Shown here: positions 1-64,000 of the stretch, one piece after another | Numbering within the stretch: the stretch's first letter is position 1 | Layout of the letters: every line of letters starts with the position of its first letter | NCBI RefSeq assembly: GCF_900156805.1 | Contig: NZ_FTOQ01000015.1 | Span: 1 to 64,000 of the forward strand | Reading direction: 5' to 3' | DNA: 64,000 nucleotides | From: Roseivivax lentus | Lineage (GTDB): Bacteria > Pseudomonadota > Alphaproteobacteria > Rhodobacterales > Rhodobacteraceae | The notes under the pieces: model-generated | The model's database searches: none | Seen by the model: the letters and a program-made list of their open reading frames with translations, nothing else | Told to the model about the DNA's origin: nothing | Position numbers and translations under genes: made by a program

Positions 1-403
1 AGAAACCACGAAACGCCTGAAGGGAAAGGCGCTTGAGCCAATCACGAGCGCCAATATTCTGCGCTCGCGAACAGGAGTTTTTCAACGGAATCGGCGGGTT
101 CCGGCCATTCGCTGCAAGTGCGCAATTTCATGCCAGGACCACGTGAACCCTACATTCAAACGGCTATCACTGCACGCTTTCCTCTGCGCTGCCGCAAGGC
201 AGCTACGAGCCCACTTTCACCGATGCTGCACGATGCACGAATGGCGGGTTCAGGCAGGGCGTGCTGCAGATGCAGCATGATGTTCCTTATGGATTTAGAC
301 CCGGGTGCTGGAGCGTTCCGAAAGTCTGCACGAACGCTATTGTGACGGCTGACCCGTTCCACGTCGCCGTTCAGTTGGGGCGCGCATGATGAAGCGCGTC
401 CCG
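1..403. other. Non-coding or decayed edge, no gene accepted
   Basis: No convincing gene is seen. A frame on the plus strand is open from base 2 to about base 285 but has no recognisable domain, and its start lies outside the window, so it could be the tail of an upstream gene or a remnant. The sequence is visibly less codon-biased than the genes that follow. Confidence 0.4.
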
Positions 404-2488
404 TTAAATTGCGTCTCTGATCGCTGGTAACGCTTGGGCGCCAAGGCGTTCGCGGCACAGCGCTGCGATCGCGTCAACTGCGTGAGCGCGATCCGCGAAG
501 CGCTGCGCGATGGCGACGTGGCGCGCTAAAGAGACCCAGTGCAGAAGATCGACCCGATCTTCGCTCGGCAGCGCGCGAGTCTCGGCGTATCCCGACAGGA
601 ACTCTTGGGCGAGATGACCAAAGCCATCGCCGTGGCTGCCACGGCGCAAGTCAAGCTCTGTCAGATGCGCAAGGAAGTTGCCGATGTCGATGGCCGCATC
701 GCCGCGCGCGTGCAAGTCCAGATCGACCAGCCAGAGCGTATCGGGCCCAACCACGACCTGATCGAAGTAGAAATCCCGGTGCAGTCCGACCGGTGCGGCG
801 GGCGGCAAGTTGGCCAAACGCGTGACGGCAAGCTCTGCCAGATCGGGATGGGGGCCGCCCGAGACCGCGCGGTCCAGAACGGACAGTTCATCTCCCATGC
901 TCCAACGTCTGTCCGTCTGGGCCGGGGTGTCGTGCAGCATCGCGAGGGCCCGGCCCGTCCGGCGCATTGCTGCGTCAGCCGTCGGCCCATCCAGAAGGTC
1001 GCCCAACGGCGCGCCGTCGATCTCTGCCTGTAGCCAGACGGGCGGATCCTCGTAGGTTCCAAAAACTGGCGGCACCCCGACGCCCTTCTTCCCGTCCAGC
1101 CCGGCGGCGCGCAGGCGCTGTTGAACCCGAGTGGCGTGGGTGTCCGGGCCCTTTGCTCTCAGCTTGCCAAGCACGCCGTGTCCATAGCGGATCAATGCGC
1201 GACGCCGGGGCTTCAGTCGCATCAGGGTTGCTTCGCCCGTCGTACCCGGTTCGGGCCGCAGCGCGAGTGCTGCGGACAGATGCGGGGTCGGGGCCCCGGC
1301 GCCGTCCAGCACCGCCGCCGCGCGGTCCAGAACGGAAGCGGCTTCGGCCTCCCAATCGCGGCGGCGCGTGCGGAACCCCTCGTCGGCGCGGGCCAGCAAC
1401 GCACGCGCGCGCCACGCCGCCAGGTCGACGTCGGACACCTGCCCGCCAGCCGCTCTGTACCCTGCCAACAGCGCGTCGCCCGAGGCCTCTGCTGTGTCCG
1501 CCCCGCGCAGCCCGTCCAAATCGAGCGCGGCGAGAGCGGAGCCAAGGTCACATGCGGCTGGCCCCTGGCAGGCCCGGTCCCAGTCAACGATCCGCGCGCC
1601 TGTGGAACCGTCCACGATCTGGTCGGCGCTGAAATCGCCGTGCAGGGCGACCGGAGCCCCCGAGTGCGGCGCGGGCATCCGTGCAGCAAGGTCCTTCGCC
1701 GCGTCTTCCAGCCTTGGCAGAAGCCAGCCCAAGTTTTCGGCCTGCCGCATGGTATCGGCGGGTTTGAGTGCGAGCGCTTTATCAGCGGGCGCGATGGCGT
1801 GTGCCGCGTTAAGAGCGCGCCCCGCACGCACGAAGGCTTGCAGCGACGCGTCCGCCGTCAGCGCCTCGCCCGGCACCCATTCGCTGGCGATGGCTTTCGC
1901 GCGCGCGCAGGTTCCGATCAGGCCCACGCCGTGCGCGGCCGCCATACGGGCACCGACCAACGCACGATCATAGTCGGCCTTTCGCGCGTGTATCTTCAGA
2001 ATGGCGCGAGGCCCTGCGGGTCCGTCCGCGCGCAGCACGAGGCGACGTCCGGGTTTGAAGCGAAGGAGCGTCAGGCTGCAGCCCGAAAGGCTGACGCTGA
2101 ATAGAAGAGCATCCCGCGCCGCGGGATCGGCGAGCGCGCGCGCCGCACGCGGCCTTCGCAGCAGCGCAAGTGGCACCAACACGGTCTGGACATCATCAAA
2201 ATAAACGGCGTCGTCCTTCCAGGCAGGCCTTGCCCGCACCTCTTCGTAGCGTTCGATCGGATAGGTCGCGGCCATCCACGCGCCAAACCGCCCGTTCTTC
2301 GGAACAAGTCCCGCGATGCAGGATGTCCACGGCTTGTAAAGAAGGTAGGAGGTGCGCATCGGGCCAAGTCCCGCGCGCTCTGCCAAGGTGGTGGCGTCGA
2401 GCAGGCCCGGCAGGCCAGGCAGTTCCGGCTCTCGCGAGGCAAGGCTGTCGTCCCCGGACGAGCCAGTCGTTTCAGGATGCGAGCGCAT
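404..2488 (-). CDS. Tandem phosphotransferase-fold (APH-like) protein, last gene of glycosyltransferase operon
   Basis: A protein of about 694 residues with two aminoglycoside-phosphotransferase/choline-kinase-like domains. The first has a catalytic-loop motif HGDFSADQ (H283, D285) followed by IVDWD; the second has HRDFYFDQ (H570, D572) followed by LVDLD and DIGN. In both loops the family's metal-binding Asn (HxDxxxxN) is Gln (Q290, Q577). The family transfers phosphate from ATP to small hydroxyl compounds such as sugars or amino alcohols; the substrate here is unknown, and the context suggests a sugar or lipid head group. A farther upstream ATG (2620) would overlap the ABC gene by about 150 bases; the ATG at 2488 overlaps it by only 17 and is chosen. 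An aminoglycoside-resistance role is not supported by the double-domain form or the neighbours. Last gene of a five-gene operon. Confidence 0.75.
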   Translation of the reverse strand: MRSHPETTGSSGDDSLASREPELPGLPGLLDATTLAERAGLGPMRTSYLLYKPWTSCIAGLVPKNGRFGAWMAATYPIERYEEVRARPAWKDDAVYFDDVQTVLVPLALLRRPRAARALADPAARDALLFSVSLSGCSLTLLRFKPGRRLVLRADGPAGPRAILKIHARKADYDRALVGARMAAAHGVGLIGTCARAKAIASEWVPGEALTADASLQAFVRAGRALNAAHAIAPADKALALKPADTMRQAENLGWLLPRLEDAAKDLAARMPAPHSGAPVALHGDFSADQIVDGSTGARIVDWDRACQGPAACDLGSALAALDLDGLRGADTAEASGDALLAGYRAAGGQVSDVDLAAWRARALLARADEGFRTRRRDWEAEAASVLDRAAAVLDGAGAPTPHLSAALALRPEPGTTGEATLMRLKPRRRALIRYGHGVLGKLRAKGPDTHATRVQQRLRAAGLDGKKGVGVPPVFGTYEDPPVWLQAEIDGAPLGDLLDGPTADAAMRRTGRALAMLHDTPAQTDRRWSMGDELSVLDRAVSGGPHPDLAELAVTRLANLPPAAPVGLHRDFYFDQVVVGPDTLWLVDLDLHARGDAAIDIGNFLAHLTELDLRRGSHGDGFGHLAQEFLSGYAETRALPSEDRVDLLHWVSLARHVAIAQRFADRAHAVDAIAALCRERLGAQALPAIRDAI

Positions 2489-4289
2489 GCGGTTGTTCCC
2501 CTCTTTGGCGGGCATGGGCGTTGGCGAACCAGCCGCCGTTTCGAATGAGACCGGCGGGCGCGCCGTCCTCTGCCACGCGACCCCGGTCAAGGACGACAAT
2601 GCGGTCGCAAGCGGCGGCAAGTGCGAGATCGTGGGTAATCAAAAGGGTCGTGCGCCCCTTGGACACTTCGCCGATGGCCCGTGCGACGGCCTCTTCCGAG
2701 GGGCCGTCAAGACCCGTCGTCGGCTCATCGAGGATCAGCATTGGCGTCCGGCGCAGCATCGCGCGCGCCAAAGACAGCCGCTGCCGCTGCCCCGCCGACA
2801 ATGAGCCTCCGCGCTCGGCGATATGGGTCTCGTATCGGTCCGGCAGGGCGTCGATGAAGTCCTGTGCCGCGGCGGCTTTGGCGGCGGACCCGATCTCGGC
2901 ATCGCTGACGTCGCGATCCAGCCCCAGGACCAGGTTCTCCCGCACCGTGCCCGAGACGATCAATGGTTCTTGCGGCACAAGGGCGATCTGGGTGCGCAGG
3001 CTGGCCATGGTGACGTCGCGCAGGTCGTGTCCGTCTGCCATCACCCGCCCGGCGTCTGGATCATACAGGCGCAGGGCGAGGGCCGCGAGCGTCGATTTCC
3101 CGGTCCCAGAGGGGCCGACGACGGCAACCCGCTCTCCGGCCTCTATCTTCAGATCAAGCCCGTTGAAGACGGGCGGGCCGTCAGCGTGGGAAAATCGCAC
3201 CCCTTCGAAGGCCAGCGCACCCGAAAGGGCGGGCGCAGGCATCGCGTCAGGGCGGTCGGCCACGGCATCGGTCTCGTCGAGAAGGCCGACGACCCGTTCG
3301 CCCGCGGCCATGGCCTTGGCAAGACGCGCGGCGTATTTGGCGTAGCCGCGCACCGGCCGGAAGGTGTGCTTGAGGTAGGTGACGAAGATCAGAAGGTCTC
3401 CGGGCGTGATCCGTCCGGCAAGAACCTGCAATGTCCCGAAAAACAGGATGGCTGCAAGACCGACGCCTGCGAGCACGTCGACCGACCGCTCCAGCCCGGC
3501 GGTCAGGCGCGCGCCGCGCAGGCCGGCCTTCATGTCGCCGTCGTTTGCGCCGCAAAATACCGCGGCAGAGCGCTCTTCCAGTCCCAGCGCCTGAACCGAG
3601 CGGATGCCGGCCAGCGTTTCTGTCGAGGTCGCGGCCAGATGGCCCTGCCGCTTGCGCTGCGTGCGGCTGACCTCTCGAATACGGCCGGTCAGCACGCGCG
3701 ACAGGATCATCAGGACAGGCAGCGGTGCCAGCGCCACAAGCGCGAGCTGCCAATCGAGCCAGAGCATCACGCCCACCATGCCCACGAAGATCAGCACGTT
3801 GGCGGCCAGCGGCATCGCCGCCGTCACCATCGTTTCCTTGAGCATGCCCACGTCGCCCACCAACCGCATGGTCAGATCGCCCGCGCGAGACCGCGTATGA
3901 AACCCGACCGACAGGGACTGGAGGTGACGGAACAGGTCGGCGCGCACCTTGGTCAGCACCGTATTTCCGACCTTCGCAAACCCCATCGTGGCGAGGAACT
4001 GGAACAGGGCGCGCAGCAGCACGGCGGCCAGAAGGCCACCGGCGCAAAGCGAGAGTATCACCATCGGATCATAGGCGCCGAGGGCAGGCTCGCCCGAGGC
4101 GGTGGGCACGACGCTGTCGATCACGAACTTGAGCGCCCATGGCTCGGCCAGCTTGGCGACGGTGGACAGGATCAGTGCCAGAACCGATCCGACCAGCACC
4201 AGACGGTGCCCGACGAGGTAGGGAGCAAGGCGACGCACGATCCGTCCCAGACCGGGCAGCGTTTCGCGAAGATGGGTGGGACGGCTCAT
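2472..4289 (-). CDS. ABC exporter, fused permease and ATPase (MsbA-like)
   Basis: Type I half-transporter of 605 residues: an N-terminal membrane domain with about six helices (residues 20-310) and a C-terminal nucleotide-binding domain. Walker A is GPSGTGKST (K398), the signature is LSAGQRQRLSLARAM, Walker B is LILDEPTTGLD, and the switch His lies in LLITHDL. Such proteins work as homodimers in the inner membrane and flip lipids, glycolipids or peptides outward. The ATG overlaps the stop of the upstream GT4 gene (ATGA), indicating translational coupling. With three glycosyltransferases upstream, an export role for a lipid-linked glycan or glycolipid is the likeliest reading; the substrate cannot be read from sequence. 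Length and motifs are complete. Confidence 0.88.
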   Translation of the reverse strand: MSRPTHLRETLPGLGRIVRRLAPYLVGHRLVLVGSVLALILSTVAKLAEPWALKFVIDSVVPTASGEPALGAYDPMVILSLCAGGLLAAVLLRALFQFLATMGFAKVGNTVLTKVRADLFRHLQSLSVGFHTRSRAGDLTMRLVGDVGMLKETMVTAAMPLAANVLIFVGMVGVMLWLDWQLALVALAPLPVLMILSRVLTGRIREVSRTQRKRQGHLAATSTETLAGIRSVQALGLEERSAAVFCGANDGDMKAGLRGARLTAGLERSVDVLAGVGLAAILFFGTLQVLAGRITPGDLLIFVTYLKHTFRPVRGYAKYAARLAKAMAAGERVVGLLDETDAVADRPDAMPAPALSGALAFEGVRFSHADGPPVFNGLDLKIEAGERVAVVGPSGTGKSTLAALALRLYDPDAGRVMADGHDLRDVTMASLRTQIALVPQEPLIVSGTVRENLVLGLDRDVSDAEIGSAAKAAAAQDFIDALPDRYETHIAERGGSLSAGQRQRLSLARAMLRRTPMLILDEPTTGLDGPSEEAVARAIGEVSKGRTTLLITHDLALAAACDRIVVLDRGRVAEDGAPAGLIRNGGWFANAHARQRGEQPHALAS

Positions 4290-5443
4290 GCGACCACGCG
4301 ATCCGGCGCGGCGGCCATGGCGCGACCAAGGACGCGGGCGGCGACACCTGCCCAGGTGCGGGTACCAAGGACGGCGTCACGACCGTCGGCACCCAGGGTG
4401 CGCCGCAGTTTCGCGTCCGCCGCCAATTGGGCCAGCCTGTCCGCGAGGGCCTGCGGATCGCCCGCGGGGCCCACCAGGCCGGTAAGTCCTTCCGATACGA
4501 TGCCGGGAAGATGGCCCACACGGGTGACGACCACCGGCACGCCCGCGGCCATGTATTCGTAAACCTTGAGCGGCGAGAAATAAAAGGCTTCGCTCTCGCC
4601 ATAGGGTGCGCAGCCCGCATCCATCCGCGCAAGGTGGGCGGGCACCTCGGCGGCGGGAACGAGGCCCGTGATCTCTGCGGCGTCCGCACAGCCCGCCGCT
4701 GCCAAGCGGCGCTCTATGTCGGCGCGTTCGGGTCCGTCGCCCACGATCAGAAGGCGCGCGTCAGGCACCGAGGCGCGCAGCAGGGCAAAGGCGTCGATCA
4801 GCAGCGGCATGCCGTGCCACGGCTTGAGAGAGCCGAGGAAGCCGACGGTGAACGGATCGGCGGCCAGCGGGGCAGGAGCAGGAAAGCGCGCCGGATCGAC
4901 GGCGTTGGGCTCTACGGTCACGTATTGGGCGCCCATCTGCCGCGCGTGGTCGGCCACGGGCTCGGACACGGCAGAAACCAGCGTGGCAGCCGACATGGCG
5001 CGCTGCGCAGAGCTATCTGCCTCGGCGGCCAGGGCCAGCGTGCGATGCGCCGCGGCCTCTGCCGCCAACGGGGCATTCACCTCCAGCACACTCGGGACGC
5101 CTTGGGCTCGCGCCCACTCCGTGGCGCCATGGGCGTAAAGGGCGTGGCGCTCGTACACGATATCAGGCGACAGGGTATCGAGCGCGGCACAAACGTCCGC
5201 GTTCGCGGCAAGGAGCCCCTTCGCCCGCGCTTCGGGCGCTCCCTTGGGGGCGGGCGGCAGCGCCAGCATCGCGACCTGCGCCAGATCAGCGGGCGGCGTG
5301 CCTTCCAGGCGCGGAGACAGGACGGTGACCGAATGGCCCGCCGCCGTCACCGCGCGCAGCATCTCCTGAACATGGACAGACGCGCCTTTTGCGCCCCAGA
5401 CGGGAATGCCGGGATCGGTCGTGACATAGGCGATGCGCATCAT
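4286..5443 (-). CDS. Glycosyltransferase family 4 protein
   Basis: GT-B fold retaining glycosyltransferase of about 385 residues. The N-terminal half starts with RIAYVTTDPGIPVWGAKGAS, the usual GT4 opening with the GASxH acceptor-side loop. The C-terminal half has VGFLGSLKPWHG, LLIVGDGPE and EAFYFSPLKVYEYMAAG, the EX7E nucleotide-sugar motif. It would add a sugar from a nucleotide donor to a lipid or glycan at the cytoplasmic face of the membrane. Two adjacent ATGs (5443 and 5440) are possible; 5443 makes an ATGA overlap with the upstream gene. The 3' end overlaps the ABC exporter start in the same way, so the genes are translationally coupled. Donor and acceptor are unknown. Confidence 0.88.
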   Translation of the reverse strand: MMRIAYVTTDPGIPVWGAKGASVHVQEMLRAVTAAGHSVTVLSPRLEGTPPADLAQVAMLALPPAPKGAPEARAKGLLAANADVCAALDTLSPDIVYERHALYAHGATEWARAQGVPSVLEVNAPLAAEAAAHRTLALAAEADSSAQRAMSAATLVSAVSEPVADHARQMGAQYVTVEPNAVDPARFPAPAPLAADPFTVGFLGSLKPWHGMPLLIDAFALLRASVPDARLLIVGDGPERADIERRLAAAGCADAAEITGLVPAAEVPAHLARMDAGCAPYGESEAFYFSPLKVYEYMAAGVPVVVTRVGHLPGIVSEGLTGLVGPAGDPQALADRLAQLAADAKLRRTLGADGRDAVLGTRTWAGVAARVLGRAMAAAPDRVVA

Positions 5444-6681
5444 GCCGCCTCTTTCGCACTGGGGCGCGCGGACAGCGTTTCCGCCCATTGGGCGCGCAGG
5501 GCAGAGGCCGCACCGCGGGCGTCGAAGTCGCGCTCGATCCGCGCGCGGGCACTGGCCGACAGACGGTCGCGGAGGGCCGCATCGTCCAGAAGACGGGTCA
5601 TCGCCGCCGCAAGCGCTTCGGGGTCGGATGCCGGTGCGATCAGTCCCGTCTCGTCGTCCTGCACGAGTTCGGGGATGCCCACCACATCGCTCGACACCAC
5701 GGGCAGACCAAGAGCCATCGCCTCGACCAGCACGGTCGGCATCCCGTCGCGATTGCCGTCCGAGCCGACGACACAGGGGCAGGCCATCAGCGCCGCGCCC
5801 CGGATCATCTCGATGACCTCTGACTGGGGGCGGGGGCCTTCGAGCACAACGTGGTCGGACACGCCCGCATCCTCGATCTGGCGGGCGAGGTCTTCGCGCT
5901 CTTCGCCGTCGCCCACGATGCGGCAGACCGGCGCCAGACCGTCCTGTGCCATCAGGCGAATGGCCTCGATCAGGATGTGAAAGCCCTTCTTTTCCACCAA
6001 ACGACCGACCGCGAGGATCTCGCGCGCCTCGGGTGAGGGCGTCTTGTAGGCGAAGCGATCGAGGTCGAGACCGTTGTAGACCCGCGTCAGCCGGGGTCCG
6101 GGGCCGAAGCGGTCACGCAGGTGGGCCAGGTTGTAATCCGAGACGGTGACGCAAAGGTCGGCGTCGCGCAGCTTAAGGTCCAGGTGCTGTGGGTCTTCGT
6201 AGTCGTGGTAAATGTCCTTGGCGTGCGCCGTAAAGCTGTAGCCTATACCCGCCATGGCCGCCGCAAGCCGCGCGACCGACGTGGCGACGGTGCCGAAATG
6301 CGCATGCAGATGCACAAGGCCTCGGCGCTTGGCCAGCACGGCCAGTTCCAAGGCCTGCGCCACGTCCCGTCCAGAGGCGATGCCATCTGACGCGCGTAAC
6401 GCCTCCCATGCGCCGGGCAGTTCGGCCCGCGCCTCGTCCAGCCGATGCCAGAGGCCTTCGGTCCCTGAAAACCGATCCTTCAGGCGGGTGACGGGCGCGC
6501 GCACACGGCCCAGCATGTCCTGGAAGTGCGTCTCTTCCACGCTGCGCAGCGCGAAGATGTCGATCTCTTGGCCCGCGGCCTCGTGGGCCAGGATTTCGGT
6601 GACCACGAAGGTCTCGGAAAAACGCGGATACCGCTTGAGCACGTAGCCGATGCGTCCGACAGGGGGAGCGAGTGTGGTCAT
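5440..6681 (-). CDS. Glycosyltransferase family 4 protein (WcaL/AmsK-like)
   Basis: About 413 residues, GT-B fold. The N-terminal YPRFSETFVVTEILAHE motif and the later LHAHFGT and FTAHAKDIY segments are typical of the WcaL/AmsK branch of GT4, which acts in exopolysaccharide repeat-unit assembly. The C-terminal half has ILAVGRLVEKKGFHILIEA, CRIVGDGEERE and DGMPTVLVEAMALG (EX7E). The frame is open upstream to 6918, but the ATG at 6681 is preceded by AAAGGAG at good spacing and starts the conserved domain, so it is chosen. Second gene of the operon, 17 bases after the MurG-like gene; its stop overlaps the next GT4 start. Which glycan it builds is not known. Confidence 0.88.
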   Translation of the reverse strand: MTTLAPPVGRIGYVLKRYPRFSETFVVTEILAHEAAGQEIDIFALRSVEETHFQDMLGRVRAPVTRLKDRFSGTEGLWHRLDEARAELPGAWEALRASDGIASGRDVAQALELAVLAKRRGLVHLHAHFGTVATSVARLAAAMAGIGYSFTAHAKDIYHDYEDPQHLDLKLRDADLCVTVSDYNLAHLRDRFGPGPRLTRVYNGLDLDRFAYKTPSPEAREILAVGRLVEKKGFHILIEAIRLMAQDGLAPVCRIVGDGEEREDLARQIEDAGVSDHVVLEGPRPQSEVIEMIRGAALMACPCVVGSDGNRDGMPTVLVEAMALGLPVVSSDVVGIPELVQDDETGLIAPASDPEALAAAMTRLLDDAALRDRLSASARARIERDFDARGAASALRAQWAETLSARPSAKEAA

Positions 6682-6698
6682 GATGGAATCTCCTTTAG

Positions 6699-7928
6699 TC
6701 AGGCGACGAGGGCCGGTGCGGTGCTGCAGACCTTCGACGCAAGCGCCTGAACGCGCGCCAGGCCGCCCATGTCGGGTTGCCGCTCTGGTCTTGGCGCGGG
6801 GGCGGCCATCCAGGCCGACAGGGCGTCCGAGGTCAGGTCTGCGGGCAGAATCATCGAAACGAGCCCCCGCGCGGCAAGCCGCTCGGTGCGCATGACCTGC
6901 TCTCGACGGGGGGCGCAACGCGGCACGATCAGCGCGGGAGGATCAAGCGCCAGCATCTCCATGGTGGTGTTGTATCCGCCCATTCCGACGATGCGGGCGG
7001 CGTTGGCCATCACCCCGATGGGTTCGCTCAGAAACGGCAGAACCGTCAGGTCGTCGCGGTCCCGCGTCAATTCAGCGATACGGTCCTTGGCCTCACGCGG
7101 CATTTGGGTGCCGGTGACAAGGACGCCGCGATGGCCATCCGGCATCCGGGATCCGGCGAAGGCTTCGCAAAGCGTAAGCCCGTCGCGCCCCCCGCCGACG
7201 GCACAGTAGATGTATGGGCGCGGATCGGCCATTTGCACGGCCGCCAGGTCGCGGGCCGCCTGATCGGCATCGCGGCGCCCCGTCGGGTCGAGGTAGCCCA
7301 CATGCATCGCCTTCCCGCCAAGCGGCCCCAACATGCAGCAATCCGACAGGATGTCGTAGAAGGCCGCGTCGCCGTAGATCCAGACCGCGTCGTAAAGATG
7401 GCGCACCGTCTCGAAGTTGCGCTGGCGCAGCCACTGGCGGCGCACCGTCGCACACTCGTCGATCACATCGCGCAGGCCCAAAACGATACGCGCGCGACCC
7501 CGCGCGCGCAGCGCGTGCAGCGTGTCGTCCAGCTCAAATTGCGCGCCGCGCGGCACGTTGTCGACGATCACCAGGTCGGGATCGAACCCTTCGGCGGCGG
7601 ACCGGATGGTGCGGGAGCGCAGTGCCGAAAGACGCGCCAGATCGCCGCCCAGGTCGCGCGGCCGGTAGCTGCCGTCGCCCTCCTTGGCGTAGGCCGGCAG
7701 GGTCACGCAATCGACTCCGGCGGGCATCGTGAAGGCGCCCGCCTCGCGCATTCCACCGATCAGCAGGATCTCGGGGCGCGGCTCGATCTCGGACAGGGCG
7801 GCGGCGAGCAGCAGGTTGCGGCGCAGGTGCCCGTACCCCAACGTGTCGTGCGAATAGAGCATGATCCGCAACGGCGCCGCCGGACGGTGGGGCATCGGAT
7901 CGAACCGGGCGTCGAGCCTCTCGAACAT
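6699..7928 (-). CDS. Predicted glycosyltransferase, MurG-like (COG4671 type)
   Basis: About 409 residues with a GT-B-like architecture. The N-terminal motif YSHDTLGYGHLRRNLLLAAA, the central VIVDNVPRG and GLRDVID segments and the C-terminal GMGGYNTTMEML segment match the predicted glycosyltransferases related to MurG and UDP-GlcNAc transferases. First gene of the minus-strand operon, divergent from the sensor kinase. Two starts compete: ATG 7937 directly abuts the only Shine-Dalgarno (AGGAG), which cannot serve it, whereas ATG 7928 lies nine bases downstream of that AGGAG and is chosen. Its place at the head of an operon with two GT4 enzymes and an exporter suggests it makes the first or a committed sugar transfer, which is inference. 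Confidence 0.8.
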   Translation of the reverse strand: MFERLDARFDPMPHRPAAPLRIMLYSHDTLGYGHLRRNLLLAAALSEIEPRPEILLIGGMREAGAFTMPAGVDCVTLPAYAKEGDGSYRPRDLGGDLARLSALRSRTIRSAAEGFDPDLVIVDNVPRGAQFELDDTLHALRARGRARIVLGLRDVIDECATVRRQWLRQRNFETVRHLYDAVWIYGDAAFYDILSDCCMLGPLGGKAMHVGYLDPTGRRDADQAARDLAAVQMADPRPYIYCAVGGGRDGLTLCEAFAGSRMPDGHRGVLVTGTQMPREAKDRIAELTRDRDDLTVLPFLSEPIGVMANAARIVGMGGYNTTMEMLALDPPALIVPRCAPRREQVMRTERLAARGLVSMILPADLTSDALSAWMAAPAPRPERQPDMGGLARVQALASKVCSTAPALVA

Positions 7929-7967
7929 CTCGGGCATCTCCTGGGTTTCTTGCCCGGGCTTTGCCGA

Positions 7968-7985
7968 GCGTCACAAATCTGTAAC
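7968..7985. promoter_or_regulatory. Pho-box-like direct repeat
   Basis: Two half-sites, GTCAC at 7970 and GTAAC at 7981, are 11 bp apart. The 18-mer agrees with the textbook Pho box CTGTCATAWAWCTGTCAY at 14 of 18 positions by my count. It lies about 40 bases upstream of the chosen start of the glycosyltransferase operon. It may bind PhoB, or be a degenerate site for the OmpR-type regulator encoded next door. Confidence 0.35.
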
Positions 7986-8007
7986 GCGGATGCTCTCGAT
8001 AAGACCC

Positions 8008-8045
8008 GTTAGAAGACGGTTAGAGATCGTTAGAGTTTGGTTAGA
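8008..8045 (+). promoter_or_regulatory. Four phased GTTAGA direct repeats, probable response-regulator site
   Basis: GTTAGA occurs at 8008, 8019, 8029 and 8040, that is at 11, 10 and 11 bp, so all copies face one side of the helix. OmpR/PhoB-family regulators bind such head-to-tail 10-11 bp repeats, and a regulator of that family is encoded just downstream (9682-10407). The array sits midway between the divergent glycosyltransferase operon (80 bases away) and the kinase gene (72 bases away), so it could control both. A weak -10 (TATCAC, 8084-8089) lies downstream of it toward the kinase. Confidence 0.65.
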
Positions 8046-8116
8046 ACATGCAGATTGCCCATGCTCCGCTTACAGACCGGTGCTATCACGGTGCTCAGGA
8101 ACACGCGGGGGACCGG

Positions 8117-9685
8117 ATGCGCTTTACGACCAAGATCGCCATCGCACAGGCTGTGCTGGTGCTTGTGGCGGGGGCGGTGGCGGTGCTCATACTGACGACG
8201 CTGCGCACCAATCAATCCGTCATGCGAGAGATTTCCGACAGCTACGAGCAGACGCTGACGGTGAAGGGCATCGAGCAGATGGCCGACAATTACTCCGAAC
8301 AGATTGCCGAGCATGTCATCCTGGGCCCCGAGTCCGAACAGGCGGAAAAGGCGCGCGACGAGCTTCTGGGCGTAATAGAGACGATGGAACGGCAGGTCGC
8401 CGCGGAAATCGAGGAGCTGCGCGAGGTCGATGACCTGGAAGAGATCGCCGAGGAGCAGCTGGAACTGGACCGCATGACGGGACTGCGCGAGGCCGTCTTG
8501 CGGCTGGAAGAGGCACGCCTGCGCTTGGTCCACGCGTTGCAACAGGGCGAGACCGCGCGCGCCATCGAGATCTACAGCGGCGAGATCGAAGAGGTGCTGG
8601 ACGTAACGCTCGATCGCCTGACCGAGGATTCGGTCGCCCGCGAACAGCTTGAAGTCCGTGAAGCGCTTGCCGACTCCCAAGAGGCGATGCACCGCTTGCG
8701 ATGGATCGCCGCGGGGCTGGGGCTGGCGTCCGTGCTTGTGGCCGCGGGGCTGTCGCATTTCCTGAACCGTTCGGTTCTGCGGCCTGTCGCCCGTCTGGGC
8801 GATGGCGTCGCGGCCGTTTCAGGCGGCGATCTGGACCATCGGATCACGGTGAATCGCAAGGACGAGTTCGGTGACCTGGCAAAGGGCTTCAATCGCATGA
8901 CGGCCGAGATCGACACCCAGCGCGGCGCGCTGATCGCTGCGCGCAACAATCTGAAACGCGAGGTGGACGAGCGGACGCAGGAACTGCGCGATGCGCTGAG
9001 GGACCTTGAAAGACAGTCCAAGCAGCGGTCCCGCTTTCTGGCGGACATCAGCCACGAGTTGCGCACACCGCTGACAGTGCTGCGCGGACGGGCCGAGGTG
9101 GCGCTGCGCGATCCCGAAACTGATCAGACGGCGATGCGGACCGTGATCGAGCGAACCGTGGGCACCGCGACCAAGCTGGGCCGCCTGGTGGAAGATCTAT
9201 TGTTCCTTGCCCGTTCAGAGGCCGGAGTGATCCCGATCGAACGCGGCCCTGTGGTCCTTCAGGACGTGCTTGCCGACACGTTGCTCGACAGCCGAGAGCT
9301 TGCACGGTCCAAGCGCATCGCCTTGCTGCCGCGTCAACCGGCGGTGCCCATAGAGGTTACAGGAGACGCGGACCGGCTGCGACAGGCGCTGCTGATCCTG
9401 CTCGACAACGCCGTGGAGGCTGCGCCCGAAGCCAGCACGATCCAGGTGACGCTGAGCCGCGACGATGCCACGGTCATCGAGGTCGCGGATGAGGGGCCGG
9501 GCTTTTCCGAGGACGAGATCGCCGAGCCGTCCGTTCGCTTCCGCAAAGGGCGCAGTCGCGGAACCGGGCTTGGCCTGTCCATCGCCGCCTGGATCATGGA
9601 AGGTCACGGTGGCTCGTTAAGCGTGTCCAACGGCTCGGGCGGCGGTGGCGTCGTCCGACTTGTACTGCGCGAGGACGCACCATGA
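8117..9685 (+). CDS. Membrane sensor histidine kinase
   Basis: Two-component kinase of 522 residues. Transmembrane helix 1 is residues 8-28, followed by a periplasmic domain of about 165 residues that is strongly acidic and helical with no Cys, then helix 2 (about 195-217), a HAMP linker (to about 272), the dimerisation domain with ISHELRTP (phospho-acceptor H313), an N box LLDNAVEAA, G1 DEGPGF and G2 GTGLGLSIA. The ATG at 8117 follows GGGGGACC and starts the membrane anchor; an upstream in-frame ATG at 8048 has no such support. The stop overlaps the regulator start (ATGA), so the two are co-translated. The signal is unknown; the sensor looks like an antiparallel helical bundle. It probably controls the divergent glycosyltransferase operon. 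Confidence 0.9.
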   Translation: MRFTTKIAIAQAVLVLVAGAVAVLILTTLRTNQSVMREISDSYEQTLTVKGIEQMADNYSEQIAEHVILGPESEQAEKARDELLGVIETMERQVAAEIEELREVDDLEEIAEEQLELDRMTGLREAVLRLEEARLRLVHALQQGETARAIEIYSGEIEEVLDVTLDRLTEDSVAREQLEVREALADSQEAMHRLRWIAAGLGLASVLVAAGLSHFLNRSVLRPVARLGDGVAAVSGGDLDHRITVNRKDEFGDLAKGFNRMTAEIDTQRGALIAARNNLKREVDERTQELRDALRDLERQSKQRSRFLADISHELRTPLTVLRGRAEVALRDPETDQTAMRTVIERTVGTATKLGRLVEDLLFLARSEAGVIPIERGPVVLQDVLADTLLDSRELARSKRIALLPRQPAVPIEVTGDADRLRQALLILLDNAVEAAPEASTIQVTLSRDDATVIEVADEGPGFSEDEIAEPSVRFRKGRSRGTGLGLSIAAWIMEGHGGSLSVSNGSGGGGVVRLVLREDAP

Positions 9686-10407
9686 GCGATGCCGCACGCA
9701 TTCTGCTGGTAGAGGACGACTTCGAGATCTGCGAGGTCGTGACATCGGGCCTGCGCCTGGAAGGGCACGAAATCACCGTGCGCACCCATGGCGCGGGGCT
9801 GGTCGAGCATGTCGGCGAGACCGCGCCCGACCTCGTCGTTCTCGATCGGACTCTGCCCGATTCCGAAGGCGCGGAACTCTGCCGCGCCCTGCGGTCCGCC
9901 GGAAGCGGCGTGATGATCCTAATGCTGACGGCGCGCGACAGCCTGGAGGAAAAGCTTGAAGGCCTCGATGCGGGTGCAGACGACTATCTCACAAAGCCAT
10001 TCGCGCTGTCTGAACTGACGGCGCGGGTGAAGGTGCTCTTGCGCCGCGCGGGCCATGCAGGGCCCGGGGGTCAGGTGCCGTCCGCCTCGACGCTCGGCCC
10101 CCTTCGGCTGGACCGCGCCGCCGTCGTGGCCGACGTCGACGGCACGCCTCTGTCGCTGACAGCGACCGAGTTCGAGCTGCTTGCGGCGCTGCTGGAGAAC
10201 CAGGGCCGTGTGATGAGCCGGACCGAGCTGCTCAAGGCCGTCTGGGGCTACGACTTCGATCCGCATACCAACGTGGTCGAAGTCTATGTCTCCTACCTGC
10301 GCCGAAAACTGCGCGAGGCGACCGACGCCGTCATCCTGCGCAACGTGCGTGGCTTCGGTTACACGGTCGAAGCATCCGATAAAGTAGATCCGCCGGAGAA
10401 AATTTGA
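9682..10407 (+). CDS. OmpR/PhoB-family response regulator
   Basis: 241 residues: a receiver domain (1-120) with acidic pocket E11-D13, phospho-acceptor D55 (VVLDRTLPD), T83 and K105 (LTKPFA), and a winged-helix DNA-binding domain (about 135-235) with the usual LTATEFELLAALLE and RRKLREA helices and the GFGYTVE wing. It is partnered by the kinase upstream (ATGA overlap). Family members bind direct repeats with an 11 bp period, which fits the GTTAGA array between this operon and the glycosyltransferase genes; control of both, including itself, is inferred. It is the last gene of this transcription unit. Confidence 0.92.
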   Translation: MSDAARILLVEDDFEICEVVTSGLRLEGHEITVRTHGAGLVEHVGETAPDLVVLDRTLPDSEGAELCRALRSAGSGVMILMLTARDSLEEKLEGLDAGADDYLTKPFALSELTARVKVLLRRAGHAGPGGQVPSASTLGPLRLDRAAVVADVDGTPLSLTATEFELLAALLENQGRVMSRTELLKAVWGYDFDPHTNVVEVYVSYLRRKLREATDAVILRNVRGFGYTVEASDKVDPPEKI

Positions 10408-10862
10408 CCCCAGCTTGACCACGGCAGGCACTCGGCGGCATCCCGGCGATGGAACGGACCTTCCTGTGGGACGCAGCGAAAGCCCGGAGTGTCCGCGAAG
10501 TGTGAGTTCGAGGCCACCTGGATCCATGCACCCGCAGCGAAAGTCCGGTCTGGGGAAGCCGCAGTGCGGCGCAATACTGGACGACGAATGTCTCTTGTGG
10601 GCCGCAAGCAGACGCCGCCAAGTTTTTACGCGGCTCCTGGGGCCGGTGTGCTCAAGCTGTTTGGTCCGTCCACTGCCTGAAAACGTGATAGAGTTGCGTT
10701 AGCGTTGTTGCCGCTGTGCGCTCCTGTGCCTGCCTCGCTCAGCCAAGAGACCGTTATCAGCTTCCCCGTGCAATCGACGCTTGGGCAAGGGGCGCTGCCC
10801 CCTCTTGGCCTCCGGCCAATTCACCCCCGGCGGTATTTGTCCAATAGGCAAGCCCAAGAGGG
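10408..10862. other. 455-base spacer, no gene, carries an intergenic repeat
   Basis: No gene is supported. A plus frame at 10415-10702 lacks a domain or Shine-Dalgarno and looks accidental. The segment 10545-10625 reads like decayed sequence. The end of the spacer carries a dispersed intergenic element (10789-10852). Confidence 0.5.
10789..10852 (+). repeat. Dispersed intergenic element, long form, copy 1
   Basis: It begins with the palindrome GGGGCGCTGCCCC, continues through TTGGCC...GGCCAA and CACCCCCGGCGGTATTTG, and ends in AGGCAAG. The reverse complement of 56411-56475 matches it along its whole length with only a handful of differences. It lies downstream of both flanking genes' 3' ends. 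Confidence 0.75.
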
Positions 10863-12197
10863 TCACGCGCCCCGGGCGACCGCGCGCTCTAGGGCGGGGT
10901 AGCGCCACGCCATCGTCAGGCCGCGGAACACAAAGGAGGCCATCAGCGCCGCCCAGAGCCCGTGATTGCCGAAGACCGGGATCAACAGCGCCGCGGCGGC
11001 GAAATAGCCCGCCGCGGAGACGGCCATGAGGTTGCGCATGTCCGCGGTGCGCGTCGCGCCGATATAGATGCCGTCATACATGTAGGAGGCGAGGCCCAGC
11101 ACCGGGGCCAGCACCATCCAGGGCAGGTAGCGGCGCGCCTCGGAAACGACCTCGGGTGCCTCGGCCATCAGCTCGATGATCGCCCCGCCGCCCAGCGCGA
11201 ATGCCGCCGCGAGCAGGAGCGTGGCGACCGCCCCCCAGAACGCCGAGAGGAGCGACGCGCGCCGGAGCGTCGCCACCGCCCCCGCCCCCGCGGCCTGGCC
11301 CACCATCGCCTCGGCGGCGAAGGCGAAGCCATCGAGCGCATAGGCGGTGACGTGGAGAAACTGCAGCAGCACCTGGTTCGCCGCCAGCGTCACATCGCCC
11401 ATGCCGGAGGCGAGAAACAGGAAGGAGACGAAGATCGATTGCAGCAGCGCCGAGCGGATCAGGATATCGCCGTTCACCCGGCCCATCCGTTTGAGCTGGT
11501 GCGCGTCGAAGACGCGCGGCCAGTCGCGCCAGGCCGGCACCCCGAAGGCCGCACGGCACAGCCAGAGGCCCAGCGCGAGGCCGCACCATTCGGCGATGAC
11601 CGTGCCCAGGGCGGCGCCCTCGACCCCGAGGTCGAGACCGAGAACCAGCCAGACCGAGAGCGCCATGTTGAGCAGGTTCATGCCCACCTGCAACACCAGC
11701 ACCGCGCGGGTGCGTTCGGCGGCGATGAGCCAGCCGGTGATGCCGTAGATGGCGATGGCCGCGGGCGCCGACCAGATGCGCACGCCCATGTAGTCGCGGG
11801 CCAGCGCCTCGACCTCGGCGGAGGCGGGCGCGAGCCGGAACGCCCCGGCGAAGAGAAGCGACTGGGCGGCGATCATCACGGTGCCCCCGGCGAGGCCGAT
11901 CATCAGGACGCGGGTCAGGAGGGCGGCCACCTCGGCGCGGTTGCCCGCCCCTGCCGCCTGCGCCGCGAGCCCCGTCGTGCCCATGCGCAGGAAGCCGAAG
12001 ATCCAGTAGACCGCCTGCAGGATGATCGCGCCGAGCCCCACCGCGCCGATGGGCGCCGCGGCCCCGAGCTGCCCCACGACGCCGGTATCGACCGCGCCGA
12101 GAATGGGGATCGTGGCATTGGACAGCACGATCGGTCCGGCAATGGTCAGGACGCGGGCATGGGTGATGCTGTCGGGGCCGGGCGCGGCCTCAGCCAT
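10863..12197 (-). CDS. MATE-family efflux transporter (DinF-like)
   Basis: 444 residues, about twelve membrane helices, two related halves. The opening ITHARVLTIAGPIVLSNATI and VDTGVVGQLG is the DinF branch of the MATE family, which exports drugs or metabolites in exchange for H+ or Na+ across the inner membrane. Its start overlaps the end of the PaaI-type thioesterase gene by 8 bases, so it is the third gene of a minus-strand operon with two thioesterases. The substrate is unknown; the neighbours hint at an organic acid or thioester-derived product. The C-terminus (ALERAVARGA) and length are normal for the family. Confidence 0.88.
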   Translation of the reverse strand: MAEAAPGPDSITHARVLTIAGPIVLSNATIPILGAVDTGVVGQLGAAAPIGAVGLGAIILQAVYWIFGFLRMGTTGLAAQAAGAGNRAEVAALLTRVLMIGLAGGTVMIAAQSLLFAGAFRLAPASAEVEALARDYMGVRIWSAPAAIAIYGITGWLIAAERTRAVLVLQVGMNLLNMALSVWLVLGLDLGVEGAALGTVIAEWCGLALGLWLCRAAFGVPAWRDWPRVFDAHQLKRMGRVNGDILIRSALLQSIFVSFLFLASGMGDVTLAANQVLLQFLHVTAYALDGFAFAAEAMVGQAAGAGAVATLRRASLLSAFWGAVATLLLAAAFALGGGAIIELMAEAPEVVSEARRYLPWMVLAPVLGLASYMYDGIYIGATRTADMRNLMAVSAAGYFAAAALLIPVFGNHGLWAALMASFVFRGLTMAWRYPALERAVARGA

Positions 12198-12702
12198 CGC
12201 GGCGCGGCATCAGGAAATGCGCCGTCGCCATCGCGAAGGGCCGGTCGCGATTGTCCTGCCAGGCCTCCACCATCACCGAGGAATAGCGCCGTCCCGACCG
12301 GGTCACGCGGGCCCGCGCATAGGCGTCGCGCGGCAGGCCCGAGCGCAGGTAATCCACAGTGAAATCGATGGTCTTGGGCAGGCGCGGCAGCTCGCCCCGC
12401 TCCAATTCCTCGACGAGGATCGCACCCGATTCCACGTCTTCCCACAGCCATTGGTAGCTGAGCGTGATGATCGCCGTCATCTCGAGGAAGGCCGCCGTCA
12501 CCCCGCCATGGATCGCCGGCAGGATCGGGTTGCCGATCAGGTCGTCCTTGAAGGGCAGGATGCCGGTCAGCTCGTCGCCGCGGCGATCGAACTGCAGCCC
12601 GAGCGTCTGGATATAGGGCACGCCGCCCGCGAGCGCGTTGAGCGCCGCATCCCGGCGCTGCTTGACCTGCTGGACGGGTTCGGGACGAGGTCGCCGTGCC
12701 AT
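12190..12702 (-). CDS. PaaI-type hotdog-fold thioesterase
   Basis: 170 residues. The segment LIGNPILPAIHGGVTAAFLEMTA carries the HGG motif with the following acidic residue used by PaaI/YbgC-like hotdog enzymes to hydrolyse acyl-CoA or aryl-CoA thioesters. Its start shares one base with the stop of the next thioesterase upstream (TGATG) and its end overlaps the MATE gene, so the three are translationally coupled. It is a diverged paralogue of the 12702-13124 protein (both carry the HGG loop and a DY-R strand), so the pair probably came from duplication. The acyl substrate is unknown. Confidence 0.82.
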   Translation of the reverse strand: MARRPRPEPVQQVKQRRDAALNALAGGVPYIQTLGLQFDRRGDELTGILPFKDDLIGNPILPAIHGGVTAAFLEMTAIITLSYQWLWEDVESGAILVEELERGELPRLPKTIDFTVDYLRSGLPRDAYARARVTRSGRRYSSVMVEAWQDNRDRPFAMATAHFLMPRRDG

Positions 12703-13124
12703 CAGGTGCCCTCCACCGAGAAGGCGCCGGTGGCGGTGGCCACCGGGTTGTCCTTGTCGTCGTCGACCGCCGTGGCGCGCACGAAGGCCACATTGCGGGT
12801 GATATGGGTGCAGCGCGCCTCCGCCACGATCGTGTCGCCCGGCGTGGCCGCGCGCATGTAGTCGATCCTGAGATCGATCGTGGCGGTGCCCCCGGGGGCG
12901 GCGGGATGGCTCATCACCGCGGCGCCGCCGCAGGTATCCATCAGCGCCGAGACCGCGCCGCCATGGATCACACCCGTCTGCGGATCGCCCACCAGCCGCG
13001 CGTGATAGGGCATGATGATGCGGGCATAGCCGTCGTCAATCTCCTCGATCTGCATGCCGAGCATCTGCGCATGGGGGATGCTGGCGATGAATTGACGCGC
13101 GATTTTCGCTTTGTCTGCAGCCAC
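12702..13124 (-). CDS. PaaI-type hotdog-fold thioesterase (GTG start)
   Basis: About 140 residues. DPQTGVIHGGAVSALMDTCGGAA is the PaaI active-site helix, and IDLRIDYMRAATPGD the following strand. The frame stays open for 71 more codons upstream, but these lack domain character; a GTG at 13124 with AAAGG nine bases upstream begins the conserved part and is chosen. First gene of the thioesterase-thioesterase-MATE operon and divergent from a MerR gene, whose product may control it. It hydrolyses acyl-CoA-type thioesters by family; the substrate is unknown. Confidence 0.8.
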   Translation of the reverse strand: MAADKAKIARQFIASIPHAQMLGMQIEEIDDGYARIIMPYHARLVGDPQTGVIHGGAVSALMDTCGGAAVMSHPAAPGGTATIDLRIDYMRAATPGDTIVAEARCTHITRNVAFVRATAVDDDKDNPVATATGAFSVEGT

Positions 13125-13296
13125 GGGCCGGGCCTTTCGGGAGGGATGCTTTGGCCCGCGTTTATCGGCATTGTCGGGGGCGGGAACAAGGCCCCATCGT
13201 GCGCCGGTCCCGGGCGCGCAATATCGCCCGCGCGGCGCGGGTTCCGGTTTGCAGGCGGCCCACCGCTCGCCTAGAATAATCGCGGAGGAGAACCGC

Positions 13297-13668
13297 ATGG
13301 CCGACACCCGTCTGACTTTCAAGGAAATGTGCGCCAAGTTCGACGTGACGCCACGGACGCTGCGCTATTACGAATATATCGAGCTGCTCACGCCGGACCG
13401 CGAAGGCCGGTCGCGCTTTTACGGGCCGCGGGAGGTGGCGCGGATGACGCTGATCCTGCGCGGGCGCAAGTTCGGCTTCCAGCTCGAGGATATCCGCCAG
13501 TGGCTCCTGATCTACGAGAAGGAAGGCACCGAGGCGCAGATGAAGGCCTGGATCGCGCTGGCCGACCGCCAGATCGAGGAGCTGGCCGTGCAGCGCGAAC
13601 AGCTCGATGCGGCGATGGCCGAACTGACGGCGCTGCGCGACGATACCGCCGCCGCACTCAAGGAATAG
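13297..13668 (+). CDS. MerR-family transcriptional regulator
   Basis: 123 residues: an N-terminal winged-helix MerR domain (TFKEMCAKFDVTPRTLRYYE) and a C-terminal dimerisation coiled coil (about 75-120). No Cys metal site is present, so it is not a metal sensor. A strong GGAGGAG lies just before the ATG. It is closely similar to the product of 13851-14255 (the TPRTLR-YYE and ILRGRKFGF motifs recur), and by position and family it resembles the LiuR-like regulators of acyl-CoA catabolism. Effector unknown, probably an acyl-CoA. Confidence 0.87.
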   Translation: MADTRLTFKEMCAKFDVTPRTLRYYEYIELLTPDREGRSRFYGPREVARMTLILRGRKFGFQLEDIRQWLLIYEKEGTEAQMKAWIALADRQIEELAVQREQLDAAMAELTALRDDTAAALKE

Positions 13669-13733
13669 GGCCCGCCCGGCGCCCTCCGGCGCGTCGAAAA
13701 TTACCCTGACCCTGCGTAAATTTTGCCTGATCT

Positions 13734-13782
13734 TACGTCAGGCCCGAAGTGACGTGACGTATGGATTACGTCAACGTCAAGC
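13734..13782. promoter_or_regulatory. Cluster of ACGT-centred dyads before second MerR gene
   Basis: The stretch has TTACGTCA, GTGACGTGACGT and, at 13766-13780, TTACGTCAACGTCAA. The reverse complement of the last (TTGACGTTGACGTAA) agrees with the dyad before the thiolase gene (18520-18534) at 12 of 15 positions. It is a probable operator for one or both MerR proteins, including autoregulation. Confidence 0.55.
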
Positions 13783-13850
13783 ACTGTTGTAGGAATCGGT
13801 CATCCGCCCTTAATCCGTCGGCATTGGAACCGGCAGAGATAGACGACGAC

Positions 13851-14255
13851 ATGACCGACGACCGAACCCTGACGATCCGCGAAATGTGCGACGCCTTCGA
13901 CGTGACGCCCCGCACGCTTCGTTTCTACGAAGCCAAGGAATTGCTGTTCCCGATCCGCGAGGGACAGAAGCGTCTCTTCACCCGCCGCGACCGCGGTCGG
14001 CTCAAGCTGATCCTGCGCGGCAAGCGGTTCGGCTTCAGCCTCGAGGAGATCCGCCAGCTTCTGGATCTCTACGACATGGGAGACCAGCAGCGCACCCAGC
14101 TCGCCCGCACCTACGAGATCGCGCAGGACCGCCTGAACGACATGATCTCCCAACGAGACGAGCTGAACGAGGCGATCTCCGAACTCGAGGACCAGATGCG
14201 CTGGGGTGAAAAGATGCTGGCCTCCATGGGCCAGTCCAAGAAAGCCGCGGAGTGA
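13851..14255 (+). CDS. MerR-family regulator of acyl-CoA degradation (LiuR-like)
   Basis: 134 residues with MerR helix-turn-helix (TIREMCDAFDVTPRTLRFYE) and a C-terminal coiled coil rich in Glu, Gln and Arg. No metal-binding Cys. The frame extends upstream, but the ATG at 13851 starts the domain; the Shine-Dalgarno is weak. The gene is 60 bases before the acyl-CoA dehydrogenase gene 14316 and shares its direction, so it likely regulates it. ACGT dyads in its upstream region recur before the thiolase gene, which suggests a beta-oxidation regulon controlled by this protein. Assignment to LiuR-like is by family and context. Confidence 0.85.
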   Translation: MTDDRTLTIREMCDAFDVTPRTLRFYEAKELLFPIREGQKRLFTRRDRGRLKLILRGKRFGFSLEEIRQLLDLYDMGDQQRTQLARTYEIAQDRLNDMISQRDELNEAISELEDQMRWGEKMLASMGQSKKAAE

Positions 14256-14315
14256 TCCGCGACCGCCGACACGAGACCGACAGCTAGATAGACAGAAAGA
14301 CAAGGGAGAGCAATC

Positions 14316-16097
14316 ATGCCCGTCTACACCGCCCCGACCAAAGACATGATCTTCGTCCTCGACGAGGTGCTGAAGATCAGCGAAGGCAACATCCCCGGCT
14401 ACGAGGACCTGGACCGCGACACGCTGCAGGCGATCCTCGAGGAAGCGGGCAAATTGTCCGAGAACGTGCTCGCCCCCCTGAACCGGACCGGCGACGAAGA
14501 GGGCTGCACGCTCGAGAACGGCGTCGTGCGCACGCCCAAGGGCTTCAAGGAAGCCTATGACCAGATGCGCGAAGGCGGCTGGATCGGGCTCGATTGCGAC
14601 CCCGAATATGGCGGCCAGGGCATGCCCTACCTGATGAACTCCGCCGTGGGCGAGATGTTCGTCTCCTCCAACATGGCCTTCAACATGTACCAGGGCCTGA
14701 GCCACGGCGCCTATAACGCCATCCACACCCACGGCTCGGACGAGCAGAAGGCAACCTACCTGCCCAAGATGGTCGAGGGTTCCTGGTCCGGCACCATGAA
14801 CCTCACCGAGCCCCATTGCGGCACCGATCTGGGACTCATCCGCACCAAGGCCGAGCCGCAGGACGACGGCAGCTACGCCATCACCGGCCAGAAGATCTGG
14901 ATCTCGGCGGGCGAGCATGACCTGACCGACAACATCATCCACCTCGTGCTTGCCAAGATCCCCGGCGGCCCCGAGGGCGTGAAGGGCATCTCGCTCTTCA
15001 TCGTGCCGAAGTTCCTGGTGAACGAGGACGGCTCGCTGGGTGAGCGCAACTCGCTTTCCTGCGGCGGCCTCGAAGAGAAGATGGGCATCCACGGCAACGC
15101 CACCTGCGTCATGAACTACGACGGCGCCAAGGGCTTCCTCATCGGCGAGATGCACAAGGGCATGCGCGCCATGTTCACCATGATGAACGAAGCGCGTCTC
15201 GGCGTGGGCCTGCAGGGTTACGCGCAGGGCGTCGTCGCCTACCAGAACGCCCTGGCCTTCGCCCAGGACCGTCTGCAGGGCCGTGCCGTCACCGGCGTCG
15301 AGGCCCCCGACAAGCCCGCCGATCCGATCATCGTGCACCCCGATGTGCGCCGGAACCTCCTGCACCAGAAGAGCTTCGTCGAGGGCGCGCGCGCCTTCAC
15401 CTTCTGGGGCGCCTCGCTCATCGACCGCGCGCACCGCAATGGCGACGCGGCGGCCGAGGGCATGATCTCGCTCCTGACCCCGGTGCTGAAGGGCTTCCTG
15501 ACCGACAAGGGCTTCGAGACCACGGTGCTCGCGCAGCAGACGCTGGGCGGTTCGGGCTTCACCAAGGAATGGGGCCTCGAGCAGTTCGTTCGCGATGCCC
15601 GCATCACCATGATCTACGAGGGCACCAACGGCATCCAGTCGCTCGACCTCGTGGGCCGCAAGCTCGGCCAGGACGGCGGCAAGCACGTCATGGCCTTCTT
15701 CGACCTGGTGAAAAACTTCATCAAGGAGAACAAGGGCCAGGACGAGGCCTTCGACCGGGACTTCATCGAGCCCCTGAAGAAGGCGTCGAAGGACCTGCAG
15801 ACCGCGGGCATGTACTTCATGCAGAACGGCATGAAGAACCCCAACAACGCGCTGTCGGGCTCGTATGACTTCATGCACCTCTTCGGCCATGTCTGCCTCG
15901 GCCTGATGTGGGCCCGCATGGGTCTCGCCGCGAAGACGGCACTGGCGGAGGGGGCCTCGGACGAGGCGTTCTACAAGACCAAGATCGCCACGGGCCGCTA
16001 CTACATGGCGCGCCAGCTTCCGGCGACCGCGACCCACCTCGCCCGGATCGAATCCGGGGCCGAGACGGTCATGGAACTGGACGCGGCGAACTTCTGA
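14316..16097 (+). CDS. Acyl-CoA dehydrogenase, long form with extra C-terminal domain
   Basis: 593 residues, longer than the usual 380 because of an extra N-terminal strand and a C-terminal helical domain. It has the FAD/substrate motifs [13 protein letters not shown] and IWISAGEHD, and [10 protein letters not shown] with the catalytic Glu (E435). The form is shared by FadE5-type and DmdC-type enzymes; I cannot separate fatty acyl-CoA from methylmercaptopropionyl-CoA by eye, though the thiolase and hydratase nearby favour fatty acids. It oxidises acyl-CoA to enoyl-CoA, passing electrons to ETF in the cytoplasm. GGGAG precedes the ATG. It lies just after its probable regulator. Confidence 0.88.
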
Positions 16098-16145
16098 GGC
16101 GACGGTGGGCGGCGACGCCCACCCTCATCCGTCCGGAGCTGAACC

Positions 16146-16358
16146 ATGCCGAAACGCTTCCGCCTGACCCGCCGCTTCCCCGTCGCCATGACGGAGGACG
16201 GATACCGCAGGCTGAAGCGTTTCGCATCGGAAGCCGGCCTCGACGAGGGCGAGGCGCTCAGCTTCCTGTTCGAGAATTTCGACAGCATCACCGACGACGA
16301 GGCGCTGCCGCACAGGCTGCGCCTTTTCAATGCCGAGCTCGACGCGCGCAAACGCTGA
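16146..16358 (+). CDS. Small conserved-looking protein between acyl-CoA dehydrogenases
   Basis: 70 residues, basic at both ends, with GGAG before the ATG. The order strand ([16 protein letters not shown]) then two helices ([24 protein letters not shown]) resembles a ribbon-helix-helix fold, but I do not recognise the family. It lies 48 bases after one dehydrogenase gene and 29 before the next, in the same direction, so it is probably co-transcribed. Real by position, spacing and reading frame bias; function unknown. Confidence 0.6.
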
Positions 16359-16387
16359 CGGGCTCCGCGCCTTTGGGAGGGGGCCGC

Positions 16388-17533
16388 ATGACATCGACAT
16401 GGATGACCGACGAGCATCGCATGCTGGCCGAGATGACGGCGGACTTCATCGCCCGCGAATGGGCACCGCATTTCGCAGAATGGCGGCGCGCCGGGCAGAT
16501 GGATCCGGGCATCTGGGCCGAGGCCGGGAAGCTCGGCCTGCTCTGCCCCTCGATCCCCGAAGAATATGGCGGCGCGGGCGGCGATTTTGGCCACGAGGCG
16601 GTGATCCTGATGGAGGCCGCGCGCGCCAATCTGGCAAGCTGGGGCCACGGCATCCATTCCGGCATCGTCGCCCATTACATCCTGGCCTACGGCACCGAGG
16701 ACCAGAAGGCACGCTGGCTGCCGCGCATGGTCACCGGCGAGCTCGTGGGCGCGCTTGCGATGACCGAACCCTCGACCGGCTCCGACGTGCAGGCGATCCG
16801 GACCCGCGCGCAGCCTTCGGGCAACGGCTACCGCCTCTCGGGGCAGAAGACCTTCATCACCAACGGCCAGCACGCGACCCTGATCCTGGTGGCGGCCAAG
16901 ACCGATCCCGCGCAGGGCTCGAAGGGTATCTCGCTGATGGCGGTCGAGACCGCGGGGGCCGAGGGGTTCACCCGCGGCCGCAATCTCGAAAAGGCCGGGC
17001 TGCACGCCGCCGACACGTCCGAGCTGTTCTTCGACGATGTCGCCCTGCCCCCCGAGGCCTGTCTGGGCGGCGAGGAAGGAAGGGGCTTCTACCAGATGAT
17101 GAACCAGCTCCCGCAGGAGCGGCTCATCATCGGCTGCGGGGCGGTGGGCGCGATCGAAGGGGCCGTGGCGCGCACCATCCAATACGCGCAGGAACGCGAG
17201 GCCTTCGGCGGCAACCTCCTGCAATTCCAGAACACCCGCTTCAAGCTAGCCGAGTGCCAGACCAAGGCCACCGTCGCCCGCGCCTTCCTCGATCAATGCA
17301 TCGCCGAACATCTGCGCGGGGAACTGACCGTCGAGCGCGCCGCGATGGCGAAATACTGGCTGACCGATACGCAGGGCGAGGTGCTCGACGAGTGCGTGCA
17401 GCTTCATGGCGGCTACGGCTACATGATGGATTACGCCGTGACCGAGATGTGGGCCGATGCGCGCGTCCAGCGGATCTATGGCGGCACCAACGAGATCATG
17501 AAGGAACTGATCGCCCGGGGGTTCCAGGCATGA
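16388..17533 (+). CDS. Acyl-CoA dehydrogenase, LCAD/IVD-like
   Basis: 381 residues, standard length. [16 protein letters not shown] and KTFITNG bind FAD and substrate. The end motif is [12 protein letters not shown], with Gly where MCAD-type enzymes have the catalytic Glu; the base is instead the Glu of QERLIIG (E244), as in isovaleryl- and long-chain acyl-CoA dehydrogenases. It introduces a double bond at C2-C3 of acyl-CoA. The start at 16388 follows GGGAGG; an open frame extends 160 codons upstream without domain. Same operon as the small protein and probably the long dehydrogenase. Chain-length preference unknown. Confidence 0.9.
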
Positions 17534-17569
17534 GCGTCGCGCCGGACATGCCTTGCGGCATCGATGTCA

Positions 17570-17589
17570 CGTATTTGGAAAGAGGCAAG
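17570..17589 (+). repeat. Dispersed 20-mer, short form
   Basis: CGTATTTGGAAAGAGGCAAG. It is identical to 22134-22153, and its exact reverse complement is at 17796-17815, so the two local copies form a 20-bp inverted repeat round 206 bases. Confidence 0.8.
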
Positions 17590-17590
17590 A

Positions 17591-17631
17591 CAGGGGAGGC
17601 AGCGCGCCAGATCGGCGGTCCGCCTCCCCTG
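17591..17631 (+). terminator. Stem-loop after acyl-CoA dehydrogenase gene
   Basis: CAGGGGAGGC (17591-17600) pairs exactly with GCCTCCCCTG (17622-17631), with a 21-base loop. No T run follows, so termination is possible but not proven. Confidence 0.35.
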
Positions 17632-17795
17632 CCCTTCTCAGCGAAACGCGCGCCCGGATGTCACGGGGTAAACCCTCTATCGGGGCGCGGCCTGCCTTGC
17701 CTCTTGCGGTCATCGGCGCGCCCGCCTGTACCGCGCGCCCATCCTGACCCGCGAATGGTAAAAACACGGTTAATCGACGCGCAGGCGCTGCGGCG

Positions 17796-17815
17796 CTTGC
17801 CTCTTTCCAAATACG
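17796..17815 (-). repeat. Dispersed 20-mer, short form, inverted copy
   Basis: Reverse complement of CGTATTTGGAAAGAGGCAAG, exact. It lies 43 bases before the GST start. Confidence 0.8.
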
Positions 17816-17858
17816 CAAAACCGCCCGCGCAGCGGGCGCCCCTGACCGGAGGCCTCAC

Positions 17859-18497
17859 ATGACGATCCAGCTTCACTGCTTCGGCGAATCGGGCAATGCC
17901 TACAAGGCCGCGCTGGCGCTCGAACTCTCCGGTCTCGACTGGGAACCGGTCTTCGTGGATTTCTTCGGCGGCGCGACCCGCAGCGAGGACTTCCGCCGCG
18001 ATCTCAACCCGATGGGCGAGGCCCCGGTGATGGTCGACGGCGACGTCAAGCTGACCCAATCCGGTGTCATCCAGATGTACGTGACCGAGACGACGGGCAA
18101 GTTCGGCGGCACCACGCCGGAGGAAGCGCGCGAGGTCATGCGCTGGGTGTTCTGGGACAACCACAAGCTTTCGTCGCAGGCCGGCATGACGCGCTTCCTG
18201 ATGAACTTCCTGCCCGAGGACAAACGCCCGCAGCCGGTGATCGATTTCATGCAAGGCAGGCTCAAGGCGGCCTATGCCACGCTCGACGCCCATCTCGACG
18301 GCCGCGACTGGATCGTCGGCGACGGCCTCACCAATGCCGATCTGTCGTGCTGCGGCTATCTCTATTACCCCGAGCCCTTCGGTTTCGAGCGGCAGGATTG
18401 GCCCCATATCGACGCCTGGCTCACGCGGCTCTCGCAGCAGCCCGGCTGGAAGCATCCCTATGCGCTGATGCCCGGCAGCCCCGCGGACCGCGCCTGA
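17859..18497 (+). CDS. Glutathione S-transferase family protein
   Basis: 212 residues: a thioredoxin-like N-terminal domain (residues 1-80, with NPMGEAPVMVDGDVKLTQSG carrying the cis-Pro and the glutathione-contacting Ser position) and an alpha-helical C-terminal domain (about 90-205, GDGLTNADLSCCGYL). GSTs conjugate or reduce electrophiles with glutathione, or isomerise metabolites. It stands between the acyl-CoA dehydrogenases and the thiolase operon, in the same direction, and may act on an acid or aldehyde by-product; that is inference. Substrate unknown. Confidence 0.87.
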   Translation: MTIQLHCFGESGNAYKAALALELSGLDWEPVFVDFFGGATRSEDFRRDLNPMGEAPVMVDGDVKLTQSGVIQMYVTETTGKFGGTTPEEAREVMRWVFWDNHKLSSQAGMTRFLMNFLPEDKRPQPVIDFMQGRLKAAYATLDAHLDGRDWIVGDGLTNADLSCCGYLYYPEPFGFERQDWPHIDAWLTRLSQQPGWKHPYALMPGSPADRA

Positions 18498-18519
18498 TCG
18501 CGCGCCGATCTGACGTCGC

Positions 18520-18534
18520 GACGTTTACGTAAAC
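18520..18534. promoter_or_regulatory. Probable MerR-type operator before thiolase operon
   Basis: GCGACGTTTACGTAA contains the start of the perfect 12-bp palindrome GTTTACGTAAAC (18523-18534). The 15-mer agrees at 12 positions with the reverse complement of the site before the second MerR gene. It is about 83 bases from the thiolase start. Confidence 0.55.
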
Positions 18535-18616
18535 CGCCGTCACGTCACTCTTGAAGAGACCCCCTCCCGGCCTTCACACCAAGGCCAGCACGTACAGCCT
18601 GTCAAAGGACGACCCC

Positions 18617-19828
18617 ATGACCGACGCTTATATCTACGACGCGATCCGCACGCCCCGCGGCAAGGGCCGCAAGGACGGCGCCCTGCACGAGATGACCTCG
18701 GCGCGCCTCTCCGCCCAGGTGCTGAACAACCTCAAGGCGCGCAACAACCTCGAAGGGCACGCGGTCGAGGACGTGATCTGGGGCAACGTCACCCAGGTCG
18801 GCGAACAGGGCGGCTGCCTCGCGCGCACCGCGGTGCTGGCCTCGGATCTCGACGAATCGATTCCCGGCCTCGCCATCAACCGCTTCTGCGCGAGCGGCAT
18901 GGAAGCGGTGAACCTCGCCGCGAACCAGGTCCGCGGCGGCGCCGGTGAGGCCTATATCGCCGGTGGCGTCGAGATGATGGGCCGCGTCGCCATGGGCTCG
19001 GACGGAGCGGCCATCGCCGTCGATCCGTCGATCGCGATGGAGACCTATTTCGTGCCGCAGGGCATTTCGGCCGACATCATCGCCACCGAATACGGCTTTT
19101 CGCGCGATGACGCCGACGCCTTCGCGGTCGAAAGCCAGAAGCGCGCCGCGGCCGCCTGGGAAGACGGGCGTTTCGCCAAGTCCGTCGTCACCGTGCGCGA
19201 CCAGAACGGTCTGCCGATCCTCGATCACGACGAATACATGCGCCCCGGCACCGACATGCAGTCGCTGGGCGGACTCAAGGCGTCGTTCAAGGACATGGGC
19301 GAGATGATGCCCGGCTTCGACAAGGTGGCGCTCCTGAAGTACCCGCATCTGGAGAAAATCAACCACATCCACCACGCGGGCAACTCGTCCGGTATCGTGG
19401 ATGGTGCTGCGGGCGTGCTGATCGCGTCCAAGGAATGGGGCGAAAAGTACGGTCTGAAGCCGCGCGCGCGCATCCGCGCAACCGCGAAGATCGGCACCGA
19501 TCCGACCATCATGCTGACCGGTCCCGTCCCGGTGACCGAGAAGATCCTGAAGGATCACGGCATGGCGATTGGTGACATCGACCTCTTCGAGGTGAACGAG
19601 GCGTTCTCATCCGTGGTGCTGCGCTTCATGCAGGCCTTCGACGTCGATCATTCCAAGCTGAACGTGAACGGGGGCTCCATCGCCATGGGCCACCCGCTGG
19701 GTGCGACCGGCGCGATCATCATCGGCACGCTGCTCGATGAGTTGGAGCGTTCGGACAAGGAAACCGGCCTCGCCACGCTTTGCATCGCATCCGGAATGGG
19801 TGCGGCCACGATTATCGAGCGCGTGTAA
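18617..19828 (+). CDS. fadA: Acetyl-CoA C-acyltransferase (3-ketoacyl-CoA thiolase)
   Basis: 403 residues. The three thiolase catalytic sites are present: Cys91 in NRFCASGME, His359 in GHPLG and Cys389 in [11 protein letters not shown]. It cleaves 3-ketoacyl-CoA with CoA to acetyl-CoA and a shortened acyl-CoA. CAAAGGA precedes the ATG; a more upstream in-frame stretch is excluded because it lacks the conserved opening [12 protein letters not shown]. It is 26 bases before the gene for the fused hydratase/dehydrogenase, the usual FadA/FadB pairing, and a MerR-type dyad lies upstream. Symbol is by pathway role; a degradative rather than PHB-type thiolase is favoured by the partner gene. Confidence 0.9.
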
Positions 19829-19854
19829 GCGCGGCCCGAGAGGAGACGAAGACA

Positions 19855-22053
19855 ATGACCGATTTCACCATGGACAAAGGCGCCGACGGCGTCGCCCTCA
19901 TCACCTGGGATTGCCCGGGCAAGACCATGAACGTGCTCTCGATCGATGCGGCGCTGCATCTCGAGACGCTGATCGACGACGCGCTGGCCGATGACGCCGT
20001 GAAGGGCATCGTCATCACCTCGGGCAAGGACAGCTTCGCCGCGGGGATGGATCTCAACGTCATCGCCAAGATGAAGGCCGAGGCGGGCGACAATGCCGCG
20101 CAGGGGCTCTTCGACGGTATCATGTCGCTGCACAAGGCGCTGCGGAAGATCGAGCTGGCGGGCATGGACCCCAAGACCCAGAAGGGCGGCAAGCCCATCG
20201 CGGCGGCGCTTCCGGGCACCGCGCTCGGCATCGGGCTGGAACTGCCGCTTGCCTGTCACCGCATCTTCGTGACCCCCGATCCCAAGGCCAAGATCGGCCT
20301 GCCCGAGATCATGGTCGGCATCTTCCCCGGCGCGGGCGGCACCACGCGGCTGGTGCGCAAGATGGGCGCGATGGCGGCCTCGCCCTTCCTGCTGGAAGGC
20401 AAGCTTTCCGATCCGTTGAAGGCGAAGGCCGCGGGTCTCGTCGACGAAGTCGTGGCCGATCCGGTCGCGGCGGCGAAGGAATGGGTGCTGCAGGCGGGCG
20501 ACGCGGATATCGTGAAGCCCTGGGACCAGAAGGGCTACAAGATGCCCGGTGGCGCGCCCTATCACCCGGCGGGCTTCATGACCTTCGTCGGCGCCTCGGC
20601 GATGGTGCATGGCAAGACGAAGGGCGTCTACCCGGCGGCCAAGGCGCTGCTCTCGGCGGTCTATGAAGGCGCGCTCGTGCCCTTCGACACCGCGCTCAAG
20701 ATTGAGGCGCGCTGGTTCACCAACGTGCTGATGAACCCCTCCTCCTCGGCGATGATCCGGTCGCTCTTCATCAACAAGGGCGCGCTGGAAAAAGGCGCCG
20801 TGCGTCCGCAGGGCATCGACGACCAGTCGGTGAAGAAAGTGGGCGTTCTGGGTGCCGGCATGATGGGCGCGGGCATCAGCCTCGTCTCGGCGCTCGCGGG
20901 CATCGAGGTGGTGCTGATCGACCAGAAGCAGGAGGCCGCCGACAAGGGCAAGGCCTATACCGAGGCTTATCTCGATCAGGGCATCAAGAAGAAGAAGGTC
21001 GACGAGGCGAAGAAAGAGCGCGTGCTCGGCCTGATCACCGCGACCACCGATTACGCGGCCCTCGAAGGCTGCGACCTGATCATCGAGGCGGTGTTCGAGG
21101 ACCCGAAGATCAAGGCCGAGGTGACCGCGAAGGTCGAGGCGGTGATCGGCGAGGACTGCATCTTCGCCACCAACACCTCGACCCTGCCGATCTCGGATCT
21201 GGCCAAGGCAAGCCAGCGGCCCGCGCAGTTCATCGGCATCCATTTCTTCTCGCCGGTCGAGAAGATGGCGCTGGTGGAGATCATCAAGGGGCAGGAGACC
21301 GGTGACCGCGCGGTGGCCAAGGCGCTGGATTACGTGCGCCAGATCCGCAAGACACCCATCGTGGTGAACGACGCGCGGTTCTTCTACGCCAACCGCTGCA
21401 TCATCCCCTATATCAACGAGGGCATCCGCATGGTGTCCGAGGGCGTGGCCCCCGCGCTCATCGAGAATGCCGCAAAGATGGTGGGCATGCCGCTCGGGCC
21501 GCTGCAGCTGGTGGACGAGACCTCGATCGATCTCGGGGCCAAGATCGCGCGCGCCACGAAGGCCGCGATGGGCGACGCCTACGCGGACGAAGCGGTGGAC
21601 GAGGTCATCTTCTGGATGGAGGGCGAAGGCCGTCTCGGACGCAAGGCCAATGCGGGCTTCTACAGCTACGACGAGAAGGGCAAGCGCCAGGGTTTCTGGG
21701 AAGGGCTTGCGGCCAAGTACGCGGTGGCGGAGACGCAGCCCGAACTGGCCGACGTGCAGCACCGCCTGCTCTTCGCCCAGGCGCTGGAAGCGGTCCGCGC
21801 GCTCGAGGACGGGGTGCTGATGGATATCCGCGAGGGTGACGTCGGCGCGATTCTGGGCTGGGGCTTCGCACCGTGGTCGGGCGGGCCGCTTTCCTGGCTC
21901 GACATCCTCGGCGCGCCGTATGCGGCCGAGCGTTGCGACCAGCTGACCGAGGCCTTCGGCGAGCGCTTCGCCTGCCCCGCGCTCCTGAGCGAGATGGCCG
22001 AGAAGAACCAGAGCTTCTACGGGCGCTTCGCCCCGGAGGCCGCGGCGGCCTGA
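19855..22053 (+). CDS. fadB: Fused enoyl-CoA hydratase/3-hydroxyacyl-CoA dehydrogenase
   Basis: 732 residues. The N-terminal part (1-about 290) is a crotonase-fold hydratase (SGKDSFAAGMDLN, PGAGGTTRL). The middle begins with a Rossmann motif (VGVLGAGMMGAGIS) followed by STLPISDLA and HFFSPVEKMALVEII, the NAD-dependent 3-hydroxyacyl-CoA dehydrogenase, and ends with its C-terminal domain. It catalyses steps two and three of beta-oxidation in the cytoplasm, handing 3-ketoacyl-CoA to the thiolase encoded just before. GAGAGGAGACG precedes the ATG. The operon ends in a clear terminator at 22096. FadB versus FadJ cannot be told by eye. Confidence 0.92.
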   Translation: MTDFTMDKGADGVALITWDCPGKTMNVLSIDAALHLETLIDDALADDAVKGIVITSGKDSFAAGMDLNVIAKMKAEAGDNAAQGLFDGIMSLHKALRKIELAGMDPKTQKGGKPIAAALPGTALGIGLELPLACHRIFVTPDPKAKIGLPEIMVGIFPGAGGTTRLVRKMGAMAASPFLLEGKLSDPLKAKAAGLVDEVVADPVAAAKEWVLQAGDADIVKPWDQKGYKMPGGAPYHPAGFMTFVGASAMVHGKTKGVYPAAKALLSAVYEGALVPFDTALKIEARWFTNVLMNPSSSAMIRSLFINKGALEKGAVRPQGIDDQSVKKVGVLGAGMMGAGISLVSALAGIEVVLIDQKQEAADKGKAYTEAYLDQGIKKKKVDEAKKERVLGLITATTDYAALEGCDLIIEAVFEDPKIKAEVTAKVEAVIGEDCIFATNTSTLPISDLAKASQRPAQFIGIHFFSPVEKMALVEIIKGQETGDRAVAKALDYVRQIRKTPIVVNDARFFYANRCIIPYINEGIRMVSEGVAPALIENAAKMVGMPLGPLQLVDETSIDLGAKIARATKAAMGDAYADEAVDEVIFWMEGEGRLGRKANAGFYSYDEKGKRQGFWEGLAAKYAVAETQPELADVQHRLLFAQALEAVRALEDGVLMDIREGDVGAILGWGFAPWSGGPLSWLDILGAPYAAERCDQLTEAFGERFACPALLSEMAEKNQSFYGRFAPEAAAA

Positions 22054-22095
22054 TCCGCCCGATCCGATTGTGCAGCCTACGGCTGCGCATGTCTG

Positions 22096-22131
22096 GCCCG
22101 GTGATCCCTTGGATCACCGGGCTGTTTTTTT
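22096..22131 (+). terminator. Intrinsic terminator of fadA-fadB
   Basis: GCCCGGTGATCC (22096-22107), loop CTT, GGATCACCGGGC (22111-22122), then TGTTTTTTT. The 12-bp stem is perfect. Confidence 0.93.
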
Positions 22132-22133
22132 CG

Positions 22134-22153
22134 CGTATTTGGAAAGAGGCAAG
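22134..22153 (+). repeat. Dispersed 20-mer, short form
   Basis: Exact copy of CGTATTTGGAAAGAGGCAAG, right after the fad terminator. Confidence 0.8.
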
Positions 22154-22236
22154 CGTAAGTAAGCGGGCTTTGTGGTGCCGGCGCGCGCCGAGTTTGCACC
22201 GCGGGAGCCGCCCTTGGCAAAGGGATACCGCGTCGA

Positions 22237-23775
22237 TCAGAACAGGCTGCCTTGTTCGGGCGGTTTCGCCTTGGCCTTCGTTTTCGGGGCCGTGCCGCCG
22301 AGGCGCAGCCTGCCGTCCTGGAATTCGATCTCGAGACCGGTGGCGGCTTCGGCGGCGGTTTTCGTGGTGACCACATTGCCATCACCGCGCACCACCGCGT
22401 AGCCGCGAGCCAGCGTCGCGCGGTAGCTCAGGGTCTCGTTCAGGCGGCCCATTGCCTTGAGGCGGTCGCGTTCGGTCTTCAGCCGGCTCGTCTGCGCGGC
22501 CTGGAGTTGCGCCGTGAGCGCGTCGAGCCTGTCGCGGCTGTCCTTCACCCGGCTCGCGATGGGCTGCACCCGAAGCCGGTCGGCCCGGCGGCCCAGCGCC
22601 TCGCGCTTGGTGGCGGCGAGCCGCGCCAGCGCCGGGTCAAGGCGGGTGGTCCAGCCGTGCAACATGCGCCGCGCCTCGCCCGTGCGCGCGCGCAGCCCCG
22701 AGGGACGCAGCGCGCCACCTGCCTCTGAGAGCGCCACGCGGCGGGTCTGCACGCCGCGGAACAGCGCCGCGGGCAGGCGATCGGACGCGGTATCGAGCCG
22801 CTGGCGCGCGGTTTCGAGCAGCGTCTCGGGCCGCGGCAGGGCGCGGGCGAGGTCGCCCACCCGCTGGGCGCGTGTCTCCAGCCGCTGGCTGACCGCCCGG
22901 CTGAGCCGCGCCTGCATCTCGTCCGCCCAGACCATGAGATCGCGCCGCACCGGCACCGCCATCTCGGCCGCCGCCGTGGGTGTGGGCGCACGCCGGTCGG
23001 CGGCGAAGTCGATGAGCGTGGTGTCGGTCTCGTGCCCCACCGCCGAGATGAGCGGGATCTCCGAGGCCGCCGCCGCGCGTACCACCGCCTCCTCGTTGAA
23101 ACCCCAGAGATCCTCGACCGAGCCGCCGCCGCGGGCCACGATCAGCACGTCCGGGCGCGGCACGGCGCCGCCGGGCGAGAGCGCGTTGAACCCGGCGATG
23201 GCGCGGGCCACCTCGGGCGCGCAGGCCTGGCCCTGCACCGCCACCGGCCAGATCAGCACCTTGCGCGGAAAGCGGTCGCGCAGCCGGTGAAGGATGTCGC
23301 GGATCACCGCCCCCGAGGGCGAGGTCACGACCCCCACCACCTCCGGCAGGAACGGGATGGGCCGCTTGCGGCCTTCGTCGAACAGCCCCTCGGCCGCGAG
23401 CATCTTGCGCCGCTTTTCCAGCATCGCCATCAGCGCGCCCATGCCCGCCGGGCGGATCTCCTCGATCACCAGCTGGTATTTCGACTGGCCCGGGAAAGTG
23501 GTCAGCCGCCCGACCGCGATCACCTCCATCCCCTCCTCGGGCTGAGTGTCCTGGCGCGCGGCGACCCCTTTCCACATCACCGCGGAGATCACCGCGCGGT
23601 CGTCCTTCAGATCGAGATAGACATGTCCCGAGCGCGGCCGCGACACGCGCCCCACCTCGCCGCGGATGCGCACATGGCCGAACTCGCCCTCGATCACGCG
23701 CTTCACCGCGCCCGAGATTTCCGAGACGGTGAATTCGGGCGTGTTGCCCGTCTCGTCGCCCTCGATCAGATCCAT
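22237..23775 (-). CDS. xseA: Exodeoxyribonuclease VII large subunit
   Basis: 512 residues, normal length is about 400-530. The N-terminal OB-fold (EFTVSEISGAVKRVIEGEFG, VRIRGEVGRVSRPRSGHVYLD) and the catalytic-core motifs GHETDTTLID, ADRRAPTPTAAAE are those of XseA. It forms a long complex with XseB and degrades single-stranded DNA to short oligonucleotides from either end. The small subunit gene is not in the window. It is divergent from purD (74 bases apart), and its last residues (KAKAKPPEQGSLF) are a charged tail. Confidence 0.94.
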   Translation of the reverse strand: MDLIEGDETGNTPEFTVSEISGAVKRVIEGEFGHVRIRGEVGRVSRPRSGHVYLDLKDDRAVISAVMWKGVAARQDTQPEEGMEVIAVGRLTTFPGQSKYQLVIEEIRPAGMGALMAMLEKRRKMLAAEGLFDEGRKRPIPFLPEVVGVVTSPSGAVIRDILHRLRDRFPRKVLIWPVAVQGQACAPEVARAIAGFNALSPGGAVPRPDVLIVARGGGSVEDLWGFNEEAVVRAAAASEIPLISAVGHETDTTLIDFAADRRAPTPTAAAEMAVPVRRDLMVWADEMQARLSRAVSQRLETRAQRVGDLARALPRPETLLETARQRLDTASDRLPAALFRGVQTRRVALSEAGGALRPSGLRARTGEARRMLHGWTTRLDPALARLAATKREALGRRADRLRVQPIASRVKDSRDRLDALTAQLQAAQTSRLKTERDRLKAMGRLNETLSYRATLARGYAVVRGDGNVVTTKTAAEAATGLEIEFQDGRLRLGGTAPKTKAKAKPPEQGSLF

Positions 23776-23849
23776 CGCTGCCTCGCTTGTGTCTTGCCCG
23801 GGGCGATCCTAGAACGCGGGGCAGCGCGGGACAATCGGAAGGCACGCCC

Positions 23850-25118
23850 ATGAACATCCTGATCCTCGGTGGCGGCGGACGCGAACACGCCCTGGCCTGG
23901 GCGGTCATGCAGAACCCCAAATGCGACAAGCTGATCGTGGCACCGGGCAATGCCGGCATCGCCGAGATCGCCACCTGCGCCACGCTCGATATCGAGGATG
24001 GCGGCGCGGTCTGCGAATTCGCCGGCGAGAACGCCATCGATCTGGTCATCATCGGCCCAGAGGCGCCGCTGGCCGCCGGTGTCGCCGACACCCTGCGCGC
24101 CGCGCGCATCCCGGTCTTCGGCCCGAGCCGCGCCGCTGCGGAACTCGAAGCCTCGAAGGCCTTCACCAAGGCGGTCTGCGACGCCTGCGGCGCCCCCACC
24201 GCCGCCTATGCGCATTTCACCGATCTGGACGCGGCGCGCGCCCATGTCCGTGCGCAGGGCGCGCCCATCGTGATCAAGGCCGACGGGCTTGCGGCAGGCA
24301 AGGGCGTGGTCATCGCCGAGACGGTGGCCGAGGCCGAGGCCGCGCTCGAGGACATGTTCGGCGGGGCCTTCGGCGAGGCCGGGGCCGAGGTCGTGATCGA
24401 GGAATTCATGCAGGGCGAGGAAGCCTCCTTCTTCGTCCTGGTCGACGGCACCGACGTGCTGCCCATCGGCACCGCGCAGGACCACAAGCGCGTCGGCGAA
24501 GGCGATACCGGGCTCAATACCGGCGGCATGGGCGCCTATTCGCCCGCGCCGATAATGACGCCCGAGGTCACCGAGGCCGCGCTCGAGACGATCATCCGCC
24601 CCACCATGGCCGAGATGGCGCGCCGCGGGACACCCTACCAGGGCGTGCTCTATGCCGGGCTGATGATCGAGGACGGGATGCCGCGTCTCGTCGAATACAA
24701 CGTGCGCTTCGGCGATCCCGAAACCCAGGTGCTGATGATGCGCCTGGGCGCGCAGGCGCTCGATCTGATGCAGGCCTGCGCCGAGGGGCGCCTCGCGGAG
24801 CAGAAAGTCACCTGGGCCGAGGATCACGCCATGACCGTGGTGCTGGCCGCGGCGGGCTATCCCGGCGCCTATGCGAAAGGCTCGGTGATCGGCGGGCTCG
24901 ACGCGCTGCCCGAAGACAGCTTTCACATGGCCTTCCATGCCGGGACCGCCACGCGCGACGGCCGGATCGTCGCGGCAGGGGGCCGGGTGCTCAATGCCAC
25001 CGCGCGCGGGGAGAGCCTGCAGGAAGCGCGCGACCGCGCCTATGGCCTCGTCGACGCGATCGATTGGCCCGACGGCTTCTGCCGCCGCGATATCGGCTGG
25101 CGCGCCCTCTCCTCCTGA
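23850..25118 (+). CDS. purD: Phosphoribosylamine-glycine ligase
   Basis: 422 residues, full length. MNILILGGGGREHALAWAV is the family opening, with the ATP-grasp core GLAAGKGVVIAET and DHKRVGEGDTGLNTGGMGAY, and FGDPETQVLMMRL near the metal site. It joins glycine to 5-phosphoribosylamine in the purine pathway with ATP. GGAAGG precedes the ATG at 23850; a 21-codon extension upstream is rejected as it runs into the xseA control region. Monocistronic, with no close downstream gene on the same strand. Confidence 0.95.
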   Translation: MNILILGGGGREHALAWAVMQNPKCDKLIVAPGNAGIAEIATCATLDIEDGGAVCEFAGENAIDLVIIGPEAPLAAGVADTLRAARIPVFGPSRAAAELEASKAFTKAVCDACGAPTAAYAHFTDLDAARAHVRAQGAPIVIKADGLAAGKGVVIAETVAEAEAALEDMFGGAFGEAGAEVVIEEFMQGEEASFFVLVDGTDVLPIGTAQDHKRVGEGDTGLNTGGMGAYSPAPIMTPEVTEAALETIIRPTMAEMARRGTPYQGVLYAGLMIEDGMPRLVEYNVRFGDPETQVLMMRLGAQALDLMQACAEGRLAEQKVTWAEDHAMTVVLAAAGYPGAYAKGSVIGGLDALPEDSFHMAFHAGTATRDGRIVAAGGRVLNATARGESLQEARDRAYGLVDAIDWPDGFCRRDIGWRALSS

Positions 25119-25244
25119 ACCTCCGACGGCCCGGCGCGGCGTCCTTCGGACGCTTTTGCGGCCCCCGCAGCCGGCCGCCCGAGCCGCCTTGGGATCAAAG
25201 GCGCGAACCCGCTTCGCGCTTCACCTTTCCGATCAAACGCGCGG

Positions 25245-25330
25245 GGGTTTGGGGGAAAAAAGCCCCCAACCGCCCGATGATCGGAACGATCGGCGGGCCA
25301 GACATGCGCAAGGCCCCCAGGGCCTTGCAC
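25245..25330 (-). terminator. Possible terminator after quinone oxidoreductase operon
   Basis: On the minus strand, downstream of 25338, GCAAGGCC (25321-25328 / 25308-25315) forms one stem, then a second G-rich region gives GGTTGGGGGC followed by a run of six Ts. The geometry is loose, so this is tentative. Confidence 0.35.
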
Positions 25331-25337
25331 CGCGGGA

Positions 25338-26312
25338 TCAGAGGGTGAAAACGGTCGAGCCGGTGGTCTTGCGCGCCTCGAGGGTGCGATGCGCCTCGGC
25401 CACGTCCTCAAGCGCGAAACGCTGGTCGATGCGAATCTTCACATCCCCCGAGACCACCTTGTCGAACAGCATCGCCGCCATCTCCTGGCAGGTCGCGTGA
25501 TCGGCGATATGCGTGAAGAGCGTCGGCCGGGTGATCTTGAGCGAGCCCTTTGCGCCCAGCTCGCCGATATTGAAGGGCGGCACCGGTCCCGACGCATTGC
25601 CGAAGGAGATCATCATGCCCAATGGCCGCAACGAGGAAAGCGAGCCCTCGAACGTGTCCTTGCCGACCGCATCCATCACTACGTGCACGCCCTTGCCGTC
25701 GGTCAGCTCCTGCACCCGCGCCGCCCAGTCGCCCTCGCGGTAATTGATGCAGGCATCCGCGCCGTGATCGAGCGCGAGCTGGCACTTCTCGTCGGTGCCC
25801 GCCGTGCCGATCAGCCGGATGCCCTCGGACTTGGCCCATTGGCAGGCGATGAGGCCCACACCGCCCGCGGCGGCGTGAAACAGCACCGTGTCGCCTTTGG
25901 CGATCGGGGTGGTGCGATGGAACAGGTATTGCGTGGTCAGGCCCTGCAGCATCATCGCGGCCCCGGTGTCGAAATCGATCTCGTCGGGCAGCTTGCAGAC
26001 CTGCGCGGCGGGCATGACGCGCGCCTCGCAATAGGCGCCCGGCGGCTGCGCGGCATAGGCCGCCCGGTCGCCTTCCTTGAGATGCGTGACGCCCTCGCCC
26101 ACCGCCTCGACGACGCCCGAAGCCTCCATGCCCAGCGCCGCGGGCAGTTTCATCGGGTAGAGACCCGTGCGCTGGTAGACGTCGATGAAGTTCAGCCCGG
26201 CCGCCTCGTGCCGGATGCGCAGCTCGCCCGGGCCGGGATCGCCGACCTCGCGATCCACGATCTTGAAGACCTCGGGTCCCCCATGTTCCTCGATGATCAC
26301 CGTCCGCGCCAT
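25338..26312 (-). CDS. NADPH:quinone oxidoreductase (MDR family), copy 1
   Basis: 324 residues. Zinc-independent medium-chain dehydrogenase/reductase: VGEAVGEGVT, FHRTTPIAKGDTVLFHAAAGGVG (nucleotide-binding GxxxG) and no structural-zinc Cys loop. Such enzymes reduce quinones or other conjugated carbonyls with NADPH. The ATG at 26312 has AAAGGGGAGACG before it and is preferred over one seven codons upstream. It is separated by a single base from the methyltransferase stop, so it is the third gene of a tight operon: quinone oxidoreductase, methyltransferase, quinone oxidoreductase. Confidence 0.88.
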   Translation of the reverse strand: MARTVIIEEHGGPEVFKIVDREVGDPGPGELRIRHEAAGLNFIDVYQRTGLYPMKLPAALGMEASGVVEAVGEGVTHLKEGDRAAYAAQPPGAYCEARVMPAAQVCKLPDEIDFDTGAAMMLQGLTTQYLFHRTTPIAKGDTVLFHAAAGGVGLIACQWAKSEGIRLIGTAGTDEKCQLALDHGADACINYREGDWAARVQELTDGKGVHVVMDAVGKDTFEGSLSSLRPLGMMISFGNASGPVPPFNIGELGAKGSLKITRPTLFTHIADHATCQEMAAMLFDKVVSGDVKIRIDQRFALEDVAEAHRTLEARKTTGSTVFTL

Positions 26313-26313
26313 G

Positions 26314-26985
26314 TCACGTCTCCCCTTTGTCATTCAGAATTTCGATCCCGACCGCCTGTTCGGAAAAAGCCAGGAACCGGTATGCGTCTTCAGCTAGCAC
26401 CTCTTGCATCGCTTTCCATTCGTGATGGCGCCAGCCGGGATAGCCGTAAAGCTCGTCGAACAGCACCACGCTGCCCGCCCTGAGCCGCGGGCGTAGCGCC
26501 CCGAGCACGAAGCGCGTGGGCGTGTAGGTGTCGAGATCGAGATGCGCGAAGGTGACCTGCGCCTCCGGGTGCCGCGCCAGCCAGTCCGGCACGGTATCCT
26601 GCACCCAGCCCTTCACCAGCGCCACGTTTTCCGCCACCTCCGGCAACTGGCCCTTCAGCGTGAAGCGCCCGGCCTGCCCGCCCTTGGCATGGCCGGTCCA
26701 GTCCTCTTCCAGCCCCTCGAAACTGTCGAAACCCCAGATCGTCGTGTCCGGAAGCTGCTTGGCGAAGAGATTCACGCCATGGCCGCGCCAGACCCCGAAC
26801 TCCGCGAAGAGCCCCCCGGTGCCGTGCCGCGCCACCGCGCGGGACAGGCAATATTTTCGGATCTGGCGCTTTTCGGGAAACAGCATGGCCCCCGACATCG
26901 CCTCCCGGAACGTCTCGAAACTGTCCTGCACGGACCACTCGACCAGCAGATCGAGCGGCGAGCGCCGGGGCGCCTCGTCAGACAT
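26314..26985 (-). CDS. TylF/MycF-type O-methyltransferase
   Basis: 223 residues. The SAM site GGLFAEFGVWRGHGVN, WGFDSFEGL, and later FAHLDLDTYTPT and FDELYGYPGW match the TylF (macrocin O-methyltransferase) family, with the metal-binding DxD. They methylate hydroxyls of sugars or polyketides with SAM. The start (26985) overlaps the upstream quinone oxidoreductase gene by 8 bases. No macrolide genes are nearby; many environmental members act on unknown glycans or fatty-acyl products. Its place between two quinone oxidoreductases is unusual. Confidence 0.8.
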   Translation of the reverse strand: MSDEAPRRSPLDLLVEWSVQDSFETFREAMSGAMLFPEKRQIRKYCLSRAVARHGTGGLFAEFGVWRGHGVNLFAKQLPDTTIWGFDSFEGLEEDWTGHAKGGQAGRFTLKGQLPEVAENVALVKGWVQDTVPDWLARHPEAQVTFAHLDLDTYTPTRFVLGALRPRLRAGSVVLFDELYGYPGWRHHEWKAMQEVLAEDAYRFLAFSEQAVGIEILNDKGET

Positions 26986-27973
26986 CGCCGCCGCCGACCG
27001 CGAGGACGATCTTGCCGATATGGGTCGAGCCCTCCATCCGCGCATGGGCCGAGGCCGCGGCCTCCAGCGGAAACTCCGAATCCATCACCGGCCCGATCCG
27101 GCCCGCCGCCAGCAGCGGCCAGACATGCGCGCGCAGCGCCTCGGCGATCCGCGCCTTCGCGAGGTCCGATTGCGGACGCAGGGTCGAGCCGGTGATGGTC
27201 AGCCGCCGCGTCATCACCTGCACGAAGTTCATCTCGAGCTTGGGACTGTCGAGAAAGGCGATCTGCACCAGCCGCCCGTCATCGGCCAGCGCCTTGATGT
27301 TGCGCGGGATGTAGGAGCCGCCCACCATGTCGAGGATCAGATGCGCCCCGCCCTCGGCGCGCAACACCGCGACAAAATCCTCCTCGCGGTAATTGATCGC
27401 GCGTTCGGCCCCGAGATCGAGGCATGCCTGGCATTTCTCGGCCGATCCGGCGGTCGCGAAGACCCGCGCGCCGAATTGCGCGGCGAGTTGGATCGCCGTG
27501 GTGCCGATCCCGGACGAGCCGCCATGGACGAGGAACCGCTCGCCGCCCTGCAAACCGCCGCGCTGGAAGACGTTGGACCAGACAGTGAAGAAGGTCTCGG
27601 GCAGACAGGCGGCTTCCTTCAGGCCCATCCCCTCGGGCACCGGCAGGCAATGGGCGGCCTGCGTGACCGCGTATTCCGCGTAGCCGCCCCCGGGCAGCAG
27701 CGCGCAGACCTTGTCGCACAGGGCCACGCCCGCGACACCGGGGCCCATCGCCACCACCTCTCCCGAAGCCTCGAGCCCCGGCAGGTCCGAGGCATCGGGC
27801 GGCGGATCGTAGAGCCCGGCGCGCTGCAGGGCGTCGGGCCGGTTCACGCCGGCATAGGCGATGCGCAACAGGACCTGTCCGTGCCCGGGTTCGGGGATGG
27901 CGCGCGTGACCGGGGTCAGCACCTCCGGCCCGCCCGGCTTCGCGATTTCGACTGCGCGCATCGTTTCCGTCAT
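26978..27973 (-). CDS. NAD(P)H:quinone oxidoreductase (MDR family), copy 2
   Basis: 331 residues, TIGR02824-like group. Features are LLRIAYAGVNRPDALQRAGL near residue 40, GGERFLVHGGSSGIGTTAIQ (cofactor) and RRLTITGSTLRPQS. It reduces quinone-type substrates with NADPH in the cytoplasm. GGGAG is 8 bases before the chosen ATG. The 3' end overlaps the TylF-type gene. It is only distantly related to copy 1 at 25338-26312; the two are not a recent duplication. Confidence 0.87.
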   Translation of the reverse strand: MTETMRAVEIAKPGGPEVLTPVTRAIPEPGHGQVLLRIAYAGVNRPDALQRAGLYDPPPDASDLPGLEASGEVVAMGPGVAGVALCDKVCALLPGGGYAEYAVTQAAHCLPVPEGMGLKEAACLPETFFTVWSNVFQRGGLQGGERFLVHGGSSGIGTTAIQLAAQFGARVFATAGSAEKCQACLDLGAERAINYREEDFVAVLRAEGGAHLILDMVGGSYIPRNIKALADDGRLVQIAFLDSPKLEMNFVQVMTRRLTITGSTLRPQSDLAKARIAEALRAHVWPLLAAGRIGPVMDSEFPLEAAASAHARMEGSTHIGKIVLAVGGGDV

Positions 27974-28076
27974 CGTCGTCTCCCGTCGGTACGCGCAGAC
28001 CTTGGCCCCTGCCCGCGCCGGAGACAAGCCGCAGCAGGGCGATTGCCACCGCGCGCGGCTCCGCTAGAAAGGCTCC

Positions 28077-28409
28077 ATGATGATGCTGTCCTTCGCCGCC
28101 AATCTTGCCGTCGCCGCCGCCGTGCTGGGCGCGCTCTGGCGCGATCTGCCCAGGATGACCCGCGCGCTCGGCCCCGACGGCGCGTCCCGGCGGCTTCTGG
28201 CGGCGATATTGGCGACGCTGGCCTGCGCCTCCATCGCGGGGCTGGCGCGGCCCGACAAGGCCGCCGAGATCGCGCATACGCTCTTTCCGCTGCAGATCCT
28301 CGCCACGCTCATTGCGCTGCCCCTGCTCGGGCTGCGGGCCCGCGCGGCGCAGGTCGCGGGCCTGCTCGCGCTCCTGCATCTCGGGACGATGGTGACGCTT
28401 TACAGCTGA
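28077..28409 (+). CDS. Small hydrophobic membrane protein, unknown function
   Basis: 110 residues, starting at the first of three tandem ATGs, with three or four predicted membrane helices (about residues 3-20, 40-58, 68-84, 90-106). It contains a charged loop round residues 21-38 and no recognised motif. It runs convergent to the COQ9 gene and overlaps its 3' end by 10 bases. Coding is supported by hydrophobic pattern and codon bias, not by a known family. Confidence 0.55.
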   Translation: MMMLSFAANLAVAAAVLGALWRDLPRMTRALGPDGASRRLLAAILATLACASIAGLARPDKAAEIAHTLFPLQILATLIALPLLGLRARAAQVAGLLALLHLGTMVTLYS

Positions 28410-29086
28410 GCGCCCGGCGCCTGCTGACCCGGCACGTCGTCGCGGCGCTTCGGCGGCTTGATCGAGGCGGCGAGATGCGCGGGCCCGGCCATCAGCTTCG
28501 ACAGGACCGGATTGTCGCGGAAGACCGCCTTCGCCTTCTCGATGGCCATCACGTCGTTGATGCGGCGGTCGAGAAATTCCCAGGTCGCCTGATTGTCGAT
28601 CGAATCGTCGCCCAGCCAGAACAGCACCGTGGCCGAGTAGACCCCCGAAAGCGTCGCGCGCTTGGTGTACCAGTTGAGATCGTCCGACGTGTCGCCCAGC
28701 GCGGTCCAGATCGCATCCGCCGTGCCCCAGATCGCCCGTGCCCCGTCGGGCGCATAGGGCGGCAGCGAGAAGAGCGTGGTGCCCCGGCGCACCGCCTCGC
28801 GGTCCTCGGCGACCTCGATGCGGGTGCGGACCGCGAAAGCCACCTTGTCGCGAAAGCGCATGCCCGAGAGGTCCGCCTGTTTCAGCCGGGCCACCATCTG
28901 CGCGTCGCCCCGGCGGTGAAACGCCAGTGCGAGATCCACCGCGCCGCGTGGAAAGAGCGCCTTGGCGACGGTCGGCGAGACCTCCGCATCGGCGATGGCG
29001 GCGCGGAACGTGGTCTCGGTCCAGCCGTCGAAGGGAACGTGCATCAGCGCCGCGTCGATCAGTTTTTCGGTCGGATCGTCTTGCAT
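28400..29086 (-). CDS. COQ9-family protein
   Basis: 228 residues, helical throughout. The N-terminal TetR-like helices (EKLIDAALMHVPFDGWTETTFRAA) and the C-terminal COQ9 segment (WYTKRATLSGVYSATVLFW, DDSIDNQATWEFLDRRI) identify it. COQ9 binds lipids and helps COQ7 in ubiquinone synthesis; the bacterial role is similar but less well studied. The ATG at 29086 has GGAG ten bases upstream. It is divergent from rpsU across a 113-base control region, the arrangement seen in Rhodobacterales. A ubiquinone link with the nearby quinone oxidoreductases is tempting but not shown. Confidence 0.88.
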   Translation of the reverse strand: MQDDPTEKLIDAALMHVPFDGWTETTFRAAIADAEVSPTVAKALFPRGAVDLALAFHRRGDAQMVARLKQADLSGMRFRDKVAFAVRTRIEVAEDREAVRRGTTLFSLPPYAPDGARAIWGTADAIWTALGDTSDDLNWYTKRATLSGVYSATVLFWLGDDSIDNQATWEFLDRRINDVMAIEKAKAVFRDNPVLSKLMAGPAHLAASIKPPKRRDDVPGQQAPGAQL

Positions 29087-29119
29087 GAAACGGGGTCTCC
29101 CGGCTGGTTGCGTGTCCTC

Positions 29120-29148
29120 TGGACAAGGTAGGGTCGCTTTGCTATACG
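29120..29148 (+). promoter_or_regulatory. Promoter of rpsU
   Basis: -35 TGGACA (29120-29125), spacer of 17, -10 TATACG (29143-29148). Five of six and four of six consensus bases match. Start codon 51 bases downstream of the -10. Confidence 0.7.
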
Positions 29149-29199
29149 GCCACCTCCTGCAAATATTGCAACTCAATCTAGGAAGGTGGTGACAACCAC

Positions 29200-29406
29200 A
29201 TGCAGGTTAGTGTTCGCGACAACAACGTCGATCAGGCGCTTCGTGCCCTGAAAAAGAAGCTGCAGCGCGAGGGCGTGTTCCGTGAAATGAAGCTTCGGCA
29301 GCATTTCGAGAAACCGTCCGAGAAAAAAGCGCGCGAGAAGGCTGAAGCGATCCGCCGTGCGCGCAAGCTGGCGCGCAAGAAGGCGCAGCGCGAAGGCATG
29401 ATGTAA
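29200..29406 (+). CDS. rpsU: Ribosomal protein bS21
   Basis: 68 residues, full length: [20 protein letters not shown], then a Lys/Arg-rich helix ending KKAQREGMM. It is part of the 30S subunit and helps start translation. Monocistronic, with its own promoter and a stem-loop terminator at 29447. Divergent from COQ9. Confidence 0.97.
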
Positions 29407-29446
29407 GCTTTTGGACACTGGGCGGCGCAAGCCGCCGGTTCAGACG

Positions 29447-29483
29447 ACCCCCGTCGGTACACCCGGTCGGGGGTTTGTCGTTT
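29447..29483 (+). terminator. Terminator of rpsU
   Basis: ACCCCCG (29447-29453) pairs with CGGGGGT (29468-29474), followed by TTTGTCGTTT. Confidence 0.75.
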
Positions 29484-29574
29484 CCGGGGTCATTGTTTTC
29501 GCGCGTCGGGTCCTGTGAAGGGCCGATGCGCGGGTTGATCCCGGGATCGGATCGACGCGTTCCGCGCCGATCCG

Positions 29575-29626
29575 CTGGGGGCGCTGCCCCCAGACCCCCG
29601 GAGGTATTTCTGGTCCGATCGTGAGG
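29575..29626 (+). repeat. Dispersed intergenic element, type B copy 1
   Basis: A perfect hairpin (CTGGGGGC, loop GCT, GCCCCCAG, 29575-29593) is followed by CCCCCGGAGGTATTTC and TGGTCCGATCGTGAGG. The tail is shared with 35335-35370 (inverted) and 53475-53508. Confidence 0.65.
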
Positions 29627-29666
29627 GGGGCCGCGCTGGGGTCGCGCGGGTCGCGCATTTGGGGGA

Positions 29667-31259
29667 TCAGCGCGCGGCCGCCAAAATCATGTCCGCGGCT
29701 TTCTCGGCGATCATGACCGTGGGCGCGTTGGTATTGCCCGAGGTGATGGTCGGCATGACGCTTGCATCGACGACCCGGAGGCCTCCGATCCCGCGCATCC
29801 TGAGCGTGCCGTCCAGCGGGGCGGCATCGTCGGTGCCCATGCGCACGGTGCCCACCGGGTGGAAGATCGTGGTGCCGATATCGCCTGCGGCGCGGGCGAG
29901 GTCTTCGTCGCTTTCGGCGCTCACCCCCGGCCTCATCTCCTCGGGCGCGTAATGCGCGAGCCCGGGCTGCGCCATGATGCGGCGCGTGAACCGGATCGCG
30001 TCGGCGGCCGTGCGGCGGTCACCCTCGGTCGAAAGGTAGTTCGGCGCGATCTCGGGTGCCGCGCGGAAATCGGGACTGGTGAGCCGCACCTCGCCGCGGG
30101 ATTCGGGGCGCAGGTTGCAGACGCTCGCGGTCATGGCCGGGAAATCGTGCAGCGGCTCCCCGAAGGCCCCGAGCGACAGGGGCTGCACATGGTATTCCAG
30201 ATCCGGCGTGGCGAGATCGGGCCGGGACTTGGCGAAGGCCCCGAGTTGCGAGGGGGCCATCGACATCGGGCCCGAGCGGGTGAGCGCGTATTCGAGCCCG
30301 ATCCTGGCCTTGCCCCAGAGGGTGCTGGCGAGCGTGTTGAGCGTCTTCGCGTCCTTGAGTTTCCAGGCGCAGCGTATCTGCAGATGGTCCTGCAGATTGC
30401 CGCCGATCGCGGGCATGTCGCGAGCCACCGCGATGCCGTGCTGCGCAAGATGCTCGGCCGGGCCGATGCCGGAGAGCTGCAGGATGTGCGGCGAGCCGAT
30501 GGCCCCGGCACAGAGGATCACCTCGGCCCGCGCCGTGGCGGTGCATTCGGTGCCGTTCTGCTCGAAGACGACACCTTTGGCGCGGCCACTCTCGAGCGTC
30601 AGCCGCTTGACCTGCGCGTCGGTCTCGACCCGGAGACGGCCTTCGGGCGCGCCTTTGAGGAAGGCTTTCGCCATGGACACGCGCCAGCCGCGCTTCTGGC
30701 TCACGCGGAAATAGCTCACCCCTTCGTTGTTGCCGGTGTTGAAATCGTCGACCTTGGGGATGCCCGCTTGCGATGCGGCCTCCATCCAGTCGTCGAGCAC
30801 TTTCCAGGACAGGCGCTGGTTCTCGATCCGCCAGGGGCCGCCCGCGCCGTGATGGGCGCTTTCGCCGTCGACGTAATCCTCGCTGCGCTTGAAATAGGGC
30901 AGCACGTCGTCCCAGCCCCAGCCCGCAAGGCCCATCTGCCGCCAGCCGTCGTAATCGGCAGCCTGCCCGCGCAGGTAGAGCATGCCGTTGATCGCCGAGC
31001 AGCCGCCGAGGATGCGCCCGCGCGGATAGAGCAGCGACCGGCCGTTGAGCCCCGGCTCTTCGCGGGTCTTGAACATCCAGTCGGTGCGCGGATTGCCGAT
31101 GCAGTAGAGATAGCCCATCGGGATATGCACCCAATGGTAATTGTCGCGCCCGCCCGCTTCGAGAAGGGTCACCCGGTGCCCGGCATCGGCGAGCCTGCGC
31201 GCCACGACGCAGCCCGCGCTGCCGGCCCCCACGACGATGTAATCCGTCTCGATCCGCAT
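29667..31259 (-). CDS. GMC-family FAD oxidoreductase, choline dehydrogenase-like
   Basis: 530 residues. The dinucleotide motif VVGAGSAGCVVARRL begins the protein; GMC signatures GRILGGCSAINGMLYLRG and GAIGSPHILQLSGIG follow, and HPVGTVRMG and TSGNTNAP near the end carry the active-site His and Asn. These enzymes oxidise alcohols (for example choline) and pass electrons to the chain. It is downstream of a BCCT transporter in the same direction, which fits choline or another quaternary-amine or sulfonium alcohol. No betaine aldehyde dehydrogenase or BetI is next to it, so the substrate is not settled and I give no symbol. Confidence 0.87.
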   Translation of the reverse strand: MRIETDYIVVGAGSAGCVVARRLADAGHRVTLLEAGGRDNYHWVHIPMGYLYCIGNPRTDWMFKTREEPGLNGRSLLYPRGRILGGCSAINGMLYLRGQAADYDGWRQMGLAGWGWDDVLPYFKRSEDYVDGESAHHGAGGPWRIENQRLSWKVLDDWMEAASQAGIPKVDDFNTGNNEGVSYFRVSQKRGWRVSMAKAFLKGAPEGRLRVETDAQVKRLTLESGRAKGVVFEQNGTECTATARAEVILCAGAIGSPHILQLSGIGPAEHLAQHGIAVARDMPAIGGNLQDHLQIRCAWKLKDAKTLNTLASTLWGKARIGLEYALTRSGPMSMAPSQLGAFAKSRPDLATPDLEYHVQPLSLGAFGEPLHDFPAMTASVCNLRPESRGEVRLTSPDFRAAPEIAPNYLSTEGDRRTAADAIRFTRRIMAQPGLAHYAPEEMRPGVSAESDEDLARAAGDIGTTIFHPVGTVRMGTDDAAPLDGTLRMRGIGGLRVVDASVMPTITSGNTNAPTVMIAEKAADMILAAAR

Positions 31260-31319
31260 CTCGTTCCCCCCCGAAGCCTCTGACGCGAGAAGTGCCGGAT
31301 CGGGGCTTCGGATACAAGG

Positions 31320-31349
31320 GCGCCCCCGAACCGACGGGCTCGGGGGCGC
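31320..31349 (-). other. Stem-loop between BCCT and GMC genes
   Basis: GCGCCCCCGA (31320-31329) pairs exactly with TCGGGGGCGC (31340-31349) round a 10-base loop. Only a weak T-rich stretch follows on the minus strand, so it may attenuate rather than end transcription. Confidence 0.5.
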
Positions 31350-31374
31350 TGTGGCATCGCCGGGTCGAGCGCGT

Positions 31375-33033
31375 CTACTCTGCGGGGACCGGGCGCACGC
31401 CGGGCGGCGGGGTCGGGTCCGCGCCGTAAAGCTCGCCCGGCAACTCCGGCGGCATGGCGTGGTCGGCCTCGTCGTCGTTGCGGTAACGCTGGTTGTGGCG
31501 ATAGACCATCAGCGGATCCCAGCTCAGCGCCTTGAAGAGGCCGATCAGGATCAGGAAGATCACCACCGCGAACGGAAAGCCCGCGACCACCGCGGCGGCC
31601 TGCAGCGCCGAAAGGCCACCTGCAAGGAGCAGGACCGAGGCCACCGCGCCTTCGGATATGGCCCAAAAGATCCGCTGCACCTTGGGCGGGTTCGGATCGC
31701 CGCCCGCGGTCAGCATGTCGATCACGAAGGAGCCCGAATCCGAGGAGGTGACGAACCACAGGACAATGAGGATGATCGCGAAGCCCGACATCAGGTCGGC
31801 CGCCGGGAAGTAATCCAGCAGGGCGAACATCGCGTCGCCATAGGCGTTCTGCGTGGCCTCCACCAGCGTCCGGTCACCGCCGAGCGAGATGTTCAGGGCG
31901 GTGCCGCCGAAGGCGCAGAACCAGAAGAACATGATGGAGGAGGGGATCAGCATCACGCCGATCAGGAACTCCCGGATGGTGCGGCCCCGGCTGATGCGGG
32001 CCACAAACACGCCGACGAAGGGGGCCCAGCTGACCCACCAGGCCCAGTAGAAGATCGTCCAGCTGTTCTGCCAGGTGCCGCCCTCGGTCCAGGCCTCGGA
32101 CCAGGTGCCCCAGGAGACGATATCGCGCACATAGGCCCCGTAGCTCTGCACGAAGGTGTCGAAGATGAAGAGCGTCGGCCCGACGATCAGCATGAAGATC
32201 AGGAAGACGACGCTGAGCAGGATATTGAGGCTCGACAGCCGCTTGATCCCGCCATCGAGACCCGCGACCACAGACACGGTCGCCATCGCCGTGATCACGG
32301 CGATGATCGCGATCTGGACATAGGCGCTCTGGCCGATGCCGAAGACCTCGCCGAGGCCGGAATTGATCTGCAGCGCCCCGAGGCCCAGCGAGGTGACGAT
32401 GCCGAACATCGTCCCGAAGACCGCGAGGATGTCCACCACGTCGCCCCAGAAGCCGAAGATCCGGTCCCCGAGGATCGGGTAGAGCGCCGAGCGGATGGTC
32501 AGCGGCAGGCCCTTGCGGAAGTGGAAATAGGCAAGGCTCAGCGCGACGATGGCGTAGATGGCCCAGGCGTGAAAGCCCCAGTGCAGGAAGGAGATCGTCA
32601 TCGCCTGCTTGGCCGCGGCCTCGGTCTCCGCCTCGCCCATCGGGGGCGCGAAGTAATGGTAGATGGGCTCCGCCGCGCCCCAGTAGATCAGGCCGATGCC
32701 GATGCCCGCCGAAAACAGCATCGCGACCCAGGAAAACAGGTCATAGGCGGGTGTTTCGTTCATCCGGCCGAGCCGGATATCGCCGAACTTGCCGAAGGCG
32801 AGGTAGACCGTGGCGATCAGCAGAATGTTCACCAGCGCGATCATCGCCCAGCCGAAGGTGCCGGCGAGCCAGCTTTGCATGGAGTTGAAGACCGCTCCCG
32901 CGGTCTCGCTGAACGCGGCACCGAGAATGATGAAGCTCAGGATAAGGACGGCCGAGGTCGAGAAGACGCGCCTGTTGACCTTGGGAAAGAACAGCAATCT
33001 TTCCTGGTTCATCTTGTCCATGTGATCGTTCAT
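31375..33033 (-). CDS. BCCT-family betaine/choline/carnitine transporter
   Basis: 552 residues with twelve predicted membrane helices. GIGIGLIYWGAAEPIYHY is the BCCT glycine-rich motif, and FYWAWWVSWAPFVGVFVARISRGRTIR is the Trp-rich segment that binds the trimethylammonium group. These carriers take up glycine betaine, choline, carnitine or DMSP with Na+ or H+. The C-terminal tail is short and hydrophilic, without the long osmosensing extension. Same direction as the GMC gene with a 115-base gap holding a stem-loop. A low-salt or catabolic role is possible; the substrate is not decided. Confidence 0.92.
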   Translation of the reverse strand: MNDHMDKMNQERLLFFPKVNRRVFSTSAVLILSFIILGAAFSETAGAVFNSMQSWLAGTFGWAMIALVNILLIATVYLAFGKFGDIRLGRMNETPAYDLFSWVAMLFSAGIGIGLIYWGAAEPIYHYFAPPMGEAETEAAAKQAMTISFLHWGFHAWAIYAIVALSLAYFHFRKGLPLTIRSALYPILGDRIFGFWGDVVDILAVFGTMFGIVTSLGLGALQINSGLGEVFGIGQSAYVQIAIIAVITAMATVSVVAGLDGGIKRLSSLNILLSVVFLIFMLIVGPTLFIFDTFVQSYGAYVRDIVSWGTWSEAWTEGGTWQNSWTIFYWAWWVSWAPFVGVFVARISRGRTIREFLIGVMLIPSSIMFFWFCAFGGTALNISLGGDRTLVEATQNAYGDAMFALLDYFPAADLMSGFAIILIVLWFVTSSDSGSFVIDMLTAGGDPNPPKVQRIFWAISEGAVASVLLLAGGLSALQAAAVVAGFPFAVVIFLILIGLFKALSWDPLMVYRHNQRYRNDDEADHAMPPELPGELYGADPTPPPGVRPVPAE

Positions 33034-33162
33034 GCGCTCTCCCCTGGCTGTGTTCTCGAGGTCGCGGCACAGGCCGCACCGATCCGCGCAATGCGTGAAG
33101 GTGCAAATTGGGCGCAGATTTGAGCCACAACTCAGAGGCGTGTGGTTTGGTTCCGGACTTTT

Positions 33163-33621
33163 TCAGAGCGGCAGCGCGGTCGTCTGCGCCACGCTGCGCA
33201 GCGAGAACGAGGAATGCATCTGCGCGACGCCCGGCAGGCGCGTCAGGTAGCGGCGGTGGATCCGGGCGAAATCCTCGGTATCGGCGGCCACGATCTTTAG
33301 CAGGTAATCCGCCGTCCCGGCCATCAGGTGACATTCGAGCATGTTCGGAATGCGCCGCACCGCCGTCTCGAACTGGTCGAGGATGTCGTCCGATTGCCGC
33401 GACAGCGTGATCTCCACGAAGATGGTCGCGGGCAGGTCCAGCGCGCGGGGATCGAGCAGCGCCACGTAGCGGTCCACCACCCCCTCCTGCTCGAGGCGGG
33501 CAACCCTGCGGTGACAGGCCGAGGGCGAGAGCCCGGCCTCTTCGGCGAGATCCGCATTGGAGATACGCCCGCGTTTCTGCAGGATGCCCAGCAGGCGACG
33601 ATCTATCGTGTCAATGGACAT
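33163..33621 (-). CDS. Lrp/AsnC-family transcriptional regulator
   Basis: 152 residues: an N-terminal helix-turn-helix (IDRRLLGILQKRGRISNADLAEEAGLSPSACHRRVARLE) and a C-terminal RAM domain that binds an amino acid (LECHLMAGTADYLLKIVA). It is divergent from alanine dehydrogenase, so it most likely is its alanine-responsive activator, as AldR is in other bacteria. Several in-frame ATGs precede; 33621 starts the domain, but the Shine-Dalgarno GGGGGAG lies 12 bases off, longer than ideal. Confidence 0.88.
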   Translation of the reverse strand: MSIDTIDRRLLGILQKRGRISNADLAEEAGLSPSACHRRVARLEQEGVVDRYVALLDPRALDLPATIFVEITLSRQSDDILDQFETAVRRIPNMLECHLMAGTADYLLKIVAADTEDFARIHRRYLTRLPGVAQMHSSFSLRSVAQTTALPL

Positions 33622-33674
33622 GTTTCGAAGCATCTCCCCCGGTTTGAGCCCTTGGCGGAGGATCATTGCGCAAG

Positions 33675-33702
33675 CGCCCCGAATTTTCCAGAGATTCGGC
33701 GC
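33675..33702. promoter_or_regulatory. Dyad between lrp-type gene and ald
   Basis: CCGAAT (33679-33684) and ATTCGG (33694-33699) form an inverted repeat with GC-rich flanks (GCGC...GCGC) in the divergent promoter region. It is a plausible operator for the Lrp/AsnC-family protein. Confidence 0.4.
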
Positions 33703-33755
33703 AGACATTTCCGCTGCGCCGCGCGACACTCGGGCAAATCAGGAAGGAGTACGAG

Positions 33756-34880
33756 ATGAAGATCGGTTGCCCCACGGAGATCAAGGCGCAGGAATTCCGC
33801 GTCGGCATCACCCCCGAAGCCGCCGCCGAGGCGGTGGCCCATGGCCACGAGGTTCTGATCCAGGCGGGCGCCGGCGACGGCGCGGGTTTCACGGATGACG
33901 ATTACACCGCGCAGGGCGCACGCATCCTGCCCGATGCCGAAGCCGTCTTCGAAGAGGCGGAGATGATCGTCAAGGTGAAGGAGCCTCAGGCCAGCGAGCG
34001 GAAGATGCTCCGCCGCGGCCAGATCCTCTTTACGTATCTGCACCTCGCCCCCGATCCCGAGCAGACCCGCGACCTCATCGCCTCGGGTGCGACCTGCATC
34101 GCCTACGAGACGGTGACCGACGATCGCGGCGGCCTGCCGCTGCTGGCCCCGATGTCCGAGGTTGCGGGTCGCCTCGCGCCGCAGATGGGCGCATGGACGC
34201 TGCAGAAGGCCAATGGCGGACGCGGCGTGCTGATGGGCGGCGTGCCCGGCGTCTTTCCCGCGCGCGTCGTGGTGATCGGCGGCGGCATCGTGGGCACCAA
34301 TGCCGCGCGGGTGGCCGCGGGCATGGGCGCGGACGTGGCCGTGCTCGACCGGTCGCTGGCGCGCCTGCGCACTCTCGACGAGGTCTATCGCGGCACGTTC
34401 AAGACCGTCTATGCCAGCCGCGCCGCAACGGCGGAGCTGGTAACCGAGGCCGACATGGTGATCGGCGCGGTTCTGGTCCCCGGTGCTGCCGCGCCGAAAC
34501 TCGTCAGCCGCGACCAGCTTTCGGGCATGAAGCCCGGGGCCGCGCTGGTGGACGTGGCCATCGACCAGGGCGGCTGCTTCGAGACCTCGAAGGCCACCAC
34601 CCATCAGGACCCGATCTACGAGGTCGACGGCATCATGCATTACTGCGTGGCCAACATGCCCGGCGCGGTCGCCCGGTCCTCGACGCTGGCGCTCGGCAAC
34701 GCGACCATGCCCTACATGCTGGCGCTGGCCGACAAGGGCTGGCGCACGGCCTGCCAGGACGATCCGAACCTCCTGAACGGGCTCAACGTGCATGACGGCA
34801 AGCTGACCTATTACGCGGTGGGCCGCGCGCTCGGCATCGACGTGACGGCGCCGCAGCTGATCCTGCGCGACGGCGCTTGA
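33756..34880 (+). CDS. ald: Alanine dehydrogenase
   Basis: 374 residues, full length. Catalytic residues are in place: Lys75 (VKEPQ), His96 (TYLHLAP) and Asp270 (VDVAIDQGG), with a Rossmann motif [16 protein letters not shown]. It oxidises L-alanine to pyruvate and ammonia with NAD+, or the reverse. AGGAAGGAG precedes the ATG. Divergent from an Lrp/AsnC-type regulator with a dyad between. Links amino-acid and carbon metabolism. Confidence 0.95.
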
Positions 34881-34911
34881 CGGCTGAGCGAGGATCGCTC
34901 AGGCGGGACCC

Positions 34912-35277
34912 ATGGCCCGCCTGACGATCCTCCCCAACGTGCTCAGCGACCGCGGCTCGAAATACGCGGTCGCGGGCGGCCCGGCGGCCAGCCGCGCCGA
35001 GGCCGAGGCGCTGGTCGCGGAGCTCAAGCGCCGCAAGAAATTCGCCAAGGCCACCCATAACAGCTGGGCCGCACTCCTGCCCGAAGGCCCGGTCAAGCAG
35101 GATGACGGCGAAGGCGGCGCGGGCATGGTGATCCTGAACTGCCTCGAAGGCGCGGGCGTGCAGAACCATTTGGTCATCGTCACCCGCTGGTTCGGCGGCA
35201 CGCATCTGGGCGGCGACCGCTTCCGGCACGTGAAGACCGCGACCCGGACCTATCTCGACCAGCTGGCGCCCTCCTGA
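34912..35277 (+). CDS. YigZ/IMPACT-family protein
   Basis: 121 residues, containing the IMPACT N-terminal domain: the segment AKATHNSWAALLPEG, DGEGGAGMVILNCLEGAG and VTRWFGGTHLGGDRFRHVKTA is the diagnostic region. Bacterial members are about 200 residues, so this is a short form lacking the usual C-terminal half. Function is not firmly known; YigZ binds nucleic acid in structural studies. It follows ald by 31 bases and may be co-transcribed. Confidence 0.78.
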   Translation: MARLTILPNVLSDRGSKYAVAGGPAASRAEAEALVAELKRRKKFAKATHNSWAALLPEGPVKQDDGEGGAGMVILNCLEGAGVQNHLVIVTRWFGGTHLGGDRFRHVKTATRTYLDQLAPS

Positions 35278-35334
35278 GGCGCGGCCGCGCACACCGGCCG
35301 CGTGTCCCCGCGCCGGCCCGGCGCGCCCCCCCCC

Positions 35335-35370
35335 CCTGTCACGACCGGACCGGAAATACCTCTCGGGGGA
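35335..35370 (-). repeat. Dispersed intergenic element, type B copy 2
   Basis: On the minus strand it reads CCCCCGAGAGGTATTTCC, then GGTCCGGTCGTGACAGG, matching the other type B copies. A separate strong hairpin, GCGAGGGGGC with GCCCCCTCGC, lies next to it (35373-35397). Confidence 0.6.
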
Positions 35371-35427
35371 GCGCGAGGGGGCAGACAGCCCCCTCGCTCG
35401 CCGTAAGGGCCGGGCGCCCCGCGCGGA

Positions 35428-36315
35428 TCAGAGCACCACGATCCCGCTATGCTTGGCCTTGTGCTCGGGCTCCACATGGATGGTCACGGTGCAATCCGGC
35501 ACCGCCTCGCGCAGCGCCGCCTCGACCCGGTCGCAGATCTGGTGGGCGTCATGCACGCTCATCTCGCCCGGCACGATCAGGTGGAACTCGATGAAGGTGT
35601 GCCGGCCGGCATGGCGGGTGCGCAGGTCATGCGCCTCGATGGCACCTTCCGCATGTTCCGAGATGAGATCGCGCAGCGCGCTCAGATCGTCCTCGGGCAC
35701 CGCCTTGTCCATGAGCCCGCCCACCGAGCCCGAGATGACGTGATAGCCCGCCCAGAGGATGTTCAGCGCCACGAAAGCCGCCAGCGCCGGGTCGAGCCAG
35801 AGCCAGCCCGTGAGCGCCGCCGCCGCGATGCCGACCGCCACCCCGATCGACGAGACGATATCCGTCAGGAGGTGCCGCCCGTCCGCCGCCAGCGCGGGCG
35901 ACCGCAGCGCCCGGCCCTGCCGGATCAGCACGAAGGCCCAGATGCCGTTCAGCGCGCTCGCGACGAGGTTGATCGCAAGCCCGGTCCAGGGCGCGGTGAT
36001 CGCGCGCGGCTCGGCGAAAGCCGCCCATGCCTCGCGCAGGATGAAGAGCGCGGCGAGGATGATCAGCACCCCCTCGATCACCGCCGAGAACAGCTCCGCC
36101 TTGTGATGCCCGTAGGGATGATCGGCATCGGGCGGACGGTCGGCGATGCGCACCGCGATCAGCGCCGCCAGCGCAGTGGCGACGTTCACGATGCTTTCCA
36201 GCGCGTCGGACAACAGCGCGACCGAGCCTGTGACCCACCAGGCCAGCGTCTTGATCGCCAGCACGGCGATCCCGACGAGGACCGAGATCGCGGCAATCCG
36301 GGCGGTTTTCGTCAT
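35428..36315 (-). CDS. Cation diffusion facilitator (FieF-like) transporter
   Basis: 295 residues. Six membrane helices carry the metal sites SDALES in the second helix and HLLTDIVSS in the fifth, and the cytoplasmic C-terminal domain (from about 205) has THHARTRHAGRHTFIEF-like and HVEPEH segments that bind metal. CDF proteins export Zn2+, Fe2+ or other divalent cations by H+ antiport. The charged residues fit a Zn/Fe exporter; the true metal is uncertain. Monocistronic, next to mscL with a 136-base gap. Confidence 0.9.
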   Translation of the reverse strand: MTKTARIAAISVLVGIAVLAIKTLAWWVTGSVALLSDALESIVNVATALAALIAVRIADRPPDADHPYGHHKAELFSAVIEGVLIILAALFILREAWAAFAEPRAITAPWTGLAINLVASALNGIWAFVLIRQGRALRSPALAADGRHLLTDIVSSIGVAVGIAAAALTGWLWLDPALAAFVALNILWAGYHVISGSVGGLMDKAVPEDDLSALRDLISEHAEGAIEAHDLRTRHAGRHTFIEFHLIVPGEMSVHDAHQICDRVEAALREAVPDCTVTIHVEPEHKAKHSGIVVL

Positions 36316-36451
36316 GAAGAACGGATCCTGTCCTGCACCGGGGTCGCGCAGGTCTTAAAAGACCAATCCCGCGCACTCAACCGTTCGGTCGGCATGCGCG
36401 GGACAATCGGGCGGCCCGCTGCCGGGCCGCAAGCTGCGGTGGACGCGGCGC

Positions 36452-36874
36452 CTACTTCTTGAGCGCGTCGCGGATCTCGATCAGGATATCGAGCTCGGAC
36501 GGCCCGGTCTCGACCGCGGGTGCCACCTCGTCGGGCTTTTCCGCGGCTGACTTGATCCGGTTGACCATCTTCACGAGCATGAAGACCACGAAGGCGATGA
36601 TCAGGAAATTGATGACCGCCATGATGAAGCTGCCGATGGCGAAGACCGGCGCGCCGGCCTCGGTCGCGGCGGCAAGCGAGGCATGCTCCGAGCCGTCGAG
36701 CGTGTAGAACCAACCCGAGAAGTCGATCCCGCCGGTAAAGAGCGCGATGATCGGGTTGATGATGTCGCCCACCAGCGAAGTGACGATCGCGGTGAAGGCG
36801 GCGCCCACGATGATGCCGACGGCCATGTCCATGACATTGCCCTTGGCGATAAAGTCCTTGAATTCGTTAATCAT
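36452..36874 (-). CDS. mscL: Large-conductance mechanosensitive channel
   Basis: 140 residues, full length. [27 protein letters not shown] is the N-terminal helix and first membrane span, and [18 protein letters not shown] the second; the middle is periplasmic and the end ([16 protein letters not shown]) forms the cytoplasmic bundle. It opens as a homopentamer under membrane tension, releasing solutes on hypo-osmotic shock. A GC-rich stem (36411-36430) follows but has no T run. Confidence 0.95.
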
Positions 36875-37052
36875 GTCCCAGTTTCCAGAAAGCCACCCCC
36901 GATACGCCGGGGGCGCCGTAGGCGATAGCGTGCTATCCGGCGTCGCGCGAGAAGAATTTCGCCGCTTTCGGGAAAACGGCGCAATCCTGCAGCCGGGGCG
37001 TGGCCCCCGCGCCCCCGGATCGCGAGACCCGGGGCGCGCGGGGCCTAGGGCC

Positions 37053-37502
37053 TCAGCCCGGCAGCTTGTCGGTCAGCACGTAACGCAGGATCTGCACCAC
37101 CTGCTCGGGCGTGCGCGCAACCGCGTCGGCGGCCGCGTTCACCTCTTTCAGCGCGTGGTCATGCTCTTCGGGCTGCAGGATGATCATCGACTTGCCGAGC
37201 GCCGCCGCCTGGCCCGCGTCGAAGGCCGCGTTCCACTGCTTGTACTTGTCGCCGAAGCGCACGACCACCACGTCGGCGTCGTGCAGGTCCTTGCGGGTGC
37301 GGATGCCGTTGACCAGCGCGCCCTTGCGGTCGTGCCAGAACTTCTGGTCCTCCGCACCGAGGATCTCGACCCCGCAATCGTCCGAGGCCGCATGATCCGT
37401 CACCGGACCCGAAAAGGTCACGTCGAGCCCCTGTGCGCCCTGGATGATCTGATCCCGCCAATCGGTGTGGATCTCGCCTGCAAGGTATACGTTCAGTCCC
37501 AT
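37053..37502 (-). CDS. ytoQ: YtoQ-family protein
   Basis: 149 residues, an alpha/beta fold. Segments [50 protein letters not shown] and [19 protein letters not shown] match the YtoQ family, whose members resemble nucleoside 2-deoxyribosyltransferases. The role in the cell is unknown. It stands after pheT on the same strand, beyond a terminator, and so is transcribed separately. Confidence 0.85.
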
Positions 37503-37533
37503 CGCTCTCAGTCTCCTTCACTGTCTCTCGTCA

Positions 37534-37558
37534 TGAAAACGGGCGCCGGAGCGCCCGC
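37534..37558 (-). terminator. Terminator of pheT
   Basis: On the minus strand CGGGCGC, loop TCCG, GCGCCCG, then TTTTC. Stem 7 bp, perfect, immediately after the pheT 3' end. Confidence 0.8.
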
Positions 37559-37598
37559 TTTTCCTGCAACCTAGGCGGCGCGACAGGCGCGCCAAGGC

Positions 37599-39995
37599 TC
37601 AGCCCCGCAGGACCCCGCCGGTCGCCTTCTGGACCTTCTCGACGATCTTCGCGCCGACCGCCTCGATATCCTTTTCCTTCAAGGTCTTCTCGGTCGGCTG
37701 CATCCGCACGGTAATGGCGAGGCTCTTCTTGCCCTCGCCGAGGCTGCCGCCGATGAATTCGTCGAAGACGCGCACCTCTTCGATCAGCGCCTTGTCGGCC
37801 CCCGCCGCGGCATTGACCAGGTCGAGCGCCTGCACCTCGGCATCCACCACGAAGGCGAAATCGCGTTCCACCGGCTGCAGATCTTTGAGGATGAGCGCGG
37901 GCCGCGTCGTCGTGCGCGCCTTGGGCATCGGGATCTCGCCGGGCCAAAGCGTGAAGGCCACCGCCGGGCCCTTCACATCGAGCGCGCGCAGCACCTTGGG
38001 GTGCAACTCACCGAAGACGCCGAGCACCTTCTTGGGGCCGAGGCACAGCATGCCGTGCCGCCCCGGATGCCACCATTCGGAGGCCCCGCGCAGAATCTGC
38101 ATCTTCGCGGGCGCGTTCATCGCCGCAAGGCAGGCCTCCGCATCGGCCTTCGCGTCATAGAGATCGACCGCACGGGAACCACCATGCAAGTCCTTGGGGC
38201 CGGTCTTGCCGACCAGAAGCCCCGCCAGCATCAGCGCCTGTTCGCCGGGCTCACCGCCCGAAAAGACATGGCCCATCTCGAAAAGCGCAAGGTCCGAATG
38301 CCCGCGCGCCTGGTTGCGCGCCGCCGCCTGCAGGAGGCCCGGCAGCAGCGAGGGGCGCATATGGCTCATCTCCGACGAGATCGGATTGGCGAGCATCGTC
38401 GCCGTGTCCCCGCCGCCGAAAAGCGTCGCCGCCGCCTGGTCGATGAAGCTGTAGGTCACGCATTCGTTGTAGCCGAGCGCCGCCGCGGTCCGCCGCCCGG
38501 CGCGCTCGCGGATCTGCGCGGGCGACAGGATCGGCTGCGGCACGCCCGGATCGGTGCGCAGAAGCGGCTTGCCCTCGAGCCTGGTCAGCGAGGCGACCCG
38601 CGCGACCTCCTCGACGAGATCGGCCTCGCCCTGCACGTCGGGCCGCCAGGACGGCACATGCGCCATGTCACCTTTCATCGTGAAGCCCAGCGCCTCAAGC
38701 GTCGCGCGCTGGGTCTCGGCGGGGATCTCCATGCCGACAAGGCTGACGACGCGGTCGGTATCGAGCTTGTAGGCGCGGGAATGGTCGGGGATCGCACCCG
38801 CGACGACCACCTCGGAGGCCTCCCCGCCCGCGTGATCGAGGATCATCCGCGTCGCATGTTCGATGCCCTCGGGCGTCCAGGCGGGGTCGATCCCGCGCTC
38901 GAACCGGTAGCGCGCATCGGAATTGATCTTGAGCGCGCGGCCCGTATAGGCGGTGCGGATCGGATCGAAGAAGGCGGCCTCGAGAAAGACGTTCACCGTC
39001 TCGCCCGTCACGCCCGAATGCGCGCCGCCCATGATCCCGCCAAGGCTCTCGACGCCCGCATCGTCGGAGATGACGGTCATGCCGGGATCGAGCCGGTAGG
39101 TCTTGTCGTCGAGCGCCAGAAGCTCCTCGCCGCCGTCGCTGAGATGCACCCGCAGGTTGCCTTGCACTTTGTCGGCGTCGAAGACATGCAGCGGGCGGTT
39201 GCGGTCGAAGGTGAAGAAGTTGGTGACATCGACGAGGAAGGAGATCGGGCGCAGGCCGATGGCCTTGAGCTGCGCCTGCAGCCAGTCCGGCGAAGGCCCG
39301 TTTGTCACGCCGCGGATCACCCGGCCGTAGAAGACCGGGCAGGCCTCGCGGGCGTCCTCGTCGATGCTGACGGTGATCGGGCTTGCGAAGCTGCCGGGCA
39401 CCGGATCGCAATCGCGCGCGATCATCGTGCCGAGCCCGCGCGCCGCGAGGTCGCGGGCGATGCCGCGCACGCCCAGCGCGTCGGGGCGGTTCGGGGTGAT
39501 GGCGATCTCGATGACCGGGTCGACCTTGGCGGGCTCGTTCTCGGCCAGCCAGTCGGCGAAGCTCTGGCCGACCTCGCCCGAGGGCAGCTCGATGATGCCG
39601 GAATGCTCGTCCGAAAGCTCCATCTCGCGCTCGGAGGCCATCATGCCGTGGCTCTCGATGCCGCGGATCTTGCCGACCTGGATCGTGGTGTCGATGCCTG
39701 GCACGTAGGTGCCGGGTTTGGCCACGACCACGGTGATGCCTTGCCGCACATTGGGCGCACCGCAGATGATCTGCTTTTCGCCCTCGTCGGTCTCGACCCG
39801 GCAGACCTTGAGCTTGTCCGCATCGGGATGCTTCTCGGCGGCGATGACCTTGCCGATGGTGAAGTCGCGCAGTTTCTCGGCGGGGTTTTCCACGCCTTCG
39901 ACCTCGAGGCCCAGATCGGTCAGCGCCTCGGCGATCTCGGACGCGGAGGCCGTGGTGTCGAGATGGCTTTTCAGCCAGGACAGGGTGAATTTCAT
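37599..39995 (-). CDS. pheT: Phenylalanyl-tRNA synthetase beta subunit
   Basis: 798 residues, full length. N-terminal KFTLSWLKSHLDTTASASEI, a tRNA-binding OB domain (GKVIAAEKHPDADKLKVCRVE), B3/B4 editing and B5 domains, and the C-terminal ferredoxin-fold anticodon domain (LKDLQPVERDFAFVVDAEVQ). With PheS it charges tRNA-Phe as an (alpha-beta)2 enzyme. Not next to pheS: a YrhK gene and a 440-base repeat-bearing spacer lie between, on the same strand. A terminator follows. Confidence 0.96.
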   Translation of the reverse strand: MKFTLSWLKSHLDTTASASEIAEALTDLGLEVEGVENPAEKLRDFTIGKVIAAEKHPDADKLKVCRVETDEGEKQIICGAPNVRQGITVVVAKPGTYVPGIDTTIQVGKIRGIESHGMMASEREMELSDEHSGIIELPSGEVGQSFADWLAENEPAKVDPVIEIAITPNRPDALGVRGIARDLAARGLGTMIARDCDPVPGSFASPITVSIDEDAREACPVFYGRVIRGVTNGPSPDWLQAQLKAIGLRPISFLVDVTNFFTFDRNRPLHVFDADKVQGNLRVHLSDGGEELLALDDKTYRLDPGMTVISDDAGVESLGGIMGGAHSGVTGETVNVFLEAAFFDPIRTAYTGRALKINSDARYRFERGIDPAWTPEGIEHATRMILDHAGGEASEVVVAGAIPDHSRAYKLDTDRVVSLVGMEIPAETQRATLEALGFTMKGDMAHVPSWRPDVQGEADLVEEVARVASLTRLEGKPLLRTDPGVPQPILSPAQIRERAGRRTAAALGYNECVTYSFIDQAAATLFGGGDTATMLANPISSEMSHMRPSLLPGLLQAAARNQARGHSDLALFEMGHVFSGGEPGEQALMLAGLLVGKTGPKDLHGGSRAVDLYDAKADAEACLAAMNAPAKMQILRGASEWWHPGRHGMLCLGPKKVLGVFGELHPKVLRALDVKGPAVAFTLWPGEIPMPKARTTTRPALILKDLQPVERDFAFVVDAEVQALDLVNAAAGADKALIEEVRVFDEFIGGSLGEGKKSLAITVRMQPTEKTLKEKDIEAVGAKIVEKVQKATGGVLRG

Positions 39996-40071
39996 CGCGT
40001 GCAGCCCTCTGGTGCGGTGTTGGCCGGGGTGTTACCGGATCGCAAGGCGGGGGGAAAGGGGCCGGGCGGCG

Positions 40072-40350
40072 CTACTCCTGCGCGCGGGCGAGCCGTTCGG
40101 TCGCGCCGATGCGCAGAAGGTGGATTTCCCGGACCAGGCGCAGGGTCGGCTTGACCGCGAAGAACATCGATCCCCAGACGAAACACCAGATCGCCGGGGT
40201 CTCGTAGGCGGCCCAGAAGAACAGGACGGAGCCTACGAGAAAGAGCATCGCGGCGGCAAAATCGACGAGCGTGTGGGCGATCTCGTAGAACGCGTAGAGC
40301 TGGCGCGTGCGGTCGTTGCGGTCGCGGTTTTCCTGGTGGAAGAGCGGCAT
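40072..40350 (-). CDS. YrhK-domain small membrane protein
   Basis: 92 residues with two membrane helices (about 26-45 and 50-68). YEIAHTLVDFAAAMLFLVGSVLFFWAA and IWCFVWGSMFFAVKPTLRL fit the YrhK family of unknown function. GGAGG-like CTCCATG context before the ATG on the minus strand. It is wedged between pheS and pheT, an odd place for such a gene, and 77 bases from pheT. Confidence 0.75.
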   Translation of the reverse strand: MPLFHQENRDRNDRTRQLYAFYEIAHTLVDFAAAMLFLVGSVLFFWAAYETPAIWCFVWGSMFFAVKPTLRLVREIHLLRIGATERLARAQE

Positions 40351-40790
40351 GGAGGACCTCCGGTTTGGATGCCGGGAAGCCTAGGCGGAGGATGCGGGCT
40401 GTCCAGCCGGGGCCGTATTTCGGGGCTGATGGGCTTTCGCCTATCCTGCGACGTTGCGCGTAATGGCCGACGCCTGGCCCGCACGCTGCGAGTGGCCCGC
40501 GCACCGACGGTCGAGCCGGGCCAGCGCCGGACCGGCGGGCTGGCGCAGCAATGATTGTGCTATGCGCTTTATCCCGTTATGTCATTGCACGTATCGAACG
40601 GCGCACTTGCGTCCCCAAAGCGCCAGACCGGTCGGGCCGGTCCGGCGCTGGCCCGGCGGCTGCCAGGGGCAGCCTTGTTCCGGGCCCATTACGCATGTCA
40701 CCCGAAATGAAAGCGTCACCTCAGAGCCGCCGCGATCAGAAAATTTTTAATTTTCTGCCCCGGGCGACGCGCCGCGCGCGGCGCAATCCC
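40351..40790. repeat. 440-base spacer with nested inverted repeats
   Basis: No gene is seen. A perfect 22-bp inverted repeat has arms at 40515-40536 and 40636-40657, separated by 99 bases. An outer 9-bp pair, GCGTAATGG (40458-40466) and CCATTACGC (40686-40694), frames it. The whole, about 240 bases, could fold into one long stem or be a small non-autonomous mobile element. It lies between pheS and the YrhK gene. Confidence 0.7.
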
Positions 40791-41864
<1,074 letters not shown>

Positions 41865-41946
41865 GTCGCCCTCGCTGAAGCCCGGCCTCGATGCGCGCCT
41901 GACTACAGCCCCGCCGGGACGGGCGCAACTCCCCGGACGGCGCCCG

Positions 41947-43920
41947 TCAGGGGCGCAGCGCCGCGGCCAGGGGGGCGCGCAGGTAGTCGGCGATCAGGGC
42001 CTCCGCCCCCCGGCGGCTGAGATGGTCGTCGTCGCGGTAATAAAGCCCGCCGGCATCGGCGACGGGACAGGTCGCGCCGCACCACTCGGCGATGAACGGC
42101 ACGAAGACCACGTCCGGACGGCCCGCCGCCAGTTCCGCCAGCATCGCCGAGGCGCGGGCGTTGCGCGCCTCGGTCGCAATCCGGCCCGGCGGCGGGCGCA
42201 GATCGGCGCCGAAGAGCGCCGCCGAGGCATAGACCTGCGGCACATCGTAGCCGATCTCCGGCACCCCCTCCAGCAGGACGACCCGCCGCCCGCTCGCGGT
42301 AATGATGTCGATCAGCGCGGCGACGCCCGCGCGCACGAGGCCCGCGCCGTCGGCCCCGGGCGCGATGCCCGGCGCTTCTCTTTCGAACAGGGCCACGCCC
42401 GGCGCCTCGCCCGGCGCGCGGACGCCCTCGACCGCCAGCGCCCAGCGCGCAACGAGGACGATGGTCCCGAAGGCCTCTCCCTCGAGCGCCTCCTGAAGGC
42501 GCGCCTTGGCCGCCGCGCATTCCGCCTCCTCGTCGGTCCGTCGCACCCCCGCAAGCGGCGTGCAGGCCGAGGCATAAAGGAGCGCCCCGCCCTGCCCCGT
42601 CTCGCGCAACAGCGCGTCGAAGCCATAGGCCAGCGCACCGGCATGGCTGTCGCCGAAGATCATCACCTCGGGCGCCGCGGTCTCGACGCCGAGGGGGCAC
42701 AGCTTGCCCTCGGCCCGTCCGCCGCAGCGCGCCACCGGCAGCGTCTCTTCATCCGCGGTGGCGAGGATCGGCGCGATGGCGGCGGGCATCCGCGCGGCAT
42801 AGCCGTCCTCGGTGTCGATGGTGCTGCCGGCAGTATAAAACAGGACCGCGCCCAGCACCGCGCCGCCGAAGATGCTGCGCCGCCCGAGGCCGCCCGCCTG
42901 CGCGGGCCTGCGGAACGGACGCTCCACGAACCGCCAGCTCAGCGTGGCGAGGGCCAGCGACAGGGCGATGGCCCCGACCACCAGGGTGGCGGGCAAGAGC
43001 CCGTCCCCGACCCAGAGCCGCGCGGCGACCAGCACCGGCCAATGCCAGAGGTAAAGCGAGTAGGATATCAGCCCGACCCCGACGAAGGGCGCCAGGGACA
43101 GGAGCCGCGCCGCGGGCGTCGTGCGGAACCCGCCCGTCCAGATCAGCAGGGCCGCGCCCAGAACCGGCGGAAGGGCCGCGAGCCCCGGAAACGGCGTCGC
43201 CTCGGAATAAAGCGCGATGGGCAGGAGGATCGCGCCCAGCGCCAGCACCGAAAGCCCGTCCGCCAGCCAGTCGGGAAGCCGCCACCGCGCCCCGGAGAGC
43301 GCCACCAGCGCCCCGGCCCCAAGCTCCCACGCGCGGGTCGGCGTCGCGTAGAATCCGGCGACCGGATCGGCGCCCACCAGCCAGATTGCATAGGCCAGCG
43401 AGAGCGCCGACATCAGCGCGATCCCAGCCCAGACCAACCGCGACGCGAACCGCGTGAGGCCCAGAAGCAGCAGCGGGAAGACGATGTAGAACTGCTCCTC
43501 CACCGCCAGCGACCAGGTGTGCAGAAGCGGCATGAACTCCGCCCCCGGCGCGAAATAATCCGACGCGATCCAGAGGAAGTGGTAGTTGGAGAAGAAGAAG
43601 GTCGTGGCGATGACGCTTTCGCCCAGGGCCTCGTATTGCCCCGGCACCAGCATCCACCAGCCCGCGACCAGCGTCGCCGCGATCACCGTGAAGAGCGCGG
43701 GCAGGATGCGCCGCGCCCGGCGCTCGTAGAAGCGCAATAGGCTGAATTGCCCGCCCGCGATGTCGTCCATCAGGATGCGGGTGATCAGGAAACCCGAGAT
43801 GACGAAGAAGATGTCGACGCCGATGTAACCGCCGGAAAAGCCCGGCACATGGGCGTGGTCCAGCACGACCGGCAGGACGGCCACGGCGCGCAGCCCGTCG
43901 ATATCGCGGCGGTATTTCAC
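41947..43920 (-). CDS. Membrane O-acyltransferase with SGNH domain (OafA/YrhL-like)
   Basis: 657 residues. The N-terminal acyltransferase-3 domain (about 1-370, ten membrane helices) has [20 protein letters not shown] and [13 protein letters not shown]. The C-terminal SGNH domain (about 410-650) has [10 protein letters not shown] with the catalytic Ser and [11 protein letters not shown] with the Asp and His. Such proteins O-acetylate lipopolysaccharide, peptidoglycan or exopolysaccharide. The acceptor is not known. It sits oddly between pheS and the dehydrogenase gene on the same strand. No export or glycan cluster is next to it. Confidence 0.9.
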
Positions 43921-44005
43921 CGAGGACCTCCGACCTTGGATTCCAGATCACGCCCGCTTACCCGCGATGGCCGCCCGCGTCAAAGCGCCGGGGCCCCCCC
44001 ACGGC

Positions 44006-44938
44006 TCAGAGCCCCTGCCTGGCCCGGGCCTGCAAGATGGCGATCAGGCCCGCATCGCGCGCGCGCACCAAATCCGTCCCCGCATACTCGTCAAGCTCTG
44101 CATCGACGCCCGCGATCAGCTGCGCGATCACCGGCTCGGTCAGCTCGGGGCTGCCCAGCTCGGCCCAGCGCGCCGCCTGCGTCGGGCCGAGGTGACGGAT
44201 GTAATGGCGAAACCCGCCATCGCCGCCGCCCAGATGGTAGGTCAGGTGCGGCCCCATCAGCGCCCAGCGCAGCCCCGGCCCCGACGCCACCGCGCGGTCC
44301 ACGTCGGCGACGCTGGCGATGCCCTCGGCCACCAGATGCACCGCCTCGCGGTAAAGCGCGGCGGACAGGCGGTTGGCGATATGGCCGATCACCTCTTTGC
44401 GCACCACGATAACGTCGCGACCGAGGCCGCCGTAAAAGGCGCGCGCGGCCTCGATCACTTCGGGATCAGTCGCGCGGCCCGCCACCAGCTCCACCAGCGG
44501 GATGAGATGCGGAGGGTTGAAGGGATGCGCGACGAAAACCCGGCCCGGATGCGCCGCGCCCTCCTGGATGTCCGAGGCCAGAAGCGACGAGGTCGAGGAG
44601 GCGATGGGCACCGCCGCGCCCAGATGCGCCTCAAGCGCGGCCACGATCTCGCGCTTCACCGCGATGCGGTCCGGGCCGCATTCCTGCACGAACTCCGCCT
44701 CCCGGCAGGCCTCGGCGAGATCGGTCGTGACCAGCAATCTCTCCATGGGCACGGGCCCCTCTGCCAGCCCCAGCGCCTGCAGGTCGGGCCATGCGGCAGC
44801 GAGCGTCCGCGCGACCCGCGCCTCGGCTTCGGGGTCGGGGTCCTGCACGGCCACATGCGCGCCATGGGCGAGGAACAGGGCCGCCCAGCTGGCGCCGATC
44901 AGCCCGCCGCCGACGATGGCGATCCGGTCATATGTCAT
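44006..44938 (-). CDS. 3-hydroxyacyl-CoA dehydrogenase-family protein (carnitine dehydrogenase/CRYL1-like)
   Basis: 310 residues. Rossmann motif IAIVGGGLIGASWAALFL, then IASSTSSLLASD and VAHPFNPPHLIPLVELV, which mark the lambda-crystallin/L-carnitine dehydrogenase branch more than the fatty-acid HADs. It oxidises a 3-hydroxy acid with NAD+. The ATG at 44938 has GGAAGGGG before it; an upstream ATG is rejected. Its 5' side meets the rplT terminator, so it starts a new transcription unit. Confidence 0.8.
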   Translation of the reverse strand: MTYDRIAIVGGGLIGASWAALFLAHGAHVAVQDPDPEAEARVARTLAAAWPDLQALGLAEGPVPMERLLVTTDLAEACREAEFVQECGPDRIAVKREIVAALEAHLGAAVPIASSTSSLLASDIQEGAAHPGRVFVAHPFNPPHLIPLVELVAGRATDPEVIEAARAFYGGLGRDVIVVRKEVIGHIANRLSAALYREAVHLVAEGIASVADVDRAVASGPGLRWALMGPHLTYHLGGGDGGFRHYIRHLGPTQAARWAELGSPELTEPVIAQLIAGVDAELDEYAGTDLVRARDAGLIAILQARARQGL

Positions 44939-44966
44939 GCGTCCCCTTCCATGCCTTCCCCCGAGA

Positions 44967-45008
44967 CGAAAAAAGGCCCCGGGCGCGTCTGCGGTCCGGG
45001 GCCTTCGA
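44967..45008 (-). terminator. Terminator of rpmI-rplT
   Basis: On the minus strand AAGGCCCCGG (45005-44996) and CCGGGGCCTT (44982-44973), then TTTT. The 10-bp stem is perfect. Confidence 0.9.
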
Positions 45009-45028
45009 AGGACGGTGTCGGGCAAGGC

Positions 45029-45394
45029 TTACGCGGCCAGCGCGCCCTTGGCCTGCTCCACGATCGCGCCGAAGGCTTCGGGCTCGTGCACGGCCAGATC
45101 GGCCAGAACCTTGCGGTCCACCTCGATGCCGGCCAGCGACAGGCCGTTGATGAAGCGCGAATAGCTCAGCGCCTCGTCATGCGCGCGCACGGCGGCGTTG
45201 ATCCGCTGGATCCACAGGGCGCGGAAGTTGCGCTTGCGGTTCTTGCGGTCGCGCGTGGCGTACTGGTTGGCCTTGTCGACCGCCTGCGTGGCGACCTTGA
45301 AGGTGTTCTTGCGGCGGCCGTAATAGCCTTTGGCTGCCTTGGTGATCTTCTTGTGACGGGCGTGGGTAACGGTCCCACCTTTGACTCGCGCCAT
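45029..45394 (-). CDS. rplT: Ribosomal protein bL20
   Basis: 121 residues, full length. The N-terminal basic half ([29 protein letters not shown]) and the helical C-terminal half are standard. Needed early in 50S assembly, and known in E. coli to repress its own operon. It follows rpmI by 35 bases. Confidence 0.97.
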
Positions 45395-45429
45395 GATCTA
45401 GCTCCTAATTCTGGTGTCTCTGGGTGGGA

Positions 45430-45630
45430 TCAGCGGTCGTAGGGCATGAAGCCCTTGATGATCTTCGCATCGGGCTCCGACAGGGTCGTCGTGCCGCGTG
45501 CGTCCCGGATGAATTTCTTGGTGCGCTTGATCATGCCGTGGCGCTTGCCAGCCTGACCGCCGATGACTTTACCGGTGGCCGTGACCTTGAAGCGCTTCTT
45601 GGCGCTCGACTTCGTCTTCATCTTGGGCAT
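45430..45630 (-). CDS. rpmI: Ribosomal protein bL35
   Basis: 66 residues, the normal length. [20 protein letters not shown] opens the protein and [21 protein letters not shown] ends it. Three in-frame ATGs lie just upstream; the ATG at 45630 is taken because it begins the conserved MPKMKTKS and has GGAG seven bases before it. infC, often upstream, is absent here. Confidence 0.96.
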
Positions 45631-45710
45631 TTCCATCTCCATCTGCTTGAGCGTCGGAAACGCGCGACTCGGCAATGCCACTTGGCCGGACGCGCGACGT
45701 CAGAGACGCC

Positions 45711-45739
45711 CCTTTAGACAAGGCCCTATGGGATTGCAA
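45711..45739 (-). promoter_or_regulatory. Candidate promoter of rpmI-rplT
   Basis: On the minus strand -35 TTGCAA (45739-45734), spacer 17, -10 TAAAGG (45716-45711). The -10 is poor, so this is tentative. Confidence 0.35.
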
Positions 45740-45788
45740 GCCCTGCCGCGACGCCGCGCCGGGCGCCGGGATCGCCGCCCCGAGTTCC

Positions 45789-46010
45789 CTAACGCAGGGC
45801 CGCGATCACCTCGTAGAAAACCATCGGAATATCTGCGAGCCGGTAGCCGTCTTCGGATCCCTGCCACGCGAAGACGATGGCCCAGCCGGCGCCAAGCGCC
45901 AGCAGACAGGCGACGACCGGACGCCGCCGTTCCGCGAAGGCCGCAAGCGCCGAGGTGACCGCCAGCGCCGAGAGGAAGATCCCCAGCGCCAGCGCGATAT
46001 CGGGTGACAT
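45789..46010 (-). CDS. Small two-helix membrane protein after pyk
   Basis: 73 residues with two membrane helices (about 3-24 and 31-50) and a short polar tail. It starts 27 bases after the pyk stop on the same strand, which suggests co-transcription. I do not recognise the family. The reading frame is hydrophobic and codon-biased. Confidence 0.65.
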   Translation of the reverse strand: MSPDIALALGIFLSALAVTSALAAFAERRRPVVACLLALGAGWAIVFAWQGSEDGYRLADIPMVFYEVIAALR

Positions 46011-46036
46011 GGACAGCGCCCCTTTCGGGGGGCAGC

Positions 46037-47482
46037 CTATTCGGGATCTGTGGCGTAGATCAAACGCTCATCGCAGGGCGCGACGCGCAGGATGTTCGTG
46101 GTGCCCGACGTGTTGAAGGGCACGCCCGCGGTCACCACGATCAGGTCCTTGGTGGTGGCGTATTCCAGGGCGCGGGCGGCCTTCGCGGCGTTCACCACGG
46201 CCATCTTGAACCGGTCGAGCGAGTCGGTCACGACGCATTGCGTGCCCCAGGTCAGCGCCAGCCGCCGGGCCGTCTTGGCCGAGGAGGACAGCGCGAGGAT
46301 CGGCACCCGCGGCCGTTCCCGCGCCACCAGAAGCGCCGTGGTGCCCGACTGGGTGTAGCAGCAGATCGCCTTGACCTGCGCGCTCTCGGCGATCTCGCGC
46401 GCCGCGGCGACGATGCCATCGGCGACCGAACGCTTGTTGGAAGAGCGCGACGCCTCGATGATGTCGGTATAGGTCGGGTCGCTCTCGACCTCCTCGGCCA
46501 CGTTGTTCATCGTCGTGACCGCCTCGATCGGGTAATCGCCCGCGGCCGATTCCGCCGAGAGCATGATCGCGTCGGAGCCCTCGTAGATCGCGGTCGCCAC
46601 GTCCGAGACCTCGGCGCGGGTCGGCATCGGGCTTTCGATCATCGATTCGAGCATCTGCGTGGCCACGATCACCGGCTTGGCCGCCGCGCGGCATTGGCGG
46701 ATCAGGCGCTTCTGGATGGGCGGCACGTTCTGCACCGGCAGTTCCACGCCGAGATCGCCGCGCGCCACCATGATACCGTCCGAGACCGCGAGGATTTCGG
46801 CGAAGGCCTTCACCGCGGCGGGCTTCTCGATCTTCGACAGGATCGCCGCGCGGCCCTTGGTCAGCTCGCGCGCCTCTTCCACGTCGGCGGCGCGCTGCAC
46901 GAAGGACAAGGCCAGCCAGTCGACGCCCAGATCGGCGACGAATTCCAGGTCCTTGCGGTCCTTTTCGGACAGGGCCGCCAGCGGCAGCACCACGTCGGGC
47001 ACGTTCACGCCCTTGCGGTTCGAGATGGTGCCGCCCACGGTCACGGTGCAATCGGCGAAATCCTTGCCGCATTTCTCGACCTTGAGGCGGATTTTGCCGT
47101 CATTGACCAGCAGCGAGGCGCCGGGTTCCAGCACCGCGAAAATCTCCGGATGCGGCAGGTTCACGCGCTTGGCATCCCCCTCGGCGGGATCGAGATCGAG
47201 GCGGAAGGCCTGCCCCTCCTCGAGTTCCTCCTCGCCCTTGGCGAAGGCGCCCACACGCAGCTTCGGGCCCTGCAGGTCCGCGAGGATGCCGATGGTCGAA
47301 TCGAGGTCCTTTTCCACCTGCCGGATGATCTTGTGCCGCTCGGCGATCTCGCTGTGGCTGCCATGGCTCATGTTCAGGCGAAAGACGTCCGCCCCGGCCT
47401 CGTGCAGCGCGCGGATCATCTCGTAGGAGGAGGAGGCCGGGCCGAGGGTGGCCACGATCTTCACGTTTCGCATCCGTCTCAT
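46037..47482 (-). CDS. pyk: Pyruvate kinase
   Basis: 481 residues, normal length. KIVATLGPASSSYEMI starts the barrel; MVARGDLGVELP and the LSAESAAGDYP segment carry the active site; the C-terminal domain includes SGTTALLVARERPR. It makes ATP and pyruvate from phosphoenolpyruvate in the cytoplasm. AGGA lies 7 bases before the ATG at 47482; a second ATG three codons on is possible. Divergent from the DUF1244 gene. Confidence 0.95.
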   Translation of the reverse strand: MRRMRNVKIVATLGPASSSYEMIRALHEAGADVFRLNMSHGSHSEIAERHKIIRQVEKDLDSTIGILADLQGPKLRVGAFAKGEEELEEGQAFRLDLDPAEGDAKRVNLPHPEIFAVLEPGASLLVNDGKIRLKVEKCGKDFADCTVTVGGTISNRKGVNVPDVVLPLAALSEKDRKDLEFVADLGVDWLALSFVQRAADVEEARELTKGRAAILSKIEKPAAVKAFAEILAVSDGIMVARGDLGVELPVQNVPPIQKRLIRQCRAAAKPVIVATQMLESMIESPMPTRAEVSDVATAIYEGSDAIMLSAESAAGDYPIEAVTTMNNVAEEVESDPTYTDIIEASRSSNKRSVADGIVAAAREIAESAQVKAICCYTQSGTTALLVARERPRVPILALSSSAKTARRLALTWGTQCVVTDSLDRFKMAVVNAAKAARALEYATTKDLIVVTAGVPFNTSGTTNILRVAPCDERLIYATDPE

Positions 47483-47692
47483 CGCAAGGTCCTGTTCGTT
47501 GATCGAAGGGGAAAGCGGCCATGTTACCGCTACCAGTCGGTCGGCTTATGGCGCACTTTTCCCGCGGGCTCAACCTGAACCGACCGGGAGGGCGATTGTC
47601 AAAGGGCCATTTGCACAACCGCCCTGTCCGCGGCACCACTTGCATAGGATGCCGAAAGACACGACGTTATCGGGAAAGTTCAGGAGGACATC

Positions 47693-48007
47693 ATGGACGA
47701 CCAGACCCGCATCGAGCTTGAAGCCGCCGCCTTCCGCCGCCTGCGCCAGCACCTGATGGAAGACCGCACCGACGTGCAGAACATCGACATGATGAACCTC
47801 GCGGGGTTCTGCCGGAACTGCCTGTCGCGCTGGTACCAGGAGGCCGCGAACGAAAAGGGCATCGAGATGGGCAAGGACGAGGCGCGCGAGATCTTCTACG
47901 GCATGCCCATGTCCGAGTGGAAGGCGAAGTACCAGACCGAGGCCTCGGGCGAGAAGCAGGCCGCTTTCGAGCAGGCATTCGCGGAAAACGTGGGCTCCAA
48001 GGGCTGA
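47693..48007 (+). CDS. DUF1244-family protein
   Basis: 104 residues. The DUF1244 core LQEH-like VQNIDMMNLAGFCRNCLSRWY and REIFYGMPMSEWKAKYQ is clear. Contains a CRNC Cys pair. Function not known. AGGAGG precedes the ATG. It heads a short plus-strand operon. Confidence 0.9.
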   Translation: MDDQTRIELEAAAFRRLRQHLMEDRTDVQNIDMMNLAGFCRNCLSRWYQEAANEKGIEMGKDEAREIFYGMPMSEWKAKYQTEASGEKQAAFEQAFAENVGSKG

Positions 48008-48014
48008 GGCGCCC

Positions 48015-48647
48015 ATGCGCCCCGAGGAACGCCGGGACAGCTTCGTGCGCGATGCGCTGGCCGCGGGCCAGAGCGCAGAGGGCATTTCCCGGCAATTGAT
48101 CGCAGCGGGCTGGTCCGAAGGCGAAACCCGCGCCGCGCTCGCGCAATGGGCGCCCGGGGACGGCCCCCTGCCGGTGCCGCGCCCGCGGGCGGTGCTCGGC
48201 GCGCGCGATGCGTTCCTCTACGCGGTCATGTTCCTGTCTCTCGCGGCCATCATCGGCTACATGGTGGCGCTCGGCTTCAACCTGATCGACGCCTGGCTGC
48301 CCGATCCCGGCGACCGGCCCTATGCGGGCTTCAACGGGCTGATGCGCTGGTCCATCGCGAACCTGATGATCTTCCTGCCGCTGTTCTTGCTGCTCGACCG
48401 GCGGATGGTGCAGAACCGCGCCTCGGACCCTGCCGGCGGGCGGTCTGCGACGCGGGCCTGGCTCGGCCATGTGCTGCTGTTTCTCGCCGCCGCTACGCTG
48501 ATCTGCGACGCGGTCGCCGTTCTGTATGCCTTCCTGTCGGGCGAGCTGACCCTGCGCTTCATCGCCAAGGCCGTGCTTGTCGCCATCGCGGCGGGGCTCG
48601 TCTTTCTTTATATCCGCGGCGTCATGGCGCCCGAGGCGGCCTCGTGA
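48015..48647 (+). CDS. DUF5671-type membrane protein
   Basis: 210 residues. A short N-terminal helix-rich part (EERRDSFVRDALAAGQSAEGISRQLIAAGW) resembles a ubiquitin-associated or SHOCT-like helix pair, then four predicted membrane helices (about 68-90, 112-130, 148-170, 182-202). The pattern fits DUF5671 proteins of unknown role. Its stop overlaps the start of the next gene (GTGA). Confidence 0.72.
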   Translation: MRPEERRDSFVRDALAAGQSAEGISRQLIAAGWSEGETRAALAQWAPGDGPLPVPRPRAVLGARDAFLYAVMFLSLAAIIGYMVALGFNLIDAWLPDPGDRPYAGFNGLMRWSIANLMIFLPLFLLLDRRMVQNRASDPAGGRSATRAWLGHVLLFLAAATLICDAVAVLYAFLSGELTLRFIAKAVLVAIAAGLVFLYIRGVMAPEAAS

Positions 48648-49048
48648 GGCCCGACCGCATCGCCGTCTGGGGTGTCATCGCGCTGAGCGTGGGCCTTGTC
48701 GGGCTGGCCTTCGTGCAGGTGGGCGGCCCGCAGGCCGGGCGCATGGAGGCGCGGGACGAGGCCCGCTTCGGCGATCTTCTCGCCCTGACCTCGGTCGTCA
48801 CCTGCAAGGCCACGACCGAAGGCAATGTGCTGCCCGACGATCTGAGCCCCAGCACATCGTGTTATTACGACGTCCGCCGCACCGACCCCTATACCGGCGC
48901 GCCCTATCGCTACGAGGTGGTGGACCGCGAGGAATACCGCCTCTGCGCGGAGTTCGAGGATGCCGCGCGCCTGTCGCGCCGCGCGGGCAGTTTCGATCCG
49001 GAAACCGGGTGCCTCTACCAGCAGATCAGCCTGACGCCCGGGGAGTGA
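48644..49048 (+). CDS. Membrane-anchored protein of unknown function
   Basis: About 134 residues with one N-terminal membrane helix (about 5-22) and a soluble part with four Cys (CKATTE, CYYDVRR, CAEFED, CLYQQ). It starts with GTG, four bases before the upstream stop, so it is coupled to the DUF5671-type gene. The Cys pattern suggests disulfides in the periplasm. No family recognised. Confidence 0.65.
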   Translation: MRPDRIAVWGVIALSVGLVGLAFVQVGGPQAGRMEARDEARFGDLLALTSVVTCKATTEGNVLPDDLSPSTSCYYDVRRTDPYTGAPYRYEVVDREEYRLCAEFEDAARLSRRAGSFDPETGCLYQQISLTPGE

Positions 49049-49088
49049 CGCGCGGCCCTCGGCCCGCGCCTCCCACCCGCGCCCGATC

Positions 49089-49952
49089 TCAGATCGCGGC
49101 CTTGCGGCTTTCCTCGAGGTAAATCTCGCGCAGCCGTGCCGCGCGCGCGCCCGGCGTGCCGTCCCCCAGCGCTACGCCGTCGATCTCGACCACCGGCATG
49201 ACGAAGGCCGAGGCCGAGGTGATGAAGGCCTCGTCGGCTTCCTTCGCCTCGTCGATGGAGTAATTCCGCTCCTCCACCTTCATCTGCGCCTCGGCGGCGA
49301 AACGCAGCACCGCCGCGCGGGTGATGCCGTGCAGGATGTCGTTCGACAACGCGCGGGTGATGATGGTGTTGCCCTTGATGATATAGGCGTTGTTCGAAGT
49401 GCCTTCCGTGACGAACCCGTCCTCGACCATCCAGGCATCGTCCGCGCCCGCCTTCTTGGCCATCATCTTGCCCATGGACGGGTAAAGCAGCTGCGTCGTC
49501 TTGATATCGCGCCGGCCCCAGCGCTGATCCTCGATCGAGATGATCTTCATGCCCTTCTTGGCCGCCGGGCTGTCGGCGAGGCCGGGCTTGTTCTGGGTGA
49601 AGAGCACGATGGTCGGCTCGGTCGTCTCGGGGTCGGGAAAGACGAAATCCCGGTCGCCGGGCGCGCCGCGGGTGATCTGCAGGTAGACGAGCCCCTCCTC
49701 GATGCCGTTCTGGCGCACCAGTTCGCGGTGGATCTCCAAAAGCTCATCCGTGGTCACGGGGCTGCGCATGTCGAGCTCGGAGAGCGAGCGTTCCAGCCGC
49801 TTGGCGTGGCCCGCGAAGTCGATGAGCTTGCCGTCGAGCACGCTCGTCACCTCGTAGACCCCGTCGGCCATCAGGAAGGCACGGTCGAAGATCGAGATCT
49901 TCGCCTCGTGCTCGGGCAGATACTCGCCGTTCACATAGACGGTGCGGGTCAT
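49089..49952 (-). CDS. dat: D-amino acid transaminase (class IV)
   Basis: 287 residues. Fold-type IV PLP enzyme: the PLP-binding Lys is K151 in DIKTTQLLYPS, and VTEGTSNN carries Glu183 that holds the cofactor N. The EYLPEHEAKISIFDRAF opening and the ISITSASAF-type region are those of Dat/D-Ala transaminases rather than IlvE. It moves the amino group from D-amino acids to 2-oxoglutarate, giving D-glutamate. Third after dgcN and dgcA on the same strand, 196 bases beyond dgcA, which is a sensible order for D-amino-acid catabolism. Confidence 0.88.
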   Translation of the reverse strand: MTRTVYVNGEYLPEHEAKISIFDRAFLMADGVYEVTSVLDGKLIDFAGHAKRLERSLSELDMRSPVTTDELLEIHRELVRQNGIEEGLVYLQITRGAPGDRDFVFPDPETTEPTIVLFTQNKPGLADSPAAKKGMKIISIEDQRWGRRDIKTTQLLYPSMGKMMAKKAGADDAWMVEDGFVTEGTSNNAYIIKGNTIITRALSNDILHGITRAAVLRFAAEAQMKVEERNYSIDEAKEADEAFITSASAFVMPVVEIDGVALGDGTPGARAARLREIYLEESRKAAI

Positions 49953-50148
49953 GGGGCATGTCTCCTGAATGTCGTGCAGGTGGTTTTCATGGCTTCGGCC
50001 GCTCCGTCAAGAGAGGGCGCTGCGATATTCTGTCCGCCGATCCGGCGCGACCGGCACTGCTAAACAGGGCAGCTTGCGGACGCCGCGCCGGGGCACGCGG
50101 CCCGCGCTTGCGCGTAACTCGCCGGGGCCGAGGCCACGGCGCTCCGCT

Positions 50149-51114
50149 CTAGCCCCAGAGCCCCGGCTCCGGCGGATGCACGCCATGCTCGTCGAAAAGA
50201 AGCGGCAAGTCGCGGTCCTCGGCCAGAAGCAGCGGGCCGTCGAGATCGGTCACCAGCGCCCCCTGCGCCACCAGCACCGCGGGCGCCATGGCGAGCGAGG
50301 AGCCGACCATGCAGCCGGTCATGATGTCGTAGCCCTCGGCCAGCGCCGCATCGCGCAGGGCCAGCGCCTCGGTAAGCCCGCCGGTCTTGTCGAGCTTGAT
50401 ATTGGCGATGTCGTACTTGCCATTGAGCGCAGGCAGCGAGGCCCGGTCGTGGCAGCTTTCGTCGGCGCAAAGCGGCACGGGCCGGTCGATGCCCCGCAGC
50501 GCGTCGTCCTCGCCCGCGGGCAGGGGCTGCTCGACAAGGCTCACGCCCAGCTTGACGAGATGCGGCGCGAGATCGGCATAGACCTCCGCCGACCAGCCCT
50601 CGTTGGCGTCGATGATGATCCGCGCCTCGGGCGCGCCGCGCCGCACCGCCTCGAGACGGGGCATGTCGTCGGGCGTGCCGAGCTTGATCTTCAGAAGCGG
50701 GCGATGAGCGTGTTTGCGCGCCGCCGCTTCCATCTTCTCGCGCGCATCGAGCGACAGGGTGAAGGCGGTGATCTCGGGCTTCGGCGCGGAGAGGCCCGCG
50801 AGTTCCCAGACCCGGCAGCCCGCCTGCTTGGCCTCGAGATCCCAAAGCGCGCAATCCACGGCGTTGCGCGCCGCGCCGGCCGGCAGTGCCTCCTGCAGCG
50901 CCGCGCGGTCGATATCCGCGGGCAGGCTCTCGATCTGGGCGGTCACGCTGTCGAGCGTCTCGTCGTAGCGCGCATAGGGCACGCATTCGCCCCAGCCGGT
51001 GACGCCGTCGCGGGTGATCCGCACGGTCAGGACCTGCGCCTCGGTGCGCGAGCCGCGGCTGATGGTGAAGGCTTCGGCGAGCCGGAAGACGTCGCGCGTC
51101 ACGGTGATGGTCAT
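50149..51114 (-). CDS. dgcA: N-acetyl-D-glutamate racemase (enolase superfamily)
   Basis: 321 residues. Enolase-superfamily motifs: RPLLKIKLG (Lys base), IIDANEGWS, SLVEQPLPAGED and LCADESC (metal Asp, Glu, Asp), and IANIKLDKTGG (second Lys). Such proteins are often called dipeptide epimerases, but next to a DUF1611 protein the closest match is DgcA, which racemises N-acetyl-D-Glu to the L form. Start 51114 is preceded by GGAGG; a longer upstream frame is not coding. Follows dgcN on the same strand by 52 bases, with an intergenic 20-mer. Confidence 0.83.
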   Translation of the reverse strand: MTITVTRDVFRLAEAFTISRGSRTEAQVLTVRITRDGVTGWGECVPYARYDETLDSVTAQIESLPADIDRAALQEALPAGAARNAVDCALWDLEAKQAGCRVWELAGLSAPKPEITAFTLSLDAREKMEAAARKHAHRPLLKIKLGTPDDMPRLEAVRRGAPEARIIIDANEGWSAEVYADLAPHLVKLGVSLVEQPLPAGEDDALRGIDRPVPLCADESCHDRASLPALNGKYDIANIKLDKTGGLTEALALRDAALAEGYDIMTGCMVGSSLAMAPAVLVAQGALVTDLDGPLLLAEDRDLPLLFDEHGVHPPEPGLWG

Positions 51115-51129
51115 CCCTGCACCTCCTGT

Positions 51130-51149
51130 CTTGCCTCTTTGAAAATACG
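51130..51149 (-). repeat. Dispersed 20-mer, short form
   Basis: Reverse complement reads CGTATTTTCAAAGAGGCAAG, two differences from the main 20-mer. It lies between dgcN and dgcA. Confidence 0.7.
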
Positions 51150-51166
51150 CGGCTTTGCCGCCGGGC

Positions 51167-52168
51167 TCAGAGCGCCGCCAGCGCATCCACGAGCTTGCCC
51201 GCGCCGTGGCGGTAGGGGTCGACCGCCGGCAGGCCCAGCCGCTCTTCCAGCTCGGCGAGATAGCTGTTCGCCTCATCGTCCGACAGCGCCTTGGTATTCA
51301 CCGAGATCCCAACCACTTGGCAGCCGGGGTTTGGGATGCGCGCCAGCGCCAGCGCCAGGTCGCGCAGCTCCTCGAGGCTCGGCAGGCTGTAATCCGGCAG
51401 ACCGCGCATATGCGTGCGCGTCGGCTCGTGGCAGAGGATCAGCGCGTCGGGCTGGCCGCCATGGATAAGCGCCATGGTCACCCCGGAATAGGAGACGTGA
51501 TAGAGGCTGCCCTGCCCCTCGATCACGTCCCAATGATCGGGATCGTTGTCGGGCGTCAGCCATTCCACCGCACCGGCCATGAAATCCGCGATCACCGCAT
51601 CGAGCGGCACGCCCTCGCCGGTGATCAGGATGCCGGTCTGCCCGGTGGCCCGGAACGAGGATTTCATCCCCCGCTGCTTCATCTCCGCATCGAGGGCCAG
51701 CGCGGTGTACATCTTGCCGATGGAGCAATCGGTGCCCACCGCCAGAACCCGCTTGCCGGTTCGCTTCTTGCCGTCGGCGATGGGATATTCCACCTCGGGG
51801 ATGCGCACGTCGTGCAGCGCCCGCCCGGTCTCCTGGGCCTTCGCCGCGAGGTCCTTTTCATGGCGCAGCAGGTTGTGCAAGCCGCTGGCGATGTCGTAGC
51901 CCTGATCGAGTGCCGCGAGCAGGACCTCCTTCCACTTCGCGGAGATCTTGCCGCCCCGGTTCGCCACGCCGATCACCAGCGTCTTTGCCCCGGCCGCGCG
52001 GCCCTCCTCGAGCGTCATGTCGGTGAGCCCCATATCCGCGTTGCAACCCTCGAGGCGCAGCTGGCCCACGCAATTGTCGGGCCGCCAGTCCTTGATCCCC
52101 TGGGCCACCTTGGCCGCGAGCGGGTCGGGCGCGTCGCCCAGGAACAGAAGATAGGGTGTCTCGATCAT
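51167..52168 (-). CDS. dgcN: D-glutamate N-acetyltransferase (DUF1611 family)
   Basis: 333 residues. The P-loop is VLAVGTDCSIGKMYTALAL, with the later EGQGSLYHVSYSGVTMAL, the DUF1611 pattern. DgcN, a member of that family, N-acetylates D-glutamate with acetyl-CoA; the product is racemised by DgcA and then deacetylated to L-glutamate. First gene of the minus-strand dgcN-dgcA-dat set; divergent from mcl1. The assignment rests on the gene pair. Confidence 0.85.
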   Translation of the reverse strand: MIETPYLLFLGDAPDPLAAKVAQGIKDWRPDNCVGQLRLEGCNADMGLTDMTLEEGRAAGAKTLVIGVANRGGKISAKWKEVLLAALDQGYDIASGLHNLLRHEKDLAAKAQETGRALHDVRIPEVEYPIADGKKRTGKRVLAVGTDCSIGKMYTALALDAEMKQRGMKSSFRATGQTGILITGEGVPLDAVIADFMAGAVEWLTPDNDPDHWDVIEGQGSLYHVSYSGVTMALIHGGQPDALILCHEPTRTHMRGLPDYSLPSLEELRDLALALARIPNPGCQVVGISVNTKALSDDEANSYLAELEERLGLPAVDPYRHGAGKLVDALAAL

Positions 52169-52311
52169 GGCATCCTCCAGCGGTTTCGGCGCAAACTAGC
52201 AGTCTGCAGCGGAATGTCCTGCGCAATCGCGCCGCCGATGCGCCGGATTGCGCAAGATAAGGGCAGCAAGACCGGCCCTTGTCGAAGAATTCACCACAGG
52301 GCGGCGAAAAT

Positions 52312-52358
52312 GCTGCATGTGCAAAATGAACTTGCGTGCAGCGCAGCAATTTTATACC
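52312..52358 (+). promoter_or_regulatory. Imperfect dyad before mcl1
   Basis: GCTGCATGTGCAA (52312-52324) and TTGCGTGCAGC (52332-52342) form an inverted repeat upstream of a possible -10 TATACC (52353-52358). It overlaps where the -35 would be, so a regulator may bind here. Confidence 0.35.
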
Positions 52359-52408
52359 GGTTGGCGCATCCGAATTGAAACTTCCTTAGCCTAACGGAGG
52401 CTCGCCTC

Positions 52409-53365
52409 ATGTCCTTCCGCATCCAGCCCGCGCCGCCCGCCCGGCTCAATCGCTGCCAGCTCTTCGGCCCCGGCTCGCGCCCCGCCATCTTCGAGAAGAT
52501 GGCCGCCTCGGCGGCGGACGTGATCAATCTCGATCTCGAGGATTCGGTGTCGCCGGACGACAAGCCCGCCGCGCGCGCCAACATCATCGAGGCGATCGGC
52601 GATGTGGATTGGGGCGACAAGACCCTGTCGGTGCGCATCAACAGCCTCGATACGCCGTTCTGGTATCGCGACGTGGTCGACTTGCTGGAACAGGCCTCCG
52701 AGCGGCTCGACCAGATCATGATCCCGAAGGTCGGCAATGCCGCCGACCTCTACGCGGTGGATGCGCTCGTCACCGCCATCGAGGCCGCGAAGGGCCGCAA
52801 GAAGAAGATCGCCTTCGAGGTCATCATCGAAAGCGCCGCCGGCATCTGCCACGTTGAGGAGATCGCCGCCGCCACGCCACGCCTGCAGGCGATGAGCCTC
52901 GGGGCGGCGGATTTCGCGGCCTCCATGGGCATGGCCACCACCGGCATCGGCGGCACGCAGAAATGGTATTACATGCACCATGAGGGCGTGAATTACTGGT
53001 CCGACCCGTGGCACTGGGCGCAGGCCGCCATCGTCGCCGCCTGCCGCACCCATGGCGTGCTGCCGGTCGACGGCCCGTTCGGGGATTTCTCCGACGACGA
53101 GGGCTTCCGCACCCAGGCGCGCCGGTCGGCGACGCTCGGCATGGTGGGCAAATGGGCGATCCATCCCAAGCAGGTGGCGCTGGCCAACGAGGTCTTCACG
53201 CCTTCGGAGGACGCCGTCGGCGAGGCGCGCGAGATCCTGTCGGCCATGGAAGAGGCCACCGCCCGGGGCGAAGGCGCCACGGTCTACAAGGGCCGGCTCG
53301 TGGACATCGCCTCGATCAAGCAGGCCGAGGTGATCGTGCGCCAGGCGGAGATGATCGGGCTCTGA
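52409..53365 (+). CDS. mcl1: L-malyl-CoA/beta-methylmalyl-CoA lyase
   Basis: 318 residues. CitE-like TIM barrel, almost the same by recall as Rhodobacter sphaeroides Mcl1 over its whole length, for example RCQLFGPGSRPAIFEKMA, INLDLEDSVSPDDK, AMSLGAADFAASMGM and GMVGKWAIHPKQVALANEVF. It cleaves malyl-CoA to glyoxylate and acetyl-CoA and methylmalyl-CoA to propionyl-CoA and glyoxylate, in the ethylmalonyl-CoA pathway. Divergent from dgcN; a dyad lies upstream. Confidence 0.96.
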   Translation: MSFRIQPAPPARLNRCQLFGPGSRPAIFEKMAASAADVINLDLEDSVSPDDKPAARANIIEAIGDVDWGDKTLSVRINSLDTPFWYRDVVDLLEQASERLDQIMIPKVGNAADLYAVDALVTAIEAAKGRKKKIAFEVIIESAAGICHVEEIAAATPRLQAMSLGAADFAASMGMATTGIGGTQKWYYMHHEGVNYWSDPWHWAQAAIVAACRTHGVLPVDGPFGDFSDDEGFRTQARRSATLGMVGKWAIHPKQVALANEVFTPSEDAVGEAREILSAMEEATARGEGATVYKGRLVDIASIKQAEVIVRQAEMIGL

Positions 53366-53421
53366 TCCTGCCCCCCGCTTCTTGAAGATCGGGTCCGGCG
53401 CCCCTGGCACCGGGCCCGTCG

Positions 53422-53508
53422 GGGGCGCTGCCCCGCCGCCTTTGTCGCTTTGACCAATGGCACACCACTGACGGCCCCCCAAGGTATTTCAATTCCGGTC
53501 ATGACAGG
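53422..53508 (+). repeat. Dispersed intergenic element, type B copy 3
   Basis: The palindrome GGGGCGCTGCCCC (53422-53434) is followed, after a short insert, by CCCCCCAAGGTATTTC and AATTCCGGTCATGACAGG (53475-53508). The tail agrees with the other type B copies. Confidence 0.6.
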
Positions 53509-53551
53509 CTGTCGCGCCCGGGGCGTCACGGCGGGACGCCGTGGGATGGCG

Positions 53552-54877
53552 CTAGCTGCCGTCGCGCTCCTGGCGAAGCCGATTGAAATACTCCACCCGC
53601 TTTTTCAGGTCGCGCTCGAAGCCGCGCTCCACCGGCTGGTAGAAATCCGGCCGCGCCATGCCGTCCGGGAAATAGTTCTGCCCGGAAAAGGCATCCTCCT
53701 GATCGTGGTCATAGGCATAGCCCGCCCCGTAGCCCTGCGCCTCCATCAGCTTCGTCGGCGCGTTCAGGATATGCTTCGGCGGCGGCGCGGAGCCGGTCGA
53801 CTTGGCCGCCTTGCGCGCGGCCTTGTAGGCGGCGTACCCCGCATTCGACTTCGGCGCGAGCGCGAGATAGGTCACCGCCTGGGCCAGCGCCAGCTCGCCC
53901 TCGGGCGAGCCGAGCCGCTCGTAGATCTGCCAGGCCTCGAGGCAGCGCGCCTGCGCTTCGGGATCGGCGAGCCCGATATCCTCCACCGCCATCCGGGTGA
54001 TCCGGCGCGCCAGGTAGCGCGGGTCCTCGCCGCCCTCGAGCATCCGCGCGAACCAGTAGAGCGCCGCATCCGGATCCGAGCCGCGGACCGATTTGTGCAG
54101 CGCCGAGATCAGGTTGTAATGCCCGTCGCCCGACTTGTCGTATTGCGCCGCGCGCCGCATCAGCCGTTGCGACAGCGCCTGCCGGTCGAGCGGCGCCGCG
54201 AGCCGCCAGGCGGCGATCTGTTCGACGAGATTGAGAAGCGCGCGGCCATCGCCGTCGGCCATCTCGATCAGGCTCGCCCGCGCGCCCGCTTCGAGCGGCA
54301 GCGCCGCGCCCAGCTCCGCCTCGGCACGGGCGATCAGCGCCTCGAGATCCACCTCCGACAGCCGATCCAGCACCATGACCTGCGCCCGGCTCAACAGAGC
54401 CGCGTTCAGCTCGAAGCTCGGATTCTCCGTGGTCGCGCCCACGAGCAGGATCGTGCCATCCTCCATATGCGGCAGGAAGCTGTCCTGCTGCGCCTTGTTG
54501 AAGCGGTGGATCTCGTCGACGAAGAGCAACGTGCCGTGGCCCGAGCGGCGGCGCAGCCGGGCGGCCTCGAAGACCTTCTTCAGCTCCGCCACACCCGAGA
54601 AGATCGCGCTGATCTGCACGAAATGCAGGTCGGTCTCATGGGCCAGAAGCCGCGCGATGGTGGTTTTGCCGACACCGGGCGGCCCCCAGAACACGATGGA
54701 GCCGAGCGCTCCGGCATCGAGCATGACGCGAAGAGGCCCGTCCGGGCCGAGGAGCTGCGCCTGCCCGATGACATCGCCGAGGCTGCCGGGCCGGATCCGA
54801 TCCGCCAGGGGTCGCGGTGCGCGCCCCTGCGGCGCAGCATCGCCCGCATCGCCGCCAGTGTCGAAGAGATCCGCCAT
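53552..54877 (-). CDS. rarA: Replication-associated recombination protein A (AAA+)
   Basis: 441 residues. Walker A GPPGVGKTT and Walker B LLFVDEIHRFNKAQQDSFLPHME with a sensor region, then LISALHKSVRGSDPDAALYWFARMLEGGEDPRYLARR and LNAPTKLMEAQGYG. RarA (MgsA) is a clamp-loader-like ATPase that acts at stalled forks. The ATG at 54877 shares a base with the protease stop (TGATG), so the two genes are coupled. The reading frame continues upstream across the protease gene but lacks sense there. Confidence 0.93.
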   Translation of the reverse strand: MADLFDTGGDAGDAAPQGRAPRPLADRIRPGSLGDVIGQAQLLGPDGPLRVMLDAGALGSIVFWGPPGVGKTTIARLLAHETDLHFVQISAIFSGVAELKKVFEAARLRRRSGHGTLLFVDEIHRFNKAQQDSFLPHMEDGTILLVGATTENPSFELNAALLSRAQVMVLDRLSEVDLEALIARAEAELGAALPLEAGARASLIEMADGDGRALLNLVEQIAAWRLAAPLDRQALSQRLMRRAAQYDKSGDGHYNLISALHKSVRGSDPDAALYWFARMLEGGEDPRYLARRITRMAVEDIGLADPEAQARCLEAWQIYERLGSPEGELALAQAVTYLALAPKSNAGYAAYKAARKAAKSTGSAPPPKHILNAPTKLMEAQGYGAGYAYDHDQEDAFSGQNYFPDGMARPDFYQPVERGFERDLKKRVEYFNRLRQERDGS

Positions 54878-56265
54878 CAGCTGCGGAACCTGAGCGCGAG
54901 GCGGCGCCCGCCGCGCAGGATGTCGATCTGGATCTGCGGCGCGGCGCGCTGCAGAAGCGGCGCGATCTCCGCCGGCCGGTCCGGCACGCGCCCGTCGATG
55001 CCGAGCAGGCGGTCGCCCCGGCGCAGCCCCGCCCGCATTCCCCAGGGCCCCGGATCGAGCACGACCAGCCCCTCGGCGCGCAGATCGAGCGCCATCTCCT
55101 CGGCGAGCGCCGGATTGATCCGCGCGACGACGAGGCCCGGCAGCACGCTGCCCTCGCCCAGCGACACGGTCTCGCGCGCGGGCGTCTCGGGCGCGGCGAT
55201 CAGCGTCACCGGCAGGGTCCGCACGTCGTCGCCGCGCGCCACGCGCACCTGCATCTCGGCCCCGATGCCGCGCACCGCCATGTGGTAGATCATCTCGGAC
55301 GGCGTGTGGACCGGCGTGCCATCCGCCGCCTCGATCACGTCGCCCACCGCGATGCCCGCCGCGGCGAAGGGCGAGAGCGGATGCACATCGGCGATCAGGA
55401 TGCCGACCGGACGGCTCTGCCCGAGGCTTTCGGAGAGATCCTGATCCACCGGCTGCCCGGTCAGCCCGGCCCAGGGCCGCACGAAGCGATCCGCCCCCGC
55501 CTCGGCCTGCGCCACGAATTGCGCCACCAGCGCCGCCGGAATCGCGAAGCCGATGCCGTTCGATCCGCCCGACCGGCTCAGGATCGAGGTGTTCACCCCG
55601 ATCACCCGCCCGGCGACGTCGATCAACGCCCCGCCGGAATTGCCGGGATTGATCGGCGCATCGGTCTGGATGAAATGGCCCCGCGCATTGCCCGTGGCCG
55701 CACCCGACCGCGCCAGCCCCGACACGATGCCGGAGGAGACGGTCTGCCCGACGCCGAACGGGTTGCCGATCGCGAGAACCAGTTCGCCCACCTCGACCGG
55801 GTCGTCGCGGCGCAGGGGCAGGAAGGGCATGTCCTCCGCCCCTTCCAGCTTCAGGATCGCGAGGTCCGCCTCCTCGTCGCCCAGCAGCACCTCGGCGCGG
55901 TACTCGCGGCGGTCGTTCAGCACGACGCGGATGTCCCGGGCCTCGCCGACGACGTGGTAATTCGACACCACGATCCCGTTTGCCGACAGGATGACGCCCG
56001 AGCCCAGCGAGTTCTGCACCCGCGGCCGCGTCGGCGCGAAATCGCGAAAGATGCTGCCGAAGAAGGGATCGTCGGCGAAGGGCGAGCGCCGCTCGACGAT
56101 GCGGCTGGCATAGATGTTCACCACCGCCGGCGCGGCCTGCCGAACCAGCGGCGCGAAGGTCAGGCGGATCTCGCCCGGGCTCTGCGGCACCCGTTCCTCG
56201 GCGCCGAGAGGCGCTGCCAGCATCAGCAGGATGGCAAGGATGACGCGCATCGGACGGGCTCTCAT
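54877..56265 (-). CDS. Periplasmic serine protease DegP/HtrA-type
   Basis: About 462 residues with a signal peptide (RARPMRVILAILLMLAAPLGA). The catalytic triad is His104 (NYHVV), Asp134 (EADLAIL) and Ser210 (NPGNSGGAL); two PDZ domains follow (about 275-360 and 375-455). It degrades misfolded envelope proteins. Two ATGs are near (56265 and 56250); neither has a strong Shine-Dalgarno. Precedes rarA, an unusual pairing. Many Deg proteins exist, so no symbol. Confidence 0.9.
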   Translation of the reverse strand: MRARPMRVILAILLMLAAPLGAEERVPQSPGEIRLTFAPLVRQAAPAVVNIYASRIVERRSPFADDPFFGSIFRDFAPTRPRVQNSLGSGVILSANGIVVSNYHVVGEARDIRVVLNDRREYRAEVLLGDEEADLAILKLEGAEDMPFLPLRRDDPVEVGELVLAIGNPFGVGQTVSSGIVSGLARSGAATGNARGHFIQTDAPINPGNSGGALIDVAGRVIGVNTSILSRSGGSNGIGFAIPAALVAQFVAQAEAGADRFVRPWAGLTGQPVDQDLSESLGQSRPVGILIADVHPLSPFAAAGIAVGDVIEAADGTPVHTPSEMIYHMAVRGIGAEMQVRVARGDDVRTLPVTLIAAPETPARETVSLGEGSVLPGLVVARINPALAEEMALDLRAEGLVVLDPGPWGMRAGLRRGDRLLGIDGRVPDRPAEIAPLLQRAAPQIQIDILRGGRRLALRFRS

Positions 56266-56619
56266 GACAGGTACGGAACAGCCAAGGGACAAAAGGGACG
56301 GGGTCGGCGCGGCGACGGAAGAAACCGGGCCGGCTGCGCCCCCGTGCCCCCCGATATGTCGGCGCGGGGGCATGATTGCAAGCATCCGGGCCGCCGCTGC
56401 CCCGCCTGCCCTTGCCTCTTTGACAAATACCGCCGGGGGTGAATTGGCCGCAGGCCAAGAGGGGGCAGCGCCCCCTTCCCCGACCGCCGCGACGCAACAG
56501 CGCGATATCTCGTGGCCGCCGCCCCCGCAGGGCCGAAATGGCGCTTTGGTCCGCCCCGGAAAGATGCTCTTGTCGGACCGGACGCGGCCGTGACGCGTCA
56601 CCGGACGCAGCGGGGCCCC
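56266..56619. other. 354-base divergent spacer with an intergenic element
   Basis: Lies between the protease and the DUF2254 gene. It carries the long-form dispersed element at 56411-56475; no gene is seen. Confidence 0.5.
56411..56475 (-). repeat. Dispersed intergenic element, long form, copy 2
   Basis: Inverted near-copy of 10789-10852, from the AGGCAAG/GTATTTG end through the GGCC-rich middle to GGGGGCGCTGCCCCC. The 20-mer part has one extra base compared with the short form. Confidence 0.75.
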
Positions 56620-57900
56620 ATGATCCGAAGCAAGCTCACCTTCACCTTGCGCAAGCTGCGCGAAAGGCTCTGGATCAAGCCGCTCGGCTATGCCGTGATG
56701 GCCGTCGCCGCGACCTTCGTGGCGGAGATGGCCGACGTCCTGCCCTTCGCGCAACTCGCGCCGGATATCAGCTTCGAGACGCTGGAAAAGCTGCTGACCG
56801 TGATCTCGGCCAGCATGCTCGGCGTGGCGACCTTCGCGGTGGCCTCCATGGTCTCCGCCTATGCGTCGGCCAGCAGCAGCGCGACCCCGCGGGCCTTCGT
56901 GCTGGTCGTCTCCGACGGCGTCTCGCAGACCGCGCTGTCGAGCTTCATCGGCGCGTTCATCTTCAGCATCGTCGGCATCATCGCGGTCAAGGTCGAGTAT
57001 TTCGACGCGACCGGGCGCTTCGCCATGTTCCTGATCACGCTGGCGGTCTTCGCCTGGGTGATCCTGACCTTCGTCCGCTGGGTCGACAACATCGCGCGGC
57101 TGGGCCGGATGGGCAACACCATCGAAAAGGTCGAGGCCGCGACCCGCGATGCCTTCGCGCAATGGAAGCCCTGGGCGCCGCTCTCGGCCAGGCCCGCCAG
57201 CGACGGGGCGCCCTCCGGGACCGACCTGCACGCCGAGACCATCGGCTTCATCCAGCATGTCGATATCGCGGCCCTGCAGGCCTGGGCGGAAAAGCACGAC
57301 AGCGTGGTGCATCTGAGCGCGCTGCCGGGCGCCTTCGTGACCGCGCGCCGACCGCTTCTGACCGCCGAGACGCCGCCGGGCGGATCGCGTCCCGACATGG
57401 ACGGGCTGCACGACGCCTTCGTGCTCGCACAGCGCCGCAGTTACACGAGCGATCCGCGCTTCGGCCTGATCGTCATGTCCGAGATCGGTTGCCGCGCCCT
57501 GTCGCCCGCGATCAACGATCCGGGCACCGCCATCGACATCGCGGTCCGGATGGCGCATCTGCTGCGGGACTGGAGCGTATCCCCCCCGGAGGAGGACCGT
57601 GCGGCGCCGGAGTTCGACCGGGTGCGCGTGCCCGCGCTGGCGCCCGAGGACCTGCTCGACGACGCCTTCGCCGCGATCATCAAGGACGGTGTGGGTTCGG
57701 TGGAGCTGGACATCTGGGTCCAGAAATCGCTGGGGCTTCTGGTCCAGGAGGCCGCGCCGGAGCTCGCGCGGACGGCAGCGTCCCGCGCCCGCCAGGCGCT
57801 CGACCGGGCCGAGAGCGACCTGAGCTTCCCGCCCGATATCGACCGCGTCCGCCGCGCCCACCGGAGCGCGGTCGAGGGCGCCGGGGCGCGCGCGTCCTAG
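56620..57900 (+). CDS. DUF2254 membrane protein
   Basis: 426 residues with four N-terminal membrane helices (about 18-38, 52-80, 96-116, 122-145) and a large soluble C-terminal domain. SEIGCRALSPAINDPGTAID is a family signature (ALSPAINDP). Function unknown; members have been suggested as channels. The ATG at 56620 follows GGGGCCCC; an upstream extension is rejected. Convergent with rplQ. Confidence 0.87.
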   Translation: MIRSKLTFTLRKLRERLWIKPLGYAVMAVAATFVAEMADVLPFAQLAPDISFETLEKLLTVISASMLGVATFAVASMVSAYASASSSATPRAFVLVVSDGVSQTALSSFIGAFIFSIVGIIAVKVEYFDATGRFAMFLITLAVFAWVILTFVRWVDNIARLGRMGNTIEKVEAATRDAFAQWKPWAPLSARPASDGAPSGTDLHAETIGFIQHVDIAALQAWAEKHDSVVHLSALPGAFVTARRPLLTAETPPGGSRPDMDGLHDAFVLAQRRSYTSDPRFGLIVMSEIGCRALSPAINDPGTAIDIAVRMAHLLRDWSVSPPEEDRAAPEFDRVRVPALAPEDLLDDAFAAIIKDGVGSVELDIWVQKSLGLLVQEAAPELARTAASRARQALDRAESDLSFPPDIDRVRRAHRSAVEGAGARAS

Positions 57901-57965
57901 CACCGCCCACTGGGCCCGCCGACGCAAGCGCGGGCCCGCTGTCGCCAAACCTGAAAGCGCACAAA

Positions 57966-58002
57966 CGAAAAACCCCGCCGGGCGGACCGGCGGGGTTTCA
58001 AA
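57966..58002 (-). terminator. Terminator of rplQ
   Basis: On the minus strand AAACCCCGCCG (57998-57988) and CGGCGGGGTTT (57980-57970), then TTTCG. Stem of 11 bp, perfect. Confidence 0.9.
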
Positions 58003-58021
58003 ACGTAAAGTGGCGGGCGGA

Positions 58022-58447
58022 TTACTCCGCGTCGGCAGCCATTTCCTCGGCGGCGGCGCGGGCCTTGTCCGCGGCGCCTTTCGCCTCGGGATCGCGATCC
58101 ACAAACTCGATGATCGCCATCGGCGCCATGTCGCCATAGCGGAAGCCGGCCTTCAGGATGCGGACATAGCCGCCCTGACGCTCGGCGTAGCGGGGGCCGA
58201 GGATGTCGAACAGCTTGGCGACATGCATGTCCTGCTTGAGCTGCGATGCGGCCTGGCGGCGCGCGTGCAGGTCACCGCGCTTGCCCAGGGTGACGAGCTT
58301 CTCGATCACCGGGCGCAGTTCCTTGGCCTTGGGCAGGGTCGTCTTGATCTGCTCATGTTCGATGAGCGAGCCGGCCATGTTCGCAAAGAGCGCCTTGCGG
58401 TGCTCATGGGTGCGGTTCAGGCGGCGATAGCCTTTTGCGTGACGCAT
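58022..58447 (-). CDS. rplQ: Ribosomal protein bL17
   Basis: 141 residues, full length, with an acidic C-terminal tail ([15 protein letters not shown]). [28 protein letters not shown] is the standard opening. Last gene of the alpha operon; a terminator follows. Confidence 0.97.
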
Positions 58448-58602
58448 GGTCTTTCTCCTTTTGCCCTCTACGGGCGGTTTTGCTTTGTCCGGGACCCGAT
58501 GCGTGTCAGGTCCTCACCTTGGGGCCTATGCCCGGTAGTTCCCCTGTCGGGGGTGTCCCCCACCCTGCAAGCGCGTCGCGGGATGGGGGGATGTCGTGTG
58601 GA

Positions 58603-59619
58603 TCAGAACTGATCTTCCATCTTCTTCGAGAGATCCTCGATGTTCTCCGGCGGCCAGTCCTCGACATCCATGCCGAGATGCAGACCCATGCCCGAGAGCA
58701 CTTCCTTGATCTCGTTCAGCGACTTGCGGCCGAAGTTCGGCGTGCGCAGCATCTCTGCCTCGGTCTTCTGGATGAGATCGCCGATATAGACGATGTTGTC
58801 GTTCTTCAGGCAGTTCGCCGAACGCACCGACAGTTCCAGCTCGTCCACCTTCTTCAGCAGAAGCGGGTTGAACTCGAGACCGTCATCGTCGTCCTGACGC
58901 TGGGCGCTTTCCGGCTCGTCGAAGTTGACGAAGACCGAGAGCTGGTCCTGCAGGATGCGCGCCGCGTAGGCGATGGCATCTTCGGGGGTGACAGAGCCAT
59001 CGGTGTCGATCTTCATCGTCAGCTTGTCATAGTCCAGAACCTGACCTTCGCGGGTCGGCTGCACGTCGTAGGAGGCGCGCTTGACCGGCGAGTAGATGGC
59101 GTCGATCGGAATGAGACCGATGGGCGCGTCCTCGGGCTTGTTCTTGTCGGCGGACACGTAGCCTTTGCCGGTGTTGACCGTCAGCTCCATGTAGAGATCC
59201 GCGCCGTCGTCGAGGTGGCAGATCACGTGCTCGCGGTTCAGGACCTCGATGCCGTTGGTTTCGGAGATGTCGCCTGCGGTGACGACGCCCGGGCCCTTCT
59301 TGGAGATCGAGACGCGCTTCGGCCCCTCGACTTCCATCTTCAGCGAGACGGCCTTGAGGTTCAGCACGATATCGGTCACGTCCTCGCGCACGCCCGCCAC
59401 CGAGGAGAACTCGTGCAGCACGTTGTCGATCTGGACGCTGGTGATGGCCGCGCCCTGAAGCGACGACAGGAGCACGCGGCGCAGCGCGTTGCCGAGCGTG
59501 AGACCGAAGCCCCGCTCCAGCGGTTCGGCGATCAGCGTCGCGGTCTTGGCGGGATCGTTGCCCGGCTTGACCTCAAGCTGCGTCGGCTTGATGAGCTCGG
59601 CCCAATTCTTATGGATCAT
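58603..59619 (-). CDS. rpoA: RNA polymerase alpha subunit
   Basis: 338 residues, full length. The N-terminal assembly domain has [28 protein letters not shown], and the C-terminal domain has [22 protein letters not shown], contacting UP elements and activators. GGAGGTC precedes the ATG at 59619. In the middle of the alpha operon, between rpsK and rplQ. Confidence 0.97.
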
Positions 59620-59737
59620 GTATGACCTCCATTCCTGTCCTGGCCCCATGTCCGAAAGGTCCAGGACGCCCGAGGTGAAGTAAAACGGCGAACCGGGGCC
59701 GCGCGCGTGGCACGACCCCGGACGTAGAAATCAGTTC

Positions 59738-60130
59738 TCAGACGCGGCGGCGCTTGGGCGGGCGGCATCCGTTATGCGCGATGGGCGTCACGTCGCGGAT
59801 GGACGTGATGTTGAAGCCCGCAGCCGCCAGCGCACGCAGCGCGCTTTCGCGGCCGGAACCGGGGCCCTGCACCTCGACCTCGAGGGTCTTGACGCCGTGC
59901 TCCTGGGCCTTGCGGCCCGCATCCTCGGCGGCCAGCTGGGCGGCGTAGGGCGTGGATTTCCGCGACCCCTTGAAGCCCATCGTGCCGGCGGAGGACCATG
60001 CGATCGCATTGCCCTGCACGTCCGAGATGAGAACCTTGGTGTTGTTGAAGCTGGAATTCACATGGGCGACGCCAGCTGCGATGTTCTTGGAGACCTTCTT
60101 CTTGGCCCCGCGACGGGTATCTCGTGCCAT
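59738..60130 (-). CDS. rpsK: Ribosomal protein uS11
   Basis: 130 residues, full length, with [22 protein letters not shown] near the N-terminus and [16 protein letters not shown] at the end. Part of the 30S platform. 15 bases after rpsM. Confidence 0.97.
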
Positions 60131-60145
60131 AGCTCGTGCCCTCCC

Positions 60146-60514
60146 TTATTTCTTCTTGCCGGCGATGGCTTTCGCCGGACCTTTGCGCGTGCGCGCATTG
60201 GTGTGGGTACGCTGACCGCGCACGGGGAGGTTGCGGCGATGACGCAGACCGCGGTAGCAGCCCAGATCCATCAGACGCTTCACGTTGATCTGCACTTCAC
60301 GGCGCAGGTCGCCCTCGACGGTGTAGTTCGCGTCGATATGCTCGCGCATGGCGACCACTTCGCTGTCGCTCAGCTCGTTGATGCGACGGCTCTCGTCGAT
60401 GTTGACGGCGGCGCAAATCTCCTTCGCGGAGGTGTTGCCGATACCGTGGATGTAGGTGAGTGCGATGGGCACCCGCTTGTTGGTCGGGATGTTGACGCCG
60501 GCAATACGTGCCAA
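60146..60514 (-). CDS. rpsM: Ribosomal protein uS13
   Basis: 122 residues, full length. [26 protein letters not shown] starts it and [23 protein letters not shown] ends it. Head of the 30S subunit, near the tRNAs. First gene of the alpha operon here; a terminator in front of it separates adk, so it needs its own promoter. Confidence 0.97.
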
Positions 60515-60684
60515 GTCTCTGTTCCTTTTCGTTGCGGTTCCGTCGTTCCAGAACCTTTTTTCACAACTTCGGGCCCGGGAATGCCGCGGCAGGCGGGCCT
60601 AAGGTCGATCAGGTGGTCATGCGGCCGAAAAACGGACGCGCAATAGCGAATCTCTCGGTAGGAGATGCCGGTGGGTAGTGCCAT

Positions 60685-60700
60685 TTGACCGGTGGGTCAA
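60685..60700. promoter_or_regulatory. Palindrome upstream of rpsM
   Basis: TTGACCGGTGGGTCAA is a perfect 6-4-6 palindrome. On the minus strand TTGACC could be a -35, but the matching -10 is poor. It may mark the alpha-operon promoter. Confidence 0.35.
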
Positions 60701-60730
60701 GACCCTCGGGCCGGGCAGTGGCGCTGTGGC

Positions 60731-60757
60731 GAAAAAGGGCCGGAGAGGCCCTTTTTC
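60731..60757 (-). terminator. Terminator after adk
   Basis: GAAAAAGGGCC (60731-60741), loop GGAGA, GGCCCTTTTTC (60747-60757). The stem is 11 bp and works in either direction; it ends the secY-adk unit. Confidence 0.92.
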
Positions 60758-60779
60758 ATTGGTCGGAGCACGTGCCGGA

Positions 60780-61423
60780 TCAGCTGTCCAGAACGCGCGC
60801 CATTTCCGCCTGGACCTCGGCGATCTCGCCCAGACCGTCGACCACGGACAATTGTCCCTTGGCGTAGTAATAGCCGATCAGCGGCGAGGTCTTCTTGTAA
60901 TATTCCATGAGCCGCTGCTTGAGGCTGTCCTCATTGTCATCCGCCCGGCGCTTGAATTCCGCCTTTTCGCCGCAGCTGGTGCAGACACCGTCCTCGGGGA
61001 TGGGCTTGGTGATGTCGTTGTAGACTTCGCCGCAATTGCCGCAGGTCGAGCGGTCGGTGATCCGCTGCACGAGCGCGCTGTCATCGACGCGCATCTCGAT
61101 CACCGCGTCGAGGGTCTCGCCCTGCTCGGTCAGCAGATCCGCCAGGGCGTCGGCCTGCGCCAGCGTGCGCGGGAAGCCGTCGAAGATGAAGCCCGCGGTC
61201 TTCTCGCCCTCGAGCTTCTCGCGGATGAGGCCGATCACGATCTCGTCGGTGACCAGCTCGCCCTTGGCCATCACCTCGGCCACGACCTTGCCCATCTCGG
61301 TGCCCGAATCCTTCGCTTCGCGCAGCATGTCGCCGGTCGAAAGCTGGGTCATGCCGCGGGTCTCGACGAGGTGGCGCGCCTGCGTGCCTTTGCCGGCGCC
61401 CGGGGGTCCTAGGAGAATGATGT

Positions 61424-61427
<4 letters not shown>
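60780..61427 (-). CDS. adk: Adenylate kinase, zinc-binding type
   Basis: 215 residues. P-loop [13 protein letters not shown] at the N-terminus. The LID carries a Cys4 zinc site, CGNCGEV and CTSCGEK, as in Gram-positive Adk. It interconverts ATP + AMP and 2 ADP. Start overlaps the secY stop (ATGA). Terminator follows. Confidence 0.96.
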
Positions 61428-62785
<1,358 letters not shown>

Positions 62786-62892
62786 GAAGCGGTCTCTCTT
62801 TTCAGACGAACGCCGCCCCGAGCCATGTCCGGCTTGAGGCGGCGTCGGAAAACTCTTGAGTGATGTAGTTGGCGCGCGGGCCGCCTACAACC

Positions 62893-63360
62893 TTATTCGG
62901 CCGCCTGAGCCGTCTTGAGCGCGCCACCGGCCTTCTCGACCGCGGCGACAGCGGACTTCGACGCACCGGTCACGTCCAGCGTCAACTTAGAGGTGATGTC
63001 GCCCTTGGCGAGCACGCGGATGCCGTCGAGCTTGCGGCGCACGAGGCCCGAGGCCACCAGCGCGTCTTCGTCGATCGTGGCGGAGGCGTCGAGCTTGCCC
63101 GCGGCGATGAACTTCTCGATCAGGCCGAGGTTCACGACGGCGAAGGACTTGCGGTTCGGCTTGTTGAAGCCGCGCTTGGGCAGACGCTGGTAGAGCGGCA
63201 TCTGGCCACCCTCGTAGCCGTTGATGGCCACACCCGAGCGGGACTTCTGGCCCTTGATACCCCGGCCACCCATCTTGCCGAGACCGGAGCCCGGGCCGCG
63301 GCCCACGCGCTTCTTGCGTTTCGTGGCGCCGTCGTTGTCGCGCAGTTCGTGCAGTTTCAT
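62893..63360 (-). CDS. rplO: Ribosomal protein uL15
   Basis: 155 residues, full length. [43 protein letters not shown] is standard. The in-frame extension upstream is excluded. It is cut off from rpmD by a 360-base gap with an intrinsic terminator and hairpins. Confidence 0.96.
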
Positions 63361-63720
63361 ATCGCTTCTCCTAAAGCCGGATACGGTCCCCGAAGCGAAT
63401 TGGACCGAACGCGGCATATGATTGTTGGTCAGGCGATCCATCCGGATCACCGGGGGCGTATAGACGCGGATCGAGGCGGGATCAAGCGGTCGCGCTGGAA
63501 AACGCGCATGACGCGTTTTCGCCGATTTCCGCACGCGGAAATCGCGCCGCGCGTCACGGAAAACGCCGGCCTGCTAGGCCCCTGCGCGTCGCGACCGGGC
63601 CGCCGCGCCCGAAAAGTCCTCGAAGGACTTTTCCGCGATCTCTTCGCAAGAGATCGCCCGCGCCCACGAAAAACGCCCGCCGGTGAGGGCGGGCGTCCGT
63701 AAGTTGCGCGAGAGGCGGGC
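63361..63720. other. 360-base gap between rpmD and rplO with five hairpins
   Basis: No gene. Five hairpins follow one another: 63498-63520 (stem 9), 63523-63544 (9), 63612-63634 (9), 63636-63658 (10) and 63673-63696 (9). The last one acts as the rpmD terminator. Confidence 0.8.
63669..63696 (-). terminator. Terminator of rpmD
   Basis: On the minus strand ACGCCCGCC, loop CTCACC, GGCGGGCGT, then TTTTTCG. It lies just after the rpmD stop. Confidence 0.85.
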
Positions 63721-63909
63721 TCAGCCGCGCTCTTCGACGATCTCCACCAGATGCGGGATCTTGCGGATCATGCCGCGCACCGAGGGGGTATCCTCGAGCA
63801 CGCGGGTCTTGTGCATCTTGTTGAGCCCGAGACCGATCAGCGTCTGGCGCTGCTTCTCGGGGCGACGGATCGGGCTGCCGATCTGCTTCACGACGATGGT
63901 CTTTGCCAT
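63721..63909 (-). CDS. rpmD: Ribosomal protein uL30
   Basis: 62 residues, normal length. [20 protein letters not shown] opens it and [16 protein letters not shown] ends it. It follows rpsE by five bases. Confidence 0.96.
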
Positions 63910-63914
63910 GGGGA

Positions 63915-64000
63915 TCAGGCCTCCTCAGCCACTTGGCTCGATTCCGCCGGCGCGTCGTCGCGCTTGGGCAGGATGTCGGCCACTTTCTTGCCGCGGCGCT
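63915..64000 (-). CDS. rpsE: Ribosomal protein uS5, C-terminal end only
   Basis: The last 27 codons ([14 protein letters not shown] then an acidic tail ending VAEEA) and the stop are in the window; the gene runs off the right edge. The motif VADILPKRD is typical of the uS5 C-terminus. Confidence 0.9.

Follow-up and report, generated by a model that had tools for sequence, protein, structure and literature searches.

Within the window analysed in the present study, a whole stretch of 64 kb, two divergent transcription units start at positions 7937 and 8117 and are separated by a gap of 179 bp. The first gene on the plus strand encodes a sensor histidine kinase of 522 aa with HAMP, HisKA, and HATPase_c domains (8117..9685), the start codon of which was assigned to 8117, not 8048, from an alignment of orthologues. 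The second gene encodes a response regulator of 241 aa (9682..10407), the start of which overlaps the end of the kinase gene by 4 bp, and this kinase-regulator pair is conserved in relatives. Its domains assign the regulator to the OmpR/PhoB family: a receiver domain (Response_reg, PF00072, 86.9 bits) and a C-terminal winged helix (Trans_reg_C, PF00486, 91.6 bits) each scored over the cut-off. The minus-strand unit, which runs from 7937 down to 404, is a glycosyltransferase/ABC-exporter operon that begins with a GT28-like glycosyltransferase (6699..7937; weak match to Pfam PF04101) and is completed by genes for two GT4-type glycosyltransferases, an ABC exporter resembling MsbA, and a protein whose kinase-like matches are weak (404..6918); no Pfam match was obtained for the 404-2620 protein. 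This five-gene glycosyltransferase/ABC-exporter/kinase-like cluster (404-7937, L064-L069) is conserved as a block and is scattered over Rhodobacterales genera.

The intergenic region carries four copies of GTTAGA on the plus strand, at 8008-8013, 8019-8024, 8029-8034, and 8040-8045, and the start-to-start spacing of 11, 10, and 11 bp is exactly that described in an earlier sequence-only reading of this DNA, the placement of which between two divergent units, one with an OmpR-type regulator, was also confirmed by the Pfam domains and gene layout. With the kinase start at 8117, the array falls outside coding sequence. The same reading regarded a chance origin as very unlikely. GTTAGA occurs four times in the window (4.2 expected), with all copies inside the 38-bp stretch of the array, and the spaced four-copy pattern matched once in the window versus in none of 100 dinucleotide shuffles, while no GTTAGA-N4/5-GTTAGA other than those of the array was found in the 4.44-Mb genome. 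A degenerate form of the four-copy pattern with up to three mismatches gave three matches in 395 genomes of the family, namely, the array itself, its orthologue in G267 (the one genome available for its genus), and one partial match.

A search of the same 395 genomes with the GT28-like protein as a marker placed the glycosyltransferase/ABC-exporter cluster in six further genomes at 49-81% identity; in four of these, the kinase-regulator pair adjoins it with the divergent arrangement of the window, and the other two lack an adjoining pair. This marker replaced a kinase-only search among relatives, which gave paralogues without the site. A profile built from five kinases then yielded 80 loci, in 14 of which the pair was divergent from a glycosyltransferase; these 14 loci, which partly overlap the four genomes with both cluster and pair, are from Tateyamaria, Actibacterium, Jannaschia, Palleronia, Histidinibacterium, Pararhodobacter, Celeribacter, and other Rhodobacteraceae. 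Scanning of the genome contigs with a single sequence returned no matches, and an alignment-based scan succeeded. At least one NTTAGA half-site was present 77-164 bp upstream of the kinase in all 14 divergent loci, and 10 of them had a clear direct repeat, RTTAGA-N5-RTTAGA, at 11-12 of 12 positions. Eight sequences, including the window, matched the consensus at all 12 positions and three (L072 and L087-88) at 11, with two partial boxes at an interval of 31 bp in Celeribacter (L087-88). The remaining four (L073-75 and L079) scored 10 of 12 because the second half-site has drifted. The weaker boxes were not all significant singly (the score of L073 was reached by 16 of 300 shuffles), yet they lie in the corresponding place. 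Loss of the array from close relatives that keep both operons, which the sequence-only reading had named as evidence against its proposal, was thus not encountered; at least one half-site is kept in all of them, with a degenerate second one in L079 and L073-75.

Four copies at 11-10-11 bp recur in L070, L071, and L080. In L070 and L071, the half-sites lie at -109, -98, -88, and -77 from the kinase start, exactly as in the window, and the second half-site of the distal box (-109/-98) is ATTAGC and CTTAAG, respectively. From these variants and the intact array of L080, the repeat unit is a box of two half-sites, and the four copies thus amount to two 17-bp units, RTTAGA-N5-RTTAGA, spaced by 21 bp (two turns of the helix). 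The distal box, GTTAGA-AGACG-GTTAGA (8008..8024, plus strand; half-sites 8008-8013 and 8019-8024), and the proximal box, GTTAGA-GTTTG-GTTAGA (8029..8045, plus strand; half-sites 8029-8034 and 8040-8045), both occupy a conserved place in L070 and L071.

Regarding the promoter of the kinase-regulator operon, the alignment of 12 lineages on the last half-site revealed a -10-like hexamer that starts 38-39 nt downstream of this half-site, with a mean weighted score of 6.5 against a best value of 5.0 among 2000 shuffled sets, and a T-rich, -35-like patch approximately 16-17 nt past the last half-site. Since the -10 lies anywhere from 27 to 95 nt ahead of the kinase start codon in these lineages, gene position does not account for the constant distance between the box and the -10. 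The proximal box of the window lies at the same distance from the -10-like hexamer as the single box of other orthologues. The predicted -10 hexamer of the window is TATCAC (8084..8089, plus strand), which is weak, and no clear -35 accompanies it. Transcription would then start at approximately 8096, which would place the boxes between approximately -88 and -51, upstream of RNA polymerase, as expected for an activator.

Regulators of the OmpR/PhoB family bind 6-bp half-sites approximately 5 bp apart as head-to-tail dimers after phosphorylation (PMC3973317, PMC4660055), and the head-to-tail layout with a period of approximately 11 bp observed here, 11-10-11 bp in the window and 11 bp in relatives, matches the sites of this family (PMC3973317), as the sequence-only reading had assumed. 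By analogy with these regulators, we expect a dimer of the 9682-10407 protein on each box and activation of the operon that encodes it, and the array very probably represents two tandem boxes for this adjacent regulator, from which it would activate its own promoter from approximately -88 to -51. We infer the following sequence of events: the membrane kinase (8117-9685) would phosphorylate the regulator, head-to-tail dimers of which would each be held by one 17-bp box; with both boxes filled by phosphorylated dimers on the same face of the DNA, RNA polymerase would be recruited to the promoter at approximately 8084-8096, and the kinase-regulator operon would be switched on in a manner of positive autoregulation. 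The same bound complex, located inside the shared region of 179 bp, may in addition regulate the glycosyltransferase/exporter operon on the other side.

The best-described case with this geometry is PmrA (PMC3973317, PMC4660055), the half-sites of which are 6 bp long, lie 5 bp apart, and are bound head-to-tail; the PmrA (BasR) box of enterobacteria consists of CTTAAG/NTTAAT half-sites with a 5-bp separation (PMC3973317). The array shares with the PmrA box the 6-bp half-sites, the 5-bp gap, the 11-bp period, and the head-to-tail direct repeat, and the regulators are of the same fold family (4s04 was matched), whereas the half-site is RTTAGA instead of CTTAAK and the boxes are two in tandem. The regulator itself scored 148.4 against an NCBIfam equivalog cut-off of 330 for PmrA. 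The PHO box of PhoB consists of CTGTCAT repeats of 11 bp and overlaps the -35; the array similarly comprises direct repeats with an 11-bp period close to a weak promoter, but lies upstream of the -35 and has a different half-site. In OmpR promoter arrays, several tandem dimer sites are located upstream of the -35, an arrangement that the predicted dimer sites of the array resemble, in contrast to its sequence and period. The scores of the regulator were also below the NCBIfam cut-offs for PhoB (173.8 against an equivalog cut-off of 296.2) and OmpR (134 against 331), and the kinase-regulator system, which would operate in the manner of these systems, is a separate pair, distinct from PmrA, PhoB, and OmpR by these cut-offs. 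In gammaproteobacterial relatives of the kinase (L093, L099, L100, and L102), repeats of the PmrA-box-like type ATTAAG-N5-ATTAAA are present upstream on the minus strand, which suggests that half-sites have drifted over the wider family.

An alternative that we consider possible, albeit rather unlikely, is that the adjacent regulator binds the boxes with the divergent glycosyltransferase/exporter operon as its main target and autoregulation as a secondary role. Wherever Rhodobacterales loci contain both the pair and the cluster, these two units diverge from the box, which makes the cluster an obvious target given that the genome has no other convincing site for the regulator. A whole-genome search for a regulon with one mismatch gave counts no higher than a reversed-pattern control, and, therefore, a wider regulon is not claimed; two extra one-mismatch sites were inspected, and nothing related lay beside either. 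The box goes with the pair and not with the sugar genes. In 25 glycosyltransferase loci without an adjoining kinase-regulator pair, two of which contain the same cluster while the rest are more distant homologues, no RTTAGA pair was found and matches were at the chance level of 7-10 of 12 positions. Distant relatives of the pair in Mesorhizobium, Phyllobacterium, and Ferirhizobium, which have no sugar cluster, keep the repeat on the other strand, as GTTAGA-AATTG-GTGAGA or a sequence close to it, and this argues against the alternative. Moreover, the spacing is locked to the -10 on the kinase side, and a search for a conserved -10 on the glycosyltransferase side gave no comparably sharp peak. 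Because the box keeps a fixed position relative to the kinase-regulator promoter, autoregulation is the role with the strongest support, with control of the divergent operon by the regulator being possible. Among the Rhizobiales loci without a sugar cluster (L082-L085 and L090), the reversed 11-bp repeat lies approximately 150-210 bp upstream of the kinase match, and some loci have a weaker third half-site, such as GAGAGA-TTCAG-GTTAGA-AATTG-GTGAGA in L090.

In another alternative, the phosphorylated regulator on the array would lower the transcription of its own operon. Autorepression of two-component operons is known, and the sign of regulation is unreadable from sequence; however, a position of approximately -88 to -51, which is upstream of the -35 region, together with the weak promoter favours activation, and we regard autorepression as improbable. 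It is more improbable still that the repeats serve another DNA-binding protein, such as PhoB or a different member of the OmpR family. The geometry is common to OmpR-family proteins, and a PHO-box-like 11-bp repeat, GCGTCACAAATCTGTAAC (7968..7985, plus strand), is located 22 bp away. Similar repeats, oriented toward the kinase, were found in L073, L075, L077, and L079 (CTGTCATGCGGCTGTCAT in L079), and none of 200 shuffles scored as well in the window or in these four loci; the repeat is weak or absent in other orthologues and is not present in L071, L080, or L081. As a possible second input, it may tie the region to phosphate starvation. Nevertheless, the GTTAGA box tracks the kinase-regulator pair and is nearly unique in the genome, unlike the site of a global regulator. 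A chance repeat, structural DNA curvature, or a leader RNA element is hardly credible because, although short phased repeats are able to bend DNA, the half-sites are kept across genera at one fixed distance to the -10, and RNA structure in the leader was rejected with a fold not beyond shuffles (z = +1.33).

The array is a well-supported new example of a well-known type of element, and the sequence-only reading was right in what it observed and, so far as sequence shows, in how it was interpreted. No described match to a GTTAGA/TTAGA operator was found among the titles and abstracts that literature searches listed, and a combined literature search on Rhodobacteraceae found no paper. We tentatively propose, with more reserve than for the boxes themselves, that the pair may be an undescribed two-component system dedicated to one Rhodobacterales surface-glycan cluster, with an operator that some lineages carry in duplicate (boxes 21 bp apart) and Rhizobiales in reverse orientation, and with an added PHO-box-like input for phosphate starvation in some lineages. 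The pair gains a predicted operator, a predicted promoter, and a probable target from sequence alone, and the prediction links it to a five-gene cluster for glycan synthesis and export that is patchy in Rhodobacterales. Since box number, orientation, and leader length vary among the relatives, the prediction is easy to test, and its interest, which we consider moderate, stems from the natural series of variants at hand. If true, these loci would provide a compact natural series on how the number and orientation of boxes set the response of an autoregulated switch.
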